From positions 1 to 64,000 of the forward strand of contig JAPLDR010000042.1 of NCBI GenBank assembly GCA_026391655.1: a stretch of 64,000 nucleotides of DNA, written 5' to 3'. Shown here in pieces: positions 1 to 64,000 of the stretch (position 1 is its first letter; the number at the start of each line of letters is the position of its first letter). The notes below the pieces were generated by a model. That model had not been told where the DNA came from. It did not search any database and saw nothing but the letters and a program-made list of their open reading frames with translations. A program made the translations under genes and the position numbers. Origin of the DNA: Bacteroidia bacterium (lineage in GTDB: Bacteria > Bacteroidota > Bacteroidia > Bacteroidales > Prolixibacteraceae).

Positions 1-93
<93 letters not shown>

Positions 94-101
94 CTTAAAC
101 T

Positions 102-133
102 AACCCCGGATTCAACAGAGTCCGGGGTTTTTT
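102..133 (+). terminator. Intrinsic terminator of the rRNA operon
   Basis: The arms AACCCCGGA (102-110) and TCCGGGGTT (121-129) are perfect complements around a 10-base loop, followed by a T run. The position, about 10 bases after the 5S rRNA, fits the end of the rRNA transcript. Confidence 0.9.
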
Positions 134-263
134 ATTTTATATCCCAGTTTACTGATCGTCCTTGAGATGAAGATTAAAGTCAAAAGGCTGAAGGTCGGTC
201 GAAAAGAATAAATTGATCGTCAATACAATCATATGCTAAAATGATGATTAGTTAATCTTATAC

Positions 264-303
264 AAATTGTCGAATTGTCAAATTGTCGAATTGACTATCT
301 TTG
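264..303 (+). promoter_or_regulatory. Promoter with -7 box and a 14-bp direct repeat
   Basis: TATCTTTG at 296-303 fits the Bacteroidota -7 consensus TAnnTTTG exactly, and a TTG at 275-277 sits 18 bases upstream, roughly at the -33 position. The 14-mer AAATTGTCGAATTG occurs twice (264-277 and 280-293, period 16) and overlaps the -33 to -7 interval, so it could be an operator. The ATG of the porin is only 6 bases after the -7 box, so the mRNA should be leaderless or nearly so. Confidence 0.6.
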
Positions 304-309
304 CAACCT

Positions 310-2382
310 ATGAGTATTCAGTTAAAACCTCTGCTTCTTCTTGCCATTTGCTTTGCATCTGGTTTAACCTATTCTCAAAGTAGGAATTCCGGCAATAATA
401 CTTCCGGACAAAACCGCGGACAGCAAAATTACGGTCCGGGTAAAAAAAAACCGGATGCAAAAAAAGACACAATTGTATTCAAAATGAAGGCATTCCAATT
501 TCTGGACGGATATTCCCGATTGGATATTGCACGACTTGATACCGGGTTTATTGATTATCAAACTTATAATCCGGTATTAAAGAAATCTTTATCGGCACAA
601 ACTATAGGGAATTTGGGTGCTTCGACTCAAAGTAACGACTATTTTCAACGGTCGTTCGATTCAAACGAGTTTCTGTTTTTGAAAAACTATAAATATTACG
701 GAAAATGGCCTTCTGATATCCATTTTTACAATACAACTAAGCCTTTTACACTACTCGAATACGGACAATGGTTCAGTAATAAACCCAAAGGGGAATCGTG
801 GTTAAAAGTATTTCATACACAAAATATTAACCCGTCGTTGAATGTCGGATTCTCATACAATTCTATCGCTTCACAAGGAAAATACCTGAACCAGGAGGCC
901 AAAGATAATAATCTTGATTTTTTTGCAAGTTATAATATCGAGAGATACGATTTGTGGTTTACAATAGGAAAGAATAAATTCGCAAATCAGGAGAACGGAG
1001 GACTTCTTTTTCCCACTGATATTTTAAACCCTGATCTTAAACCCGAGAATCTTCCTGTTTGGTTTGATGGAACATTTGCCCTAACTAAGAACTCATTTGG
1101 TGTAATTGCCCACCAATATAAGTTTGGCAAATGGATTAAAAAGCAAGAGAAAAACGAAGAATTTCAGAAATTTATTACCCGCTTTGCACTTATGCATACG
1201 CTTGAATTTACTGACAATTCAAGGCATTTTGAAGAAGTTGAACCCAACCCCTACTTTGATTATCCTGAGCCACGAGGAAAAGTTTATTTTTACGGGAATG
1301 GGCACATTCCTTATATTAAAGGGGTTAAGGGTACTACAACGTTGCCTTCCACTCAGGATAATTCAGGAATGAAACGGGTTACGAATATGTTTTATATCAA
1401 AGCGGTAGAAGCCTCCGACCGAAAATATACTTTCGGAAAGCAGGCATATATCGGGAATGACTTAATTAATGTTTACTTTCCAAGGGAGGAATTAATTTAT
1501 ACTCCCGGAATCATGATGCCGCCACTTGGACTCACCCAGTCTGATAAACTTACCAATACTTTCATAGGTGGTTCAATCTTCAGGACAGAGGGGAAATTCT
1601 GGAATTGGAATGCTACAGGAAGGTATTATATTCACGGGTACCGGTTTGCCGATTTTGATCTTTCAGGTCAAATTGAGAAACCGATCAGAACATCAAGGGA
1701 TACTTCGTTTTTTAAAATCAACGCAAGTATGACGAACACAACACCTGACTATTTTTATAACCATTTCTATTCCAATCATTTTAAGTGGGAAAATAATTTT
1801 AATAAAACTTACGAGCTAAAGCTGGGAGCAGTTTATGATAATCCTTACAGAAAGTTTAAAGCAGGATTTAAATACTCAATTATTACCAACTATATCTATT
1901 GGAGCGAAGAGTCGCTACCGGCCCAGGCAAGTTCTGAATTTTCTGTTGCTCAGGTATTTCTGAAAAAGGATTTTAAATTTGGAGGGTTAAACATCCAAAA
2001 TGCATTGCTATTTCAACAGTCGACTACCGACATATATATGCATGTTCCTTTGGTTTCGACCCGAAATACTATTTTTATTCAGGGTTTATATGCAAAAGTG
2101 CTCACTTTTCAGTTTGGTTTCGATTTGCGTTACGATACTGAATATTACGCCGACTATTATAGTCCCGCGCTTGGAATGTTTTATGTCCAGCACAACGAGA
2201 AAATCGGGAATTATCCGTGGCTCGATGCATTTGTTAATCTGAAGATTAAAAGGACTCGTTTCTATGTAAAATACTCAAATATGGGTACTATGATGGTTCG
2301 TGGAAAACACTTTGCGACCCCGGGTTATCCGGCTCAGATTGCAACTGCTTCATTCGGGTTATCATGGACTTTTTACGACTAA
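310..2382 (+). CDS. Putative porin, outer membrane beta-barrel
   Basis: This 690-residue protein begins with a signal peptide (hydrophobic stretch LLLLAICFASG, likely cleaved near residue 23). A low-complexity Asn/Gly/Gln/Lys linker follows, to about residue 50. The rest alternates aromatic and polar residues (many Y/F/W strand ends) and finishes on SFGLSWTFYD, with an aromatic near the C terminus as in outer membrane barrels. Length and the FQFLDGYSRLDIARLDTG region resemble the Bacteroidetes putative porin family (Porin_10). I chose ATG 310 because an in-frame TTG at 301 lies inside the -7 promoter box. The 3' end overlaps the convergent Nudix gene by 21 bases. Substrate cannot be inferred. 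Confidence 0.8.
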   Translation: MSIQLKPLLLLAICFASGLTYSQSRNSGNNTSGQNRGQQNYGPGKKKPDAKKDTIVFKMKAFQFLDGYSRLDIARLDTGFIDYQTYNPVLKKSLSAQTIGNLGASTQSNDYFQRSFDSNEFLFLKNYKYYGKWPSDIHFYNTTKPFTLLEYGQWFSNKPKGESWLKVFHTQNINPSLNVGFSYNSIASQGKYLNQEAKDNNLDFFASYNIERYDLWFTIGKNKFANQENGGLLFPTDILNPDLKPENLPVWFDGTFALTKNSFGVIAHQYKFGKWIKKQEKNEEFQKFITRFALMHTLEFTDNSRHFEEVEPNPYFDYPEPRGKVYFYGNGHIPYIKGVKGTTTLPSTQDNSGMKRVTNMFYIKAVEASDRKYTFGKQAYIGNDLINVYFPREELIYTPGIMMPPLGLTQSDKLTNTFIGGSIFRTEGKFWNWNATGRYYIHGYRFADFDLSGQIEKPIRTSRDTSFFKINASMTNTTPDYFYNHFYSNHFKWENNFNKTYELKLGAVYDNPYRKFKAGFKYSIITNYIYWSEESLPAQASSEFSVAQVFLKKDFKFGGLNIQNALLFQQSTTDIYMHVPLVSTRNTIFIQGLYAKVLTFQFGFDLRYDTEYYADYYSPALGMFYVQHNEKIGNYPWLDAFVNLKIKRTRFYVKYSNMGTMMVRGKHFATPGYPAQIATASFGLSWTFYD

Positions 2383-3015
2383 TAATGATTTAAATATCTC
2401 ATTAAATTCAGAGATAATCATTGCGGTAGCACCCCATACAAATAGTTGATCAACATAAAATCCAGGCGCTTCGAAAGTGCCGTGAATTTTTGTCGTAACC
2501 TCTCTAAACTGATATGTCGTGTGATGTAAAAATTTTTCAACCGGAATTATAAATATTTCATCAACTTCCCGATTGTCAATTTGAAAAGGTGGCATAGTTT
2601 CACTCCATCCTATAAACGGATTGATCGTAAAATTACTAACCTGAACGTATAATGGTGTGAGTGCGCCGATAATTTCAAGCTGATTAATGTCCGTTCCGAT
2701 TTCCTCAAACGATTCACGCAGTGCTGTTTGAATTAAATCTTTATCAGTAGGTTCGTATCTTCCGCCAGGAAAAGCAATCTGTCCTCCATGATACCTCATT
2801 GTTGAAGGGCGTCGGATCAAACAGGTATTAATCTCTCCGTTATAAGGGAAAAGCAACATTAGTACACTACTTCGTATAATGCTGTTAATGTCCGCAGTCG
2901 GGTACAAATCACGACCCTGCGGTAACATCAGCCGATGTGCACTTTGCCCTGGAAGTTCACTTTTAAGTGCTTCTTTTAATCGGTTTTTAATGTTTGCAAA
3001 TTCTGATTGTAACAA
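2362..3015 (-). CDS. Nudix hydrolase, CoA-pyrophosphatase type
   Basis: The 217-residue protein carries the UPF0035 signature RYHGGQIAFPGG followed by the Nudix box with RESFEEIG, the pattern of enzymes that split CoA or CoA derivatives into 4'-phosphopantetheine and 3',5'-ADP (NudL-like). It is cytosolic, with no signal peptide. The start is probably TTG at 3015: a TAG stop lies two codons upstream, an AGGAA precedes it, and the N-terminal helix (residues 1-30, with LPGQSAHRLMLP) is conserved in this family, so the first ATG at residue 30 would truncate it. It is convergent with the porin. The substrate is a family-based inference. Confidence 0.85.
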   Translation of the reverse strand: MLQSEFANIKNRLKEALKSELPGQSAHRLMLPQGRDLYPTADINSIIRSSVLMLLFPYNGEINTCLIRRPSTMRYHGGQIAFPGGRYEPTDKDLIQTALRESFEEIGTDINQLEIIGALTPLYVQVSNFTINPFIGWSETMPPFQIDNREVDEIFIIPVEKFLHHTTYQFREVTTKIHGTFEAPGFYVDQLFVWGATAMIISEFNEIFKSLLVVKSP

Positions 3016-3075
3016 TTCCTAATTGTGTTTGAACCAACTGTATAAATGTTCCAAATACGCGATACAGTAATTCCG

Positions 3076-4806
3076 TTAGTTGTCATTTTCATCATGGCGA
3101 GATTTTATATCTCTGACATTCAGTTGCATGTAAGTTTTGCCACGATACTCGTTTTCAGTAACAGTATAGCAAATATCGAATGGAACAGATTTTTTAATCA
3201 TCTCCATCTGTTCCGATTGCGAAAACGCAATTCCCGAAAAGACAGCAGTTGAGCGATTGGCCTCCATCAGATCAAGCTTCAGATGTTCGTTATTCTTGCC
3301 AACCAACCGGCTGGTCCCGGAATCAAAAACGTTTTCGGTCAGAAAAGTTGGCATCATATTGTGCGGACCGTAAGGCTCAAACTGATTGAGCAATCTTAAA
3401 AATTTTGTGGATAGGTCAGATAGCGATATTTTTGCATCAATCTCTATCGTCTGTTTGAGTTGTTCTTCTGATATTGAGTCTCTTACAACCTGTTCGAATC
3501 GACGCGAAAACTCTGCGACATTTTCTAATTTCATCGAAAGTCCGGCAGCATACATGTGACCGCCATATGATTCGAGCAGATCGGCGCAAGCGCTAATTGC
3601 TTCGTAGAGATCAAATTCACCTACAGATCTAGCTGAGCCCGTAGCAAGTCCGTTTGATTCAGTCAAAACTACTGTAGGTCTGTAATAATACTCTGTCAAT
3701 CTAGATGCTACAATGCCAACCACTCCTTTGTGCCAGTCACGGTTATAAATAACTGTTGAGACCCGCCCTTCGTAAAACTGGCTTTTTTGGATAATTTCCA
3801 GAGCCTCTTGCGTAATATCACGATCGAGTGTTTTCCTGATTTCATTGTAGGAATTGATCTCAATTCCAAGATCGTCCAACTCCTTGGCATCTTCGGCCAG
3901 CAGGATTGCAACCGATTTTTTACCATGTTCAATCCGACCCGATGCATTTAATCTTGGTCCGATCTTGAATACAATATCGTTGATTTTAATTTCACCGATC
4001 ATTCCGGCATATTTAATGATTGTTTTAAGTCCTGTTGATGGATTGGAATTCAGTTTTTGCAAGCCGTAATAGGCCAGTACACGGTTTTCACCCATTAAAG
4101 GAACGATATCAGATGCAATGCTAACTACAACCAGATCGAGAAATTCGAATGCAACCTCTTCGGGGATTCCCTGGTTCATACAAAAGGCCTGAATTAATTT
4201 AAATCCCACACCACAACCTGAAAGCTCTTTGAATGGATAAGGACAATCGGATTGTTTTGGATCCAGAACGGCAATGGCATCAGGAATTGTTTCATCGGGA
4301 TTGTGATGGTCGCAAATGATAAAATCGATTCCCAACTCTTTCGCATAGGCTATCTTATCAACAGCTTTAATGCCACAATCGAGCACGATAACCAGAGAGA
4401 AGTGATTCTCAGATGCATAGTCAATGCTAAGACGGGATATTCCGTATCCTTCCATATATCGATCCGGAATATAATAATCCATATTAGTGAGCCTGCCTCT
4501 TAGAAATGAGTACATTAGTGCAACAGATGTTGTTCCGTCAACATCATAATCGCCGTATACCATTACTTTCTCGTCATTGTCGATAGCTGTTTTGATACGT
4601 GCCACTGCTTTGTCCATATCTTTCATCAGAAATGGATCGTGGAGGTCTGAAAGCTTGGGTCGGAAAAATGAACGGGCTTCGGAAAAGGTTTTAATCCCCC
4701 GCTGTATAAGTAAGTTGGCTATCGCCATATCGACATTCAACGCAGCAGATAAGTGCTTCAGGTCGTTAATATCAGCAGGTTTTTTTATTCTCCACAATTT
4801 TTGCAT
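3076..4806 (-). CDS. recJ: Single-stranded-DNA-specific exonuclease RecJ
   Basis: The 576-residue protein is full length for RecJ, the 5'-3' ssDNA exonuclease of recombination and mismatch repair. The DHH-family motifs are visible: DYDVD at residues 86-90 (motif I), CDHH around 165-168 (motif III), and the DHHA1 block with the SGGHMYAAGL-type motif (here SYGGHMYAAGLSM) near 415. The C-terminal OB-like domain follows. It starts at ATG 4806, 60 bases upstream of the Nudix gene on the same strand, so the two may be cotranscribed. Nothing unusual was seen. Confidence 0.95.
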   Translation of the reverse strand: MQKLWRIKKPADINDLKHLSAALNVDMAIANLLIQRGIKTFSEARSFFRPKLSDLHDPFLMKDMDKAVARIKTAIDNDEKVMVYGDYDVDGTTSVALMYSFLRGRLTNMDYYIPDRYMEGYGISRLSIDYASENHFSLVIVLDCGIKAVDKIAYAKELGIDFIICDHHNPDETIPDAIAVLDPKQSDCPYPFKELSGCGVGFKLIQAFCMNQGIPEEVAFEFLDLVVVSIASDIVPLMGENRVLAYYGLQKLNSNPSTGLKTIIKYAGMIGEIKINDIVFKIGPRLNASGRIEHGKKSVAILLAEDAKELDDLGIEINSYNEIRKTLDRDITQEALEIIQKSQFYEGRVSTVIYNRDWHKGVVGIVASRLTEYYYRPTVVLTESNGLATGSARSVGEFDLYEAISACADLLESYGGHMYAAGLSMKLENVAEFSRRFEQVVRDSISEEQLKQTIEIDAKISLSDLSTKFLRLLNQFEPYGPHNMMPTFLTENVFDSGTSRLVGKNNEHLKLDLMEANRSTAVFSGIAFSQSEQMEMIKKSVPFDICYTVTENEYRGKTYMQLNVRDIKSRHDENDN

Positions 4807-4897
4807 ACAAACTTCTTAATTCAGGCTTCCGTCCCCGATATTTTCTCCAAATATACTAAATGGCAACTGGCAGCAGAAACAAAAGGATAACTTTTTG

Positions 4898-4905
4898 TAC
4901 ATTTG
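4898..4905 (+). promoter_or_regulatory. -7 promoter box for lysS
   Basis: TACATTTG matches TAnnTTTG and lies 37 bases before the lysS ATG, in the divergent recJ-lysS gap. No clear -33 element is seen. Confidence 0.5.
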
Positions 4906-4942
4906 CGAATATTTTTCGAAAAACAGAAGGTAAACATTTGAA

Positions 4943-6664
4943 ATGAGCAATATGGAATTAAGCGAGCAGGAATTAATCCGCCGGGCATCGTTACAGAAAC
5001 TGCGCGATCTGGGGATTAATCCGTATCCTGCTAATGAATTCAAAAATAACGTTACCGCGAATCAGATACTCACCACTTTCAATTCTGAAATTCCCAATCT
5101 TCAGGAGGTTGTTTTTGCAGGCAGACTGATGAGTCAGCGCATTATGGGAAAGGCATCTTTCGGCGAACTTCAGGACGAAACCGGTAGGATACAAATTTAT
5201 GTTACCCGCGATGAAATCTGTCCAGGTGAGGATAAAACCCTTTACAATGAAGTATTTAAAAAACTGTTCGATATCGGGGATATCATTGGTGTAAAAGGAT
5301 ATGTTTTTATTACCCAGATGGGCGAAACTACCATTCATGTAAAGGAGTTAGTATTGTTAAGCAAGTCAATAAGACCTTTGCCTGTTGTGAAGGAGAAAGA
5401 GGGCAAAACATTTGATGCTTTTACTGATCCCGAACAGCGTTATCGCCAACGGTATCTTGATCTGATTGTTAATCCTCATGTTAAAGAGGTTTTTCTCAAA
5501 CGGACGAAAATGATCAATCAGATGCGGGAGATGTTTAACGAACGAGGTTACATTGAGGTCGAAACCCCTATTTTACAGCCAATTCCAGGAGGTGCAGCGG
5601 CCCGCCCATTCATGACACATCACAATGCACTCAATATTCAACTCTATCTTCGCGTTGCAAACGAATTGTATTTAAAACGATTGATAGTCGGAGGCTTCGA
5701 AGGCGTTTACGAATTTTCCAAAGATTTCCGCAACGAAGGGATGGATCGCACTCATAATCCTGAATTCACGGTGATGGAGATCTACGTGGCATACAAGGAT
5801 TATAATTGGATGATGGATTTTACCGAAGAGATGATTGAGCGGGTTGCGCTTGCTCTTAATGGTAAGACCTCAATTCCCGTTGGCGATAAGGAGATTGATT
5901 TCAAACGTCCGTTTAAACGGATTACTATGTTTGAGGCAATCAGGGAATATACTGGTTTCGATATTTCGGAAATGGACGAAAATGCCCTTCGGGATGTTTG
6001 CCAAAAGATTGGTGTTGAGTTTGATAATACCATGGGAAAAGGGAAACTGATTGACGAAATCTTTGGTGAAAAGTGTGAAGGTCATTATATTCAGCCTACT
6101 TTCATTACCGATTATCCGGTCGAGATGTCGCCGCTATGTAAGAAACACAGAAGCAATCCTGAACTTACGGAGCGGTTCGAGCTGATAGTAAATGGGAAAG
6201 AGCTTTGTAACGCTTATTCCGAATTGAACGATCCGATTGATCAGCTTGATCGGTTTCAGGAACAGCTACGCTTGTCGGAGAAAGGAGATAACGAAGCCAT
6301 GTTTATCGATATGGATTTCGTGCGCGCTCTCGAATACGGGATGCCGCCAACGTCAGGTATGGGAATCGGAATCGACCGCCTTACAATGTTGATGACCAAT
6401 TCTGTATCTATTCAGGATGTCCTCCTCTTTCCTCAGATGAAGCCTGAAAAAAGAGCCGAAGAAGATCCTGCTGAAAAATATCTTGAGTTAGGAATTCCAG
6501 CCGAATGGGTTGAAGTTCTGATGAAAATGGGATATAAAAAAGTATCTCAGCTAAAAGATGTGAAACCGGGTAAATTGTTTAACGATTTATGTGGTTTCAA
6601 CAAAAAAAACCAGCTTGGGTTGTTAAACCCTGTAGCGAACGATGTATCAAATTGGTTAAATTAA
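4943..6664 (+). CDS. lysS: Lysyl-tRNA synthetase, class II
   Basis: The 573-residue class II enzyme charges tRNA-Lys. The N-terminal OB-fold anticodon domain covers about residues 55-160 (GRLMSQRIMGKASFGELQD). Motif 2 is FRNEGMDRTHNPEF and motif 3 is GMGIGIDRLTMLM near residues 470-485. After the usual end of LysRS the protein carries some 70 extra residues (from EEDPAEKYLELG to the end) that look like a small helical domain. Such tails occur in Bacteroidota LysRS, and their role is not known to me. It is the first gene of a run with gpsA and pgi (gaps of 12 and 16 bases). Confidence 0.95.
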   Translation: MSNMELSEQELIRRASLQKLRDLGINPYPANEFKNNVTANQILTTFNSEIPNLQEVVFAGRLMSQRIMGKASFGELQDETGRIQIYVTRDEICPGEDKTLYNEVFKKLFDIGDIIGVKGYVFITQMGETTIHVKELVLLSKSIRPLPVVKEKEGKTFDAFTDPEQRYRQRYLDLIVNPHVKEVFLKRTKMINQMREMFNERGYIEVETPILQPIPGGAAARPFMTHHNALNIQLYLRVANELYLKRLIVGGFEGVYEFSKDFRNEGMDRTHNPEFTVMEIYVAYKDYNWMMDFTEEMIERVALALNGKTSIPVGDKEIDFKRPFKRITMFEAIREYTGFDISEMDENALRDVCQKIGVEFDNTMGKGKLIDEIFGEKCEGHYIQPTFITDYPVEMSPLCKKHRSNPELTERFELIVNGKELCNAYSELNDPIDQLDRFQEQLRLSEKGDNEAMFIDMDFVRALEYGMPPTSGMGIGIDRLTMLMTNSVSIQDVLLFPQMKPEKRAEEDPAEKYLELGIPAEWVEVLMKMGYKKVSQLKDVKPGKLFNDLCGFNKKNQLGLLNPVANDVSNWLN

Positions 6665-6676
6665 TTTGTCAGTAAA

Positions 6677-7681
6677 ATGACTGAAATTAACGGGAAAAGC
6701 CGGGTAGCAATTATCGGTAGCGGAAGTTGGGCAACTGCGCTTGCCAAGATCCTGATCTATAATTTACCTGAGTTGAATTGGTTCATCCGCAAGGAGGAGA
6801 ATATCGAACTTTTCAAGAAGTTCAGACATAATCCCAATTACCTGCGTTCGGTGGAATTTGAGATGTCGAGAATTAATTTTTACAGCGATATCAATAAAGT
6901 TGTAGAAGACTCTGATATTCTTGTCTTTGTAACCCCATCAGCCTTCCTTAAGGATACGCTTAAGCATCTTACTGTCGATTTTGGCGAACGATATGTTATA
7001 TCAGCCATTAAAGGGATCATCCCCGACGATAACCTTGTAGTTGGCGAATTCTTTCACGAATTTTACGATGTTCCATTCGATCAGTTCGGGGTGATTGCCG
7101 GACCATGTCATGCTGAAGAAGTTGCACGCGATTTACTGTCGTACCTTACTATTGCCAGTCCGGATGTAAAGCGGGCCAGACAGTTTGCCATGTTGCTTGA
7201 GAGTCCTTCCATTCGCACGCATATTTCGGATGATATTTGGGGAACTGAGTATTCTGCGGTATTGAAAAATATTATGGCCATTGCTGCCGGGATTTCGCAT
7301 AGTCTACGCTATGGCGATAATTTTCAGGCTGTTCTGATGTCTAATGCGATTCAGGAAATTAAAAGGTTTGTCGATACAGTCCATCCCATAACCCGCGATA
7401 TCAAATCTTCGGCTTATCTTGGTGACCTTCTCGTAACCGGATATTCTCAGTTTTCACGAAATCGTGCCTTCGGAACAATGATTGGTAAGGGTTATACTGT
7501 CCGGTCAGCAATGCTCGAAATGGACATGATTGCCGAGGGATATTACGCCACAAAATGTATCAAAGAGCTTAATTTACTGCATCATATCAATATGCCGATC
7601 ACCGATTCGGTTTATAATATTATTTACGAAAACATCTCACCAGCTATTGAGATCCGGTTATTAACAGAACATCTGCGTTAA
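6677..7681 (+). CDS. gpsA: NAD(P)H-dependent glycerol-3-phosphate dehydrogenase
   Basis: The 334-residue protein reduces dihydroxyacetone phosphate to sn-glycerol-3-phosphate for phospholipid synthesis. The Rossmann loop [13 protein letters not shown] is at residues 13-25. Family blocks [17 protein letters not shown] and the catalytic-lysine segment [13 protein letters not shown] are all present, and the length is normal. It lies 12 bases after lysS and 16 before pgi, so a shared transcript is likely. Confidence 0.95.
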
Positions 7682-7697
7682 ATTATATTTTTTCTTT

Positions 7698-9044
7698 ATG
7701 ACTAATATTTCTTTGCACCTGGAGAAAGTGTACGATTTCGTTTCGAATGACGAGATTGTTGCTTACAAGAAAACGGCTGAACAACAAAATGTTGCGCTGC
7801 ATCAAAAAACCGGAAAAGGGAAAGATTTCCTGGGATGGGTCGATCTTCCAACCTCCATTTCGGAAGCCACGCTTTCTGAAGTTGAAAAAGTGGTACTGAA
7901 ACTGCAATCAAAACATCTTGAGGTATTTGTAGTGATCGGGATTGGCGGTTCTTACCTTGGAAGTAAGGCTGTTATCGATGCTTTATCCGATTCATTTTCA
8001 CATATTAAGGGGAGTTTTGAATCGCCGATTGTACTTTTCGCAGGACAGAACATCAGTGAGGACTATCTTTTCGAATTACGTGATCTGCTTGACACAAAGG
8101 AATGGGCTTGTGCTATCATCTCAAAATCGGGAACAACGACCGAACCTGCACTTGCTTTCCGATTGCTGAAACAAGACCTTGAAGATAGATACGGTGTTGA
8201 AGAAGCTCAAAAACGGATTATTGCAATTACAGATGAAGAGCGCGGTGCTCTACGTACGCTTGCCACCGAAGAGGGTTACAAATCATTTGTGATTCCCAAC
8301 CATGTTGGTGGTCGCTATTCCGTGCTAACACCTGTCGGTCTGATCGCTATTGCCATTGCCGGATTCAATGTTCGCGAACTGGTACGCGGCGCAAAATCAA
8401 TGGAGATTGCTTGTGGAATTGATGTCCCTTTTGAAAAGAATATCGCTGCTCAATATGCTGCCGCACGAAATGCGCTGTACAAAAAAGGGAAGAAAGTAGA
8501 AATCATGGTGAACTACAACCCTAAATTACACTTCTTTGCTGAGTGGTGGAAACAACTTTACGGCGAAAGTGAAGGGAAAGAGTCAAAAGGGATTTTCCCG
8601 GCCAGTGTCGACTTTTCGAGCGATTTACATTCGATGGGACAATACATCCAGGAAGGTGAGCGCATTTTATTTGAAACTGTTCTTTCGGTTGAAAATGTGA
8701 ACTACGAGGTTCTGGTTCCCGAAGATAACGCTGATCTTGATAAACTTAATTTCCTTGCCGGGAAAAGAGTCGACTACATCAATAAAATGGCTGAACTGGG
8801 AACCTCAATCGCCCATGTTGATGGGGGAGTTCCCAATATAAGAATTAACATCCCGCAATTAAACGAATTTTATCTTGGCCAATTGATCTACTTCTTCGAA
8901 ATTGCCTGCGGTATAAGCGGTTATATTCTCGATGTCAATCCTTTTAATCAACCGGGAGTTGAAGCTTACAAAAAAAATATGTTTGCTCTGCTTGAAAAGC
9001 CGGGTTTCGAAAAGGAAACTGCAGCGATTAAAGCACGCTTATAA
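7698..9044 (+). CDS. pgi: Glucose-6-phosphate isomerase
   Basis: The 448-residue enzyme interconverts glucose-6-phosphate and fructose-6-phosphate. Its length fits the shorter bacterial GPI type. Visible blocks are the phosphate-binding [13 protein letters not shown] (residues ~74-86), [26 protein letters not shown], the catalytic Glu region [13 protein letters not shown] and the C-terminal [12 protein letters not shown] with the catalytic Lys. A weak-wobble terminator follows. Confidence 0.95.
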
Positions 9045-9076
9045 TTGCTGATTCCCGATATTTGAATTCATTCAAG

Positions 9077-9109
9077 AGGCTGTCCCGATCGTGATCTGGA
9101 TGGCCTTTT
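9077..9109 (+). terminator. Probable terminator after pgi
   Basis: AGGCTGTCC (9077-9085) pairs with GGATGGCCT (9098-9106) with two G-U wobbles and is followed by TTT. It lies 33 bases after the pgi stop. Confidence 0.55.
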
Positions 9110-9264
9110 GTTCTTAATTGCGGGAGTTGCGAATAAAATCACTTTCCTACATCATTTTAGTCCAAAAGAAACGGATGATTCAGTATCTTAGTGACCTCGG
9201 AAATATTAAAGTTATTTATAGCCCTTGGGTTTGATTGTCAATTGATCCTATTAATACATTCGCT

Positions 9265-10152
9265 ATGCGTTATGTTTTTATCTTGTTGATTAGTAGTTTT
9301 TTATTCTCCTGTAATTTAAGTCAGCCCAAAAGTACTGACAACAATTCCGTATTCAAAAATGACTCCACACCTGATCTGGGGAAAATTGCACAGATGAAGT
9401 TGAGTCATACGGGCGATTATCGTAAAACTCTCGATCAGCTCGACCAGGGTAATCTTTCTTCGCTCGATGTGGCCGGTACACTCTTTAAAAATTGTATAGG
9501 CGATACACTTACACGCGACTCGATGTTTGTTGTTTTTAACGATTTCTATAACACTGTAGCGGGTAGTTATCTCGAAAACAATGAAATTGTCAACACGCAA
9601 CTCCAAAACTCACCATCACCCGGGACTTTGAATAAAGTAAAAACGTCACTCGCTGCTTACGGATTTAGCCTAAGCTCGTCGGAGGGAAATTTTTACCTTG
9701 AACCTCAAACTGAATATTTATTACAGAATTTTGGATCAGCACTGTCACCTGCCTATCACGAATTCCTTACCATCGGAAGCAAAGAACAGCATACACGATT
9801 TGCCGAAGATGGTACCATACTGATCCCTGCCGACTCGCTGACTTCCCGAATAATGACATGGGAAAACTTCATGATTCGATATCCCGATTTTATCTCGATC
9901 AAGATGGCACAGGATCAATATGCTCAATACATGAGCGCTTTTCTTGCCGGTATGGACAACTCAAGGGTGTTCAATCCGGAATCTAATCGTTTGAACGATA
10001 GCTCAAAAGTGTCGTTTGAATCATTCATTGTTAAGAATCCTGAAAGTAAGAGTACTGAAGTGGTAAAAGCTTACCTTGATCTGCTTAAGACCACCAATTT
10101 CAATTACACCGATAAAGTGGATTCATTTCTGCTTGAAAAAGTATATCATTGA
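9265..10152 (+). CDS. Lipoprotein of unknown function
   Basis: This 295-residue protein has a lipoprotein signal (FILLISSFLFSC, lipobox LFSC, Cys at residue 16), so it should be membrane-anchored in the envelope. The mature part is mixed alpha-helical and polar with no motif I recognise. ATG 9265 was chosen because the longer reading from TTG 9235 would put ten residues in front of the signal peptide. It stands alone between pgi and the pseudouridine synthase gene. Confidence 0.75.
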   Translation: MRYVFILLISSFLFSCNLSQPKSTDNNSVFKNDSTPDLGKIAQMKLSHTGDYRKTLDQLDQGNLSSLDVAGTLFKNCIGDTLTRDSMFVVFNDFYNTVAGSYLENNEIVNTQLQNSPSPGTLNKVKTSLAAYGFSLSSSEGNFYLEPQTEYLLQNFGSALSPAYHEFLTIGSKEQHTRFAEDGTILIPADSLTSRIMTWENFMIRYPDFISIKMAQDQYAQYMSAFLAGMDNSRVFNPESNRLNDSSKVSFESFIVKNPESKSTEVVKAYLDLLKTTNFNYTDKVDSFLLEKVYH

Positions 10153-10179
10153 TTAGTAAAGGTTATTGATTGATTGTTT

Positions 10180-10258
10180 TGTGAAACTTTGTGTTTTTGT
10201 GTCTTTGTGGCTATTTTTTCTTGCCACTAAGTCACTAAGCCACAAAGAAACACCAAGA
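10180..10258. repeat. Intergenic inverted repeat element
   Basis: TTTGTGTCTTTGTGGC on the left is mirrored by GCCACAAAGAAACACCAAG on the right around an A/T-rich centre that itself holds CACTAAGTCACTAAGCCAC. The element fills most of the 215-base gap between the lipoprotein and the pseudouridine synthase. It resembles the dispersed CTTTGTG/CACAAAG intergenic repeats often seen in Bacteroidota, and could fold as a long hairpin at the lipoprotein transcript end. Confidence 0.6.
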
Positions 10259-10367
10259 AATTTGCAAACTAAACGACACTGAATTACAAATTGTCATCTT
10301 GATCAGAAAAAGATATTTTTTATAGTTAATTGTGTGAATTCGTCAAATGGTTTTAGATTAATATATT

Positions 10368-11288
10368 ATGGAACAAAAACCCGCAAGTCCCGAAAAAGTA
10401 TCGCCTAAACAGATTCTGTTGGAAGTAGCAAAGAATTCGGAATTACTTAAATTCCTGATTGAACAGCTCAAAGGGAAAAGCCGAACCACCGTTAAAGCAT
10501 TATTGGCTCACCGACAGGTTTCTGTCGATTCACATACGATTACCCAGTTCGATTACCCTGTTTTGAAAGGCCAGCAAGTGACCATTACGATGGGGAAGAT
10601 TCCCGAAGAGATCAAATACAAGGGTTTAAGAATTCTTTTTGAAGATCCGTATATTATTGTCATTGAGAAGGAGGCAGGAATGCTCTCCATTGCAACTGCG
10701 AAAGAGAAACTACTGACAACATATAGCATTCTAAGCGGACATGTAAAACGTGAAAATCCAAATAACCGCATTTTTGTAGTTCACCGGCTCGACCGCGATA
10801 CTTCAGGGATTATGATGTTTGCAAAAAGTGAAGAGGTGCAATCAATCATGCAGCGGGCATGGCAGGATGCTGTTGTTGAGCGAACATACGTGGCTGTAGT
10901 AGAGGGCATTGTTGAAAATGATGAGGAGACAATCCGCTCGTTTCTGAAAGAGAATAAGGCATTGATCATGTATTCAACAAAAGTTCCCGGTGAAGGTGAT
11001 GAGGCAATTACCCATTACAAGGTGCTCCGGCGCGGTGATGCGATTACACTGATCGAAGTCAAACTGGAGACTGGCCGGAAAAACCAAATCAGGGTACACA
11101 TGAAGGATCTTGGACACCCGGTTGTCGGCGATAAAAAATATGGTGCCAAAACCAATCTTATCGGACGCATGTGCCTTCATGCAAGGGTTCTGGCATTTAT
11201 TCATCCTGTAAATGGTACAGAAGTGCGCTACGAAACTCCTGTTCCCGGAAGGTTTATGTCGGTGTTTGCAAGGCATGAGAAAATTTAG
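10368..11288 (+). CDS. RluA-family pseudouridine synthase
   Basis: The 306-residue protein has an S4-like RNA-binding segment (residues ~35-80) and the RluA catalytic block HRLDRDTSG, with the catalytic Asp after RL, near residue 145. ETGRKNQIRVHM and HPVVGDKKYG follow further on. It converts specific uridines in rRNA or tRNA to pseudouridine in the cytosol. Which RNA (RluC, RluD or TruC-like) cannot be told from motifs. It is monocistronic by spacing. Confidence 0.9.
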   Translation: MEQKPASPEKVSPKQILLEVAKNSELLKFLIEQLKGKSRTTVKALLAHRQVSVDSHTITQFDYPVLKGQQVTITMGKIPEEIKYKGLRILFEDPYIIVIEKEAGMLSIATAKEKLLTTYSILSGHVKRENPNNRIFVVHRLDRDTSGIMMFAKSEEVQSIMQRAWQDAVVERTYVAVVEGIVENDEETIRSFLKENKALIMYSTKVPGEGDEAITHYKVLRRGDAITLIEVKLETGRKNQIRVHMKDLGHPVVGDKKYGAKTNLIGRMCLHARVLAFIHPVNGTEVRYETPVPGRFMSVFARHEKI

Positions 11289-11386
11289 ATTTATCGATCG
11301 AGGATATTAAGACCAGTGAAGGTAAAAATGTGACTTTATCGAAACTTTAAAATTTTATATAACTTTGATGTGGTAATGCTACAATA

Positions 11387-11649
11387 ATGATTCAACGGTT
11401 TTACATTGATACATCACTCAGGATGCTGTTATGCTTGCAGACACTTACATTTTAGACAAAGTTGTTGGTAAAACCAGCCGTAACGACTGTCTACATATTG
11501 GCATTGCAACATCTAGTCGGGTTGATATTCTGGTAAGTTGGAACTTCAAACATATAGTAAATATTTATCGCATAAGAGGTTATAACGCAGTAAATATTAA
11601 GCTTGGTTTTCCGACACTTGAAATTCGTTCACCAAAAGACATTGTATGA
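11387..11649 (+). pseudogene. Decayed PIN-domain toxin gene
   Basis: The stretch begins MIQRFYIDTSL, matching the start MKQRIYIDTSV of the intact PIN gene at 14047. It then jumps out of frame to LADTYILDKVVGKTS and runs to RSPKDIV, matching the last ~70 residues of that gene. About 70 codons are missing and the two halves are in different frames, so no PIN protein can be made. A -7 box TAACTTTG at 11360-11367 still precedes it. The downstream C-terminal half alone could give a 72-residue peptide from ATG 11431. A small partner ORF follows at 11738, as in the intact copy. Confidence 0.8.
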
Positions 11650-11737
11650 TGAAACGAGCATGTTCGCTAAACACAAACACGGATGAAAATCTCACATGCA
11701 AGTTCCATCCGGCAATTAAAAAACAAATAATTTTCGG

Positions 11738-11890
11738 ATGAAAACAAAAGTTAAAAAGTCAGCTAAAACATTTGATGCTGTGAAAAGTATGCGTGAAATC
11801 CGGGATAAAATTTCGTTGGAAATTGCAGATATGAATTTTGAGCAATTGAAGGTTTATTTTAAGCAAAACCGTCTGCAAAAGACAAAGTAA
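11738..11890 (+). CDS. Small putative antitoxin, partner of the decayed PIN gene
   Basis: The 50-residue protein shares the core FDAVK-x-MREIRDKIS and a following MxFEQLKxY helix with the 53-residue protein at 14498, which sits right behind the intact PIN toxin. Conservation of this short reading frame in two copies with matching neighbours supports that it is real. The role as antitoxin is inferred from position and size. It is highly charged and probably helical. Here its toxin is broken, so it would be an orphan. Confidence 0.7.
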   Translation: MKTKVKKSAKTFDAVKSMREIRDKISLEIADMNFEQLKVYFKQNRLQKTK

Positions 11891-11950
11891 CGAACTTCAA
11901 CCGAACAACGCATATCAAAAGAAATAAATATCAAAGTGGCGTAAAGTATT

Positions 11951-12079
11951 ATGTGTAATCAAGAAGATACGGACGAGCTTAAAAAAGCAGCTGAAACATT
12001 GTATGATGATTACAAATCGGATAAAGAATTGACGGCGTTTACAAACTTAGATTTTGAAGACTTTTATGAAGCAAAGTAA
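11951..12079 (+). CDS. Small acidic protein, possible orphan antitoxin
   Basis: The 42-residue, very acidic protein reads LKKAAETLYDDYKSDKELTA then FTNLDFEDFYEAK. The ending of the type LTxFTxLDxEDFYE is one I associate with small antitoxin-like proteins next to PIN toxins in Bacteroidota, though I cannot search to confirm. It lies 60 bases after the previous small ORF, with no intact toxin beside it. It may be the remnant of a second module. Confidence 0.55.
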   Translation: MCNQEDTDELKKAAETLYDDYKSDKELTAFTNLDFEDFYEAK

Positions 12080-12144
12080 AGTTTGGTTGTTAAATCCTGT
12101 CCAACTATTTTTTAGTTAGATGCTTTACGACAATAAAAAATCAG

Positions 12145-12801
12145 ATGAGCATTCAAAAATTTTGTTTGACCTTAATATTTATCGCGTCTTCTATCTTCTG
12201 TTTTTCGCAAAGTGCCGATTCTGTACGTATTGAGAAAAAATCATCAAACCTGAAGTTATCGTACAATAGTTCATTATTTTATCCAGGTGCCAGATTCGGA
12301 GTTGAGATGCCTGAGCGCACTACTTACCTCACTAAAACTAAAAAATCGGGCAAAAAAAGGGAATTCGTTAAAGACCGTTTTGTAACTGCAAATTTAAGTT
12401 GGTACCACCACCCAACATTTCATGATAATTATTATCTTACAGCAGGTTGGACGATGCGACGGACAAAACTAAATGGTTTTGTGACTGAGTTTTCGCCTGA
12501 AGTTGGTTTAAGCCGCACTATTCTGGGTGGGACAACCTATAAAGTTGATAACAATGGGAATGTCACAATTGTAAAGGCTGCAGGTTATTTTTACGCTTTA
12601 ATATCCATTGGCGGAGGAATTGGTTACGATTTTTCGAAGACAATGCAGAAACCGTTTTTAGTCTTTTCAAAATGTAACATCTTAATGATGTTTCCTTACA
12701 ACAGCACAATTTATTTGCGGCCTGTACTTGAAATTGGTTTGATTTACAAGCCATTGAATTTTCTTTGTCTGAAAGTAAAAACAAAAAACAGAACCAAATG
12801 A
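12145..12801 (+). CDS. Exported protein, probable small outer membrane barrel
   Basis: The 218-residue protein has a clear signal peptide (LTLIFIASSIFCFSQS, cleavage near residue 22). The mature part has alternating strands with aromatic girdles (NLSWYHHPTFHDNYYLTAGW) and glycine-rich turns, which suggests a small beta-barrel. I recognise no named family. Its stop overlaps the start of the next gene (ATGA at 12798-12801), so translation of the two is coupled. Confidence 0.65.
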   Translation: MSIQKFCLTLIFIASSIFCFSQSADSVRIEKKSSNLKLSYNSSLFYPGARFGVEMPERTTYLTKTKKSGKKREFVKDRFVTANLSWYHHPTFHDNYYLTAGWTMRRTKLNGFVTEFSPEVGLSRTILGGTTYKVDNNGNVTIVKAAGYFYALISIGGGIGYDFSKTMQKPFLVFSKCNILMMFPYNSTIYLRPVLEIGLIYKPLNFLCLKVKTKNRTK

Positions 12802-13838
12802 AGCGCATAATCATATTTGTGCTGGTGCTTGTTGGTCTGATTTCATGCCAAAAAGAAAAAATAACGATCGGAACGAATGTTTCCGAGACATTTTACCTCG
12901 ATAATGATGGAGCATCCATGCGATTATTGGTCGAAGGAAATACGGCAAGTCATACATTTCTGATTTTTGTTCATGGCGGTCCAGGTTCAGGTTCATTTTT
13001 TTACAACACAGAATATATCAGTCAAAACATTGAAAATAAATACGCTGTCGTTTACTGGGATCAACGAAACGCCGGTGCTTCACAGGGAAATTCAAATGGC
13101 GATCATCTGAATCTGCCTCAAATGACTGATGACCTGAAAAAAGTCATTCAGCTTATAAAATACCGATATGGACAAGGTTCCGGCATTTTTATTTTGGGAC
13201 ATAGTTTCGGTGGTCTTTTAACTGCTTCATTTATGACGACAGCGGATAATCAGTCATTGGTAAAAGGGTGGATTTTTGCAGATGGAAGTCATAATTATCC
13301 GCTTAATGATACTTTGACGCGACAGATGCTGCTTACTATTGGACAAGAACAGGTTACCAAAAATAAAAATACAGATAAGTGGACCCCGATTATTAACTAT
13401 TGCAATACCCATACCGGAAATTTTACTTTTGAAGAATCGAACCAGCTAAGCGCCTATGCAAGTGATGCAGAGACTTATTTTAATAGGGTAAAGAAAATGG
13501 ACCTGTTCGCTTTACTCAAAGCAAGTCCTGTAAAAAACGACTGGCCGGTTACCTCTATTGTGTTCAACCTGAATTATTCGTCAAGTGCAAGTTTTAACCG
13601 CGATTTGGCAAAAACTGAATTTTCGTCTGTGCTTGGCAAGGTAACAACCCCGACCTTGTTGCTTTGCGGAAAATATGACTTTGTTTGTCCAAGTGGTCTG
13701 GATGATGATGTATTTAATCGCATCAATACAACGGATAAAAAAATCGCCTTATCACAGATAAGCGGTCACAGCATGATGTGGCAGGACGAAGCCTTTTTTT
13801 GCAATGAAGTGAATGCGTTTATTGAGAAGCATAAATAG
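12798..13838 (+). CDS. Lipoprotein alpha/beta hydrolase, prolyl-iminopeptidase-like
   Basis: The 346-residue protein starts with a lipoprotein signal (VLVLVGLISC). The oxyanion motif HGGPGSG is followed by YWDQRNAGAS, and the nucleophile elbow GHSFGG carries the Ser. Asp lies in CGKYDFVCP and His in SGHSMMW, so the catalytic triad is complete. HGGPG plus DQRGxG-like order resembles the S33 prolyl aminopeptidase family, but lipid anchoring outside the cytosol means the substrate is open. ATG 12798 is chosen because the lipobox then lies at normal distance. Confidence 0.8.
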   Translation: MKRIIIFVLVLVGLISCQKEKITIGTNVSETFYLDNDGASMRLLVEGNTASHTFLIFVHGGPGSGSFFYNTEYISQNIENKYAVVYWDQRNAGASQGNSNGDHLNLPQMTDDLKKVIQLIKYRYGQGSGIFILGHSFGGLLTASFMTTADNQSLVKGWIFADGSHNYPLNDTLTRQMLLTIGQEQVTKNKNTDKWTPIINYCNTHTGNFTFEESNQLSAYASDAETYFNRVKKMDLFALLKASPVKNDWPVTSIVFNLNYSSSASFNRDLAKTEFSSVLGKVTTPTLLLCGKYDFVCPSGLDDDVFNRINTTDKKIALSQISGHSMMWQDEAFFCNEVNAFIEKHK

Positions 13839-13985
13839 AAGGGGAAAGGTGCCTCCAATAATAATCTGTTCGCCCCGAATCAGTTCCAAAGTTTTAGGAT
13901 TCCGACAATAAGTCATCCTTAAATCTTCTATTTTTCCGATAAAGTTTCCAACAGTTTTTAGGAATACCCAATAGTTTGCGAAAAG

Positions 13986-14038
13986 AAAATCTCCGTTTAA
14001 TGACATGGAATTGTATAAAACAATGTAAATTTGCTAAA
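13986..14038. repeat. Left copy of a ~50-bp direct repeat, containing the PIN-gene promoter
   Basis: The segment starting AAAATCTCCGTTT is repeated with about 80% identity at 14761-14813, so the two copies bracket the intact PIN/antitoxin pair. This left copy contains TAAATTTG (14026-14033), a perfect -7 box 13 bases before the PIN ATG. In the right copy the box reads TAAGTTTA. Confidence 0.65.
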
Positions 14039-14046
14039 ATGCTTTT

Positions 14047-14508
14047 ATGAAACAAAGGATTTACATAGACACTTCGGTGGTTGGAGGGTATTTTGACGAT
14101 GAATTCAGTGAAGCAACAAAAGGGTTATTTAAAAGACTCGAGAATAAGGAAATAGTCTTTGTAATATCAGACTTGCTTGATTTGGAATTGACTGGAGCGC
14201 CTCAAAATGTCAGGGAATTGTTGCATAACTATTCTTCGGACAAATTTGAGCGCGTACAACTGACTTTAGAAGCAATACAACTTGCTGATGCATACATAAA
14301 CGAAAAAGTTGTTGGAAAGACAAGCCTTGAAGATTGCAGGCATATAGCTTTAGCAACAATTTATAAAGTTGATGTTTTAGCAAGTTGGAATTTCAGACAC
14401 ATAGTAAATCTCGACAGGATTAAAGGGTATAATTCTGTCAATTATAGACTTGGATACCCTATGATTGAGATTAGAAGCCCTAAAGATTTAGTAAATTATG
14501 GAGACTAA
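14047..14508 (+). CDS. PIN-domain protein, putative toxin ribonuclease
   Basis: The 153-residue protein opens with RIYIDTSVVGGYF, the first conserved Asp of the PIN fold. Further acidic positions are in LLDLELTG and SLEDCRHIALATI, and ASWNFRHIVN is typical of this Bacteroidota PIN subgroup. PIN toxins cut RNA using metal ions. The gene is followed, with an 11-base overlap, by a 53-codon ORF that should be the antitoxin, and preceded by a perfect -7 box. Toxin-first order is the reverse of many VapBC pairs. A decayed copy lies 2.7 kb upstream. Confidence 0.8.
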   Translation: MKQRIYIDTSVVGGYFDDEFSEATKGLFKRLENKEIVFVISDLLDLELTGAPQNVRELLHNYSSDKFERVQLTLEAIQLADAYINEKVVGKTSLEDCRHIALATIYKVDVLASWNFRHIVNLDRIKGYNSVNYRLGYPMIEIRSPKDLVNYGD

Positions 14509-14659
14509 AAAGAAAGAAAAAACTTTTGACGCAGTAAAAATGATGCGTGAGATTCGTGATAAAATAAGTTCCGAAACTCAAAATATGACATTTGAAGAGC
14601 TCAAGAAATATATTGATTCCCGAATAAAATCAAGTGGGTTTAGACCAATTGGACAATAA
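14498..14659 (+). CDS. Small putative antitoxin of the PIN pair
   Basis: The 53-residue charged protein contains FDAVKMMREIRDKIS and MTFEELKKYIDSR, shared with the protein at 11738. Its ATG lies inside the last codons of the PIN gene (11-base overlap), so expression is translationally coupled. It has no DNA-binding motif I can identify. The antitoxin role is inferred from size, overlap and the second copy. Confidence 0.75.
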   Translation: METKKKEKTFDAVKMMREIRDKISSETQNMTFEELKKYIDSRIKSSGFRPIGQ

Positions 14660-14760
14660 TGTTCAACTGCTAAATCAGGACTTTCTGACTCATCGTTGCT
14701 GGCCATATACGTAACCATTTTTAACGGTTTTTATGAAAATCCAGTTACTTACAAGTAAAT

Positions 14761-14813
14761 AAAATCTCCGTTTGATGTTATGTAATTGTCTAAAAATATG
14801 TAAGTTTACAAAA
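14761..14813. repeat. Right copy of the direct repeat flanking the PIN module
   Basis: It begins AAAATCTCCGTTTGATG and follows the left copy at 13986 base by base with scattered substitutions. No gene starts directly behind it, so it may be a leftover promoter region from a duplicated or replaced module. The rest of 14660-14952 holds no gene that I can see. Confidence 0.6.
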
Positions 14814-14886
14814 CTAATCATACGCAACAGCGTTTCGCGAAGCTAGAAATAATAGTAGGCAATAGGGAAGGTTTGTTGCAGATATA

Positions 14887-14905
14887 AACGAGTTATATGG
14901 CATTT
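14887..14905. other. Putative left cassette boundary (R'-like)
   Basis: AACGAGTTATATGGCATTT is the inverse complement, with three mismatches, of 16026-16044. GTTATATGGC (14892-14901) is exactly complementary to GCCATATAAC (16029-16038), the R'' side of the attC-like site. In integron cassettes the left end and the R'' box of the same cassette pair in this way, with cleavage after the G of GTT. Confidence 0.4.
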
Positions 14906-14952
14906 AAAAACAGCGTCCAACAGTTTTAGTAAAAGACAAAAGAAAAGAAATA

Positions 14953-15781
14953 ATGGCAAAAATAAATTCTGAATATAAAGTACCACCACCAACTGAATTA
15001 ATTATCTCGGTGGATAATTTTAAAAAAGCACTGGAAGAGCGCATCAAAATTGGTGAGGAGATTTTGAGTTTCAAGGTTAATTCACAATCTGAATTTGATT
15101 CTAATATAGAAGATTACAATCAATGGGATGACTATAACTCTGAATATTTAAAGCAATCTTTTAATAATGAATATAATGAGTATAAAGACAGGTATGATAA
15201 ATGTGCAATGTTTGTAGGATTTGCTTCTGGAGCCCAAACGCCAAAAGATAAATTGAGAATATTTAAGGAAAAAGTTGAATCCAAAACGACCAACTTAAAA
15301 AAGCTACTGGGTAAAACTGATTTATTAAAATGTTCAGTAAACAAACAATATCTTCATTGTACATGGACATGACGAAAGAACAAAATTAGAAGTCGCAAGA
15401 ACAATTGAAAAACTCGGATTAAATCCAATAATACTATCTGAACAACCAAACCAAGGTCAAACTATAATTGAAAAGTTTGAATTGCATTCAAATGTAGGTT
15501 TTGCGATTGTTCTGCTAACTGCGGATGATCTTGGAAAAACAAAGACTGACGATGAAGAAAAGTATAGAGCAAGACAAAATGTAATTTTAGAAATGGGTTT
15601 CTTTATTGGTAAATTAGGACGAAATAAGGTATTCCCACTTTATGAAAGTGGTGTTGAATTACCTGGTGATTTGCATGGTGTCCTTTATAACCCATTAGAT
15701 GAAGCCAATAGTTGGAAATTTAAGCTTGCAAAAGAATTAAAGTCGGCAGGATATGATGTTGATGCTAATAAACTTCTATAG
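14953..15781 (+). pseudogene. TIR-like (PF10137 type) effector gene, frameshifted
   Basis: The first frame (14953-15372) gives an N-terminal helical and acidic domain of ~130 residues ending at SVNKQ. The second frame (from ~15341 to 15781) gives IFIVHGHDERTKLEVARTIE, SEQPNQGQTIIEKF, RARQNVILEMGFFIGKLGR and a GVLYNPLDEA-type end, which is the predicted nucleotide-binding TIR-like domain used as an NADase-type effector in some CBASS and stand-alone defence proteins. Joining them needs one base more near 15340-15350. The full product would be ~276 residues. It is either a real frameshift mutation, a sequence error or frameshifting. No slippery heptamer was seen. It lies in an A/T-rich cassette between inverted boxes. 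Confidence 0.75.
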
Positions 15782-15790
15782 ATAAAAATT

Positions 15791-16021
15791 ATGAAAGAAT
15801 ACAAATTTGAAGATTTCAGTATTGGGAATAGTGTCTATCATAAATCAAATACAAATCTTAAAATGATTGTAATTGGTACAGATCCAGAAACATATGAAAT
15901 AAAATGCAGGTGGATGGATAAAAATGGGGTTAAAAATGAAGATACATTTTTGTTTGCTGAACTAGTAAAAGTAGATGATTATAATAGTGAGTATCGAAGT
16001 TTTAGCATTTCATCACTTTAG
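15791..16021 (+). CDS. Small protein, YodC/DUF2158-like
   Basis: The 76-residue protein has IGNSVYHKSNTNLKMIVIG, then IKCRWMDKNG and TFLFAELV. This resembles the DUF2158 pattern (hydrophobic-hydrophilic G-D-x-V-x-L-K-S-G-G, M-T-V, C-x-W-F) with changes at several positions. It starts 9 bases behind the TIR-like gene, so it is in the same transcript and cassette. Function is unknown; it may modulate the TIR-like protein, but that is only position-based. Confidence 0.6.
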   Translation: MKEYKFEDFSIGNSVYHKSNTNLKMIVIGTDPETYEIKCRWMDKNGVKNEDTFLFAELVKVDDYNSEYRSFSISSL

Positions 16022-16031
16022 AAAAAACGCC

Positions 16032-16162
16032 ATATAACACGTCGCTATAATTAATTGCCGGTTTCGTTCGGACAACAAAGCTCGCAGCCTGCAAAAACGG
16101 CGGTGCGGTTCGACAGGAAAGCAACCCGAAATCGGCAACTAACCATAGCGCAAACGTTGGAT
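16032..16162. other. attC-like integron recombination site
   Basis: Layout in order: R'' ATATAAC (16032-16038), 4-base spacer, a 24-nt left arm (16043-16066), a ~60-nt loop region, a 24-nt right arm (16127-16150), 5-base spacer, R' GTTGGAT (16156-16162). The arms pair at 20 of 24 positions, and R' fits GTTRRRY. R'' is complementary to the box at 14892 on the other side of the TIR cassette. Length (131 bp) is within the attC range. No integrase gene is in the window. Confidence 0.5.
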
Positions 16163-16207
16163 ATTGCTTCTTTGGCTAACAGAATAGAAATCAACATAAA
16201 GGAAAAA

Positions 16208-17091
16208 ATGAAGGCCGTAGTTTATAACAAAAAAGGCTTACCTGATAAGCTCGTTTATTGTGAGGTGGAAAAGCCTGAACCAAATGATAACGAAGTTTTG
16301 ATAAAAATAGTTGCGGTATCGGCAAACGCAGCGGATTACCGTTCGATGAGAATGGGGATCATCCCAAAGAGAAGGATTTTTGGAGCAGATATAGCAGGCA
16401 GGGTGGAATCGGTCGGCAAAAACATCCTGCAGTTTAAGCCCGGGGATGAAGTAGTCGGAGACCTTGCTAAATACGGATTTGGCGGTTTTGCCGAATATAC
16501 TGTTGCTCCTGAAAAGGCATTGATAATGAAGCCGGCAACGATATCATTTGAAGAGGCAGCTGCTATACCGATGGCTGGAATAACCGCATTACAGGCATTG
16601 CGCGACAAAGGCAACATCCAAAAAGGGCAAAAGGTTTTGATTGTAGGTAGCGGCGGCGGTGTTGGAACCTTTGCTGTCCAGCTTGCTAAATATTTCGGTG
16701 CGTTGATTACGCGAAAGAGGATTTTACGAAAGGGAACAAGCATTACGACCTTATCTTAGCGGTCAACGGGAATCATCCCCTTTCTGCCTACAAGCGTATT
16801 TTAAATCCGAATGGTATTTATGTCATGGTTGGTGGCGGTCTGTCGCAGATTTTCAAGTCTCTATTATTCGGTTGGCTGATGTCGTTTGGCCCGAAGAAAA
16901 TGTGTTTCCTTGCGGCGAAGTCAAACCAAAAGGATTTGGAGTTTATCGTAAAACTCGTACAGGACGGCAAGATCAAACCAATTATCGAAATACAATATTC
17001 GCTTGATAAGGTCGCCGATGCTATGCGGTATTTAAGTGAAGGACACGCACGGGGGAAAGTGGTAATAAATGTGGAAGAAAATATAAGATAA
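16208..17091 (+). pseudogene. Zinc-type alcohol dehydrogenase/quinone oxidoreductase, internally deleted
   Basis: From ATG 16208 (AGGA 9 bases upstream) the reading gives a normal MDR-family N-terminal domain (KAVVYNKKG, FGADIAGRVESVG, AAAIPMAGITALQAL) and the start of the Rossmann fold (VLIVGSGGGVGTFAVQLAKY). After YFGA near 16695 the frame shifts. A second frame continues with DYAKEDFTKGNKHYDLILAV, then LNPNGIYVMVGGG, and ends GKVVINVEENIR at 17091. Compared with relatives about 25-30 codons between the two GA positions are missing, an out-of-frame deletion. NAD(P)H binding would be lost, so the gene is dead as sequenced. Confidence 0.8.
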
Positions 17092-17187
17092 CCAACTCCC
17101 TGCATGAAGCTGTTTATTCCAACAACTTTTCTCTTTATTCTTTGTTCCCACTATTAGATTAATATAAATAATTTAAGACTTTCGATT

Positions 17188-17391
17188 ATGAAAAAGAACA
17201 TGGGTATAGTCGATAAGACGCTGCGCGTTTTTGCTGCAGCAGTCATTGCATTACTTTTTTTCACAAAGGTAATCAGTGGAACGGTGGCAATTATTTTAAT
17301 GGTTATTGCCGTTATGTTTATCGTGACAAGTTTCATCAGTTTTTGCCCGATGTATCCTCTTTTTGGAATAAATACCCGGAAGAAGGAATAG
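17188..17391 (+). CDS. Small membrane protein, DUF2892 (YgaP-like)
   Basis: The 67-residue protein has a short amphipathic start (MGIVDKTLRV) and two close transmembrane segments (residues ~13-28 and 32-50), then CPMYPLFGINTR, the hallmark of DUF2892. In the inner membrane such proteins form small helical hairpins; the role is not established. It stands alone. Confidence 0.85.
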   Translation: MKKNMGIVDKTLRVFAAAVIALLFFTKVISGTVAIILMVIAVMFIVTSFISFCPMYPLFGINTRKKE

Positions 17392-17519
17392 ACCAAATCA
17401 TTGAAGATTAAAGGATAAAGGTTAAAGTGCAAATTATTTTGTTGAGCGCTTTAACCTATTTTTGTTCTTAATTCTACCAATTAATATCAATCCTCTCAGG
17501 CTATTTTAGAGACTTATGA

Positions 17520-17666
17520 CATTTGACAGATGACTTTAATCGTCTGTCAGTCATCTCCAACCGGGTGTCAATTGTCTACTTTCATTTGTCAATGATCTGC
17601 TAGCGTGTGTCAATGATCTCCTGGCGTTTGTCAGATGTGTCCAAACGTCCGTCAGAGGGTCTAATG
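17520..17666. repeat. Seven-unit degenerate 21-bp tandem repeat
   Basis: The 303-base gap before the rlmD-type gene contains seven consecutive units of exactly 21 bases (starts 17520, 17541, 17562, 17583, 17604, 17625, 17646). Every unit has TG(T/A)CA or GTCA at position 5-9, and the middle ones read close to CGTTTGTCAATGATCTCCTG. The period is two helical turns, so TGTCA repeats on one DNA face. On the minus strand one frame reads heptads of the form xxxLTxx. The rest of the gap shows nothing else. Confidence 0.75.
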
Positions 17667-17694
17667 CAGATTTTATAATTGACGAAGAACTTTC

Positions 17695-19113
17695 CTATTT
17701 TTCGAAACGCTTCTCAAGCAGCACCACATTTTCGACATGATGCGTATGCGGGAACATATCAACAGGTTGTACTTTGATCACCTCATAGTTATGACTAAGC
17801 AAACCAATGTCGCGTGCCTGCGTTGCCGGATTGCAGCTTACATACACAATGCGTTCAGGAGCCGCAAATAAAATGGCGCTGATCACATGTTCATGCATCC
17901 CTGCCCGTGGCGGATCGGTGATGATCACATCGGGATGACCATGTTCTGCAATAAAATCTTTTGTGAGAATATCTTTCATATCACCGGCAAAGAAGCTTGT
18001 ATTCGCGATACTATTATTCTCTGCATTGATTTTTGCATCTGTAATTGCCTCCGGTACATATTCAATCCCAATTACTTTACTTGCTTTCGATGCCACGAAA
18101 CAGGCAATCGTTCCGGTTCCTGTATATAGGTCGTAAACCACCTCTTTCCCCGAAAGCGAGGCAAAATCACGCGCGATCTTGTAGAGTTCATAGGCTTGTG
18201 ATGAATTGGTTTGATAGAAAGATTTCGGCCCGATGATGAATTTAAGTCCTTCCATCTCTTCGAAAATATGGTCGCATCCTTTAAAGACATGGATATTCTG
18301 GTCGGTAATCGTATCGTTCCCTTTTTCGTTGATCACTTAAAGCAATGAGGTAATTTCGGGTAATTTGTTGGCAACAAAATTGAGTAGCGCTTCCCTTTTA
18401 TCAACGTCTTCGCTGAAAAAATTGATAATCACCATCAATTCACCCGTACTTGTTGAGCGGATTAATAGGTTACGAAGAAAACCTGCCTTGTTTCGCAAGT
18501 CATAAAATGCGAGGTCGTTGGCAATGGCATAATCTTTTACCGAATTTCTGATCGCATTAGAAGGATCGGGCTGCAACCAGCATTTATTGATATTCAGTAC
18601 TTTGTCAAACATCCCCTGTACGTGAAATCCAAGCACATTCATATCATTGAACTGATCTTGTGAACGTACTTCATCGATCGTGAGCCAGCGTCGGTTCGAA
18701 AAGGTAAACTCCAGTTTATTCCGGTAAAATGTCGAATTGGCAGAACCTTTTATTGGCATGATTTCCGGCAAAGTCACTTTCCCAATTCTTTTGAGCTGAT
18801 CAAAAACCTGTTTTTGTTTGTAGTACAGTTGCTTTTCATACGGGAGGTATTGCCATTTACAACCGCCGCACACCTCAAAATGCTCGCAAAAAGCGGGGAT
18901 GCGGTCGGGTGAATTGGTCTGGATTCTCACCACTTTGGCCTCCTGGTATTTCTCTCTTTTCTTTATAACCTGAAGGTCAACGATGTCTCCGGGAATGACA
19001 TGCGTGGTAAATACCACAATCCCGTCAACTTTGGCGATTGCCTTTCCTTCTGATCCGATATCGATGATCTCTACTTTTTCGTAAAACGGTAGTGGTTTAT
19101 TTCCTCTGCTCAA
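17695..19113 (-). pseudogene. rlmD: 23S rRNA (uracil-5-)-methyltransferase, split by an in-frame stop
   Basis: The N-terminal part (19113-18337) has a TRAM domain (IDIGSEGKAIAKVDG) and the 4Fe-4S Cys set CEHFEVCGGCKW. The C-terminal part (18336-17695) has the SAM site YDLYTGTGTIACF, IITDPPRAGMH and the catalytic SCNPATQARD. Both are in one frame, separated by a single TAA (18337-18339) after TSLL. Relatives continue with a Tyr there (LLYVINEK-type), so one base change would restore a normal ~472-residue enzyme. A GTG directly after the stop could restart translation of the C-terminal half. RumA/RlmD-type identity is clear; the exact target uridine is not. Confidence 0.85.
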
Positions 19114-19536
19114 AACGTTAAATTTGAAATTTCCGCAAAGATATGAATTGGTTCTATTAATTGGGTGGGTATAACATTATTCGATATTTTTTGGCGGCTC
19201 ATAATAGCTTCTGGCTATTGGCGACTGGCAGCTGGCTCTGTTTCAATCAGGATTGTAGCTCAAATCAGAAAATAAAATACGCTGGTAAAATCTGTCGGTG
19301 AAGAAATGCCAGAAGCCAGAAGCCAACCGATAGCCGCTTATCAGTTGAAATTCCCCGCATCAAACGTTATCGAACCCCTGTTTTGTACTCGGATTTCTGC
19401 CTGAAAATAATTCCCTGCCACCCTGCAAATTCTTGTATCTTTGCGGCATCTTTTAAAATGCTTTTGGAATTCGATCGATCGTATTGTCCGTTCGGTGATT
19501 CAAAAGGGTATTTATCTTTGTATGTGATTGTGAATC
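19114..19536. repeat. Intergenic gap with GCCAGAAGCC-type inverted repeats and two -7 boxes
   Basis: The 423-base gap holds TAGCTTCTGGCTATTGGCG (around 19203-19221) and, about 100 bases on, CCAGAAGCCAGAAGCCAACC (around 19310-19329), which are partly inverse copies. Relatives of this junk-like repeat (GCCAGTAGC) recur near 21720. TATCTTTG occurs at 19436-19443 and again at 19513-19520. Both fit TAnnTTTG, and the second ends 16 bases before the ABC-F ATG. Confidence 0.5.
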
Positions 19537-21480
19537 ATGAGTGTTTCAGTTGAAGAATTATACGTCGAATTTGGCGGTTTTGAGCTTTTTAAGCATGTGA
19601 ATTTTATTGTGAATCCGCGCGACCGGATTGGTTTGGCGGGAAGAAACGGTGCCGGAAAATCAACATTACTTAAAATACTGGCTGGTTTGCAGACCCCGAC
19701 TTCTGGTCGTGCAGTCATTCCACGTGATATTAAGGTCGGATATCTTCCGCAGCAAATGGAGCTTTCAGATTCGAGAACAGTGATGGAGGAGGCCATAACG
19801 GCATTTGCTGAGATTCTGGAACTTGAAAAGCGGATCGAGTTTCTAAATACCGAACTTTCAGATCGTGAAGACTATGAATCAATTGAATACCATCGGATAA
19901 TTGATGAAATGCATGAGGCCAACGAGCGTTTCCAGTTAATGGGAGGTACTAACTTTCATGTGGATATTGAGCAGACGATGATTGGTCTGGGATTCGAGCG
20001 AACTGATTTTAACCGGCAAACTTCGGAATTTTCAGGAGGATGGCGAATGAGAATTGAACTGGCAAAAATTCTTCTGAAAAAACCAAATGTCTTTTTGCTC
20101 GATGAACCTACAAATCACCTTGATATAGAATCTATTGAATGGCTCGAAAGTTTTTTGAAGGATTATGCAGGAGCCGTGGTACTTGTGTCGCATGACCGGG
20201 CTTTTCTCGATAATGTAACCAATCGTACTGTTGAAATCAGTCTTGGAAAGATTTACGATTACAAGGTGAACTATACCAAATATCTTGAGCTTCGAGTAGA
20301 ACGGCGTGAACAACAAATGGCTGCTTTCCGCAACCAGCAAAAGATGATACAGGATACCGAGGAATTTATTTCGAGGTTCCGGTATAAGGCAACAAAATCG
20401 GTGCAGGTGCAGTCGCGCATCAAACAACTCGATAAGGTTGATCGGATTGAGGTCGATGAAGAGGATACACGGTCGCTAAATATTAAATTTCCCCCCTCTC
20501 CGCGGTCAGGAACTGTTGTCTTTGAGGCTATTGAGGTGAGTAAAAGCTATGGCGATTTATTGGTGCTCGATAAGGTTGATCTTAAACTTGAGCGTGGAAA
20601 TCGTATTGCTTTTGTTGGCAAAAATGGTGAAGGGAAGAGTACAATGGCCCGGATCATCATGCAGGAATTGGAATGTACAGGATCGCATAAACTCGGCCAT
20701 AATGTAAAAATAGGATATTTTGCTCAGAATCAGGCTGACGGAATGGATGAAGAACTTACTGCGTTTGAGACCATTGATAAAAGTGCTGTGGGTGATATCC
20801 GGACGAAAATCAGAGATATTCTTGGGGCATTTATGTTTTCGGGACAGGATGCCGATAAAAAGGTTAAAGTGCTTTCGGGCGGTGAACGAGCACGTCTGGC
20901 AATGATCAGCTTGTTGCTTGAACCGGTTAATTTTCTCGTTTTGGATGAACCTACAAACCATTTGGACATCCATTCAAAAGGACTTTTGAAACAGGCCCTG
21001 ATGAAATTCGATGGGACATTATTGGTTGTTTCGCACGACCGCGAGTTTATGGATGGTTTGGTTAATGTAGTTTATGAATTTAAGCATAAAAAGATCAGGC
21101 AGCATTTAGGGGGAGTTTACGAATTTCTGCAAAAGCGGAAAATGGAGTCGTTGCGCGAACTTGAACTTTCTGCCCCTGAGAAAAAAATAAAGAAAGAAGT
21201 TGTAAAAGAAGAGGTTGTGGTGAGTTTTGAAGACCGGAAGGAGATCAACCGGATGATCAGCCGATTTGAAAAACTAATTATTGAAGCCGAATATCAGATT
21301 TCAAAACTGGAGGATGAAATTTCTGCAATGGATAAAATGCTGGCCGATCCGTCTACAATTGACAACGGTTCGCTCTTTGAACGCTACGGCGAATGTAAAA
21401 AACACGTAGAAACAGAGATGAAAGAGTGGGAATCGCTTCACGAGGAATTGAAGGAGTGGGAGGGAAAGAGAACCTGGTAG
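19537..21480 (+). CDS. ABC-F family ATPase
   Basis: The 647-residue soluble protein has two ABC domains without membrane segments. Walker A motifs are GRNGAGKST (residues ~33-41) and GKNGEGKST (~365). Signatures are FSGGW (variant) and LSGGERARL, and both Walker B regions read LDEPTNHLDI. The ~80-residue linker between the domains and a C-terminal coiled coil (from ~565) match the Uup/YheS-like ABC-F group, which acts on ribosomes rather than in transport. Assignment to antibiotic resistance or to translation-factor subtypes is not possible by eye. Confidence 0.9.
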   Translation: MSVSVEELYVEFGGFELFKHVNFIVNPRDRIGLAGRNGAGKSTLLKILAGLQTPTSGRAVIPRDIKVGYLPQQMELSDSRTVMEEAITAFAEILELEKRIEFLNTELSDREDYESIEYHRIIDEMHEANERFQLMGGTNFHVDIEQTMIGLGFERTDFNRQTSEFSGGWRMRIELAKILLKKPNVFLLDEPTNHLDIESIEWLESFLKDYAGAVVLVSHDRAFLDNVTNRTVEISLGKIYDYKVNYTKYLELRVERREQQMAAFRNQQKMIQDTEEFISRFRYKATKSVQVQSRIKQLDKVDRIEVDEEDTRSLNIKFPPSPRSGTVVFEAIEVSKSYGDLLVLDKVDLKLERGNRIAFVGKNGEGKSTMARIIMQELECTGSHKLGHNVKIGYFAQNQADGMDEELTAFETIDKSAVGDIRTKIRDILGAFMFSGQDADKKVKVLSGGERARLAMISLLLEPVNFLVLDEPTNHLDIHSKGLLKQALMKFDGTLLVVSHDREFMDGLVNVVYEFKHKKIRQHLGGVYEFLQKRKMESLRELELSAPEKKIKKEVVKEEVVVSFEDRKEINRMISRFEKLIIEAEYQISKLEDEISAMDKMLADPSTIDNGSLFERYGECKKHVETEMKEWESLHEELKEWEGKRTW

Positions 21481-21803
21481 CAATGTGAGGGAGAGACTTA
21501 GAGAGGGAGAGAAAGGGTGAAAATGAGACGTGTCAAATGAACTTAAACAAAGATTTATTCCGGAAATGGAAATATCCTTTTATCACGTTCAAATGCTCCG
21601 GAGGAGCAAGATATTGGTAGAAAAGATGAAATCCTAACGGCAAAAGGCGCATTTGCAAAAGTAAATTGAAATAACCTGCTGTATGCGCCGCAAAAGCGAA
21701 ATTTCTGCCAGCCGCCAATTGCCAGTAGCTAATTACAAGTCGTCACGAACCATCAGACCCACGATGTTCACTTAAATTATAGAGATATATAAAACAGATA
21801 GAT
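21481..21803. other. Intergenic region without gene
   Basis: The first 60 bases are purine-rich (GAGGGAGAGACTTAGAGAGGG). Around 21710-21735 there is another GCCAGCCGCCAATTGCCAGTAGC repeat piece related to that at 19200-19330. I see no credible ORF, RNA gene or terminator. A promoter for rlmB is expected here, but no TAnnTTTG box was found close to the ATG. Confidence 0.5.
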
Positions 21804-22550
21804 ATGGAAAAGACAGATTATATTTTTGGTATGCGGACCATTATCGAAGCAATCAATTCGGGCAAAGAGATTGAAAAGATATTGATAAAAAAAGGGTTGC
21901 AGGGCGAGCTTTATCACGAACTGATGGATCTTGTTCATCAGATGCAAATTCCGATTCAACTGGTTCCCATTGAGAAGATTGACCGTGTAACACGCAAAAA
22001 TCACCAGGGTATTCTGGCCTTTATTTCTCCGATCGTTTACCAAAATATCGAGGAGATCATCCCGCGGCTATATGAAGAGGGGAAAACAGCTTTAATCCTG
22101 ATTTTGGATGAGCTAACCGATGTACGTAATTTCGGCGCAATTGCCAGATCTGCCGAAGTAGCAGGAGTACATGCCATTATCATTCCTGAAAAGGGATCGG
22201 CTCAAATCAATGCCGATGCCATAAAAACTTCAGCCGGAGCGTTGCATCTTATTCCCGTATGCCGGACGAAAAGTTTGTCAAGCGTTGTTAAATACTTAAA
22301 AAATAGTGGCTTGAAGATTGTGTCGGCAACCGACAAAGGGGAAAAGTTCTACTATGATATAGATATGAAAGATCCTGTTGCGATAATTCTTGGCTCTGAA
22401 GATCTGGGTATTGAAGCTGGGTTGTTGAAGGTTTCTGACGAATGGGCAAAGATTCCTCAGATCGGTCAGATTCAGTCTTTAAATGTTTCGGTTGCTGCCG
22501 GGATTATAGTTTTCGAAGCCATCCGACAACGCTCGCTAACCACTTTATGA
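21804..22550 (+). CDS. rlmB: 23S rRNA (guanosine-2'-O-)-methyltransferase, TrmH/RlmB type
   Basis: The 248-residue protein is a SPOUT methyltransferase. An N-terminal substrate-binding domain (residues 1-75, with FGMRTIIEAI and RKNHQGILAF) is followed by the knotted SAM domain with LDELTDVRNFGAIARSAEVA, KTSAGALHLIPV, IILGSEDLGIE and SLNVSVAAGI. RlmB methylates G2251 in the ribosomal P loop. Its 3' end overlaps the convergent Lrp gene by 6 bases. Confidence 0.9.
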   Translation: MEKTDYIFGMRTIIEAINSGKEIEKILIKKGLQGELYHELMDLVHQMQIPIQLVPIEKIDRVTRKNHQGILAFISPIVYQNIEEIIPRLYEEGKTALILILDELTDVRNFGAIARSAEVAGVHAIIIPEKGSAQINADAIKTSAGALHLIPVCRTKSLSSVVKYLKNSGLKIVSATDKGEKFYYDIDMKDPVAIILGSEDLGIEAGLLKVSDEWAKIPQIGQIQSLNVSVAAGIIVFEAIRQRSLTTL

Positions 22551-23012
22551 GAAAATAGGAACCTCACGTTTAAATGTCTCCTCAAGCGAAATAAAGGTTT
22601 CGGTACTCGAAATACCAGGAATTCGTTGAATCTTTTCGCTGAGAATCTCTTTCAGGTGCTCATTGTCGCGGGCATAAACTTTGATAAAAATTGCATACTG
22701 ACCTGTTGTATAGTGACATTCAACAATCTCACTGATCGCTTTTAGCTGCGCAGCCACCTCGTGAAACATTCCCCCTTTTTCGAGGAAAATTCCCACGTAG
22801 GTACAAGTCCGGTAATCAATTTTTCTCGGATCGATGTAATATCCTGAACCAGTAATTACCCCCATTTCAATCATTCGATTCACCCGTTGATGAACCGCTG
22901 CTCTCGATATTCCACAATCGGTAGCTACATCTTTAAACGGAATCCGGGCGTTTTTAGTGATGATGTCCAGAATATGGAGATCTGTGTCGTCAAGTTGGTT
23001 TCGAAGCGTCAT
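22545..23012 (-). CDS. Lrp/AsnC family transcription regulator (copy 1)
   Basis: The 155-residue protein has the N-terminal winged-helix DNA-binding domain (LDIITKNARIPFKDVATDCG then SRAAVHQRVNRM) and the C-terminal RAM ligand domain (IVECHYTTGQYAIFIKV, GISSTETFISLEETF). It is closely similar to the second Lrp at 48149, sharing ITxNARIPF, the AxHQRV helix and the TETFISLEE end. The effector amino acid and targets are unknown. It starts at ATG 23012, with a 231-base gap upstream before the restriction gene. Confidence 0.9.
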   Translation of the reverse strand: MTLRNQLDDTDLHILDIITKNARIPFKDVATDCGISRAAVHQRVNRMIEMGVITGSGYYIDPRKIDYRTCTYVGIFLEKGGMFHEVAAQLKAISEIVECHYTTGQYAIFIKVYARDNEHLKEILSEKIQRIPGISSTETFISLEETFKREVPIFS

Positions 23013-23243
23013 TTTTACTTTGCTTTTCTCTACTCAAATATAGATTTCTTTCGCAAACTTTTCCTGCTGATTGGATAAATTATTCAAAAAAAGATGTTTT
23101 TTCAAATAATCCTGATTTTTTCATACAAAACTATGCAGATATGTGATTATATCTTAAATGATTTTAAAAGGGGAAAATCATGTCATATTAGAATAAGAAG
23201 CTTAATTTTGTACTATTACAAAATCCAACAATAAAATAAACAC

Positions 23244-23963
23244 ATGGAAGAGCTCTCCGCCAAAAAATATTATTCTCTTATAAAAGTGGCGATTAATCAT
23301 TTTTGGAACACTCGCAATAAACAGATTACAGGAAGAACGAAGAGTGATCAGGGAAACAGAAGTGCAGTGACAGGAGGTAAGCAACTTGATGGATTTATCA
23401 ATTTGTTAGTTCAGATTGCAAAAGATCTTGGTGTCCCAGAGAATTGCATATATGTTCGAGGGAATAATTTACCCGGATTTTTTCGTCCAACAAAAGATTG
23501 GGATTTACTTATCATTTCACCATCAAAACAATTAATTTCAGTAGTTGAGTTTAAATCTCAAGTTGGTTCTTTTGGAAATAACTTTAATAATCGAACTGAA
23601 GAAGCTCTTGGAAGTGCTGTCGACTTATGGACTGCATTTAGGGAAAATGGCTATCCTCAAAATCAACCCCCTTGGTTAGGTTATTTGATTCTTGTTGAAA
23701 AAACAAACAAATCTTCAACACCGGTGAGAATTCATGAATCTCATTTTAAAGTTCGTTCAGAGTTTATTGAAACCAGTTATATTGATAGGTATGTACTATT
23801 CTGCCAAAAATTAATGCAGGAAAGACATTACTCTGCAACATCACTTTTATGGACGACATCTGAAAATGAATACGGATCAATAGTTGATGATATTTCAATT
23901 GACTCTTTTCTGCTTTCATACATGGGTTTTCTTCAAGGTAAAATGAAGGAGTTGAAGTCATGA
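23244..23963 (+). CDS. Type II restriction endonuclease, XhoI/PaeR7I family
   Basis: The 239-residue protein matches the XhoI/PaeR7I family (recognition CTCGAG) in length and blocks. KSDQGNRSAVTGGKQLDGF is followed by a catalytic core with WDLLIIS, then VVEFKSQVGSFGNNFNNR (the PD-(D/E)xK-like Asp, Glu and Lys), EEALGSAVDLWTA and PPWLGYLILVE. Its end overlaps the methyltransferase start by 4 bases (ATGA), which puts both genes in one coupled unit. Base composition is poorer in G+C than the flanking genes, consistent with horizontal gain. Confidence 0.9.
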   Translation: MEELSAKKYYSLIKVAINHFWNTRNKQITGRTKSDQGNRSAVTGGKQLDGFINLLVQIAKDLGVPENCIYVRGNNLPGFFRPTKDWDLLIISPSKQLISVVEFKSQVGSFGNNFNNRTEEALGSAVDLWTAFRENGYPQNQPPWLGYLILVEKTNKSSTPVRIHESHFKVRSEFIETSYIDRYVLFCQKLMQERHYSATSLLWTTSENEYGSIVDDISIDSFLLSYMGFLQGKMKELKS

Positions 23964-25543
23964 TCTATGGAAAAAGATCAAATGGGAAACAACATGGAGT
24001 TGTACTCACCAGAGAATGTGTAGTAGAGGCCATGCTCAATTTTGTGGGATATTTACCCTCAAAGGATTTATGTAATATAAAAATAATTGAACCTTCTTCT
24101 GGAGATGGCGCTTTTGCCCTCCATATAATAAAACGATTACATCAATCGTCTATTTTGCATGCATTCGACTTTGAAAAGGCATTAGAAAATATAAAACTAT
24201 ACGAGATTGATGAGCATAGCATCACAAGATTGACCGCTAATGTTTCAGCTTTACTTAAAGAATACGATGTCACAATCCCCTTGTCGATGATTATGTTAGG
24301 TGATTTTTTGACATTAGATATCCCCTGCTGTGATGTTGTTATTGGCAACCCCCCATACGTAAGACACGAAAATATTCCAGATTCAAAAAAAGAAGTATAC
24401 CGCAAACTCTTTAGAACTTTTAAGCATAGGAGTGACCTGTATATCCCTTTTTATGAAAAGGGTCTTAATTTGTTAAATAAGAACGGAAAACTCTCTTTTA
24501 TTTGCTCCAATAGATGGTTAAAAAACCAGTATGGAGAAAATTTAAGAAAACTTGTTAGTAGTCGATATGATCTTTTGGAGGTCATTGATTTAGAAAACAC
24601 GAATCCATTCGAAGAATCTGTGATTGCTTATCCTGCCATTACAACAATATCAAATACATCCATTGGTATTATTCCTAAATATTATCAACTTACTGATTTA
24701 AATGAGCTTAATCAAATACCGGATAAGATAAAACCTAATAGAAATCTACATTTACAGTCCTCCAATTGGTTCATGACTGAAATAAATGGAGAAAGATACC
24801 CCAATTATTTGGAGACTATAAGTAAACAGGGATTCAAAATTGGAATAGGAGTAGCAACTGGCTGTGATCAGATCTTTATTTCAAATGAATTTGATCAAAA
24901 GGTTGAAAAGGAGCTACTGCTTCCAATTTTAACTTCACGAGATATTAAAGGAGATAAATTCATTTGGGGAGGGAAATATGTATTAAACCCTTTTGACCAT
25001 CTCGGCAATCTAATTGATTTAAATCTCTTTCCAAAAGCAAAAGATTACCTTAACTCGAATAGCCGACTTTTATTAAATCGTCACATTTCGAAAAAACAAC
25101 CCAAAAATTGGTTTCGGACTATTGACAAAATAGATGCTGAATTAAAAAGTAAGTCTAAAATCATCTTGCCTGATATTTCTGGTAACAAGTATGTTTTTAT
25201 TGATGAAGGAAATTTTTATCCGCATCATAATCTATACTACATTACAGGCCCCGACAAAATCAAGCTAACAATGTTGGCTGCAATTCTAATGTCAGACTTT
25301 GTTCGAAACCAACTGTTGGAAATAAGTAACAAGATGAATGGTGGTTATCCAAGATGGCAAAGTCAAAACTTAAAAAAAATAAGGATTCCTATTATTAATT
25401 CATTTCCTAAACATGTATGTGATCAATTAGTTAAGGCATATTATACGAAAAATATTTCACAGATAAATTCGCTTTTAAACCTTGATGATATATCGGCATA
25501 CAAAATTACTGATGGCCAAATGAAGTTTGCTTTCTTATCTTAA
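23960..25543 (+). CDS. N6-adenine DNA methyltransferase of the XhoI-type system
   Basis: The 527-residue protein is a gamma-class N6-adenine methylase. The SAM region contains IIEPSSGDGAFALHIIKRL (motif I), and the catalytic motif IV is NPPY in VVIGNPPYVRHE. A long C-terminal target-recognition region has SRDIKGDKFIWGGKYVLNPF. Length and partner fit M.PaeR7I-like enzymes, which protect CTCGAG. CTCGAG sites exist in the window (for example 14137, 30144, 62229), so the host DNA needs this protection. No C protein was seen upstream. Confidence 0.9.
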   Translation: MIYGKRSNGKQHGVVLTRECVVEAMLNFVGYLPSKDLCNIKIIEPSSGDGAFALHIIKRLHQSSILHAFDFEKALENIKLYEIDEHSITRLTANVSALLKEYDVTIPLSMIMLGDFLTLDIPCCDVVIGNPPYVRHENIPDSKKEVYRKLFRTFKHRSDLYIPFYEKGLNLLNKNGKLSFICSNRWLKNQYGENLRKLVSSRYDLLEVIDLENTNPFEESVIAYPAITTISNTSIGIIPKYYQLTDLNELNQIPDKIKPNRNLHLQSSNWFMTEINGERYPNYLETISKQGFKIGIGVATGCDQIFISNEFDQKVEKELLLPILTSRDIKGDKFIWGGKYVLNPFDHLGNLIDLNLFPKAKDYLNSNSRLLLNRHISKKQPKNWFRTIDKIDAELKSKSKIILPDISGNKYVFIDEGNFYPHHNLYYITGPDKIKLTMLAAILMSDFVRNQLLEISNKMNGGYPRWQSQNLKKIRIPIINSFPKHVCDQLVKAYYTKNISQINSLLNLDDISAYKITDGQMKFAFLS

Positions 25544-25799
25544 CCAATATTGACTCCGCGTGGAGCTATGTGCGGTTTGTATATTTAGTATTGTCTCATT
25601 ACATAATATCAACATTTACACTCAAATCAAAGAAAAGTATTGAAAATTTACTGTCTGAATTGGATGACAATGGATCATACTTTTATACATTCTGACGATT
25701 GTTTATCAGGTTGATCATTGTTCGAAAAATATCTCAGTATCCGTATAAATAATGTGTAATCATTCTAATCATAGAAATCAAAATTAAGGAGACTATTTT

Positions 25800-28232
25800 A
25801 TGAAAATCAAAAAAACTCTGCCTCATCAAGTGGCTTATCTACAGTTGATATTCGCGTTGATGGTATCTATCGGTTCTCCGGTCAGGAGCCAGATTCCAAT
25901 AAGTTCCGGTGATAAAAATTCAATGCTGGTAAATGAACCATTTGACATTAGTGGCGATTTCCGAAATTTTTCAAATACCTATTATCTGGCTGATAGTCTA
26001 TCTGCCTTCGATCCTAAAACGGGCAAGGGCGAGATAACCTACCGTCGTTATGAATACTCCACACGGCAGGCGTTCAATAATATGCTGTCGGTTTTGAAAC
26101 CGGTTCTCCCCAATGAATTCCCGACAGCTGAATATGCCGGATCACCTGCATTACCATTTTCAATTGAGTTCACATCACCGCGTACAGTTCGCATCAGGGC
26201 AAGTTCGCGCTTCCAGGTCAAACCTGATCGGGAATCATTAATGCTCGTTAATGGCAAAGCTCCTCAGGATTTGAATTCGTGGAAATACAGCCCGACCGAA
26301 GGCGGTTATCGTTATACGAGTCAATTCGGTTCAGTGACTATAATAAAAGCTCCATGGCGTATTGAAATTCGCGATGCAAAAGGAAAGTTGCTTACACACA
26401 CAATCCACAATACTGATGGTGCAGAAACATTTACACCGTTATTGCCATTTTCTTTCGTCCGTCGCGCTGCCGATTATTCTACAAGCATGGCCGCAGTATT
26501 CTCGCTTTCACCCGATGAGAAAATTTTTGGTTGTGGTGAGTCGTTTACTGAATTTAATAAAAGAGGTCAAAAGGTCGTTTTATGGACTGATGATGCCAAC
26601 GGCGTTCAGAACGAAGCCATGTACAAACCTATCCCGTTTTTCATGAGCAACCGCGGATATGGCGTTTTTATGCATACCTCATCGCCCATTACCTGCGATT
26701 TCGGTAAGTATTACAGCGGCAACTATTCCCTCATGATCGGCGATGACGAAGCTGACTTATTTATCTTTCTTGGTGAGCCAAAAGAGGTATTAAATGAATA
26801 TACCAACCTGACCGGAAAAGCTGCGATGCCACCGCTGTGGTCATTTGGTTTCTGGATGAGCCGGATCACCTATTTTTCTGAAGCTGAAGGTCGTGAAGTC
26901 ACTAAAAAACTCAGGGATAACAAAATTCCAAGCGATGTGATTCACTTCGACACCGGATGGTTTGAAACTGATTGGAGATGTGATTATCAATTCTCGAAAA
27001 CGCGTTTTACAGATGCTCCAAAAATGATGTCTGATTTCAAGAAAATGGGTTTCCAGACCAGCCTGTGGCAACTACCATATTTTGTTCCCAAAAACACATT
27101 ATTTCCTGAAATTATTGAAAAGGGGCTTTTTGTTAAAGATGCGAAAGGCAACCTGCCTTATGAGGATGCTGTTCTCGATTTTTCGAATCCTGCAACCGTC
27201 AGTTGGTATCAGGATAAAATCGGTGGTTTACTTCGCCAGGGTGTTGGTGTTATCAAAGCCGATTTCGGCGAAGCTGCACCAAAAGACGGCTTATATTTCT
27301 CAGGGAGAACCGGGTTTTATGAGCACAATCTGTATCCACTCCGTTACAATAAAACTGTTGCAGAAATTACCAAACAGATAACCGGCGAGACGATCATTTG
27401 GGCACGAAGCGCGTGGGCCGGAAGTCAGCGTTATCCTTTACATTGGGGCGGCGACCCTGCCAACACCAATACGGCAATGGCTGCCACGCTGAGAGCAGGA
27501 TTGTCTATAGGCTTGTCCGGATTTTCATTCTGGGCGCACGACATTGGAGGATTTGTAAACAAAAAACCGGAAGATATCTACCGTCGTTGGACTCCATTTG
27601 GAATGTTGACTTCGCATACGCGGAGTCATGGCGCACCACCAACCGAACCTTGGGAATACGGACCCGATTTCTTGAATGCCTTCCGTCTGGCCGACAACAT
27701 GAGGTATCAACTAATGCCATACATTTACTCGCAAGCCAAAGATTGTTCCGAACGTGGTCTTCCGATGTTACGGGCTCTATTTATTGAATATCCTAACGAT
27801 CCGGGCTCATGGTTGGTAGATGATGAATACCTGTTCGGCTCTGATTTGCTGGTAGCTCCGTTGTTTGAAAATGTTACGATGCGGGATGTTTATCTTCCAC
27901 CCGGACAGTGGATTGACTATCAGACAGGAAAAGTTTATTCTGGTGGCTGGCATTATATTGAGGCAGGAAAAATTCCGATTGTGGTACTGGTCAGGGATGG
28001 TTCGGTAATTCCATATATCGGGTTGGCACAGTCAACGGCACAGATGGATTGGTCTGCATTGAATTTGGTTGTTTATGCCACCAATTCACAAAAGGTAAAC
28101 GGTCTGATCTGCCTTCCTTCTGACAAAGTGTTGCATCCGATTTCTCTGGTAAAAAAAGGAGAAACTTACATTCTGGAACAAGATCCTTTTGCAGGAAAGA
28201 TCAAATTGAAGATTGGAATGTTTCCCAAATAA
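25800..28232 (+). CDS. GH31 glycoside hydrolase, alpha-xylosidase-like
   Basis: The 810-residue protein is exported (signal peptide to about residue 31, VRSQ). It has an N-terminal beta domain (~residues 90-300), then the GH31 barrel with the nucleophile Asp in VIKADFGEAAPKDG (near residue 488). The acid/base Asp is probably in HWGGDPAN, after WARSAWAGSQRYP. KADFGE in place of DMNE or DMxE is the form seen in YicI-like alpha-xylosidases. This suggests removal of alpha-xylose from xyloglucan-like oligosaccharides in the periplasm. The gene stands alone, 2 kb from a polyferredoxin gene and 6 kb before GH3. Confidence 0.85.
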   Translation: MKIKKTLPHQVAYLQLIFALMVSIGSPVRSQIPISSGDKNSMLVNEPFDISGDFRNFSNTYYLADSLSAFDPKTGKGEITYRRYEYSTRQAFNNMLSVLKPVLPNEFPTAEYAGSPALPFSIEFTSPRTVRIRASSRFQVKPDRESLMLVNGKAPQDLNSWKYSPTEGGYRYTSQFGSVTIIKAPWRIEIRDAKGKLLTHTIHNTDGAETFTPLLPFSFVRRAADYSTSMAAVFSLSPDEKIFGCGESFTEFNKRGQKVVLWTDDANGVQNEAMYKPIPFFMSNRGYGVFMHTSSPITCDFGKYYSGNYSLMIGDDEADLFIFLGEPKEVLNEYTNLTGKAAMPPLWSFGFWMSRITYFSEAEGREVTKKLRDNKIPSDVIHFDTGWFETDWRCDYQFSKTRFTDAPKMMSDFKKMGFQTSLWQLPYFVPKNTLFPEIIEKGLFVKDAKGNLPYEDAVLDFSNPATVSWYQDKIGGLLRQGVGVIKADFGEAAPKDGLYFSGRTGFYEHNLYPLRYNKTVAEITKQITGETIIWARSAWAGSQRYPLHWGGDPANTNTAMAATLRAGLSIGLSGFSFWAHDIGGFVNKKPEDIYRRWTPFGMLTSHTRSHGAPPTEPWEYGPDFLNAFRLADNMRYQLMPYIYSQAKDCSERGLPMLRALFIEYPNDPGSWLVDDEYLFGSDLLVAPLFENVTMRDVYLPPGQWIDYQTGKVYSGGWHYIEAGKIPIVVLVRDGSVIPYIGLAQSTAQMDWSALNLVVYATNSQKVNGLICLPSDKVLHPISLVKKGETYILEQDPFAGKIKLKIGMFPK

Positions 28233-28332
28233 ATGGAAGATTTGCCTGTTTAATAAGGATAATATCAGTCAGGGTTTCATGTGTATATAATTTGTTTTTT
28301 AAAGCCACATGGAATCGAAGATCAGCGAAGCT

Positions 28333-28393
28333 AATAGCCATGATTTCATTTAATTCTCACCTCCAACTGGTGATATTTTCAATCATGGCTATT
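28333..28393. terminator. Long inverted repeat between convergent genes
   Basis: AATAGCCATGATT (28333-28345) and AATCATGGCTATT (28381-28393) are perfect 13-base complements with a 35-base centre that contains a second small hairpin (CACCTCCAACTGGTG). It sits between the convergent GH31 and polyferredoxin genes, so a shared transcript end is plausible. No T run follows closely. Confidence 0.5.
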
Positions 28394-28424
28394 TCACTCG
28401 AAATGAAGCCCTGACTTATTTTCA

Positions 28425-30368
28425 CTAATTGGTATAGAAAAAAACCATGGCAACAGCGGTTGCAGTAATAAAAGCAGCCATTGGTAATGTTATTATGAAC
28501 AACTGTCGGGAAGTGATGTTATCGTTCAACCATACTTTTTTCAAATTTCTTAGGCTGAACCAAAGTCCTGTTAACACTAGAACTGACTGGAGCCATGGTA
28601 CAAGTCTTGGTACAAACTGATGCCACGGGGTATTGGCTGTACCAAAGAAATCCCAACCCCAGCCAAATGGATCGGATATCGATTGGAAGATAAAGGTTAC
28701 ATTAACAAAGAGCATTGGAATTACAAAAGCGATCCAAAGCGTGAGTCCCAGGGGAAGCAGGGTTCCGGTGGAGGCAAGGAAAACTTCCTTCACGCTTCGT
28801 TGAATTTTTGAAAATCTTGCTCCTGCATACGACAGGAGATAAACAACCCCGGGAACTATTGCCAAAGACAATGTCCAGACAATCAGGGTATATATACCGA
28901 ACAGATCCCAGTTATTCTTGTCCAAAATATTTACATAATCGCGGACAAGCGGCCAGTTTCCTTCATATAAAACACTGTACACCATAGCGAGGGTGAAAAC
29001 AGCCATTGTTAGCCACGCCTCACTCAGGTTGCGGGTTCCAAGCTCCGAAACGAATGGCCTCCGGTATAAGGAAACGTTATTATACAAACAACTGCGTGTA
29101 CACTCGAGACAAAGTCCGCAATCTGAATTCTCCTTCATTTCACCAACATTCAAGCTATATGGGCATGCCCACCCTTTTGTGCTACCTTTCTGACAATATT
29201 TAGGTTTACAGTGGTCGCAAACCTGCTGCGATTTGTTGCGGAGTGCCAATGGGCTCATCCTCGAAAAAGGTCCAATAAAAGCACTTACGGGACAAATATA
29301 CCGGCAGAATGCCCTCAATTCCCAGATTACAGCCATGACTGTTGGTGTCACAATGAGCATCAGAACAGTGATACCAGAGACCTTTGGATTAGCCACCAAG
29401 GTTGTAGAAAATGTGGACAGAAGTAAAAACACGACCAACCTAAGCCAGTCGTTTTTCAAGCTGGCAGGCCACTTCAGGAAAAGCCCTGAAAACCAGCCAT
29501 TATATTCGTTGGTTTTGCCTTTAATCGGTGTGAAAAATGACCTACGCTGAATCAAATCTCCGAAAAAAGGTAATGGACAAACCGTACACCATATTCTTCC
29601 GAAAAGAGGAGTCAGGATTGCCACCAACAAAAACAGCCAGATAGCCCACATCATCAATACTCCCAGATTGCGTCCTGACACTTTTGTGCCAAAAAGTGCG
29701 GTCAGGATCACTATATAGATCATTATCATGGTAATAATGGCGAGGATGATTTGCGGCCATCGGGATACAACCATTTTTCGGAGAATACCGGAGTTTTTCA
29801 ATAAATCTTTGTAACCTGGGTTTTCTTCATTAACCGTAACTTTTAATGTCCCCCTGAAAATACCGGTTAACCATAAAAATAGCATCCCCAATATACATCC
29901 CAGACTAAAAACCAACAACGTATTTGGCAGTATGATAAGTTTCCCCTGTTCAAATGCATGCATCGGACCGCACCATACATGGCAACGATAATTACTCTTG
30001 GCAACAAGGTAATTCAATATCCCCGGATGCTTTGCAGTAAAAGTTAATTCACGGGTTAAAACCGATTTTTGAGCCGGGTCGCTTGGTTTGAAAACTTCAA
30101 CCTTATCACGTGCCGGACTTACCTTCGCATCAATATCAAACTCCTCGAGGAAAAAGGAGTGTCCAGTATCATCGGTCGAAAAGGTAAGATGCAGTCTGTC
30201 ACCCCTGTTACACATGATTACTGATGGATCTTTGCCATAACGAAAGTTCCTGATGTGGATATACCTATCAACAGGTGCCTTTACAAAAAACTGGCAGACA
30301 AGGGCAGGGATCAAGCCGAATCCGAAGATGATGAGAAAATTGAATATATGGCTTCTGAGCCTATTCAT
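28425..30368 (-). CDS. Membrane polyferredoxin with an N-terminal CuA/cupredoxin-like domain
   Basis: The 647-residue protein begins with a TM helix (residues 9-28), followed by a ~110-residue periplasmic domain with GHSFFLEEFDI (His70) and CHVWCGPMH (Cys129, Cys133, His137). These are the spaced ligands of a COX2/N2O-reductase CuA site, but the usual Met three residues after the last His is Glu140. Several TM helices with NosR/NapH-like Cys motifs follow: CTVCPLPFFGD, CRYICPVSAF, CDHCKPKYC and CGLCLECTRSC (two 4Fe-4S clusters). It probably moves electrons across the inner membrane. ATG 30368 was chosen over TTG 30386. The partner enzyme is unknown. Confidence 0.75.
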   Translation of the reverse strand: MNRLRSHIFNFLIIFGFGLIPALVCQFFVKAPVDRYIHIRNFRYGKDPSVIMCNRGDRLHLTFSTDDTGHSFFLEEFDIDAKVSPARDKVEVFKPSDPAQKSVLTRELTFTAKHPGILNYLVAKSNYRCHVWCGPMHAFEQGKLIILPNTLLVFSLGCILGMLFLWLTGIFRGTLKVTVNEENPGYKDLLKNSGILRKMVVSRWPQIILAIITMIMIYIVILTALFGTKVSGRNLGVLMMWAIWLFLLVAILTPLFGRIWCTVCPLPFFGDLIQRRSFFTPIKGKTNEYNGWFSGLFLKWPASLKNDWLRLVVFLLLSTFSTTLVANPKVSGITVLMLIVTPTVMAVIWELRAFCRYICPVSAFIGPFSRMSPLALRNKSQQVCDHCKPKYCQKGSTKGWACPYSLNVGEMKENSDCGLCLECTRSCLYNNVSLYRRPFVSELGTRNLSEAWLTMAVFTLAMVYSVLYEGNWPLVRDYVNILDKNNWDLFGIYTLIVWTLSLAIVPGVVYLLSYAGARFSKIQRSVKEVFLASTGTLLPLGLTLWIAFVIPMLFVNVTFIFQSISDPFGWGWDFFGTANTPWHQFVPRLVPWLQSVLVLTGLWFSLRNLKKVWLNDNITSRQLFIITLPMAAFITATAVAMVFFYTN

Positions 30369-30561
30369 TATGTAATTATCCGTCAAGTTATTATCCTAAA
30401 TGTAGCCTGGTCTGTCGAAAACTGGCAGACAGGTTTTTGTTATGCATTTGTTCTGTCCTCAATAATAATTATTCTTTTCCAAAGAACCATTCTTTAAAAT
30501 CACATTTTAATTATTTTTACTGGAAAATATAGCTTCAAATAACTGATTTATTACTAAAAAC

Positions 30562-31959
30562 ATGACAAAAGTAAAAGCCATACCTGAAAAGCGAAAAAAA
30601 AGCATAAAGAATTTTATTCCTGTCATCATCGTATTAATTGTGATATTGGGGATTCCCTTGTTGCTTCTGAATTATCAGGCAAAGCGCAACGGAATGACCT
30701 GGGGAGAAGTGATCAACCGCATAACCAACAAGTTGGGAAGCAAAGAAATTGAATCCGTCGCTTCAAAAGATAGTCTTATCGGAGAAAAGATTGATTTTCT
30801 TGTTCCTAATCCCATTGGTCAGAAGTTCACCGAACCTCCTCTTATTTCCCATGTTCAGGCGGTTGATCTCGATGGTGACGGTTTGCTGGATGTTGTTGTT
30901 TGTGATGCTAAGAACAATACAGTCAATTGGATACGACAATATCCGGCAGGGGTTTACACAGAATCCGTGCTCACGACTGACCTGGTCGCCCCAGCGCATG
31001 TTCAAGCCATCGATTTCGATAAAGACGGCGATTTGGATCTGATGGTTGGAGTTCTGGGTATGTTGTTCCCGAACAATGATAAAATTGGCTCTGTGGTTAT
31101 CCTCGAAAATGATGGACATTGCAATTTCAAAAAACACGTTGTTATTGATAGGGTTGCACGTGTTTCAGATGTAAGGGCAGGTGATCTTGATAATGATGGT
31201 GATATGGATCTTGCGGTAGCTCAGTTTGGTTATGATGATGGGGAAACTCGCTGGATTGAAAATCTGGGCGATTGGAAGTTTAAAAGTCATATCCTGCAAA
31301 ATCTCTCTGGCCCAATAAATGTTGAAATTATTGATATTGACAATGATGGCGATTTAGACATCGTATCATTGGTCAGTCAGGAGTGGGAAGAAATCTACTG
31401 TTTTATTAATGATGGGAAGGGGAATTTTCGACCAAAACTTATGTGGGGTTCGAGCAATCAGGATTTTGGTTCGAGCGGGATCTCTATGTGTGATTTAGAC
31501 AAGGATGGTGACATGGACATTCTGTACTCTAATGGTGATGCTTTTGACTATATCCCGCCTCAGGGTCGTCCATGGCATGGTGTTCAGTGGTTGGAGAATA
31601 AAGGAAACCTGAATTTTGAATTTCACAGGCTTTGCAGTTTTACCGGTGCAACCAATGTACGGGCAGCTGACATTGACAACGACGGTGACCTTGATCTTTT
31701 CGTGGTGAGTGAATTTAACTTGTGGGATAGTCCCGAATCATATAGTCTTATCTGGTTAGAAAATACGGGTAATATGCAATTTGCAAAACACAAAATTTCT
31801 AAAAATCCAACTCATTTACTTTGTTGTGAACCAGGCGATTTCAATAAAGATGGATTGGTAGATCTCGTTACTGGAGGTATGCATACTTACCCTCCATATG
31901 ATCGCATGGGAAGGATAACGCTTTGGACGAATAATGGCCAGCTATCAGCAGGAAAATAG
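30562..31959 (+). CDS. Membrane-anchored VCBS/FG-GAP repeat protein
   Basis: The 465-residue protein has an N-terminal anchor (residues ~18-36), then about seven calcium-loop repeats of the form D-x-D-x-D-G-D-x-D (DLDGDGLLDVVV, DFDKDGDLDLMVG, DLDNDGDMDLAVA, DIDNDGDLDIVS, DLDKDGDMDIL, DIDNDGDLDLFV, DFNKDGLVDLV). These form a beta-propeller of integrin-like type outside the cytosol. The gene is divergent from the CuA/polyferredoxin gene (193 bp apart) and convergent with the TPR gene. A role as a scaffold or as a quinoprotein-like partner is possible but not shown. Confidence 0.85.
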   Translation: MTKVKAIPEKRKKSIKNFIPVIIVLIVILGIPLLLLNYQAKRNGMTWGEVINRITNKLGSKEIESVASKDSLIGEKIDFLVPNPIGQKFTEPPLISHVQAVDLDGDGLLDVVVCDAKNNTVNWIRQYPAGVYTESVLTTDLVAPAHVQAIDFDKDGDLDLMVGVLGMLFPNNDKIGSVVILENDGHCNFKKHVVIDRVARVSDVRAGDLDNDGDMDLAVAQFGYDDGETRWIENLGDWKFKSHILQNLSGPINVEIIDIDNDGDLDIVSLVSQEWEEIYCFINDGKGNFRPKLMWGSSNQDFGSSGISMCDLDKDGDMDILYSNGDAFDYIPPQGRPWHGVQWLENKGNLNFEFHRLCSFTGATNVRAADIDNDGDLDLFVVSEFNLWDSPESYSLIWLENTGNMQFAKHKISKNPTHLLCCEPGDFNKDGLVDLVTGGMHTYPPYDRMGRITLWTNNGQLSAGK

Positions 31960-31973
31960 CCTTATTTACCTGT

Positions 31974-33767
31974 TCAAGGGCGGAATTGCATCAATAATTT
32001 CTTGAGTCCTTCAATGTTCGATTCGGAGAGATTTTCTCGTCTGGCTGCATTAATCGTCATATTCATAATCAAATAGGCATTTTGTTTATCTCCAAGTGTT
32101 GCGTAGGCTACTGCAAGGCTTCTTCCTGCGGATATCAAGGTCGAGGAATGACTTGTGGTATTTATAAATGCCCTTTCTGAAAATTCCAATCCTTCATTGA
32201 TATTTCTCAGTTTTGGGTCTGGACAGGATACCAGCAAAGTGCCAAGCCTCTCCAGAAAATAAGAGTCATTCGGATGATAATCAAGTGCTTTTCTGAAAAG
32301 AGTGATGGATTTGTCCCACATTTTCAGCTTCATTAAAATATTCCCCAGAGATCGTATGGTGGATAAGTCTTCCTGATCGCCTCTGAATGTCGCTTCATAC
32401 AACTTTACAGCTTCCGGCAGATTACCATCCGATTCGGCAATCTTACCAGCAATTTTTTGGGCTTTCGGATCGGAAGGAGCAAGTTGCATGAGCCTGTGTA
32501 AAAAGACAATTGCCTTTTCTTTTTCACCAAGATAGAGCAGCATGCTTGCCCCGTCGGCCAGAATTTTAACATTTTTGCCGTTCTTTTCAATCAATTCATC
32601 AAACTTACCAATCGCTTCTTGTCTTAAGCCCTCTTTCCAGAGACATAAAACGAGACAGAATTGAACATCGGGATCTTCCGGTTTAAGAATTGCCGCCTTA
32701 CTATAATAGATCACTGATTGTGGATAGAATCCTTTCTGATAATATAAATCACCCACACTCTTCATTTCGACAAAGTCATTCTGATATGCTTTGATATGTT
32801 GATCCATATATGGTATAGCCTGAGTTACTTTATCCATCATGATATAGATGTGTATTGCTTTTGAGATTAAATATTTATTTTCGGGAAAGTATTGTAATGC
32901 ATTGTTGACTAATCTCATTGCCCATTCAGGATATACACTTTTTTCGGCTTCATCAATTTTTTTCAGGAGATACAGCTCAGACCTTGACATTAAAACAAGT
33001 CTGTCAACCAAGGTATCTATCGGCGATGAATAAACGGCCATGTCGTTTGCTCTTACGGTAAAAAGCTTACTTAATATTGTATCGCCCTTTGTCCGATATA
33101 CATTGCCAAGAAGCCTGTATGCCGGACCGAATGACCGGTTGTTCTTTAATATTTCCTTCAGCGTCGTTTCTGCTTCATCAACGCGATTGGTACCCAGATA
33201 TATTCTGGCAAGCTGGAAGTTGGCATATGTTTCAAGCGGAAAATAATCATACCTCGTTTCCGTTTTTATCGCAGAAATTTGGATTTTTAGGTCAGTAATC
33301 CTGCTAAATGCTTTTTCTGCCTGCTGATTGTTTCCTGTATTCTGATATTCTTCACCAACATAGTAACTGGCTTGATAAGCCTTTGGATTCTTAGCAATTA
33401 CTGCATTGAAATTTTCAATAGCTGCATTTGATTCAACCATTTCGCGGTTCAAATATCCGAGATAATAATTCCATATCCATTCCGAATTGTCTTTTTTTAT
33501 AGCCAGTTTATAACATTCTGCGGCCTTTTCATAATTTGCACCCGAATGATAAACCATCCCGAGCATTCCTAAGTTTTCGGCAGTAGGATTAAGATACGCT
33601 TTCCTTGAAGCAGCTGTTAACTGATCCCGTAGCGTAGGTGTGAAGGCTTGTAAATCAGGAAGTGGAGGGATATGGTTTCTGTAGGGAGCATCCAAAATCA
33701 CCTTAACCAGCAATAATAGAGCAATTCCTCCGATAATTAATATCACAATCTTCCTTTTTTTGTACAT
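31974..33767 (-). CDS. Membrane-anchored TPR repeat protein
   Basis: The 597-residue protein has one N-terminal TM segment (IVILIIGGIALLLLVKVIL, residues ~7-25). The rest is helical, with TPR units from about residue 57 to 560 (for example GMVYHSGANYEKAAECYKLA and LGTLLVSCPDPKLRNINEGL). It should act as a periplasmic or cytosolic protein-interaction platform. It ends 14 bases from the convergent VCBS gene. VCBS and TPR proteins side by side with a redox protein suggest an envelope complex, as an inference only. Confidence 0.85.
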   Translation of the reverse strand: MYKKRKIVILIIGGIALLLLVKVILDAPYRNHIPPLPDLQAFTPTLRDQLTAASRKAYLNPTAENLGMLGMVYHSGANYEKAAECYKLAIKKDNSEWIWNYYLGYLNREMVESNAAIENFNAVIAKNPKAYQASYYVGEEYQNTGNNQQAEKAFSRITDLKIQISAIKTETRYDYFPLETYANFQLARIYLGTNRVDEAETTLKEILKNNRSFGPAYRLLGNVYRTKGDTILSKLFTVRANDMAVYSSPIDTLVDRLVLMSRSELYLLKKIDEAEKSVYPEWAMRLVNNALQYFPENKYLISKAIHIYIMMDKVTQAIPYMDQHIKAYQNDFVEMKSVGDLYYQKGFYPQSVIYYSKAAILKPEDPDVQFCLVLCLWKEGLRQEAIGKFDELIEKNGKNVKILADGASMLLYLGEKEKAIVFLHRLMQLAPSDPKAQKIAGKIAESDGNLPEAVKLYEATFRGDQEDLSTIRSLGNILMKLKMWDKSITLFRKALDYHPNDSYFLERLGTLLVSCPDPKLRNINEGLEFSERAFINTTSHSSTLISAGRSLAVAYATLGDKQNAYLIMNMTINAARRENLSESNIEGLKKLLMQFRP

Positions 33768-34025
33768 TCTTCTTAAATTTAGGAGGCTAAATATATTAAA
33801 ATTTGATGACAGATCAGTTTTTAATAATTCTTTATAATATATGCTTTTGCCATAAACAAAGCTATATTTAGCATCAATGTGACTATTCCACGCTTTAAAT
33901 ATGGGTGTCTTGTTCTGATAATTACCGACACAAAAAAAAGTAATTATGTCGGCTTGTTATAGAATGAAACAGAAAGCAAAAATTCATTACTTTTAACTAC
34001 AATAACCCAATAAAAAAAAGAATCA

Positions 34026-36200
34026 ATGAAAAAGAAAAAACTCATCCAGGTTAGTTTTTTAATCACTTTTGTGCTGTCCATCTCCGGGACGCTATTTGCA
34101 CAAAAATATCCGTTTCAAAACCATAAACTGTCTGTTAACGAAAGGGTTGATAATATCATCTCCTTGCTCACACTAGATGAAAAAATAGCATGTTTGAGTA
34201 CTAATCCCGGTGTTCCCCGTCTTGAAATCAAAGGAACCGGACATGTTGAGGGATTACATGGATTGGCAAAAGGAGGACCAAGCAACTGGGGACAACGAGA
34301 TCCCGTTACGACAACTATTTTTCCACAGGCAATAGGTCTGGCCGAATCATGGGATCCGGAAGTGCTAAAGCGCGTTGCTACTATTGAAAGTTATGAAACA
34401 CGCTACATCGTCCAATCTCCCAAATATCACAAGGGTGGCCTTGTTGTTAGAGCGCCTAATGCAGATCTTGGCCGTGACCCGCGCTGGGGCCGTAATGAAG
34501 AATGTTATGGCGAAGATGCCTGGTTCAACGGAACTATGACGGTTGCATTTGTCAAAGGTCTGCAGGGTGATGATCCAAAATACTGGCGCACAGCTTCATT
34601 GATGAAACATTTCCTGGCCAACAGTAATGAAAACGGCCGCGACAGTTCATCTTCCGATTTTGACGAAAGATTATTGCGGGAATATTATTCCTATCCATTC
34701 TGGAGAGGTGTAGTTGAAGGAGGATCACGGGCATACATGGCATCTTATAATGCTTACAATAAAATTCCAATGACTGTTCATCCGATCCTCAAAGACATTA
34801 CTGTGAAAGAATGGGGACAGGACGGAATTATTTGTACTGATGGCGGTGCTTTCGCGTTACTGATGAATGCTCATAAGTATTATCCGGATGCGGATAAAGC
34901 TGCTGCCGGCTGTATCAAAGCGGGCATCAATCAGTTTTTAGACCGCGTATATCCGGCAGGAATTAAAGGGGCTCTGGCAAAAAACTATATCACAGAAGCA
35001 ACATTAGACAGTGTTTTGAAAGGCAACTTCAGGGTGATGATAAAACTCGGATTACTCGATCCGCCCGAAATAGTACCTTACAGCAATATCGGGATCAGCG
35101 ACACAATACCACCATGGTTAACAAAAGTGAACCAACTGGCTGCAAGGGAAGTAACACAGAAAACGATCGTTTTGCTGAAAAATTCAAAGAATCTCCTTCC
35201 GCTCGATAAAGGGAAAATTAAGTCAATAGCTGTGATCGGTCCCCGGGCCGACGAAGTGCTTCTGGACTGGTACAGCGGAACGCCTCCCTATACCATTTCG
35301 CCACTGGCAGGAATAAAAAGCAAAGTCGGTGCTGCGGTTGATGTGAAGTATGCAAGAGACAATGTGGATGATGCAGCAGTTCATCTTGCAAAGTCTGCTG
35401 ATGTAGCGATTTTAATCGTAGGAAACCATCCGACCTGCGAAGGTGCAGGCTGGGGAAAATGTTCTACTCCAAGTGATGGCAGGGAAGCAGTTGACAGGAA
35501 GGTAATGATCCTTGAGCAGGAGGAATTAATTAAGAAAGTTTTCAGTGCGAATCCAAAAACCATTGTCGTTTTGGTGAGCAGTTTTCCATATACCATCAAC
35601 TGGACTCAGGAAAATGTTCCTGCAATTCTTCACATGACTCATGCCAGTCAGGAGATGGGAAATGCCTTGGCAGATGTGCTGTTCGGCGACTTTAATCCGG
35701 GAGGAAGGTTGGTGCAAACCTGGCCAAAATCGATGGATCAGTTACCACCCATGACGGATTACAATATCCGAAACGGACACACATATATGTATTTCAAAGG
35801 GGAACCGCTTTACCCGTTTGGATACGGCAGGAGTTATACCAATTTCAATTATTCCAAATTGGAACTCAGCTCGAAAAAGCTTAAAGCGGATAGTGAAATT
35901 ACTGTTCAGGTGACAGTTCGGAATACGGGAAAGCGAACCGGTGATGAAGTGGTACAACTATATGTGAAACATCTCAATTCTACCGTCAGCCGGCCTTTAA
36001 AAGAAATTAAGGGATTCAGGCGCGTTACTTTAAAACCAAATGAAAGCCGGAAAGTGGAGATTCCATTAAAAGCAGAAACGCTTGCCTGGTGGGATGTCGC
36101 TAAACACCGCTTTGTGGTTGAAGAAGATAAGATACAAATCACGGTGGGTACTTCTTCTGCAGATGCCAAACTGCAGGATACTATTCAGGTTATGCACTAA
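34026..36200 (+). CDS. GH3 beta-glucosidase/beta-xylosidase family enzyme
   Basis: The 724-residue exported protein has a signal peptide ending near LFAQ (residue 26). The N-terminal barrel has NADLGRDPRWGRNEECYGED and KHFLAN, with the nucleophile Asp in GIICTDGGA. The second alpha/beta domain (KNSKNLLPL, AVIGPRADE) follows, then a C-terminal fibronectin III-like domain (VRNTGKRTGDEVVQLYV). It trims terminal sugars from oligosaccharides in the periplasm. It is the first gene of the GH3 - symporter - GH94 run, although a terminator-like hairpin lies between it and the next gene. Confidence 0.9.
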   Translation: MKKKKLIQVSFLITFVLSISGTLFAQKYPFQNHKLSVNERVDNIISLLTLDEKIACLSTNPGVPRLEIKGTGHVEGLHGLAKGGPSNWGQRDPVTTTIFPQAIGLAESWDPEVLKRVATIESYETRYIVQSPKYHKGGLVVRAPNADLGRDPRWGRNEECYGEDAWFNGTMTVAFVKGLQGDDPKYWRTASLMKHFLANSNENGRDSSSSDFDERLLREYYSYPFWRGVVEGGSRAYMASYNAYNKIPMTVHPILKDITVKEWGQDGIICTDGGAFALLMNAHKYYPDADKAAAGCIKAGINQFLDRVYPAGIKGALAKNYITEATLDSVLKGNFRVMIKLGLLDPPEIVPYSNIGISDTIPPWLTKVNQLAAREVTQKTIVLLKNSKNLLPLDKGKIKSIAVIGPRADEVLLDWYSGTPPYTISPLAGIKSKVGAAVDVKYARDNVDDAAVHLAKSADVAILIVGNHPTCEGAGWGKCSTPSDGREAVDRKVMILEQEELIKKVFSANPKTIVVLVSSFPYTINWTQENVPAILHMTHASQEMGNALADVLFGDFNPGGRLVQTWPKSMDQLPPMTDYNIRNGHTYMYFKGEPLYPFGYGRSYTNFNYSKLELSSKKLKADSEITVQVTVRNTGKRTGDEVVQLYVKHLNSTVSRPLKEIKGFRRVTLKPNESRKVEIPLKAETLAWWDVAKHRFVVEEDKIQITVGTSSADAKLQDTIQVMH

Positions 36201-36287
36201 CAGCCAGGAAACCAACAAATTCCTTGTTTGGCAATGACTTACCCTCCGGGTTTTACAAAGATTTATATTCCTGTCAGGTTATATTTT

Positions 36288-36322
36288 AAAGCCCGTTGTA
36301 AAATATTCTTCGGGCTTTTTTT
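36288..36322 (+). terminator. Intrinsic terminator after the GH3 gene
   Basis: AAAGCCCG (36288-36295) and CGGGCTTT (36311-36318) form a stem followed by T's. It divides the 356-base gap before the symporter; the rest of the gap shows no ORF. The downstream genes thus need their own promoter or readthrough. Confidence 0.75.
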
Positions 36323-36556
36323 GTCTCTTGTTTTCGAAAATATTGTTGATATTTGTATAAATTATGGGTGACATATTGGCGTAAGCTATTTATGCTATAT
36401 CTATCAATTTTTTATTAACCGCTTGTAAAGATTTTGAAGTTGGCCGGCGAATTATTAACCAGGTATTTTTTTTAAGCAATTTCAGGATTGGTTTTAATAA
36501 ACGAACTTTCAGGGAAAAAACTTTCAATAACTGTAACCAGTAAAAACAAGAAAACA

Positions 36557-38158
36557 GTGGAAAAATTAGCACTAAAAGAAAAAATTGGGTATGCACTTGG
36601 CGATGGTGCAGCCAATATTGCATGGCGCGGTGTGGCCACATTTTTATTTGTTTTTTATACCGATGTTTTTGGGTTAAACCCCGCAGCTGTTGGATTACTG
36701 ATGTTAATTGCCCGATTCAGTGATGGAATTATAGATGTTATAATGGGTGTTATCTGCGACAGGACAAATTCTAAATACGGCAAATTTCGTCCCTGGATAT
36801 TATGGACAGCCATTCCTTTAGGAATAACATTATCATTACTATTTACCACCCCCAACTTAGGTCCGACAGGGAAAATTATTTATGCCTATGCGACCTATCT
36901 GATATTTTTCTTTGTTTACACAGCGAATAATATCCCTTACGGTGCATTAATGGCTGTAATGACCCCCGACGACAAAGAACGCACAAGTCTGGGTTCGTAT
37001 CGTATGGTTGGTGCATTTACGGGTGGAATGCTAGTTCAGGGAGCTTTGTTGTTTTTAGTTGTACACTTTGGCAATATCAATCCGACCATAAATGTTGATA
37101 AGATTGATGGAAAAAAATATGAAGTAACAGTATCAGCCAGTCAGGATGTTAAAAATGTAAACATCAAAACCGAAGATGGAATTGCCCTGTTCACCTGGGC
37201 CAATTACGTTAAGGCTGACAGCATTAACGTTCCAACTAAGGGCAAAAGCTTTTCAATGGAAGCGAAAAAAAAATACGCTTTTATAGTATCCGGTGAAGAA
37301 AACCTTAAGGCCAAAAACATAACAATCATTGACCAGAAGAGAGGTTATAGCAATGCCATTTATCTTTTATCGGTTTTCCTGGCTTTTTTCCTGATGTTAA
37401 CTTTCGCTACCACAAAGGAACGCGTACAACCTCCCAAAGAACAAAAAACAAGTTTGGGCAAGGACCTGAAAGATTTGATCAGAAACAAACCCTGGATCAT
37501 CCTCCTTATTATCGGATTGCTTTTCAATGTATACAATTCGATCAAACAAGGTATTGTAGTAATCTATTTTACCCATTATTTGCACAATCAGTTATTGGCT
37601 GCTTCTTATATGATTGGATTAATGCTGGCATCAATCGCAGGTGCTATGATAACAGCTCCTCTTGGCAAACGATATGGGAAACGTAATCTGTTCATTTATG
37701 CCCTGATTTTCTCTGGTGTTGTAAATGCATTACTTGTTTTTTGCGGCCCGGAAAACATTGGAAGCATATTCACCATCGGTATCATCTCGGAGTTTGGAGC
37801 TGCCATATTCCCAACACTCTTCTTTGCAATGCTTGGTGATGCCGCCGATTTCTCCGAATTTAAAAATGGACGAAGGGCTACCGGACTCGTTTATTCTGCT
37901 GGTTCTTTTGCAACCAAATTTGGAGGAGGTATTGCCGGTGCAATTATTGGATTTGTATTAGCAGCATTTAATTACAATGGACAAGATACCGTTTCCATTC
38001 AAGGCGCAGTTCCGGGGATTATAATGCTGATGAGCTGGATCCCTGCAATTATTGCCCTGATTGCGGCCGGTGTGATGACGCTCTATCCATTAGATCAAAA
38101 GAAAATGAATGAAATCACCCTTGAATTAAGTAATAGAAGAGCAAACGAGCTTGCATAA
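36557..38158 (+). CDS. GPH-family sugar:cation symporter with an extra periplasmic domain
   Basis: The protein belongs to the glycoside-pentoside-hexuronide family (LKEKIGYALGDGAANIAW at the start, DRTNSKYGKFRPWIL, NNIPYGALMAVMTPDDKER). The likely start is GTG 36557 (533 residues), because MEKL-type starts are usual just before LKEKIGY and the longer TTG-started reading adds a charged tail. Between TM5 and TM6, which faces the periplasm in this fold, lies an inserted hydrophilic block of ~90 residues (NPTINVDKIDGKKYEV to IDQKRGY) that looks beta-rich. It should import the oligosaccharide for the GH94 enzyme 56 bases downstream. Confidence 0.85.
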   Translation: MEKLALKEKIGYALGDGAANIAWRGVATFLFVFYTDVFGLNPAAVGLLMLIARFSDGIIDVIMGVICDRTNSKYGKFRPWILWTAIPLGITLSLLFTTPNLGPTGKIIYAYATYLIFFFVYTANNIPYGALMAVMTPDDKERTSLGSYRMVGAFTGGMLVQGALLFLVVHFGNINPTINVDKIDGKKYEVTVSASQDVKNVNIKTEDGIALFTWANYVKADSINVPTKGKSFSMEAKKKYAFIVSGEENLKAKNITIIDQKRGYSNAIYLLSVFLAFFLMLTFATTKERVQPPKEQKTSLGKDLKDLIRNKPWIILLIIGLLFNVYNSIKQGIVVIYFTHYLHNQLLAASYMIGLMLASIAGAMITAPLGKRYGKRNLFIYALIFSGVVNALLVFCGPENIGSIFTIGIISEFGAAIFPTLFFAMLGDAADFSEFKNGRRATGLVYSAGSFATKFGGGIAGAIIGFVLAAFNYNGQDTVSIQGAVPGIIMLMSWIPAIIALIAAGVMTLYPLDQKKMNEITLELSNRRANELA

Positions 38159-38214
38159 CAGCTACAATATAAAGTCATATTAAAGAAAATCGAATTATTA
38201 ATCAAATAAGGACT

Positions 38215-40635
38215 ATGCAATTTGGACATTTCGACGATCAGCAGAGGGAGTATGTGATAACAAACCCAAAAACCCCCTGGCCCTGGATCAATTACCTCGG
38301 GAATGAAGATTTTTTCTCGCTGGTTTCGAACACCGCAGGTGGATATACCTTTTATAAAGATGCCAAGTTCCGTCGGTTAACGCGGTATCGCTACAACAAC
38401 GTTCCGATGGACAGCGGTGGAAAGTATTTCTACATCAAGGATAACGATACCACGTGGTCGCCGGGTTGGAAACCTTGCAAAACTGAACTCGACAGCTACG
38501 AATGCCGACATGGAATGAATTACACTTCCATAAAAGGGGAGAAGAACGGCGTTACAACCACTGCGCTTTATTTTGTTCCGTTAAAGACATGGGCAGAGGT
38601 TCAGAAATTAACGCTGACCAATAATTCGAAGGAAACGAAAAAGTTAAAGGTTTTTTCGTTTGTTGAATGGTGCCTGTGGAATGCCGCCGCCGACATGGAA
38701 AACTTCCAGCGTAACTTCTCAACGGGCGAAGTCGAAATTGAAGGTTCTGTGATCTACCATAAAACTGAATACAAAGAGCGCCGCGATCATTATGCCTATT
38801 ATTCGGTAAACGTTCCTGTGCAGGAATCGTTCTTCGGTTTATACAATGGTTTTGATGAACCTCAGGTTGTAGCTGAAGGGAAAGCCCGCAATTCCGAGGC
38901 ACATGGCTGGTCGCCAATCGCTTCGCATTATCTTGAAGTCGAATTAAAACCGGGTGAATCGAAAGATTTTGTTTTCGTTTTGGGTTATGTCGAAAACAAG
39001 GAAGACGAAAAATGGGAATCAAAAAATATCATAAATAAGACGAAAGCCAGGGAAACCATTGCAAAATTTGATACAGTTGCAAAAGTTGATGCCGCATTAG
39101 CTGAATTGCGCACCTACTGGGATAACCTGCTGAGTGTTTACTCTGTAGATTCGGGAGACGATAAGTTGGATCGCATGGTTAACATCTGGAACCAGTACCA
39201 GTGCATGATCACTTTCTGTTTCTCGCGGTCGGCTTCGTTCTTCGAATCGGGAATCGGACGTGGCATGGGTTTCCGCGACTCGAACCAGGATTTGATTGGT
39301 TTCGTACACCAGATTCCGGAGCGTGCCCGTGAACGGATTATCGACATCGCCTCAACACAGTTCCCCGATGGTGGTTGCTACCATCAGTACCAACCGCTCA
39401 CCAAACGTGGCAATCACGATATCGGTGGCGGCTTCAACGACGATCCGATGTGGCTTATTCTTGGTACTATCTGTTACATTAAAGAATCAGGCGATTTCGG
39501 TATCCTGAACGAAATGGTCCCTTTCGACAACGATATATCGGTTGCCCGCACCTTATTCGACCATTTAACCGTATCATTCGATCATGTGGTGAATAACCTT
39601 GGCCCGCATGGCCTGCCACTGATTGGCCGTGCCGACTGGAACGACTGTTTGAACCTCAATTGCTTTTCAAATGATCCAAACGAATCGTTTCAGACCACCG
39701 AAAATAAATCGGAAGGGACGAAAGCTGAATCGCTTATGATTGCGGGTCTGTTTGTGATTTATGGTCGCGACTATGTGGAACTTTGCAAGAAACTTGGCAA
39801 AAAGGACGAAGCTTCACGTGCACAGTCGCACATTGATGCAATGATTGATGCCGTAAAGAAACATGGTTGGGATGGCGATTGGTTTATCCGCGCCTACGAC
39901 TATTACGGCAATAAGATCGGCAGCAACGAAAATGGAGAGGGTAAGATATTTATCGAATCGAACGGATTGTGTACGATGGCCGGAATCGGCAAAGAGGAGG
40001 GGCTTTGCAACAAAGCCCTCGACTCGGTGAAAGAACGTCTCGATTCCAAATACGGGATTGTGTTAAATAATCCGGCATTTACCAAATATTACATCGAGTA
40101 TGGCGAAATATCGTCGTATCCTCCTGGATATAAAGAGAATGCAGGAGTTTTCTGCCACAATAACCCGTGGATTATGATTGGCGAAACGGTTGTTGGCAAC
40201 GGAAACCGTGCATGGGATTATTACCGAAAAATATGTCCTTCATACCTTGAAGATATCAGCGAACTACATAAGACAGAGCCCTATGTCTATGCACAGATGG
40301 TGGCCGGGAAAGATGCCTTTAAACCGGGTGAAGCCAAAAATTCATGGTTGACGGGTACCGCTTCCTGGAATTTCTATGCGATATCGCAGTTTATTCTGGG
40401 TATACAGCCCGATTACGATGGATTGATCATTGATCCTTGTATTCCTACAGATTGGAAAGGCTTTAAGATCACGCGCAAATTCAGGGGAGCGACCTATCAG
40501 ATCGAAATTCAAAACCCCAACGATCATTCAAAAGGAGTTAAGGAAGTAATCGTTGATGGCAAGCCACAAACTTCTAATTTGATACCTGTTTTTGGCGACG
40601 GTAAGGAACATAAAGTGAAGGTTGTTTTGGGATAA
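38215..40635 (+). CDS. GH94 phosphorylase, cellobiose-phosphorylase-like
   Basis: The 806-residue cytosolic protein, without signal peptide, has the GH94 architecture: an N-terminal beta-sandwich (residues 1-290), a linker, an (alpha/alpha)6 barrel with the catalytic acid in RADWNDCLN (around residue 480), and a C-terminal beta domain. It would split beta-glucosides such as cellobiose with phosphate to glucose-1-phosphate plus glucose, saving ATP. The gene follows the GPH symporter closely, which supports import followed by phosphorolysis. Specificity (cellobiose, laminaribiose or longer) cannot be fixed. Confidence 0.9.
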
Positions 40636-40732
40636 ATTAATTACCACGCTCCAATGGTCTGGAGCAGAGATTTGGATTAACAAATTCCCAGGTGTTGTCT
40701 TTTATGGAGACAACCTTAGCTTAATTCAAGTT

Positions 40733-40823
40733 GAGAATACGATATTATAATGCTGAAGGCATGATATTATTATACCAAATCAACATTAATGGCAATCAGA
40801 ATGCCGAAGGCTTGATATAAATA
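40733..40823. repeat. Short dispersed repeats (GAAGGC/TTGATAT type)
   Basis: Two related pieces, TATAATGCTGAAGGCATGAT and AGAATGCCGAAGGCTTGATA, lie 55-60 bases apart in the 384-base gap after GH94. They resemble the dispersed AATGCCGAAGGCATGAT intergenic repeats of this phylum. Further left, GCTCCAATGGTCTGGAGC (40648-40665) could be the GH94 terminator stem. No gene is seen in 40636-41019. Confidence 0.5.
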
Positions 40824-40905
40824 TGTCACAACTTCGTGGTTTAGAAAGGCTTCCTATACCAATATTCTATAAAAATGCCAACCCTTCAAATTTATCACCG
40901 CTTCA

Positions 40906-40923
40906 ATCCCGAAGCTTCGGGAT
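40906..40923. repeat. 18-bp perfect palindrome
   Basis: ATCCCGAAGCTTCGGGAT is perfectly self-complementary. It shares the frame ATCC-nnn-AGCT-nnn-GGAT with the palindrome at 44796. Confidence 0.8.
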
Positions 40924-41019
40924 ACAACCACTTGGTATGCACAAAATCTTTCGCGTGAAGAATAATTTTGAACCAATCTTCAAATTTCCTATATTCACAA
41001 AAAATTTGACAGTTAATAA

Positions 41020-41512
<493 letters not shown>

Positions 41513-41649
41513 AACTTTATTTTCCATTTCAGATTAGGGTCTGACTAGCCGAAAAAGTATCGGAATCAAATATTGTTTTTTAAACAACTTACATTAGCGT
41601 AAATTTGTTGTTTTAAGTTGACTGGAATCTCTAAAAATGATTGTAAACC

Positions 41650-42972
41650 ATGAAACGAAACTGGATTATCGCAATTATTCTGGCACTTTTAGTCTCATTA
41701 TTAGGTGTCTACATTTCAGGGATCAACTTAACAGAACTTGATCCCAAGATTGTTCCGGGTGATGTGGCCTGGATGCTCACCTCAACGGCGCTCGTACTGT
41801 TAATGACGCCGGGATTAGCCTTCTTCTACGGTGGAATGATCCAACCCAAGAATATTATATCCACCATGTTGCAGAGTTTTATTGCCATGGGAATTGTAAG
41901 TGTTATCTGGGTTTTTATTGGATTCAGTATGGCATTTGGCGATAGTATCGGGCCCGATAAATATGGATTAATTGGGAATCCTTTTACTTTTTTCATGTTT
42001 AAAGGTGTGAACGGTTTTACACATCCACTGCTGGCTCCAACGATTCCGCTTGCCCTTTTCGCGATGTTTCAGTTAAAGTTTGCCATTATTACTCCGGCTT
42101 TAATTACAGGTTCATTTGCAGGAAGAGTCCGTTTTAGTGCCTATATCCTGTTTATGTCGTTATTTGTGATCTTTATCTATTGCCCGCTGGCACACTGGAC
42201 CTGGCATCCCAACGGTTTTTTGCGTAATTGGGGTGTACTTGATTTTGCAGGAGGTACAGTAGTGCATATGTCCGCCGGATTTGCAGCACTTGCCGGTGCT
42301 ATGTTTTTAGGTCCGCGACGCGATTATTTTCACTCATTTCATCCGGCGAATATACCGTTTGTTCTTCTGGGTGCCGGGATGTTGTGGTTTGGCTGGTTTG
42401 GTTTTAATGCCGGTTCTGCCTTGGCTGCAAACTCTGTCGCAACCATTGCGTTAGTGAATACCAATACCGCCTCGGCTGCTGCAATGCTCGGATACCTGAT
42501 GATGGATGCTGCAATGGGTAGAAAACCGTCAGCAATGGGAGCTGCAATCGGGTTGGTGGTTGGCCTGGTGGCGATTACGCCTGCGGCCGGATTTGTGAAT
42601 GTGGGTGCCAGTATCTTTATCGGGTTGGCAGCATCAATTATTTGTAATGTTGCAGTTCATTATCGTTCAATGACATCTGTTGATGATACGCTTGATGTAT
42701 TTCCTGCTCATGGAATGGGAGGAATTTCAGGAATGTTTTTTACAGGGGTATTTGCACAGGGAGTCGGACTTTTTTACGGAGAATATCGCACCTTTTTATT
42801 CCATTTGTTGGCTTTGGTTATAGTGGGGATCTTTACTTTTGGTGGTTCCTACCTGCTCTATCGTCTTACCGATCTGATTATTCCGATGCGTGTTGAACCA
42901 AAATCGGAGCGGCTCGGTTTAGATATCACACAACATGATGAATCCTACGCATCTGAATATAAATCAGAGTGA
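41650..42972 (+). CDS. amt: Ammonium transporter
   Basis: The 440-residue protein is an Amt/MEP channel with an uncleaved first helix or signal, then 11 TM helices. Motifs DVAWMLTSTALVLLMTPGLA, the pore His region and LDFAGGTVVHMSAGFAALAG are present, and HGMGGISGMFFTGVFA carries the second pore His. It takes up ammonium/ammonia across the inner membrane. No glnK-type PII gene is beside it, unlike many amt loci. It is convergent with the nitroreductase gene, 11 bases apart. Confidence 0.95.
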   Translation: MKRNWIIAIILALLVSLLGVYISGINLTELDPKIVPGDVAWMLTSTALVLLMTPGLAFFYGGMIQPKNIISTMLQSFIAMGIVSVIWVFIGFSMAFGDSIGPDKYGLIGNPFTFFMFKGVNGFTHPLLAPTIPLALFAMFQLKFAIITPALITGSFAGRVRFSAYILFMSLFVIFIYCPLAHWTWHPNGFLRNWGVLDFAGGTVVHMSAGFAALAGAMFLGPRRDYFHSFHPANIPFVLLGAGMLWFGWFGFNAGSALAANSVATIALVNTNTASAAAMLGYLMMDAAMGRKPSAMGAAIGLVVGLVAITPAAGFVNVGASIFIGLAASIICNVAVHYRSMTSVDDTLDVFPAHGMGGISGMFFTGVFAQGVGLFYGEYRTFLFHLLALVIVGIFTFGGSYLLYRLTDLIIPMRVEPKSERLGLDITQHDESYASEYKSE

Positions 42973-42983
42973 TCGGGCTTATT

Positions 42984-43541
42984 TTATTCACACTCTTTCG
43001 GTATCCTAAATTCCGAAGGACTTTTATAGCGATTAATTGAGACTTTGTCCCACAGAACATCGCAATCAGAAAGCGGTGGTCTTTCAACTGCTTTGTATCC
43101 GATTCCTACAACGGAGAGAACTTCTAATCTTTCGGGAATATTAAAATGTTCGTGAATATATTCATTTGAGGTGATTTCGTCGTTAAAATAACGACGATTG
43201 ATCTGAACCCAGCAAGAACCGAGTCCGAGTGCTTCTGCTTCAAGCTGGACGAATATTGATGCTATGGAACAATCTTCAACCCAAACATCACTTTTTGTTT
43301 TATCACCGGCTATGATTATTGCCAGCGGAGCATGTCTCAGCAATGATGCCCCGTGTGGTTTGGATGATGCAAGTGTAGCAAGCAAAGCCGGATTGTCTAC
43401 AATAATAAATTCCCACGGACGACTTCCTTTTGAAGAGGGTGCAAGAAGTGCGGCAGTAAGCAGCTTTTTAATTATGCTTTCCTCTATCTTCCGTTTGAGA
43501 AATTTTCGTGTGCTGCGGCGGTTGAAAAAGATATCAAGCAT
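42984..43541 (-). CDS. Nitroreductase family flavoprotein
   Basis: The 185-residue protein has RRSTRKFLKRKIEESIIKKL, LLAPSSKGSRPWEFIIV, a central AxGLGSCWVQINRRY and a C-terminal VVGIGYKAVERP. These are the FMN- and NAD(P)H-binding features of small NfsB/oxygen-insensitive reductase-like proteins. The substrate is unknown. A hairpin with T run lies upstream at 43590-43620, separating it from the sigma-factor operon on the same strand. Confidence 0.9.
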   Translation of the reverse strand: MLDIFFNRRSTRKFLKRKIEESIIKKLLTAALLAPSSKGSRPWEFIIVDNPALLATLASSKPHGASLLRHAPLAIIIAGDKTKSDVWVEDCSIASIFVQLEAEALGLGSCWVQINRRYFNDEITSNEYIHEHFNIPERLEVLSVVGIGYKAVERPPLSDCDVLWDKVSINRYKSPSEFRIPKECE

Positions 43542-43589
43542 AATAGATCAGGTTTGGTGCAAATTTAGAAATCTTATGTGAGCTTTAAC

Positions 43590-43620
43590 GAAAAAAGCCA
43601 CCCTTTTTTGGGATGGCTTG
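43590..43620. terminator. Terminator-like hairpin
   Basis: AAAAAAGCCACCC and GGGATGGCTT pair (one bulge) around TTTTTT. On the minus strand it lies 122 bases after the end of the sigma-operon's second gene and would end that transcript. Confidence 0.6.
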
Positions 43621-43741
43621 ATCATTTTCTGAGGGATGAAAAATTATTGCAGCAGATGTTTGTAGCTATCGTTAATTAAATCAGGAAGATAACTTGCTAA
43701 AAGGTTAAGAGCTGTCTCGTTATCGATTTGTCCGTTACTGA

Positions 43742-44146
43742 TTATCTTTTGACCGTTTTGACAAAAAGCTGGTCAAAAAACCACAAAGCAATAATTGCAA
43801 GAGCGCCGATTGCAACTGCGGGAGAGATATTATTTAACTTTTCAAAAAAGTGACTGACGGGCAGGATAAGCTGTGACAGATCCAAGCCATAAACAGTTTT
43901 AGCCTGAGATGCCGATTCTGTTCCCGTGGGAAACGATGAATGAAGCATAAACAGAATACTTGTCATTAAAATTGCGATAAGTACCATTGACCACCAACCT
44001 TTCCGGCTGATTATTGGCTGGTATTTGATGGGATTCAATGTCCATTCCGACATTACCCGTTGCATGACCTTAACCTTGAAATCGGGTGAGGGTTGTTCAG
44101 AAGGCAATTCTTTGAACCAATCCTTCATTAAATCTTTCTGACTCAT
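43742..44146 (-). CDS. Membrane protein encoded with the ECF sigma factor, possible anti-sigma
   Basis: The 134-residue protein has a polar N terminus (residues 1-45, KDWFKELPSEQPSPDFKVKV) and two TM segments (~51-67 and ~107-123). Its ATG overlaps the sigma-factor stop by 4 bases, the usual arrangement for a cognate anti-sigma factor. It lacks a zinc-binding HxxxCxxC motif, so a classical ZAS domain is absent. Function is inferred from position and layout only. Confidence 0.7.
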   Translation of the reverse strand: MSQKDLMKDWFKELPSEQPSPDFKVKVMQRVMSEWTLNPIKYQPIISRKGWWSMVLIAILMTSILFMLHSSFPTGTESASQAKTVYGLDLSQLILPVSHFFEKLNNISPAVAIGALAIIALWFFDQLFVKTVKR

Positions 44147-44718
44147 AATATTGAAATTATTTCATCTTTTAAAACGAATCTTAACTCCAGAAGAAGTTTT
44201 TTCCTGCTTCTGTGAATTTTTACTTTTACATTTGAAACAGTCAGTCCCGTAATTGTACTTATTTCATCCATCGAAAAATCGTCGTAATAATACATTTTTA
44301 GAAGAGCCCGCTCATCAGGGTCAAGCCTTTCGAGTCCAACCTGGAGAAATCTTTGTCTGTCATCGGTACTTAACTGTCCAATAGCACTTTCGGTTGCCTG
44401 CATTTCGGTATCCGAAATTTTTACATCTTCAAACTTTACTTCAATATTTTTACGCGTTCTAAGCCTTGATATTGAGGTATTGTAAACAATCCGGAAAAAC
44501 CATGTCTTAAAAGTGGAACTACTTTGAAAAGAAGTCAGCGAATTGTAGGCCTTAATAAATGCATCCTGAGCAGCCTCTTCTGCGTCTTCTCTTTGATTGA
44601 GAATCTTCATTGAGAGTGAGAATGCGAGGTGACTATATCTTTCCACTAACTGTGAAAATGATCCGGAATCACCTTTAAGAATCTCCCTGATATAATATTC
44701 ATCTGTTTTCTTCTCCAT
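44143..44718 (-). CDS. ECF-type RNA polymerase sigma factor
   Basis: The 191-residue protein has sigma2 (LVERYSHLAFSLSMKILNQR, EDAEEAAQDAFIKAYN) and sigma4 (LDPDERALLKMYYYDDFSM, then TGLTVSNVKVKIHRSRKKL). An upstream extension of 66 codons with a TM-like stretch is an artefact of an open frame. I chose ATG 44718, directly before EKKTDEYYIREILKGD, the usual ECF start. An ECF-like promoter (44726-44757) ends 7 bases before this ATG, so transcripts would be almost leaderless. Autoregulation is likely. Confidence 0.9.
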   Translation of the reverse strand: MEKKTDEYYIREILKGDSGSFSQLVERYSHLAFSLSMKILNQREDAEEAAQDAFIKAYNSLTSFQSSSTFKTWFFRIVYNTSISRLRTRKNIEVKFEDVKISDTEMQATESAIGQLSTDDRQRFLQVGLERLDPDERALLKMYYYDDFSMDEISTITGLTVSNVKVKIHRSRKKLLLELRFVLKDEIISIL

Positions 44719-44725
44719 TTGCCAA

Positions 44726-44757
44726 TTAGACGAAGTCTGTCGTATTAAGGTTACAAA
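44726..44757 (-). promoter_or_regulatory. ECF-type promoter of the sigma-factor operon
   Basis: On the minus strand TTTGTAACC (44757-44749) is followed after exactly 16 bases by CGTCTAA (44732-44726). The same two blocks with the same spacing precede the divergent gene at 44986. Confidence 0.75.
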
Positions 44758-44795
44758 TGAAATAGCCATGATTGAGAAATTACTAATCGAAATGA

Positions 44796-44813
44796 ATCCG
44801 CCAGCTGGCGGAT
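44796..44813. repeat. 18-bp perfect palindrome
   Basis: ATCCGCCAGCTGGCGGAT lies between the two divergent ECF promoters. It shares ATCC, central AGCT and GGAT with the palindrome at 40906, with compensatory changes at the other positions. Confidence 0.8.
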
Positions 44814-44920
44814 GGATATTCCATGTGGCCGTTAAAAAATAAATTATATACACATGAAAAGCGGCTAAAATTACAACAAAGATGGGAAAAAAAGAAAAAT
44901 GTTGCAAAATATTCATCGAT

Positions 44921-44952
44921 TTTGTAACCGTGTTATAATTCCCTGCGTCAAA
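44921..44952 (+). promoter_or_regulatory. ECF-type promoter of the DUF6249 gene
   Basis: TTTGTAACC (44921-44929), 16 bases, then CGTCAAA (44946-44952). It is identical in the -35 block and the CGTC core to the promoter of the sigma operon. The predicted start lies about 28 bases before the ATG. Confidence 0.75.
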
Positions 44953-44985
44953 TGGGCAAATGTTAAACCTTTAAAAACAAATAGT

Positions 44986-45345
44986 ATGGAACCAATGATG
45001 ATCGGGATATTAGTTCCCTTAGGATTTGCCGCCATGATTTTCGGTATTGCATATTTAGGATTTACAACACGCAACCGGGAACGGATGGCTTTAATTGAGA
45101 GAGGCGCTGATCCGACGCTCTTTGAAGCAAAAAAGAAAGTCAGTACTGGTGGAGCAATGAAAGTAGGCCTATTCTTTGTAGGCATCGGAATGGGTGTAGT
45201 TATGGCTTATTTGATTTCTTCAGGTGGAGGAATGGATGAAGGTGCAGCCTATCCTGCGATGATTTTCATTTTTGGAGGACTTGCTTTAATTCTTTCTCAC
45301 CTGTGGCAGCGTAAACAGGAAAAAGAGGATGCTTTAAAAGTTTGA
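44986..45345 (+). CDS. Small membrane protein, DUF6249-like
   Basis: The 119-residue protein has an N-terminal TM (MMIGILVPLGFAAMIFGIAY), a cytosolic Arg-rich segment (TRNRERMALIERGADPTLF, the DUF6249-like block) and two further TM segments (~56-76 and ~85-105). I chose ATG 44986 rather than the longer frame from 44899, which would start inside the ECF promoter. It is divergent from the sigma operon and has the same promoter signature, so it is probably a member of its regulon. Confidence 0.75.
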   Translation: MEPMMIGILVPLGFAAMIFGIAYLGFTTRNRERMALIERGADPTLFEAKKKVSTGGAMKVGLFFVGIGMGVVMAYLISSGGGMDEGAAYPAMIFIFGGLALILSHLWQRKQEKEDALKV

Positions 45346-45363
45346 TTCTTAATTGAATAAAAT

Positions 45364-45386
45364 AAGCCCGGAAACGGGCTTTTTTT
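45364..45386 (+). terminator. Terminator of the DUF6249 gene
   Basis: AGCCCG-GAAA-CGGGCT followed by T7 directly behind the gene. The T run touches the end of the convergent M64 gene. Confidence 0.85.
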
Positions 45387-46671
45387 ATTTTGTATTTTCA
45401 ATGATCGCCTCTTTAATTGCTTTCTGACAAACCTGACAGAATTCTGATGTTTCATTCGACTTCATCCGGCAATTCTCCCTCGGGCTGAACATCCCTTTTG
45501 AAATGTAACCTCCCCCTTCGAATGCTCCAACCTTCGATGCATATTTTCCATCCCGTGGTGTTGGAACAGGTGTAGTCACATCGACCATATCCTTCCATTT
45601 TGAAGAAAAATCAACCAGGGTAGTAAGGTTCGGTTCCCAGGGCTCAACCTTAAGATTGTAATAATTGTCGTAGGCAACTTCCGAAGTATAATATTCGTCA
45701 CCTAATCCGCCAAATCCATGTCCGAACTCGTGAGCAAAGACTTTCGACGAGAGCAGGTGGTCGGTGGTGCATACAGTTACTGAGTTATAAAATCCGCCAC
45801 CACCATAGCGTGACGAGTTTACCAGAATAATGATTTGGTCGTAAGGGACCGCTGCGGCCATATCATGAATGGTCTTCATATCGGAAGTTGTAAGGTACCT
45901 CGAAATATCGAACGTATAAAATGTGCTGTTGAATAATGAGTTACGGTAAATATGTTCACCCGGTATATCTGTTCCTGATTCGACAGATGGTGTTTTCAGT
46001 GTGTAAACATTAAAATACTCCTTCATCTGTGAAAACGGGGCAACCACGAAAAGAGAATCAGTCAACCTTTTCGAATCTTTCACGAACTTTTCCATCTCGT
46101 CTTCAGTATATCCTTCAGCCAGAATAGCAATATCAATCTTGTGAGAAGGCTCGCCTGAAATAAGAATTTTTTCGACAGAAATATGTTTAGTGTTTTCGTT
46201 GTTTATGAAATAGTTCTCGGGGTTGATGTTTGTTGAATAGATTTCGGAAAACTGCCCGTCGTAATTTCTTTTTTCAATCTTTAGCCGAATGATATTTTTC
46301 GGGAAAGGAAATCTTATCACCTGATAAAATGCTTTGTCAATCACTTTAGCTTCTGCTGTTGTTTGCCATTCCTGAAAAAGGGGAGAGAAACCTTTTGAGA
46401 ATATAAGCTCTCCGCTCTTGTTGTCATAAACCCGAAAACGGTAAGTGCCTAAGTTTCGATTGTCGATCAATGTGTTGTGTGATCCGCTCCACATTTTTTC
46501 TTTCTTTATCTCGCAAGGAATCACAGCAACTGAGGTATGATTTCCTGTTAGCAGGTAATCGTATCGTAAAACCTCGTCGGTGAAAAAGTCATCAAATACA
46601 GGAGTCGCCCAACCCGACAACGGCACAAAAAGAATGATAATCCTGATTAAAAGTTTCTTCATCATGTTCAT
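45385..46671 (-). CDS. M64 (IgA-peptidase-like) metallopeptidase
   Basis: The 428-residue exported protein has a signal peptide (LLIRIIILFVPLSGWA). The zinc site is HEFGHGFGGLGDEYY (HExxH with the third ligand downstream), as in the Peptidase_M64 family. The N-terminal domain is beta-rich and carries the pattern of a Bacteroidota M64 N-terminal domain. It should act in the periplasm or outside. The substrate is not deducible; IgA specificity is not implied. Confidence 0.9.
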   Translation of the reverse strand: MNMMKKLLIRIIILFVPLSGWATPVFDDFFTDEVLRYDYLLTGNHTSVAVIPCEIKKEKMWSGSHNTLIDNRNLGTYRFRVYDNKSGELIFSKGFSPLFQEWQTTAEAKVIDKAFYQVIRFPFPKNIIRLKIEKRNYDGQFSEIYSTNINPENYFINNENTKHISVEKILISGEPSHKIDIAILAEGYTEDEMEKFVKDSKRLTDSLFVVAPFSQMKEYFNVYTLKTPSVESGTDIPGEHIYRNSLFNSTFYTFDISRYLTTSDMKTIHDMAAAVPYDQIIILVNSSRYGGGGFYNSVTVCTTDHLLSSKVFAHEFGHGFGGLGDEYYTSEVAYDNYYNLKVEPWEPNLTTLVDFSSKWKDMVDVTTPVPTPRDGKYASKVGAFEGGGYISKGMFSPRENCRMKSNETSEFCQVCQKAIKEAIIENTK

Positions 46672-46735
46672 CTTTCGTTACTTTTGCAAAGAAGATTCAA
46701 AATTAACGATTTTTGACTAATAAATATTTCCGATT

Positions 46736-47989
46736 ATGTCAGTTTTATACGATTATATAAAGGAGTTTTTGCTCAGCTATGGATTTATAGCCCGGTTAGC
46801 AATTTATGGGGCTGCTCTTGGTTCCTTTCTGATGTTGGTTGTTGTGGCTTCCATTGTTTTTCTGATCATCCGAACGGTCTTTGTGAAAATAGTTGGACGG
46901 ATTGTCAGGCGTACAAAGGGTATTTGGGATGATACCCTGTTTGCGCACAGGTTTTTTCACGTTTTGATTCATATTATTCCAGCCATAATCATTTATAGCT
47001 CTTCAGGTTATGGTGGCGCGGACCTTATCTGGCTTCCGGCATTGATAAAGGGAGTTGCGCAAATCTACCTTTCAGCGATAGTGGTTACTGCTTTTATCCG
47101 TTTTTTGAATGCCGGACAGGAGATTTACAATACATATCCCTATGCGAAAGACCGCCCGATAAAAGGTTATATCCAATTAATGAAGATTCTGGTATACTTT
47201 TTTGGGGCAATTTTTATCGTGGCAGTTCTTGTTGATAAAAATCCGGCAAGTTTATTCGCCGGATTGGGCGCTATGGCAGCCGTATTAATGTTCGTTTTTA
47301 AAGATCCCATTCTGGGTTTTGTAGCTAGTATTCAGCTTGCTGCCAATAAAATGGTGAAGCCGGGCGACTGGATTACCGTACCCAGGTTTGATGTCGACGG
47401 AACTGTTTACGACATATCGCTTACCACGGTGAAAGTTCAAAACTGGGATAAAACTATTACAACGATTCCTACCTATTCCCTGGTTTCTGAGTCGGTCACA
47501 AATTGGATCGGTATGATCGAATCCGGAGGACGCAGGATTCAGCGCTCTGTAAATATTGATATTACAAGTATCCGCCTTTGTGATCAGCATTTATTGGACC
47601 GGCTTCACAAATTGCCGGGGTTCAATGAATTTGTCAATTCTGAGCCGTCATCTGGCGCAGATATTCAAGATGATATGAAAGTGGGCGCATTAAAATTGAC
47701 TGGTTTTGACACGCCTACAAACCTTTCTTTGTTTAAAAAATATTTAGAGGGTTATTGTCAGATTCATCCTGGAATACACGAAAATATGACCCGAATGGTC
47801 AGATTTCTTCAGTCAACAGAAAAAGGACTTCCTGTTGAGATTATTGTTTTTAGTAAATCGCAACAAGCCGATCTTTACGAAGCTTTACAGTCCGAAATAT
47901 TTGATCATATTTTTGCTGTACTTCCCGTATTTGGGTTGAGGGTGTTTCAGAATCCCTCAGGTAGTTGTTTTCCCTCATCCGATATTTAA
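46736..47989 (+). CDS. MscS-family mechanosensitive channel, YbdG-like
   Basis: The 417-residue inner membrane protein has about five TM helices. The pore-lining segment is followed by the MscS beta domain: LGAMAAVLMFVFKDPILGF, then ANKMVKPGDWITVPRFDVDG, TVKVQNWDKTITTIPTYSL. The C-terminal extension and size fit the YbdG/MscM group. It releases solutes on hypo-osmotic stress. It is monocistronic by spacing, divergent from M64. Confidence 0.9.
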   Translation: MSVLYDYIKEFLLSYGFIARLAIYGAALGSFLMLVVVASIVFLIIRTVFVKIVGRIVRRTKGIWDDTLFAHRFFHVLIHIIPAIIIYSSSGYGGADLIWLPALIKGVAQIYLSAIVVTAFIRFLNAGQEIYNTYPYAKDRPIKGYIQLMKILVYFFGAIFIVAVLVDKNPASLFAGLGAMAAVLMFVFKDPILGFVASIQLAANKMVKPGDWITVPRFDVDGTVYDISLTTVKVQNWDKTITTIPTYSLVSESVTNWIGMIESGGRRIQRSVNIDITSIRLCDQHLLDRLHKLPGFNEFVNSEPSSGADIQDDMKVGALKLTGFDTPTNLSLFKKYLEGYCQIHPGIHENMTRMVRFLQSTEKGLPVEIIVFSKSQQADLYEALQSEIFDHIFAVLPVFGLRVFQNPSGSCFPSSDI

Positions 47990-48148
47990 CAGATAGCTTT
48001 TACAAAATAGTTTTCCGGCACTGATATCCTTATAATATGCATTGATTTAAATAATTTCAGGTTCTGGCAAGCTTGTTTATCAATTTTTTATTTGGATAGT
48101 TCGAAATGTGAAAATATTTAGCCATTTTTGTATCAAATTGTAAGTATC

Positions 48149-48649
48149 GTGAAGAAGAATAATATTGAATTAGAAGAAGATTTTAAGGAACAAAGTGTTC
48201 ATATTGATGATCTTGACCGAAAGATTCTCAAACTGATTACCGCAAATGCCCGAATCCCTTTTTTGGAAGTTGCCAGAGAGTGTGGAGTGTCGGGAGCTGC
48301 TATTCATCAACGTGTTCAGCGATTGGTGTCAATGGGGGTAATTATTGGCTCTGAGTTTTTGGTAAGTCCGCAGAAGCTTGGCTATAATACGACTGGTTAC
48401 ATGGGAATCTACCTCGAAAAAGCAAGTTACGACAAAAAGGTATTAAAATTGTTGCGAGAGATTCCGGAAATAGTTGAATGTCATCATACTACTGGTCAGT
48501 ATGCGATCTTTATCAAGATTCAAACCAAAACCAACAAGCATCTGATGAAAATCATTGATACAGATCTTCAGGCCATTGATGGAATTGCACGGACCGAGAC
48601 ATTTATTTCGCTGGAGGAAGACTTTAAACGGCAAATCCCGATCAGGTAA
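48149..48649 (+). CDS. Lrp/AsnC family transcription regulator (copy 2)
   Basis: The protein (166 residues from GTG 48149) has an extra acidic N-terminal arm (residues 1-22). The winged-helix domain is LDRKILKLITANARIPF and GVSGAAIHQRVQRL, and the RAM domain has IVECHHTTGQYAIFIKI and TETFISLEEDF. It closely resembles the regulator at 22545, suggesting a paralogous pair. The start is uncertain; a TTG at 48128 gives seven more residues. Effector and targets are unknown. Confidence 0.9.
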   Translation: MKKNNIELEEDFKEQSVHIDDLDRKILKLITANARIPFLEVARECGVSGAAIHQRVQRLVSMGVIIGSEFLVSPQKLGYNTTGYMGIYLEKASYDKKVLKLLREIPEIVECHHTTGQYAIFIKIQTKTNKHLMKIIDTDLQAIDGIARTETFISLEEDFKRQIPIR

Positions 48650-48669
48650 AGCCTTCTTTATAATTGATT

Positions 48670-48707
48670 AAACAACAAAGCCTCCGGTTACGGAGGCTTT
48701 GTTGTTT
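48670..48707. terminator. Bidirectional terminator, perfect 17-bp stem
   Basis: The stem is 17 bp with a 4-base loop, perfect, with AAACAAC/GTTGTTT ends; the middle is AAGCCTCCG/CGGAGGCTT. It lies between the convergent Lrp and DUF3127 genes and can end both transcripts. Confidence 0.85.
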
Positions 48708-48721
48708 AATCCGAAAAAACA

Positions 48722-49090
48722 TTAGAAAGGAAGATCATCCTTGTCGCCTGAATCTCCGATCGGAGGGATATCCGATTCTGAAAAGGTTGGAGGATTTTGA
48801 CTCGCAGCGCCTTGCTGCACAAGATCGACCCGAAAGGCATTGATGTTGGAATACCATTTTTCATTGTATTCACGCGATTCGATACTAAACGAAACCTCAA
48901 CCTCCATATTAGGTTTGATCTTATCAAAAGTGCCGTTCTTGTCGTTAAAAAGTGTAAAACAGATTTTTTTGGGAAATTGCTCCTCAGCAGTTTCAATGAT
49001 AAAATCCTGTTTTTTCCATTCTCCGCGTGCACTGGTCCCTTTTATTTCGGGAAGAATCTGTAATACTTTTCCTGTTGTTTTAAAGCTCAT
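48722..49090 (-). CDS. DUF3127 protein with SSB-like acidic tail
   Basis: The 122-residue cytosolic protein matches DUF3127 (GKVLQILPEIKGTSARGEW, FTLFNDKNGTFDKIKPNMEV, then YNEKWYSNINAFRV), an OB-fold-like ssDNA-binding-like family of Bacteroidota. Its C-terminal tip DKDDLPF mimics the acidic DDDIPF end of SSB, which recruits partner proteins. It follows the FKBP gene on the same strand, but a terminator lies between. The exact role is unknown. Confidence 0.85.
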   Translation of the reverse strand: MSFKTTGKVLQILPEIKGTSARGEWKKQDFIIETAEEQFPKKICFTLFNDKNGTFDKIKPNMEVEVSFSIESREYNEKWYSNINAFRVDLVQQGAASQNPPTFSESDIPPIGDSGDKDDLPF

Positions 49091-49114
49091 ATACTTTTCT
49101 ATTTAAGTTACTTA

Positions 49115-49151
49115 TAAAAACAAGATCCGGAATTGACTATCCCGGATCTTG
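49115..49151 (-). terminator. Terminator of the FKBP gene
   Basis: CAAGATCCGG (49121-49130) and CCGGATCTTG (49142-49151) pair perfectly. On the minus strand the stem is followed by T5. It lies between FKBP and DUF3127. Confidence 0.85.
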
Positions 49152-49192
49152 CAAACGGGGTATATTCCCCAAAAGTAATTTAAAAAATCAAA

Positions 49193-49891
49193 TTATTTTT
49201 TGATTTGGAGAAGTTCAACTTCGAATATAAGCACTGCATTAGGTTTGATATCGGCACCGGCACCACGTTCTCCATAAGCAAGAGCCGAAGGAATGACAAG
49301 TTTCCATTTTGATCCGACAGGCATCAGCTGAAGCGCTTCTGTCCATCCAGGAATAACCTGGTTTGCCAAAAATTTGACTGGTTCTTTGCCTTCAGAACTA
49401 TCAAATACTTTACCTTCAACGGTTGTGCCTTTGTAATGAACAAGGACAGTGTCAGTTGCTAATGGTTTTGGGCCTGTTCCCTCTTTAATAATTTCATACT
49501 GCAGTCCGCTGGCTGTAGTTTTAACTTCAGCACGCTTACCGTTTTCTGCAAGAAATTTTTTCCCGGCTTCGGTAGCTTTTACAGTTTCAACCTGCTGAGC
49601 TTTCAAAAAGTAGCTTTGTGTTACAGACTGAATCACCGCGGAAGGAATTTGTGAAGAATCACCCTTAAGAGAGCTGGTGAAAGCTGCCAGAATAATTTTT
49701 TGGTCAAGATTTTTTCCACCCGGTGCAGCAGGAAGATTTTTCTTAATGTTGTTACCTATATCAATTCCAATTGCATAGGCTGCTGAATCTGCAAGAGTTT
49801 TCAGCTCAACTTTTGAACTTTTGAATGTGTTGCATGATCCCAGGAATAATGTACCTGCAACTAACGTAACAACCAGAGATTTGATTTGCAT
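49193..49891 (-). CDS. FKBP-type peptidyl-prolyl isomerase lipoprotein
   Basis: The 232-residue protein has a lipoprotein signal ([15 protein letters not shown]). An N-terminal dimerization domain follows ([19 protein letters not shown], as in FkpA/Mip), then a long helix and the FKBP domain ([47 protein letters not shown] and VLIFEVELL). It assists folding of envelope proteins in the periplasm. The length is normal for Mip-like proteins. Confidence 0.9.
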
Positions 49892-50084
49892 AATTGTTTT
49901 TCTTATAAATTTTAAATGTATATTCTAAAAGCTGCGAAGATAGAAATTTAATTGTGAAATACACATCGTACTGTTTGTTTAAATAGTTTAAAAAAGAATT
50001 AATTGATGGTGAATTATAAGTTTATAGTGGATAAGTCAATATCTGTTAATTATGAACCGACAATTGTGGTCGGCAACTGACGAA

Positions 50085-50771
50085 TTAAATAATTGGAAAT
50101 GGCTCATTTTTCGTGCCCCTCAGCATCTCCCGTTTGCCGGGTGGACCAGGAATTCTCTCCGGAGTAAATCCCGCTTCCTTAAGCGATCGGCGGACTGCTC
50201 CTTTTGCACAGTAGGTTACAAGTTTTGCCTTTGTTGCACAATGATTTGCGAGCTGTTGAAAAATTGATGTCTCCCAAAGTTCAGGTTGCTTTACGGGTGA
50301 AAAGGCATCAAAATAGATCAAATCAAACAACGGCAAAGCCGAATAATCAATATTTTTTAAATCCGACGATAGCTTAAGTATCGAAAAATTATAAGTGATT
50401 TTTACCTCTTCATTCCACTTTGCTTCATGAATCATGCGAAATAGTTTAGGATTGCCTTCGGAAACGATTTCAGGATAATTTAATAATGTCCAGACTGATG
50501 GTGGCAAAGGATACTTCTCAACAGTGATATACAGGATGGCTATATTTACTTTATGTGCCTCTAATACTGTAAGATATGCATTTAATCCCGTACCGAATCC
50601 TACCTCCAGCAGGTTGAGTGAAGGTTGATCACATTTTCGCAGACCGGCTTCAATAAATACATGCATCGATTCCTGAACTGCCCCGAATGTTGAATGATAA
50701 TGCTCACCAGGTTCTTGCACAAAAAGAGTGTCGGAACCATCGTCTGTTTTAACTAATTCAGGCGTATTCAT
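50085..50771 (-). CDS. mnmD: tRNA 5-methylaminomethyl-2-thiouridine methyltransferase MnmD-type
   Basis: The 228-residue protein has the SAM motif LLEVGFGTGLNAYL and the MnmD hallmark DLIYFDAFSPVKQPELW. This is the stand-alone MnmC1-like methyltransferase (Methyltransf_30) that finishes mnm5s2U34 in tRNA. The N-terminal VKTDDGSDTLFV and EHYHSTFGAVQESMHVFI are typical. It is divergent from the Sua5/YrdC gene; both concern tRNA anticodon-loop modification. Confidence 0.9.
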   Translation of the reverse strand: MNTPELVKTDDGSDTLFVQEPGEHYHSTFGAVQESMHVFIEAGLRKCDQPSLNLLEVGFGTGLNAYLTVLEAHKVNIAILYITVEKYPLPPSVWTLLNYPEIVSEGNPKLFRMIHEAKWNEEVKITYNFSILKLSSDLKNIDYSALPLFDLIYFDAFSPVKQPELWETSIFQQLANHCATKAKLVTYCAKGAVRRSLKEAGFTPERIPGPPGKREMLRGTKNEPFPII

Positions 50772-50885
50772 TTAAATCGAAAGTTGTTAAGTATTTATTC
50801 TGTTAATCGTTGGTAAAAATACGGTGAAAAATTCTTACTTTCGCCTGATTATGAAAAGAATGTCAAACAATTAGCTCTTACAGTA

Positions 50886-51500
50886 ATGATTATTCGGCTA
50901 TACGACGAAAACCCAAATCCTAAAGATCTGCTGAAAGTAGTTGAAATTCTTCTGGATGGAGGGGTAATCATTTACCCGACTGATACTATTTATGGTATCG
51001 GATGCGATATCACAAAACCTAAAGCTGTTGAACGTGTGGCGCGGATTAAAAATGTAAAACCGGGAAAGGCCGATTTCTCTTTTATTTTTTATGATCTAAG
51101 TAATATCTCTGACTATTGTAAGCCAATCCCCAACAGCATCTTCAAACTGATGAAAAAAAATCTTCCCGGTCCATTCACTTTTATCCTGAATGCGAACAGC
51201 AATATTCCGAAACTCTTTAGAAGTACAAAAAAAAGCATCGGGATTCGCGTTCCCAATAATAACATCATCCGTGAGATTGTGAGAGAACTTGGAAATCCCA
51301 TCCTTTCAACTTCAGTTCATGACGATGACGCGATCATTGAATACACAACCGATCCTGAGCTTATCCACGAAAAATATGGTGATCTTGTTGATCTGGTGAT
51401 TGATGGCGGATTTGGCGGAAATATTCCTTCGACAGTTGTAGATTGCATTGGTAATGAGCCTGTTATAATCAGAATGGGGAAAGAGGAACTGATTGATTAG
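50886..51500 (+). CDS. Threonylcarbamoyl-AMP synthase, Sua5/YciO/YrdC family
   Basis: The 204-residue protein has GGVIIYPTDTIYGIGCDI, KNVKPGKADFSFIF, LPGPFTFILNA, IGIRVPNN and STVVD, the YrdC fold. TsaC/Sua5 makes threonylcarbamoyl-AMP for t6A37 of tRNA; some YciO relatives have other roles, so the exact group is open. It is short, without the Sua5 C-terminal domain. It lies divergent from mnmD. Confidence 0.85.
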   Translation: MIIRLYDENPNPKDLLKVVEILLDGGVIIYPTDTIYGIGCDITKPKAVERVARIKNVKPGKADFSFIFYDLSNISDYCKPIPNSIFKLMKKNLPGPFTFILNANSNIPKLFRSTKKSIGIRVPNNNIIREIVRELGNPILSTSVHDDDAIIEYTTDPELIHEKYGDLVDLVIDGGFGGNIPSTVVDCIGNEPVIIRMGKEELID

Positions 51501-51711
51501 TTTTGCAATATGGTCATGTCCCGGTTGACTTAAACCTTACCCTACGAAATCATATCTTCTAAGCTTACATAATATTGCAAATGTAATCATTGAATTTGCC
51601 GCTTACAAAATTAGAAATGGGAAATTCAAAGTTGAAAATGTAAGTTCGATAAATCACAACGGGCTTGAAAGTCCGGAGGTGGTCGGTGCTGTACGAGGTC
51701 TTAACGCACAA

Positions 51712-51749
51712 AAAAGAGGCTATCCCGATGATTTGAGATAGCCTCTTTT
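51712..51749 (-). terminator. Terminator of ppdK
   Basis: AAAAGAGGCTATC and GATAGCCTCTTTT pair over 13 bases; on the minus strand it is followed by T's. It starts 23 bases after the ppdK stop. Confidence 0.85.
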
Positions 51750-51771
51750 AACTTTATTTAATCAAAAAACC

Positions 51772-54480
51772 TTATTGCTTTTTAAGATTTGCCTGAGCAG
51801 CCGCCAGTCGTGCAATCGGCACGCGGAACGGAGAACAACTCACATAGTCGAGACCAACCATATCACAGAATTCGATAGAGCTTGGTTCACCACCATGTTC
51901 GCCGCAAATTCCGAGTTTAATATCGGGACGTGTAGAACGACCTTTGGTAACGGCCATCTGAACCAACTGACCAACACCATGACGGTCGAGAACCTGGAAA
52001 GGATCTTGTTTAAGAATTCCTTTTTCGAGGTAAGCGGGTAAAAATTTACCGGCATCGTCGCGCGAGAATCCCATCGTCATCTGAGTTAGGTCATTTGTTC
52101 CGAAAGAGAAGAACTGCGCCTCTTTGGCAATCCCTTCGGCTGTCAAAGCCGCGCGCGGAACTTCAATCATTGTTCCTACAAGATAGTCGATTCTGTCGCC
52201 GCGTTCTGCAAATACCTTCTCTGCAGTTGCATTGATAATAGCAGCCTGATTTGTATATTCAGCGACAGTACCAATCAATGGCACCATGATTTCAGGACGG
52301 GCATCAACACCTTTTGCTTTCAGATTCATGGCAGCTTCTATAATCGCGCGTGCCTGCATCTCGGTAATTTCAGGATAGGTGATTCCCAAACGGCAACCAC
52401 GGTGTCCCAGCATTGGGTTGAACTCCTCCAATTCTGAAACTTTTTGACGTATCTGGTCAATAGATATTCCCATTTCCGCAGCAAGTTCTTTTTGCGTAGC
52501 CTGTTGATGAGGCACAAATTCGTGTAATGGCGGATCAAGCAAACGAACAGTAACGCCATAACCAGCCATTGCCTCAAAAATTCCTTCAAAGTCGGAGCGC
52601 TGATAAGGCAATAGTTTGGCCAAAGCCAATTTACGACCTTTGATATCGGATGATAAAATCATTTCGCGCATCGCTTTGATCCTTTCACCTTCGAAGAACA
52701 TATGCTCGGTACGGCAAAGACCAATTCCTTTTGCACCAAACTGCCGGGCTATTGCCGCATCTTTGGGCGTGTCGGCATTCGTCCGCACTTTCATTCGCGT
52801 GTACTTGTCGGACAACTCCATAAGTTTTGCGAAATCACTACTCAAAGCAGCCTCCTGAGTTTTCACCTTGCCTTCGTAAACTTCTCCTGTTGATCCGTTT
52901 AATGAAATCCAATCGCCTTCTTTATATTTTTTGCCACTCGCCTCACACGTTCTGGTTTTGTAGTCGATACGCATAGCTCCGGCGCCCGACACACAACATT
53001 TACCCATTCCGCGTGCAACAACAGCAGCATGAGAAGTCATACCACCGCGTGCGGTAAGAATACCTCTGGCAATAACCATTCCTTCAAGATCTTCGGGAGA
53101 TGTTTCGATACGAACAAGGATCGAATTTTCGTATTTTCCGGCTTCATCAGCAAAGAATACGATCTGACCCGTAGCAGCACCCGGAGAAGCCGGCAACCCT
53201 TTTGCAATCACTTTTGCTGATTGCAGCGCTTCGGTAGCAAAAACAGGATGAAGCAATTCGTCAAGTCTATTGGGTTCAACACGTAAAAGCGCTGTCTTTT
53301 CATCAATAAATTTTTCTTCAAGCATATCAATGGCCATCTTTACCATGGCAGCACCCGTACGTTTTCCGTTACGAGTCTGTAGCAACCAAAGTTTACCATT
53401 TTGAATTGTAAACTCAATATCCTGCATATCATGATAGTGGTTTTCGAGCTTCTGCTGGATCTTCATCAATTCGGCATATGCATCAGGCATCGATTCTTCG
53501 AGAGAAGGATATTTTGCTGCGCGTACCTCTTCGCTTACATTTTGAAGTGCAGCCCATCGGTGCGATCCTTCAAGCGTAATTTCCTGCGGAGTGCGGATAC
53601 CTGCAACAACATCTTCACCCTGAGCATTGATCAGGTATTCACCATTGAAAATATCTTCGCCTGTCGATGCATCACGTGTGAATGCAACACCTGTAGCGGA
53701 ATTATTCCCCATGTTTCCAAAAACCATAGCCTGAACATTCACGGCAGTTCCCCATTCAACAGGGATATTATTAAGTTTGCGATAGTAAATAGCGCGGTCG
53801 TTCATCCAGCTTTCGAAAACGGCACCAATTGCGCCCCATAACTGTTCCCATGGATCAGAAGGGAAATCCTTGCGGGTTTTCTTTAATACTGCATGTTTGA
53901 ACCGAAGAACCAATATTTTAAGATCGGCTACTGTAAATTCGGTATCTTCCTTAATTCCAAGTTCCTCTTTCATCGACTCGATGATCTCTTCAAAAGGATC
54001 GATATCTTCCTTGCTATGTGGTTTCAAACCCAGCACAACATCGCCATACATCTGAACAAAACGGCGGTATGAATCCCATGCGAAACGTTCATTACCCGAT
54101 TGTTTAGCAATTCCCTCAACGGCGAGATCATTCAATCCAAGATTAAGAATTGTATCCATCATGCCGGGCATTGATGCCCTTGCACCTGAGCGAACAGAAA
54201 CCAAACAGGGATTATCTTTCGAACCGAATTTGGTTCCGGTAAGTTCCTCAATATCAGCCACCGCTTTTTTAACGTCTTTGCTAATCATTTCAAAAGCATC
54301 GAAACGACCTTTCTCATTAAAAACCGTACAAACTTCGGTGGTAATTGTAAATCCAGGAGGAACCGGAACTCCGATCAGGTTCATCTCTGCGAGGTTGGCA
54401 CCTTTCCCTCCCAACAAATTTTTCATCTCTGCTCCGCCTTCGGCCTGTCCATTGCCAAATGTGTAAACGTACTTGGTCAT
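51772..54480 (-). CDS. ppdK: Pyruvate, phosphate dikinase
   Basis: The 902-residue cytosolic enzyme interconverts pyruvate + ATP + Pi and PEP + AMP + PPi. The ATP-grasp domain (residues ~1-340) has [20 protein letters not shown] and [19 protein letters not shown]. The swivelling domain has the phospho-His in [16 protein letters not shown] (~455), and the C-terminal PEP barrel has [15 protein letters not shown]. In anaerobic Bacteroidota it serves PPi-dependent glycolysis or gluconeogenesis. A -7 box lies 48-55 bases upstream. Confidence 0.95.
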
Positions 54481-54527
54481 AATTAAAGTATTAATTTGAA
54501 AATATTTTTAAACATTATTTTGGGGAG

Positions 54528-54535
54528 CAAATTTA
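54528..54535 (-). promoter_or_regulatory. -7 promoter box for ppdK
   Basis: On the minus strand TAAATTTG (54535-54528) fits TAnnTTTG and lies 47 bases before the ppdK ATG. Confidence 0.5.
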
Positions 54536-54625
54536 AGTTTATTTTTTAATAGTCCTAAGCGCTACTAACAGTTGTTAGGATTTTGTAAGCATTTAAAAGA
54601 TATTTTTGTAAAAAAATCGGAGCGC

Positions 54626-55396
54626 ATGAGAATTTGTTTGATAGGTGCAGGAAATCTTGCCACACAGCTGGGAATGGCTCTTTCAGAAAAAGGACATCAG
54701 ATCGTGCAGGTTTGGTCGCGAACATCGAAAAGAGCAGCGGAACTGGCATCGAAACTGAATTGTGAATACACGGCAGAAATATCTTCAATATATTCGGATA
54801 CAGATATCTATATCATCGCAGTAAGTGATAAGGCAATAGAATCGATACTCTCAAAACACGTCTGGGGTAATACGTTGGTCGTTCATACTGCAGGGAGCAT
54901 TCCCATGGATATTCTTGCTCCATATTGTACAAATTATGGTGTTTTCTATCCTTTCCAGACATTCACTGTCGAAAAGAAAATTGTTTTCGACCAGATTCCG
55001 CTTTGTATTGAAGCGTATACACCACAAAATCTGGAGGTTCTGAACACTTTAGCGCTATCGCTTTCTCAAAATATAAGGATAGTTGACTCTAATCACCGAC
55101 AGCAGATCCACCTGGCGGCCGTATTCGTCTGCAATTTCGTTAATCATTTTTATGCAGTCGGTGAAGAGTTATTAAGGGAAAAAGGACTCGATTTTGAAAT
55201 CCTTAAGCCGCTGATCCTTGAAACTGCCTCTAAAGTAGTTGATCAATCACCGAAATCTTCGCAAACTGGCCCCGCCATCCGAAACGATAAAAATGTCATG
55301 GATAAACACCTGGCAATGCTCGAAAATCATCCTGATCTAAAAAAACTCTATTCGCTGATCAGCGAAAGTATAATTCAAACACATAAAAAGTTATAA
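54626..55396 (+). CDS. Rossmann-like/DUF2520 oxidoreductase-like protein
   Basis: The protein (256 residues from ATG 54626) starts with the NAD(P)-binding fold MRICLIGAGNLATQLGMALS. The C-terminal DUF2520 domain is helical (IHLAAVFVCNFVNHFYAVGE, then the QTGPAIRNDKNVMDKHLAML block). It resembles F420/NADP-type or KPR-like dehydrogenases, but the substrate is unknown. A -7 box TATTTTTG (54601-54608) precedes it. It shares one base with the next gene (TAATG), so it heads a four-gene run. Confidence 0.85.
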   Translation: MRICLIGAGNLATQLGMALSEKGHQIVQVWSRTSKRAAELASKLNCEYTAEISSIYSDTDIYIIAVSDKAIESILSKHVWGNTLVVHTAGSIPMDILAPYCTNYGVFYPFQTFTVEKKIVFDQIPLCIEAYTPQNLEVLNTLALSLSQNIRIVDSNHRQQIHLAAVFVCNFVNHFYAVGEELLREKGLDFEILKPLILETASKVVDQSPKSSQTGPAIRNDKNVMDKHLAMLENHPDLKKLYSLISESIIQTHKKL

Positions 55397-55926
55397 TGGC
55401 ATTTTTTAAAGAAGAATTGACGAAAGTCAAAGCATTTGTATTTGACATAGATGGTGTATTATCCGCAGCAACCCAGGTTCTGGCTCCTGATGGCGAAACG
55501 ATAAGGACATCGAACCTTAAAGATGGATTTGCTTTGGTATATGCGATAAGAACTGGTTATCCGGTTTGCGTAATTACGGGCGGAAAAACAATCGAAGTAA
55601 TCAAGAGATGTGAAAAAATAGGAATTAAAGATTTATATGCCGGCTCGCTGAAAAAACTTCCGGGCCTTTACGATTTTATGGAAAAATACAGTCTGAAAGC
55701 TGAAGAGGTGATGTATATGGGCGATGATCTGCCCGATTATCCGGCGATGAAAGTAGCAGGAGTACCCGTTTGTCCCAAAGATGCAGCGCCGGAAATCAAA
55801 GCCATTTCGCATTATATTTCAGATAAAAACGGTGGTGAAGGTTGTGTCCGCGATGTCCTCGAACAGGTGTTACGCGCTCAGGGAAAGTGGATTGATTGTG
55901 AGACAATGAACTGGAACCTGTTTTAA
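55396..55926 (+). CDS. HAD phosphatase, KdsC-like
   Basis: The 176-residue protein has FDIDGVLSAATQVL (catalytic DxDG), YPVCVITGGKTIEVIKRCE and MGDDLPDYPAMKVAGVPV. This is the HAD subfamily of 3-deoxy-manno-octulosonate 8-phosphate phosphatase in lipopolysaccharide core synthesis. The start codon overlaps the stop of the previous gene by one base. Specificity for KDO-8-P is family-based; related enzymes act on other sugar phosphates. Confidence 0.85.
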   Translation: MAFFKEELTKVKAFVFDIDGVLSAATQVLAPDGETIRTSNLKDGFALVYAIRTGYPVCVITGGKTIEVIKRCEKIGIKDLYAGSLKKLPGLYDFMEKYSLKAEEVMYMGDDLPDYPAMKVAGVPVCPKDAAPEIKAISHYISDKNGGEGCVRDVLEQVLRAQGKWIDCETMNWNLF

Positions 55927-55936
55927 TCACCACATT

Positions 55937-56506
55937 ATGATTACAGATTACAAAATTATACTCGCCTCAAAATCCCCGAGAAGGCTTGAACTACTTGAAG
56001 GATTGGATCTCCCTTTCGAAGTGATTATACACGAAGTTGATGAGGTTTTTCCCGATGGATTACCAATGGAGGAGATTCCGGTTTATCTCGCAAAATTAAA
56101 GGCTGAACCTTTTTACAACGAACTCAGTAGTGATACATTGGTGATTACAGCTGATACAATTGTGTGGATCGACGGTGTTGTTTTAGGAAAACCAAATGAT
56201 TATGAGCATGCAGCTGCGATGCTCCGACAATTATCAGGGAGAAAGCATGTGGTCGTTACGGGAGTTTGCCTGACAACGAAAGAGAAACAGTCCACTTTTT
56301 CAGCTTCAACGGATGTCTATTTTAAAGATTTGACCGATGAAGAAATAGATTATTACCTTAAAAACTATCACCCTTATGACAAAGCCGGATCGTATGGCGT
56401 TCAGGAATGGATTGGCTATATTGCGATCGAAAGAATAGAAGGATCTTATTTCAATGTGATGGGACTTCCGGTTCAACGGTTATACGAAGAGTTTAAAAAG
56501 TTCTGA
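55937..56506 (+). CDS. maf: Maf-like nucleoside triphosphate pyrophosphatase
   Basis: The 189-residue protein has ILASKSPRRLELLEGL at the start, TADTIVWIDGVVLGKPNDYE and YDKAGSYGVQEWIGY. These are the Maf motifs of enzymes hydrolysing dTTP/UTP or modified NTPs. It lies 10 bases after the KdsC-like gene and 26 before the peptidase gene, in the same run. Confidence 0.9.
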   Translation: MITDYKIILASKSPRRLELLEGLDLPFEVIIHEVDEVFPDGLPMEEIPVYLAKLKAEPFYNELSSDTLVITADTIVWIDGVVLGKPNDYEHAAAMLRQLSGRKHVVVTGVCLTTKEKQSTFSASTDVYFKDLTDEEIDYYLKNYHPYDKAGSYGVQEWIGYIAIERIEGSYFNVMGLPVQRLYEEFKKF

Positions 56507-56532
56507 TTTATAAATACCAAAATAGACATAAG

Positions 56533-58677
56533 ATGCTACGCCAACTTTTTATCATTTTTGTTTTAATTTCTGTTTCTGCGGGTTTGTTTGCCAAAGAGGG
56601 AATGTGGATTCCTACTTTACTTCAAAAATACAATATCGAAGAGATGTCGCAAATGGGATTTAAACTTTCAGCTGAAGATGTTTACAGTGTCAATCACGCA
56701 AGTATGAAGGATGCCGTTGTCCTTTTTGGTGGCGGTTGCACAGGTGGCGTAATCTCGAACGATGGTTTGCTGATCACGAATCACCACTGCGGATTCGGAC
56801 AAATTCAGCAACACAGTTCCGTCGAACACGATTACCTTACCAACGGTTTCTGGGCAATGAACAGATCCGAAGAACTCACTAACCCGGGTTTGACAGTTCA
56901 GTTTTTGGTGAAGATGGAAGATGTTACCAACAAAATTCTGAGAACAGTGACCGATAAGATGGATCAGGTTACACGGCTCGATACCATTCAGAAAAACATT
57001 GACAAGATCAAAAAAGAGTACATTACGGGAACGGTATATTCCGCAGATATTAAACCTTTATTTAATGGAAATCAATATTTTATCTATATCTATGAAGTTT
57101 TTAAAGATATCAGGTTAGTGGGCGCTCCCCCGGTTGCCATTGGCAAATTTGGCGGCGATACCGACAACTGGGTTTGGCCACGTCACACTGGCGACTTCTC
57201 GCTCTTCAGAATTTATGCCGGAAAAGACAATAAACCGGCGGCATATTCACCCGAAAATGTGCCGTACAAACCAAAGAAATTTTTCCCGATCAATCTGAAA
57301 GGTTTGAAGGAAGGTGATTTTACAATGGTATTGGGTTATCCGGGTTCAACACAGCGTTACGCCCCGTCACAGGCAGTCGACCTGATTATGAATCAGAGCG
57401 ATCCGGCAAAAGTGGCCATCCGCACGGTTAAACTGAATATTTGGGATGAACGAATGAAAACCAATCCGAAAATCAGGATTCAATATGCCGGCAAATATGT
57501 ATCAGCTTCAAACTCATGGAAGAAATGGCAAGGTGAAGTCAAAGGTTTGCAACGATTGGATGCAGTCAATGTAAAAAAAACAAGTGAAGTTGAATTTAAG
57601 CAATGGGTCGCTGCTGATCCGGGCCGTATTCAAAAATATGCCACAATACTTGCTGACTTCGAAAAACTTTACAAGGAATACGGCCCATATCAGGCTGTCA
57701 ATGATTACTATACGGAATGTATTCAACGTGGGTCAGATATTTTTACCCTTGCTGCCAGATTTGAACCGCTCGAAACAGCAAAAGATGATGAACAACAACA
57801 AAACGAGATCAAAAAGCTCAGAGCATACCTGACAGGCTACTTTAAAGACTACGATCAAAAAACCGACGAGATGATATGGTCGGCGCTGATGAAGATTTAT
57901 GTTCGGAATGTTGACCAAAAATTTATGCCCGAAGAACTGATTAAACTGATTCCGGATATCGGTACTGACAATTTTGTGGCTAAAACATATAATAAATCGA
58001 TATTGACCGATAGCCTGAAAATAAATAAATTGCTCGATAACTTTAATCAAAAATCAATCAAGCGGCTACAGAAAGATCCGGCTTATTCACTCTTTAAAAT
58101 GATCAGGCAACACTATCGGGATAAAGTCGATCTGATTTTTAAAGACCTCAATTCCGGCATAGGTGTTGTTCAGAAAAAATACACTGCCGCTATTATGGAG
58201 ATGAATGAAAGGACACGGATAATGGCCGATGCCAACCTTACATTACGTGTTGCTTACGGTAAGATTGAAGGATACAAACCAGCTGATGGCGTTACATTTA
58301 ATAGTTTCACCACTTTAAAGGGGATCATAGAAAAAGATAATCCTGATATCCCGGATTACAATGTTCCTGAATTTTTACGCAAACTCTACCTTACGCGAGA
58401 TTTTGGTCAGTATGTAAATGAGTCTGGTGAAGTTCCCGTGGCATTTTGCGCGTCAAACCACACGACAGGCGGTAACTCGGGAAGTCCCGTTGTAAATGCT
58501 CAGGGTGAGCTGATTGGATTGAATTTCGACCGGTCGTGGGAAGGTACGATGAGCGATATCATTTATGATCCTGATCAATGCCGCAATATTGCACTTGATA
58601 TGCGATATGCCCTCTTTATCATCGATAAATTTGCCGGTGCAGGGTATTTATTAAAGGAGATGGAGATTGTGAAATAA
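56533..58677 (+). CDS. S46 dipeptidyl-peptidase, DPP11-like (Asp/Glu-specific)
   Basis: The 714-residue exported protein (signal peptide VLISVSAGLFAKEGMW) is an S46 serine peptidase. The catalytic His is in LITNHHCGFGQIQQ, the Asp region is GDTDNWVWPRHTGDFS, and the Ser is in GGNSGSPV. Eighteen residues past that Ser stands Arg in LNFDRSWEG. In P. gingivalis enzymes Arg at this place (673) marks DPP11, which takes Asp/Glu at P1, while DPP7 has Gly. It should release acidic dipeptides in the periplasm. It is the last gene of the four-gene run. Confidence 0.9.
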   Translation: MLRQLFIIFVLISVSAGLFAKEGMWIPTLLQKYNIEEMSQMGFKLSAEDVYSVNHASMKDAVVLFGGGCTGGVISNDGLLITNHHCGFGQIQQHSSVEHDYLTNGFWAMNRSEELTNPGLTVQFLVKMEDVTNKILRTVTDKMDQVTRLDTIQKNIDKIKKEYITGTVYSADIKPLFNGNQYFIYIYEVFKDIRLVGAPPVAIGKFGGDTDNWVWPRHTGDFSLFRIYAGKDNKPAAYSPENVPYKPKKFFPINLKGLKEGDFTMVLGYPGSTQRYAPSQAVDLIMNQSDPAKVAIRTVKLNIWDERMKTNPKIRIQYAGKYVSASNSWKKWQGEVKGLQRLDAVNVKKTSEVEFKQWVAADPGRIQKYATILADFEKLYKEYGPYQAVNDYYTECIQRGSDIFTLAARFEPLETAKDDEQQQNEIKKLRAYLTGYFKDYDQKTDEMIWSALMKIYVRNVDQKFMPEELIKLIPDIGTDNFVAKTYNKSILTDSLKINKLLDNFNQKSIKRLQKDPAYSLFKMIRQHYRDKVDLIFKDLNSGIGVVQKKYTAAIMEMNERTRIMADANLTLRVAYGKIEGYKPADGVTFNSFTTLKGIIEKDNPDIPDYNVPEFLRKLYLTRDFGQYVNESGEVPVAFCASNHTTGGNSGSPVVNAQGELIGLNFDRSWEGTMSDIIYDPDQCRNIALDMRYALFIIDKFAGAGYLLKEMEIVK

Positions 58678-58919
58678 ATTATAAGTGATGAGTTATGAAT
58701 GATGAGTTATTTGCACATTTGTATATCAAATCATTCGCAAATTAGAATATCATTTCAACTCTACGATCCTCTTTGTTTGTAATGGGGGAGTGGTGGTTAT
58801 TCGTTTGTAACGATAAATAAAACGCTATTATGTCATACCTCATTTGACAACTACACATTCGATTATCTATTTAGGAAATTAAAGCACTTTTAAATTATAC
58901 ATATATGACAATTTATTCT

Positions 58920-58927
58920 TATATTTG
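58920..58927 (+). promoter_or_regulatory. -7 promoter box of the GNAT/XRE module
   Basis: TATATTTG fits TAnnTTTG. It ends 5 bases before the GNAT ATG, so the mRNA is expected to be leaderless. Tandem ATGAGTTATGAAT-like pieces lie farther upstream (58687-58712); nothing else is seen in 58678-58919. Confidence 0.55.
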
Positions 58928-58932
58928 TAGGT

Positions 58933-59427
58933 ATGATTTATATCCTGGACAAAATTAATGGAGAACTAATAGAATCTGAGATAGTGCCAATGGGCAAAAA
59001 AACAATCCCTCTTAAAAAGGATGGATGGAATTTTAATTGGCGACAACTATCGAGAGAGGAAAATGGACGTGCCTATGTTTTGAGAACATTAAATTCGCCG
59101 GATCAGACAGAAGGTGCATTGTGTTTGCGATATGAACATGATATGTTAATAATGGATGCATTAGAATTAGCGCCTTATAATATTGGACAAAAAAGCAAAC
59201 GCTATGATTATATTGCTGGTTGTTTAATAGCATTCGGATGTAGGGAGAGTTTCAAAATAAAAAGTGACTACAAAGGGTTTTTGACATTTGTATCAAAAAC
59301 GAATTTAATTAAATGGTATGCAGAAAAATACGGTGCAAAACTGGCTCTTGGACAACGGATGTTTATTGATTGGGAAAACGGAGAAAGATTAATTGAAAAG
59401 TATTTAAATCGAACAAAAAAAGATTAG
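58933..59427 (+). CDS. GNAT-fold protein, putative toxin
   Basis: The 164-residue protein has a GNAT-like central part: MLIMDALELAPYNIGQ, then YDYIAGCLIAFGC, GFLTFVSKTNLIKWYAEKYG and GAK. The Q/R-x-x-G-x-G/A acetyl-CoA loop is imperfect, so catalysis is not certain. It is followed after 2 bases by a XRE-type gene, an arrangement typical of acetyltransferase toxin-antitoxin modules. The toxin role is inferred from the pairing. Confidence 0.7.
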   Translation: MIYILDKINGELIESEIVPMGKKTIPLKKDGWNFNWRQLSREENGRAYVLRTLNSPDQTEGALCLRYEHDMLIMDALELAPYNIGQKSKRYDYIAGCLIAFGCRESFKIKSDYKGFLTFVSKTNLIKWYAEKYGAKLALGQRMFIDWENGERLIEKYLNRTKKD

Positions 59428-59429
59428 TC

Positions 59430-59948
59430 ATGAAAAAGCAAATAGAAGAACCACAAGAAGGGATGCTGACACAAAGTATGGATGTTGGCACAAAGGGATT
59501 TGATGATTTTCAGGCTATTCTATTGAAAAAATCAAGAGACCGAACTGAAGATCAGAAATTAAGAATCAATTTGTTTACACTCAAATATCAAATGGAGGAC
59601 TATTTAACCTCAAATAAAGCGGAAGAAAAATCTGCAGGGGAATTCTTAAAAACTATATTAAAGACATTACAAATTCAACAAAATCAGTTTGCTAGTTATA
59701 TAGGTTTAAAACCATCAAATCTAAGCAAATTGATTAGCGGAGAACGTACTATAAACTATGATTTAGCCTTGATCTTTGGTCGATTATTTAATCATGAAGC
59801 GATGTTATGGATCGAAATTCAAGCAAAAAATGAAATGAATAAACTACTTCATGCTGAGAGAAATAAATATGCGGTCTATACATTAAATGATTTAGTAAAA
59901 GAACCTAAAACGAAGTATAATCAAGCAGACAACCTCGCAAGTAGCTAA
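59430..59948 (+). CDS. XRE-family protein, putative antitoxin
   Basis: The 172-residue protein has an extra N-terminal helical part (residues 1-70) and a helix-turn-helix (LQIQQNQFASYIGLKPSNL, then LSKLISGERTINYDLALIF, about residues 81-120). The C-terminal part has the HigA-like segment MLWIEIQAKNEM. It probably represses its own operon and neutralizes the GNAT protein. Confidence 0.8.
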   Translation: MKKQIEEPQEGMLTQSMDVGTKGFDDFQAILLKKSRDRTEDQKLRINLFTLKYQMEDYLTSNKAEEKSAGEFLKTILKTLQIQQNQFASYIGLKPSNLSKLISGERTINYDLALIFGRLFNHEAMLWIEIQAKNEMNKLLHAERNKYAVYTLNDLVKEPKTKYNQADNLASS

Positions 59949-60008
59949 CTAACAAAATTCACTAATATCTTCCCGAAACGAAGTTTGATGATGAAGTCAT
60001 TTGTCCTC

Positions 60009-62495
60009 TTATCCCAATTCAACAATAGTAATCCCAGAACCCCCAAATTGAACATGCTCGTCGTGGCAGTTTCGGACTGCTGGTTCTGTTCGGAGATAGT
60101 TCTGGATCAGTTCGCGTAAAATTCCGTTGCCTTTTCCGTGCAAAATATGTAGTTCACTTGCATCAACCATAATAGCCTCATCAACAAACTCTCTGATTTT
60201 TTGCAGCGCCTCTTCGGCGCGCAAGCCACGCACATCGATATTCGGTTTGAAAACAAGCTTCCGCTCGCCGATTTCCTGATTAATACGCCCTTTTGTTTTG
60301 TTCTCAACCTTTGTTCGCTTGACCTCGCTTCGCGAAACTGACTCCAATTTATTCCGCTTTACGACAGACCGGAGATGACCGAATGCCACCGTGATTTTAT
60401 TTGATTTAATTTCAAGTACTTCGCCCAAAGTATCCTGACCAGGCAAACGAACCCAGCCACCTACTTCAATTTCGGCCGGCGCCTTTCGCGGAACGACAGC
60501 CATCTTCTTTTTCTCTTCCACCTTTTGAGGTCGCTCCTTGCGTTGTAGCTCATTTTGCTTCAATTTCGCCATCTTACGGAGGATTCGCTCATCATCTTCC
60601 TCCCCTTTTCGGGAAATCTCCGCTTTAAAATCCTCCAGCTTCTGACGCGCTTCCTGTGTCCGTTCTTTCCCGGCATCAGCCTCTTTTATATCGCGAATAG
60701 TCTTTTCAATAATCCGGTTCGCCCCCGAAACGATCTCTTCAGCCTCGCGTTTTGCCTTGTCGAGAATCTCTTTTCGCAACTTCTTTGTCTCGGCAAGACC
60801 AGTTTCGTAATTTTCGGCCAATTCCTCAATCCGTTTCTCCTCCTGTCTGATCTTCTGTCGTTTGCTCTCCCAATATTTTTTATCACGAACAATTTCACGT
60901 AAGTGTTTATCGAAATCGATGTGATCGACTCCGATTTTATTGGTTGCATCCTGAAGAATCTCTTCGGGAAGACCAATTTTACGCGCAATTTCAAACGCGA
61001 ACGAACTTCCTGGCTTTCCAATTTGAAGCAGGAAAAGTGGTTCCATCTTGTGTGAATCGTAAAGCATAGCACCATTGGCAATTCCGGGCGCTGACGAAGC
61101 AAAGTGTTTCAGATTCGTATAATGGGTTGTGATCACCCCAAAAGATCCCAACTCATTTATTTTATTCAGGATAGATTCGGCAATGGCACCGCCAAGCATC
61201 GGCTCAGTTCCCGTTCCAAATTCATCGATCAGGACAAGCGAATCGGGAGAACAATTCCTTACAAAGAATTTCATATTGTAAAGATGAGAGCTATAAGTAC
61301 TTAAGTCGTTATCCAACGACTGATCATCACCAATATCCATGAAAATAGCCCTGAATATACAGGTACGGCTATCGACCTGAACAGGAATGGGAATACCGCA
61401 TTGAACCATATACTGCAACAATCCGACCGTTTTAAGACAGACTGACTTACCTCCCGCGTTAGGTCCTGAAATCAATAAAATTCTGTCCGTCTTGTCGAGC
61501 CGGATATCAAGCGGAACAATTTTACGCTGTTCCCTCGCCAGGTTAATCTCCAAAAGCGGATGACGTGCTGTTATCCAATCGAGTTCAAACTCATACAATA
61601 AAACCGGTTTAACTGACTTGCTTTCGATGGCCCAGATCGCTTTAGACCTAATAAAATCGAGGATCGCCATTACCAGGTACGAATAGGCAATATCGTCGGC
61701 ATAAGGACGAATATCATCCGTAAAACGTGTAAGAATTTTCACAATTTCCCTTCTTTCAGCCGCCTCAAGCTCCCTGATGCGGTTATTTGTTTCGACGATC
61801 TCTTCCGGTTCTACATAAGCAGTTTTTCCTGTAGCTGACTCATCGTGAATAATTCCTTTGATTTTCCGCTTATTGGCCGCTCCTACCGGGATAACGGCAC
61901 GCCCATCACGTATTGATACGGAAATATCTTTTTCAACCAATCCTTCAGCCTGCATCTTTCGTAAAATAGTGCTCATAATTTTCGAAATACTCGATTGCAA
62001 CGAAAGCATATCACGGCGGATCTGTGACAGTTCGGGCGAAGCGTTATCCTTTATCTGGCCATGTTTGTTAATAATCTGATCGATACGCTCGTATATAAAC
62101 GGAAAAATCTGTACATTTTGTACCACATTTCTCAATCGCGGAAAAGTTCCTTCCTCAGTATTCCGAAAGAAAGCCACAATAGCGCGTACCGTTTCGAGTG
62201 AACGTCGCAAATCGAACAATTCGAATACCTCGAGGAAAGTACCTGCAACTTTTGACCTTTGTAAGGCAGCACGCATATCAATAAAATAACCATTGGGAAA
62301 ATTCATCCCTTCGCTGATGATCTTTACAAACTCAATCGTTTCATCCAATTGCCGTTCAATATCTTCACGATCGGATGAAAAGTTACATTCATCAACCTTC
62401 TCTTTGCCCAAAGTACTCAGGCAACGTCCCTGAAGTATTTCGCGCACTTTATCAAACCCAATCTTACTCTCAAAATTCGAAGGGTAAATATCCAT
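60009..62495 (-). CDS. mutS2: MutS2 recombination/ribosome-rescue ATPase
   Basis: The 828-residue protein has the MutS-like core and clamp domains, Walker A SGPNAGGKSVCLKTVGLLQY (near residue 345), Walker B LVLIDEFGTGTEP, a long coiled coil (~530-640) and a C-terminal Smr endonuclease domain with DVRGLRAEEALQKI and LHILHGKGNGILRE. MutS2 suppresses homologous recombination and, in other bacteria, acts on collided ribosomes. The length is normal and the domain order complete. Confidence 0.95.
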   Translation of the reverse strand: MDIYPSNFESKIGFDKVREILQGRCLSTLGKEKVDECNFSSDREDIERQLDETIEFVKIISEGMNFPNGYFIDMRAALQRSKVAGTFLEVFELFDLRRSLETVRAIVAFFRNTEEGTFPRLRNVVQNVQIFPFIYERIDQIINKHGQIKDNASPELSQIRRDMLSLQSSISKIMSTILRKMQAEGLVEKDISVSIRDGRAVIPVGAANKRKIKGIIHDESATGKTAYVEPEEIVETNNRIRELEAAERREIVKILTRFTDDIRPYADDIAYSYLVMAILDFIRSKAIWAIESKSVKPVLLYEFELDWITARHPLLEINLAREQRKIVPLDIRLDKTDRILLISGPNAGGKSVCLKTVGLLQYMVQCGIPIPVQVDSRTCIFRAIFMDIGDDQSLDNDLSTYSSHLYNMKFFVRNCSPDSLVLIDEFGTGTEPMLGGAIAESILNKINELGSFGVITTHYTNLKHFASSAPGIANGAMLYDSHKMEPLFLLQIGKPGSSFAFEIARKIGLPEEILQDATNKIGVDHIDFDKHLREIVRDKKYWESKRQKIRQEEKRIEELAENYETGLAETKKLRKEILDKAKREAEEIVSGANRIIEKTIRDIKEADAGKERTQEARQKLEDFKAEISRKGEEDDERILRKMAKLKQNELQRKERPQKVEEKKKMAVVPRKAPAEIEVGGWVRLPGQDTLGEVLEIKSNKITVAFGHLRSVVKRNKLESVSRSEVKRTKVENKTKGRINQEIGERKLVFKPNIDVRGLRAEEALQKIREFVDEAIMVDASELHILHGKGNGILRELIQNYLRTEPAVRNCHDEHVQFGGSGITIVELG

Positions 62496-62601
62496 TTCGG
62501 TTCATTGATTACGCCGCAAAAATAAATAGAAAATCGGGAAGTATGTGTGCGATAAACTTATTCGCTTTACGATTAGACATATTCTCACCGGATTGTTCAA
62601 A

Positions 62602-62632
62602 TTCGTACACTCCTGTTTATAAAAACCGTACA
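62602..62632 (+). promoter_or_regulatory. Tandem half-sites upstream of the repeat-protein gene (enhancer-like)
   Basis: TTCGTACA (62602-62609) and ACCGTACA (62625-62632) lie 23 bases apart. The same pair with the same spacing is at 63725-63755, and in both cases the second half-site starts 72 bases before the sigma-54-like box. Confidence 0.6.
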
Positions 62633-62696
62633 ACAAATCAATCTTAAAGCTCAATACAAAACAATCAACATTCTATATTACAATTTATTAACAAGT

Positions 62697-62715
62697 TTGG
62701 CACGATAACTGATAT
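62697..62715 (+). promoter_or_regulatory. Sigma-54-like promoter
   Basis: TTGGCACGATAACTGATAT carries the -24 block TTGGCACG and a -12-like block CTGAT, close to the consensus TGGCACGrnnnTTGCw but with A where the invariant C is expected. It is repeated almost exactly at 63820-63838. The gene ATG is 45 bases downstream. Confidence 0.65.
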
Positions 62716-62759
62716 TTTCATTGCGACAATGATTCGAAAACAATAAAAAAAAACATATC

Positions 62760-63458
62760 ATGAAAACAACATCGCACAATGCAGCAAAAGAGATCAGAAT
62801 TGGAATATTGTTAGTGGTATTTACAATGGCCACTTTCACCGCATTCAAGGTCAAAGAAATTCAAGTTAATGATTTGGAAAACGGAGAACTAATGAGATCC
62901 GGAAGAATTGAAGTTAATCAAACGGGCTTTATGTCTTTACCAGTTCTTGATGCAAAATTGATTGAAGAACCAGTTCTTGAGGTCGAAGCCTGGATGAATA
63001 GCGACAGTTACTGGGGAGCGGAAACTAATAAGAAAGCTGTCGAAGCTGAACTGGCACTTCAGATTGAACCTTTGATGAAAAACACTGAATATAATGCGAA
63101 GGAATTTGTCGAAGCTGAAATGGCACTCGAAATCGAAAACCGGATGAATAGCTATGAAGAAACTAATAACGAAGCTCTCGAAGCAGAACTGGCGCTTCAG
63201 ATTGAACCTTTGATGAAAAACACTGAATATAACGCAAAGGAATTTGTTGACGCTGAAATGGCGCTCGAAATCCAAAACAGGATGAATAGCAATGCCGGGA
63301 CTAATAACGAAGCTGTCGAAGCTGAACTGGCACTGCAGATTGAACCTTTGATGAAAAACACTGAATATAATGCAAAGGAATTTGTCGAAGCTGATATGGC
63401 AATCGAAATCCAAAGCTGGATGAATAATTCCGAATACTGGAATATGGCAAGCAAATAA
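62760..63458 (+). CDS. Exported protein with seven 23-residue repeats
   Basis: The 232-residue protein has a hydrophobic N-terminal segment (residues 14-29, GILLVVFTMATFTAF), so it is probably exported or anchored. Residues 71-231 are seven consecutive 23-residue units (starts 71, 94, 117, 140, 163, 186, 209) of the type VEAELALxIExxMNNxEYNx. Units alternate between two subtypes, so the DNA shows a 138-bp period. The first and last units carry the variants AWMNSDSYW and SWMNNSEYW. It is acidic, probably a helical array. I know no function. A strong terminator follows, and the promoter looks sigma-54-like. Confidence 0.75.
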   Translation: MKTTSHNAAKEIRIGILLVVFTMATFTAFKVKEIQVNDLENGELMRSGRIEVNQTGFMSLPVLDAKLIEEPVLEVEAWMNSDSYWGAETNKKAVEAELALQIEPLMKNTEYNAKEFVEAEMALEIENRMNSYEETNNEALEAELALQIEPLMKNTEYNAKEFVDAEMALEIQNRMNSNAGTNNEAVEAELALQIEPLMKNTEYNAKEFVEADMAIEIQSWMNNSEYWNMASK

Positions 63459-63487
63459 TGCTAAATACTTCCCCTTAACAACCTTTG

Positions 63488-63515
63488 ATGCCCGGTTTTG
63501 CCGGGCATTTTTTTG
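63488..63515 (+). terminator. Terminator of the repeat-protein gene
   Basis: ATGCCCGG and CCGGGCAT pair around TTTTG, followed by T7. The rest of the 416-base gap up to 63874 contains the regulatory sites listed and no gene. Confidence 0.9.
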
Positions 63516-63724
63516 CATTCTTACAGTTATCACGATCACTTCACATCATTGGGGCTCAAATAAAAGTTGTTCAGAATCAGCCACATCTGTTTCTCTTAAT
63601 TTGCCATCTTCTGCCAATAGTTTCAACCGGTTACAATTAGTAACCTTTCTGAGTATTATCCGGCAAATCTTCAAATTTTTAAAATTCTCCCGGAATCCAC
63701 TTATCCAATTGCAAACTGTTCATT

Positions 63725-63755
63725 TTCGGACAGTAATATTTTCAAAAACCGTACA
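63725..63755 (+). promoter_or_regulatory. Tandem half-sites upstream of the last gene (enhancer-like)
   Basis: TTCGGACA (63725-63732) and ACCGTACA (63748-63755), 23 bases apart, repeat the pair found at 62602-62632. Flanking AAAAA before the second site is also shared. Confidence 0.6.
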
Positions 63756-63819
63756 GTAATCAGTATTCAACAACCTTCAACAAATATTTATATCATTGTT
63801 TTACATTACTTTACAATCT

Positions 63820-63838
63820 TTGGCACGATTGGTGATAT
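63820..63838 (+). promoter_or_regulatory. Sigma-54-like promoter of the last gene
   Basis: TTGGCACGATTGGTGATAT differs from the box at 62697 only in the three bases between GAT and TGATAT. The ATG lies 37 bases downstream. Confidence 0.65.
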
Positions 63839-63874
63839 AAACCAATCAGAAAATAATTTTAAAATAAAAATAAA

Positions 63875-64000
63875 ATGAAAACAACAACTTATAAAACAGG
63901 AAACGTGATGAGATCAATAGTAGCATCTTTAATTATTCTGGCTTCACTCCAGGGAATTGCAAAAGGAGAAAATTCGGATAAGAAAGCAATCGGAATCGTG
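63875..64000 (+). CDS. Exported protein, start only (cut by window end)
   Basis: Only 42 codons are visible. The protein begins MKTTTYKTGNVMRSIVASLI, similar to the MKTTSHNA start of the repeat protein, and has a good signal peptide (SIVASLIILASLQGIAKG). With its sigma-54-like promoter and matching upstream half-sites, it belongs to the same control as the gene at 62760. Its body lies outside the window, so no family can be given. Confidence 0.7.
   Translation, partial: MKTTTYKTGNVMRSIVASLIILASLQGIAKGENSDKKAIGIV

Follow-up and report, generated by a model that had tools for sequence, protein, structure and literature searches.

A predicted sigma-54 regulon of exported ExWM-repeat proteins and MacB-like exporters in Bacteroidales

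We analysed a 64,000-nucleotide stretch of DNA (the window; bases 1-64000 of contig 77) from a draft genome of 5.0 Mb in 149 contigs. By a marker protein, the closest records that carry a name are metagenome genomes of Mariniphaga and Prolixibacteraceae, and Prolixibacter. At its end we found two tandem genes for acidic exported proteins, each preceded by a sigma-54-type promoter and by paired upstream sites at fixed distances. The explanation that fits best, and which we consider probable from the sequence evidence, is that sigma-54 and an activator encoded on contig 39 act at these shared sites, and that exporters and ExWM-repeat proteins are thereby co-expressed under envelope stress.

Two tandem genes and their promoters

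The pair adjoins mutS2 (60009-62495, minus strand). Gene 1 (62760..63458, plus strand) encodes a 232-aa acidic exported or anchored protein with an N-terminal hydrophobic segment and the repeats LEVEAWM ... LQIEPLM ... IEIQSWM; we counted two full ExWM repeats and several degenerate ones. Gene 2, also on the plus strand, has its first 42 codons in the window (63875..64000), which ends in codon 42. Its full extent is 63875-64576 of the contig (L042:3876-4577), encoding 233 aa. The N-terminus of gene 2 (...SLQGIAKG-EN) is likely a signal peptide, and the full-length protein shares with that of gene 1 an acidic character, a hydrophobic stretch at the N-terminus and repeats. Further along contig 77 (L042:8583-8689, about 68.6 kb), an N-run, either a gap or a masked stretch, breaks a dehydrogenase E1-like gene.

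A previous reading of this DNA from the sequence alone (the sequence-only reading) had held that the two coding sequences diverge beyond their first residues. Comparison of gene 1 with full-length gene 2 overturned this claim, with 54% identity over 156 residues. Judged by sequence, the two genes are tandem paralogues and a duplication did happen; the paralogy had been missed because the window edge cut gene 2. Two distinct types, gene 1-like (MKTLSYNTEKEIR...) and gene 2-like (MKTITYKTAKVIR...), lie close together in several genomes of the same genus. A likely intrinsic terminator, read from the sequence as a GCCCGG-TTTT-GCCGGGC hairpin with a T-run, follows gene 1 (63488..63514, plus strand). 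Since it lies between the genes, each probably has its own promoter, and the two are probably separate transcription units.

Searches of Pfam and NCBIfam with both proteins gave no family above its cut-off, and a PDB sequence search with gene 1 gave weak low-complexity matches alone. The AlphaFold model of gene 1 by itself had a mean pLDDT of 36; the structure was not predictable and the model was not used.

The -24/-12 promoter used by sigma-54 is a rare promoter type in bacteria. As the sequence-only reading had described, both upstream regions share a block TTGGCACGATNNNTGATAT. It runs from 62697 to 62715 in front of gene 1, 45 bases short of the ATG at 62760, and from 63820 to 63838 in front of gene 2, 37 bases short of the ATG at 63875. 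The 5.0 Mb genome has no further exact copy. Within the block, the predicted promoter of gene 1 (62697..62711, plus strand) carries TTGGCAC at -24 and CTG(A) at -12, and that of gene 2 (63820..63834, plus strand) TTGGCAC and GTG(A). Among 23 aligned promoters, TGGCA and the TG of the -12 element are invariant, and the spacing TGGCAC-N6-TG is in the register of TGGCACG-N4-TTGC. At -12, both promoters have GA and not the GC dinucleotide. The A had been called a weak point, and it is indeed there, but it reflects a habit of the lineage: in 66 of 69 activator-linked Bacteroidales promoters, TG is followed by A, G or T, so a C seems not to be required.

The lack of a conserved -12 GC would also be expected if TTGGCAC-N6-TG were the operator of another factor and transcription started from a sigma-A promoter (TAnnTTTG). 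Related genes of another genus, which have a different leader with a TATATTTG box, agree with such an arrangement. We regard it as very unlikely, since 20 to 23 sequences all keep TGGCA-N7-TG at the exact -24/-12 spacing, a canonical-looking TGGCATGACTCTTGT is present at the MacB operons, and the upstream site is common to a sigma-54 activator locus in a genome with intact rpoN.

We also scanned the whole genome with the exact pattern of the sequence-only reading, allowing up to 3 mismatches, and checked 30 matches. Of these, 26 were inside open reading frames and 4 were intergenic. Among the intergenic matches, the upstream site is found at the pair and at C39:6159; the fourth match is C69:56211 on the minus strand. 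This pattern by itself is too narrow.

Paired upstream sites and the candidate activator

Half-sites of the form (T/C)CG(T/G)ACA had been noted upstream of both genes at a spacing of 23 bases, the second of them beginning 72 bases ahead of the -24 TGG. Their positions and spacing are right, but they are not isolated half-sites; they form the right arms of palindromic sites. The palindrome TGTNC-N6-GNACA (UAS1) starts 103 bp before TTGGCA, and a second site (UAS2) lies 23 bp further on. For gene 1, UAS1 is TGTTCAAATTCGTACA (62594..62609), a predicted site for an activator dimer, and UAS2 (62617..62632) is weaker with the right arm CCGTACA. For gene 2, UAS1 is TGTTCATTTTCGGACA (63717..63732) and UAS2 (63740..63755) has the same right arm CCGTACA. 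The left arm of UAS2 is not conserved.

The palindrome with a sigma-54 box at 99-107 bp exceeds what chance would give: elsewhere in the window, 0 of 9,546 overlapping 260-bp segments, counted on both strands, contain it, and it did not occur in 5.7 Mb of Markov-shuffled sequence. A scan for the UAS only, with one mismatch, gave 47 places compared with 81 for a reversed control. Thus, the palindrome alone is unspecific and needs a promoter at the right distance.

To follow conservation, we aligned the upstream regions from 8 same-genus genomes per gene and calculated mean pairwise identity. The alignments show TGTYC-N6-GNACA 101-104 bp before TTGGCA, the arm CGKACA 23 bp later, and TTGGCAY-N6-TG. 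UAS1 is 74% identical for gene 1 and 90% for gene 2, and the promoter 81-83%, compared with 36-45% for spacer and flank. Between gene 1 and gene 2 within one genome, 56-100% of UAS1 is shared and 32-45% of the spacer. Because both upstream regions kept the motifs alone while the rest diverged in every genome, the motifs appear to be under selection.

This footprint bears on the idea that the shared upstream DNA is simply left over from a recent tandem duplication in which the promoter was copied as well, with motifs that are not selected. Gene 1 and gene 2 are adjacent paralogues, as that idea expects. However, it is contradicted already by the footprint, in which sites and boxes persist at fixed distances while spacers fall to 32-45%; the two gene types are distinct and both occur in several genus genomes, and a like architecture stands before the unrelated MacB operons. 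We therefore hold a duplication remnant to be extremely improbable.

In another genus of the family (L082, L086, L090, L096, L099, L069), the leader before related repeat proteins is a different one. It is strongly conserved, about 190 nt long, and contains the inverted repeat ATGGTAC...TACCAT as well as the TATATTTG box; an Rfam search with three of these loci gave no match. The sequence TGGTACTATGTGTTGCAT before these proteins was considered as a sigma-54 promoter and rejected, because its two elements are spaced one base too far apart and there is a TATATTTG box in the leader.

rpoN and sigma-54 activators, which the sequence-only reading had named as a check, are both present. The genome has a single, intact rpoN (C55:157858; full-length, 485 aa, with the RpoN box ARRTVAKYR) and encodes seven sigma-54 activators. 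One of these, on contig 39 (C39:617-1990), is a response regulator with the domains Response_reg, Sigma54_activat and HTH_8. It is divergent from an operon of an ABC ATPase and a MacB/FtsX permease that has its own TGGTATGATTTATG box, and upstream sites sit in the divergent promoter region between the two. A two-TM histidine kinase is its neighbour, as is, in orthologous loci, a SanA-like DUF218 gene; in L165:8736-9419 and L177:8735-9388, the SanA-like gene comes after the sensor kinase in the activator cluster.

A weight matrix built from the sites of the pair's promoters only was then run on activator loci. We found two sites 21 bp apart at the contig-39 activator in 14 of 14 genus orthologues, this genome included. 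The best score per locus was 15.3-21.6 at these orthologues, compared with at most 11.0 at 16 other activator loci of the genus; of the seven activators encoded here, only the contig-39 one has strong sites. We also examined 80 Bacteroidales activator loci, including Prolixibacter, Marinifilum, Ancylomarina, Labilibaculum and Saccharicrinis. In most, the best site lies within the upstream region of the activator, and the distance from site to TGG is 103 or 104 bp in 46 of the 69 measurable loci, which is the spacing of the window pair.

The loop that contacts sigma-54 reads G[AS]FTDA and not GAFTGA in 80 of 80 orthologues (L165-L244), and is GSFTDA in the copy of this genome; the activator encoded at C55:111543 likewise has GAFTDA. 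In L228, L207, L216, L213 and L199, a further site, around -2370 to -2460 relative to the activator, is followed by a sigma-54 box after about 92-103 bp. In several Bacteroidales, this site is near a conserved 98-aa ORF (MLKDLCIPIPGF...).

Presence and absence of the activator were compared with the promoters among related genomes. G083, G087 and G089, all members of the genus, have rpoN and have neither an orthologue of the contig-39 activator nor a repeat protein, and their best promoter-model E-values are 0.0055-0.09. In G088, G090 and G093, also of the genus, the activator is present and no repeat protein was matched; promoter matches there precede small exported proteins. G079, which is 68% complete, has the promoters and no close activator orthologue.

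These data weigh on whether the promoters, though dependent on sigma-54, have their palindrome bound by a different regulator, either one of the six other activators or a repressor that also acts on the contig-39 operon. Seven activators to choose from and the variable quality of UAS2 leave some room for this. Against it, strong sites in an activator's own promoter occur at the contig-39 activator only and are kept in nearly all of the 80 Bacteroidales loci, and genomes without the orthologue are also without the promoters, yet keep rpoN. We consider a different regulator unlikely.

Genes behind the shared promoter architecture

We built a model of the whole promoter region (R1) from 20 relatives, leaving this genome out, and ran it on 18 genus genomes. 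In this genome, the pair on contig 77 came first (8.8e-17 for gene 2, 5.7e-16 for gene 1), a recovery that is partly expected because the model was trained on sequences that include orthologues of the pair. R1 also matched C39:6053 (4.8e-10), before a third repeat paralogue (C39:6206-6733), and C34:12848 (1.2e-6), before a second MacB-like operon of a class that is not in the training set. The ABC (MacB/FtsX) operon on contig 39 gave a weak match (5e-4), and the next match in this genome was at 0.04. The operons on contigs 39 and 34 both combine a MacB_PCD and FtsX permease with an ABC ATPase; they are MacB-like rather than strict MacB, because the ATPase is a separate protein. Across the genus, strong matches stand before genes for repeat proteins, before the MacB operon of the C34 type and before the gene for an exported protein of 164 aa.

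Upstream of the copy of the 164-aa-type protein in this genome (C101:3658), we found a sigma-54 box at a distance of 66 bp, together with two arms that resemble the sites and are spaced by 21 bp. In several genomes, a conserved exported protein of 163-168 aa that belongs to no Pfam family is preceded by sigma-54 boxes with sites; its loci are C101:3658 (L312, L357), L292, L288, L296, L298, L300 and L302.

In Prolixibacter and in a Marinilabiliaceae genome, R1 matches small exported proteins with two to six [LIM]x[VI]ExWM repeats each, for which we use the name ExWM-repeat family. We made a profile from these proteins of other genera alone, searched 198 genomes of the order, and examined the upstream regions afterwards. 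The profile recovered gene 1 of the window (E 1.2e-5) and proteins in 10 other genomes. Gene 1 shares the N-terminal hydrophobic or signal segment and the ExWM repeats of the family, and gene 2 belongs to it by homology to gene 1. Upstream of the profile matches, a sigma-54 box with the palindrome 101-105 bp before it stands at six loci, which come from five genomes; another match has a site at about 82 bp, and one has the box alone. The remaining profile-match loci, two same-family genomes among them, have neither box nor site upstream. Thus, the repeat family appears to be often, and not always, under sigma-54 and site control.

Taken together, the intact rpoN and activators, the further R1 copies and the like loci in other families give good support, at the level of sequence, to the proposal of a sigma-54 regulon with small exported repeat proteins among its targets. 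Its scope had been drawn too narrowly, as exported repeat proteins of this organism: the two MacB/FtsX operons and the 164-168-aa exported protein also appear to belong to it, and it is found in many other Bacteroidales.

Proposed mechanism and comparison with known systems

We infer activator binding and identity, the signal and the function of the proteins as follows. RNA polymerase with sigma-54 would transcribe each gene from its own -24/-12 promoter. A phosphorylated response-regulator activator, most likely the NtrC-family regulator C39:617-1990, would bind as dimers to UAS1 (TGTNC-N6-GNACA), which lies roughly 110-130 bp before the start, and also to the weaker UAS2 two helix turns nearer, remodelling the holoenzyme by DNA looping. 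The same sites are predicted to control the contig-39 ABC/FtsX operon, the C34 MacB-like operon and the C39:6206-6733 paralogue, and probably the C101:3658 exported protein. The two-TM kinase probably senses envelope damage or antimicrobials. Exporters and acidic ExWM-repeat proteins would then be made together, and the latter may act in or across the periplasm. Gene content alone suggests an envelope-stress or antimicrobial-efflux response, because two MacB-like exporters, a SanA-like protein, a kinase and exported acidic repeat proteins occur together.

A wider proposal, which we offer tentatively and as a single whole, is that ExWM proteins protect the envelope and form a new class of such proteins in Bacteroidales, that together with paired exporters and a variant (GAFTDA) activator they make up one sigma-54 stress response of ancient origin, and that they bind membrane-active compounds or the MacB-like exporter in the periplasm or at the surface.

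Few sigma-54 regulons have been worked out in Bacteroidota. The present analysis provides a candidate activator, a predicted DNA site, a distance rule of 103-104 bp before the -24 box, and two MacB-type operons as the core. The exported repeat family can now be found by promoter as well as by sequence, which gives a first lead on its purpose, and sigma-54 targets can be predicted in many Bacteroidales genomes. Our literature search found no work by others on the contig-39 activator or the ExWM-repeat family.

In the enterobacterial envelope-stress systems ZraSR/ZraP and PspF, a sigma-54 activator drives envelope proteins. Their target proteins differ from those described here, where MacB-like exporters are among the predicted targets, and a comparison by Pfam only revealed no homology between ExWM proteins and either ZraP or Psp. 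NtrC/ZraR-type regulators (PDB 4l4u, 1ny5, 1ojl; receiver 2qr3) resemble the contig-39 activator in receiver, AAA+ sigma-54 domain and Fis HTH. However, their loop is GAFTGA, unlike that of the 80 orthologues.

Within the same phylum, -24/-12 promoters of Flavobacterium psychrophilum were mapped by 5'-end RNA-seq (PMC9723704) and precede envelope-stress genes and genes for exported proteins of unknown function; the activators were suspected to differ between clusters. The targets given in the available part of that paper are chaperones, Lon, a gliding operon and others, with no MacB operon or ExWM-repeat protein named, and that part defines no activator site, whereas here the palindrome TGTNC-N6-GNACA is proposed. 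A computational survey of sigma-54 (PMC12316311) places ABC-type antimicrobial peptide permeases (COG0577) among the predicted sigma-54 targets in Bacteroidia, a prediction that our two MacB/FtsX operons fit. Activator specificity was not available for all of its organisms, and its accessible text mentions neither exported repeat proteins nor this activator site. It is well supported by sequence that the regulatory unit is a conserved one of a known kind, sigma-54 with a response-regulator activator; the target family and the activator site are newly described.
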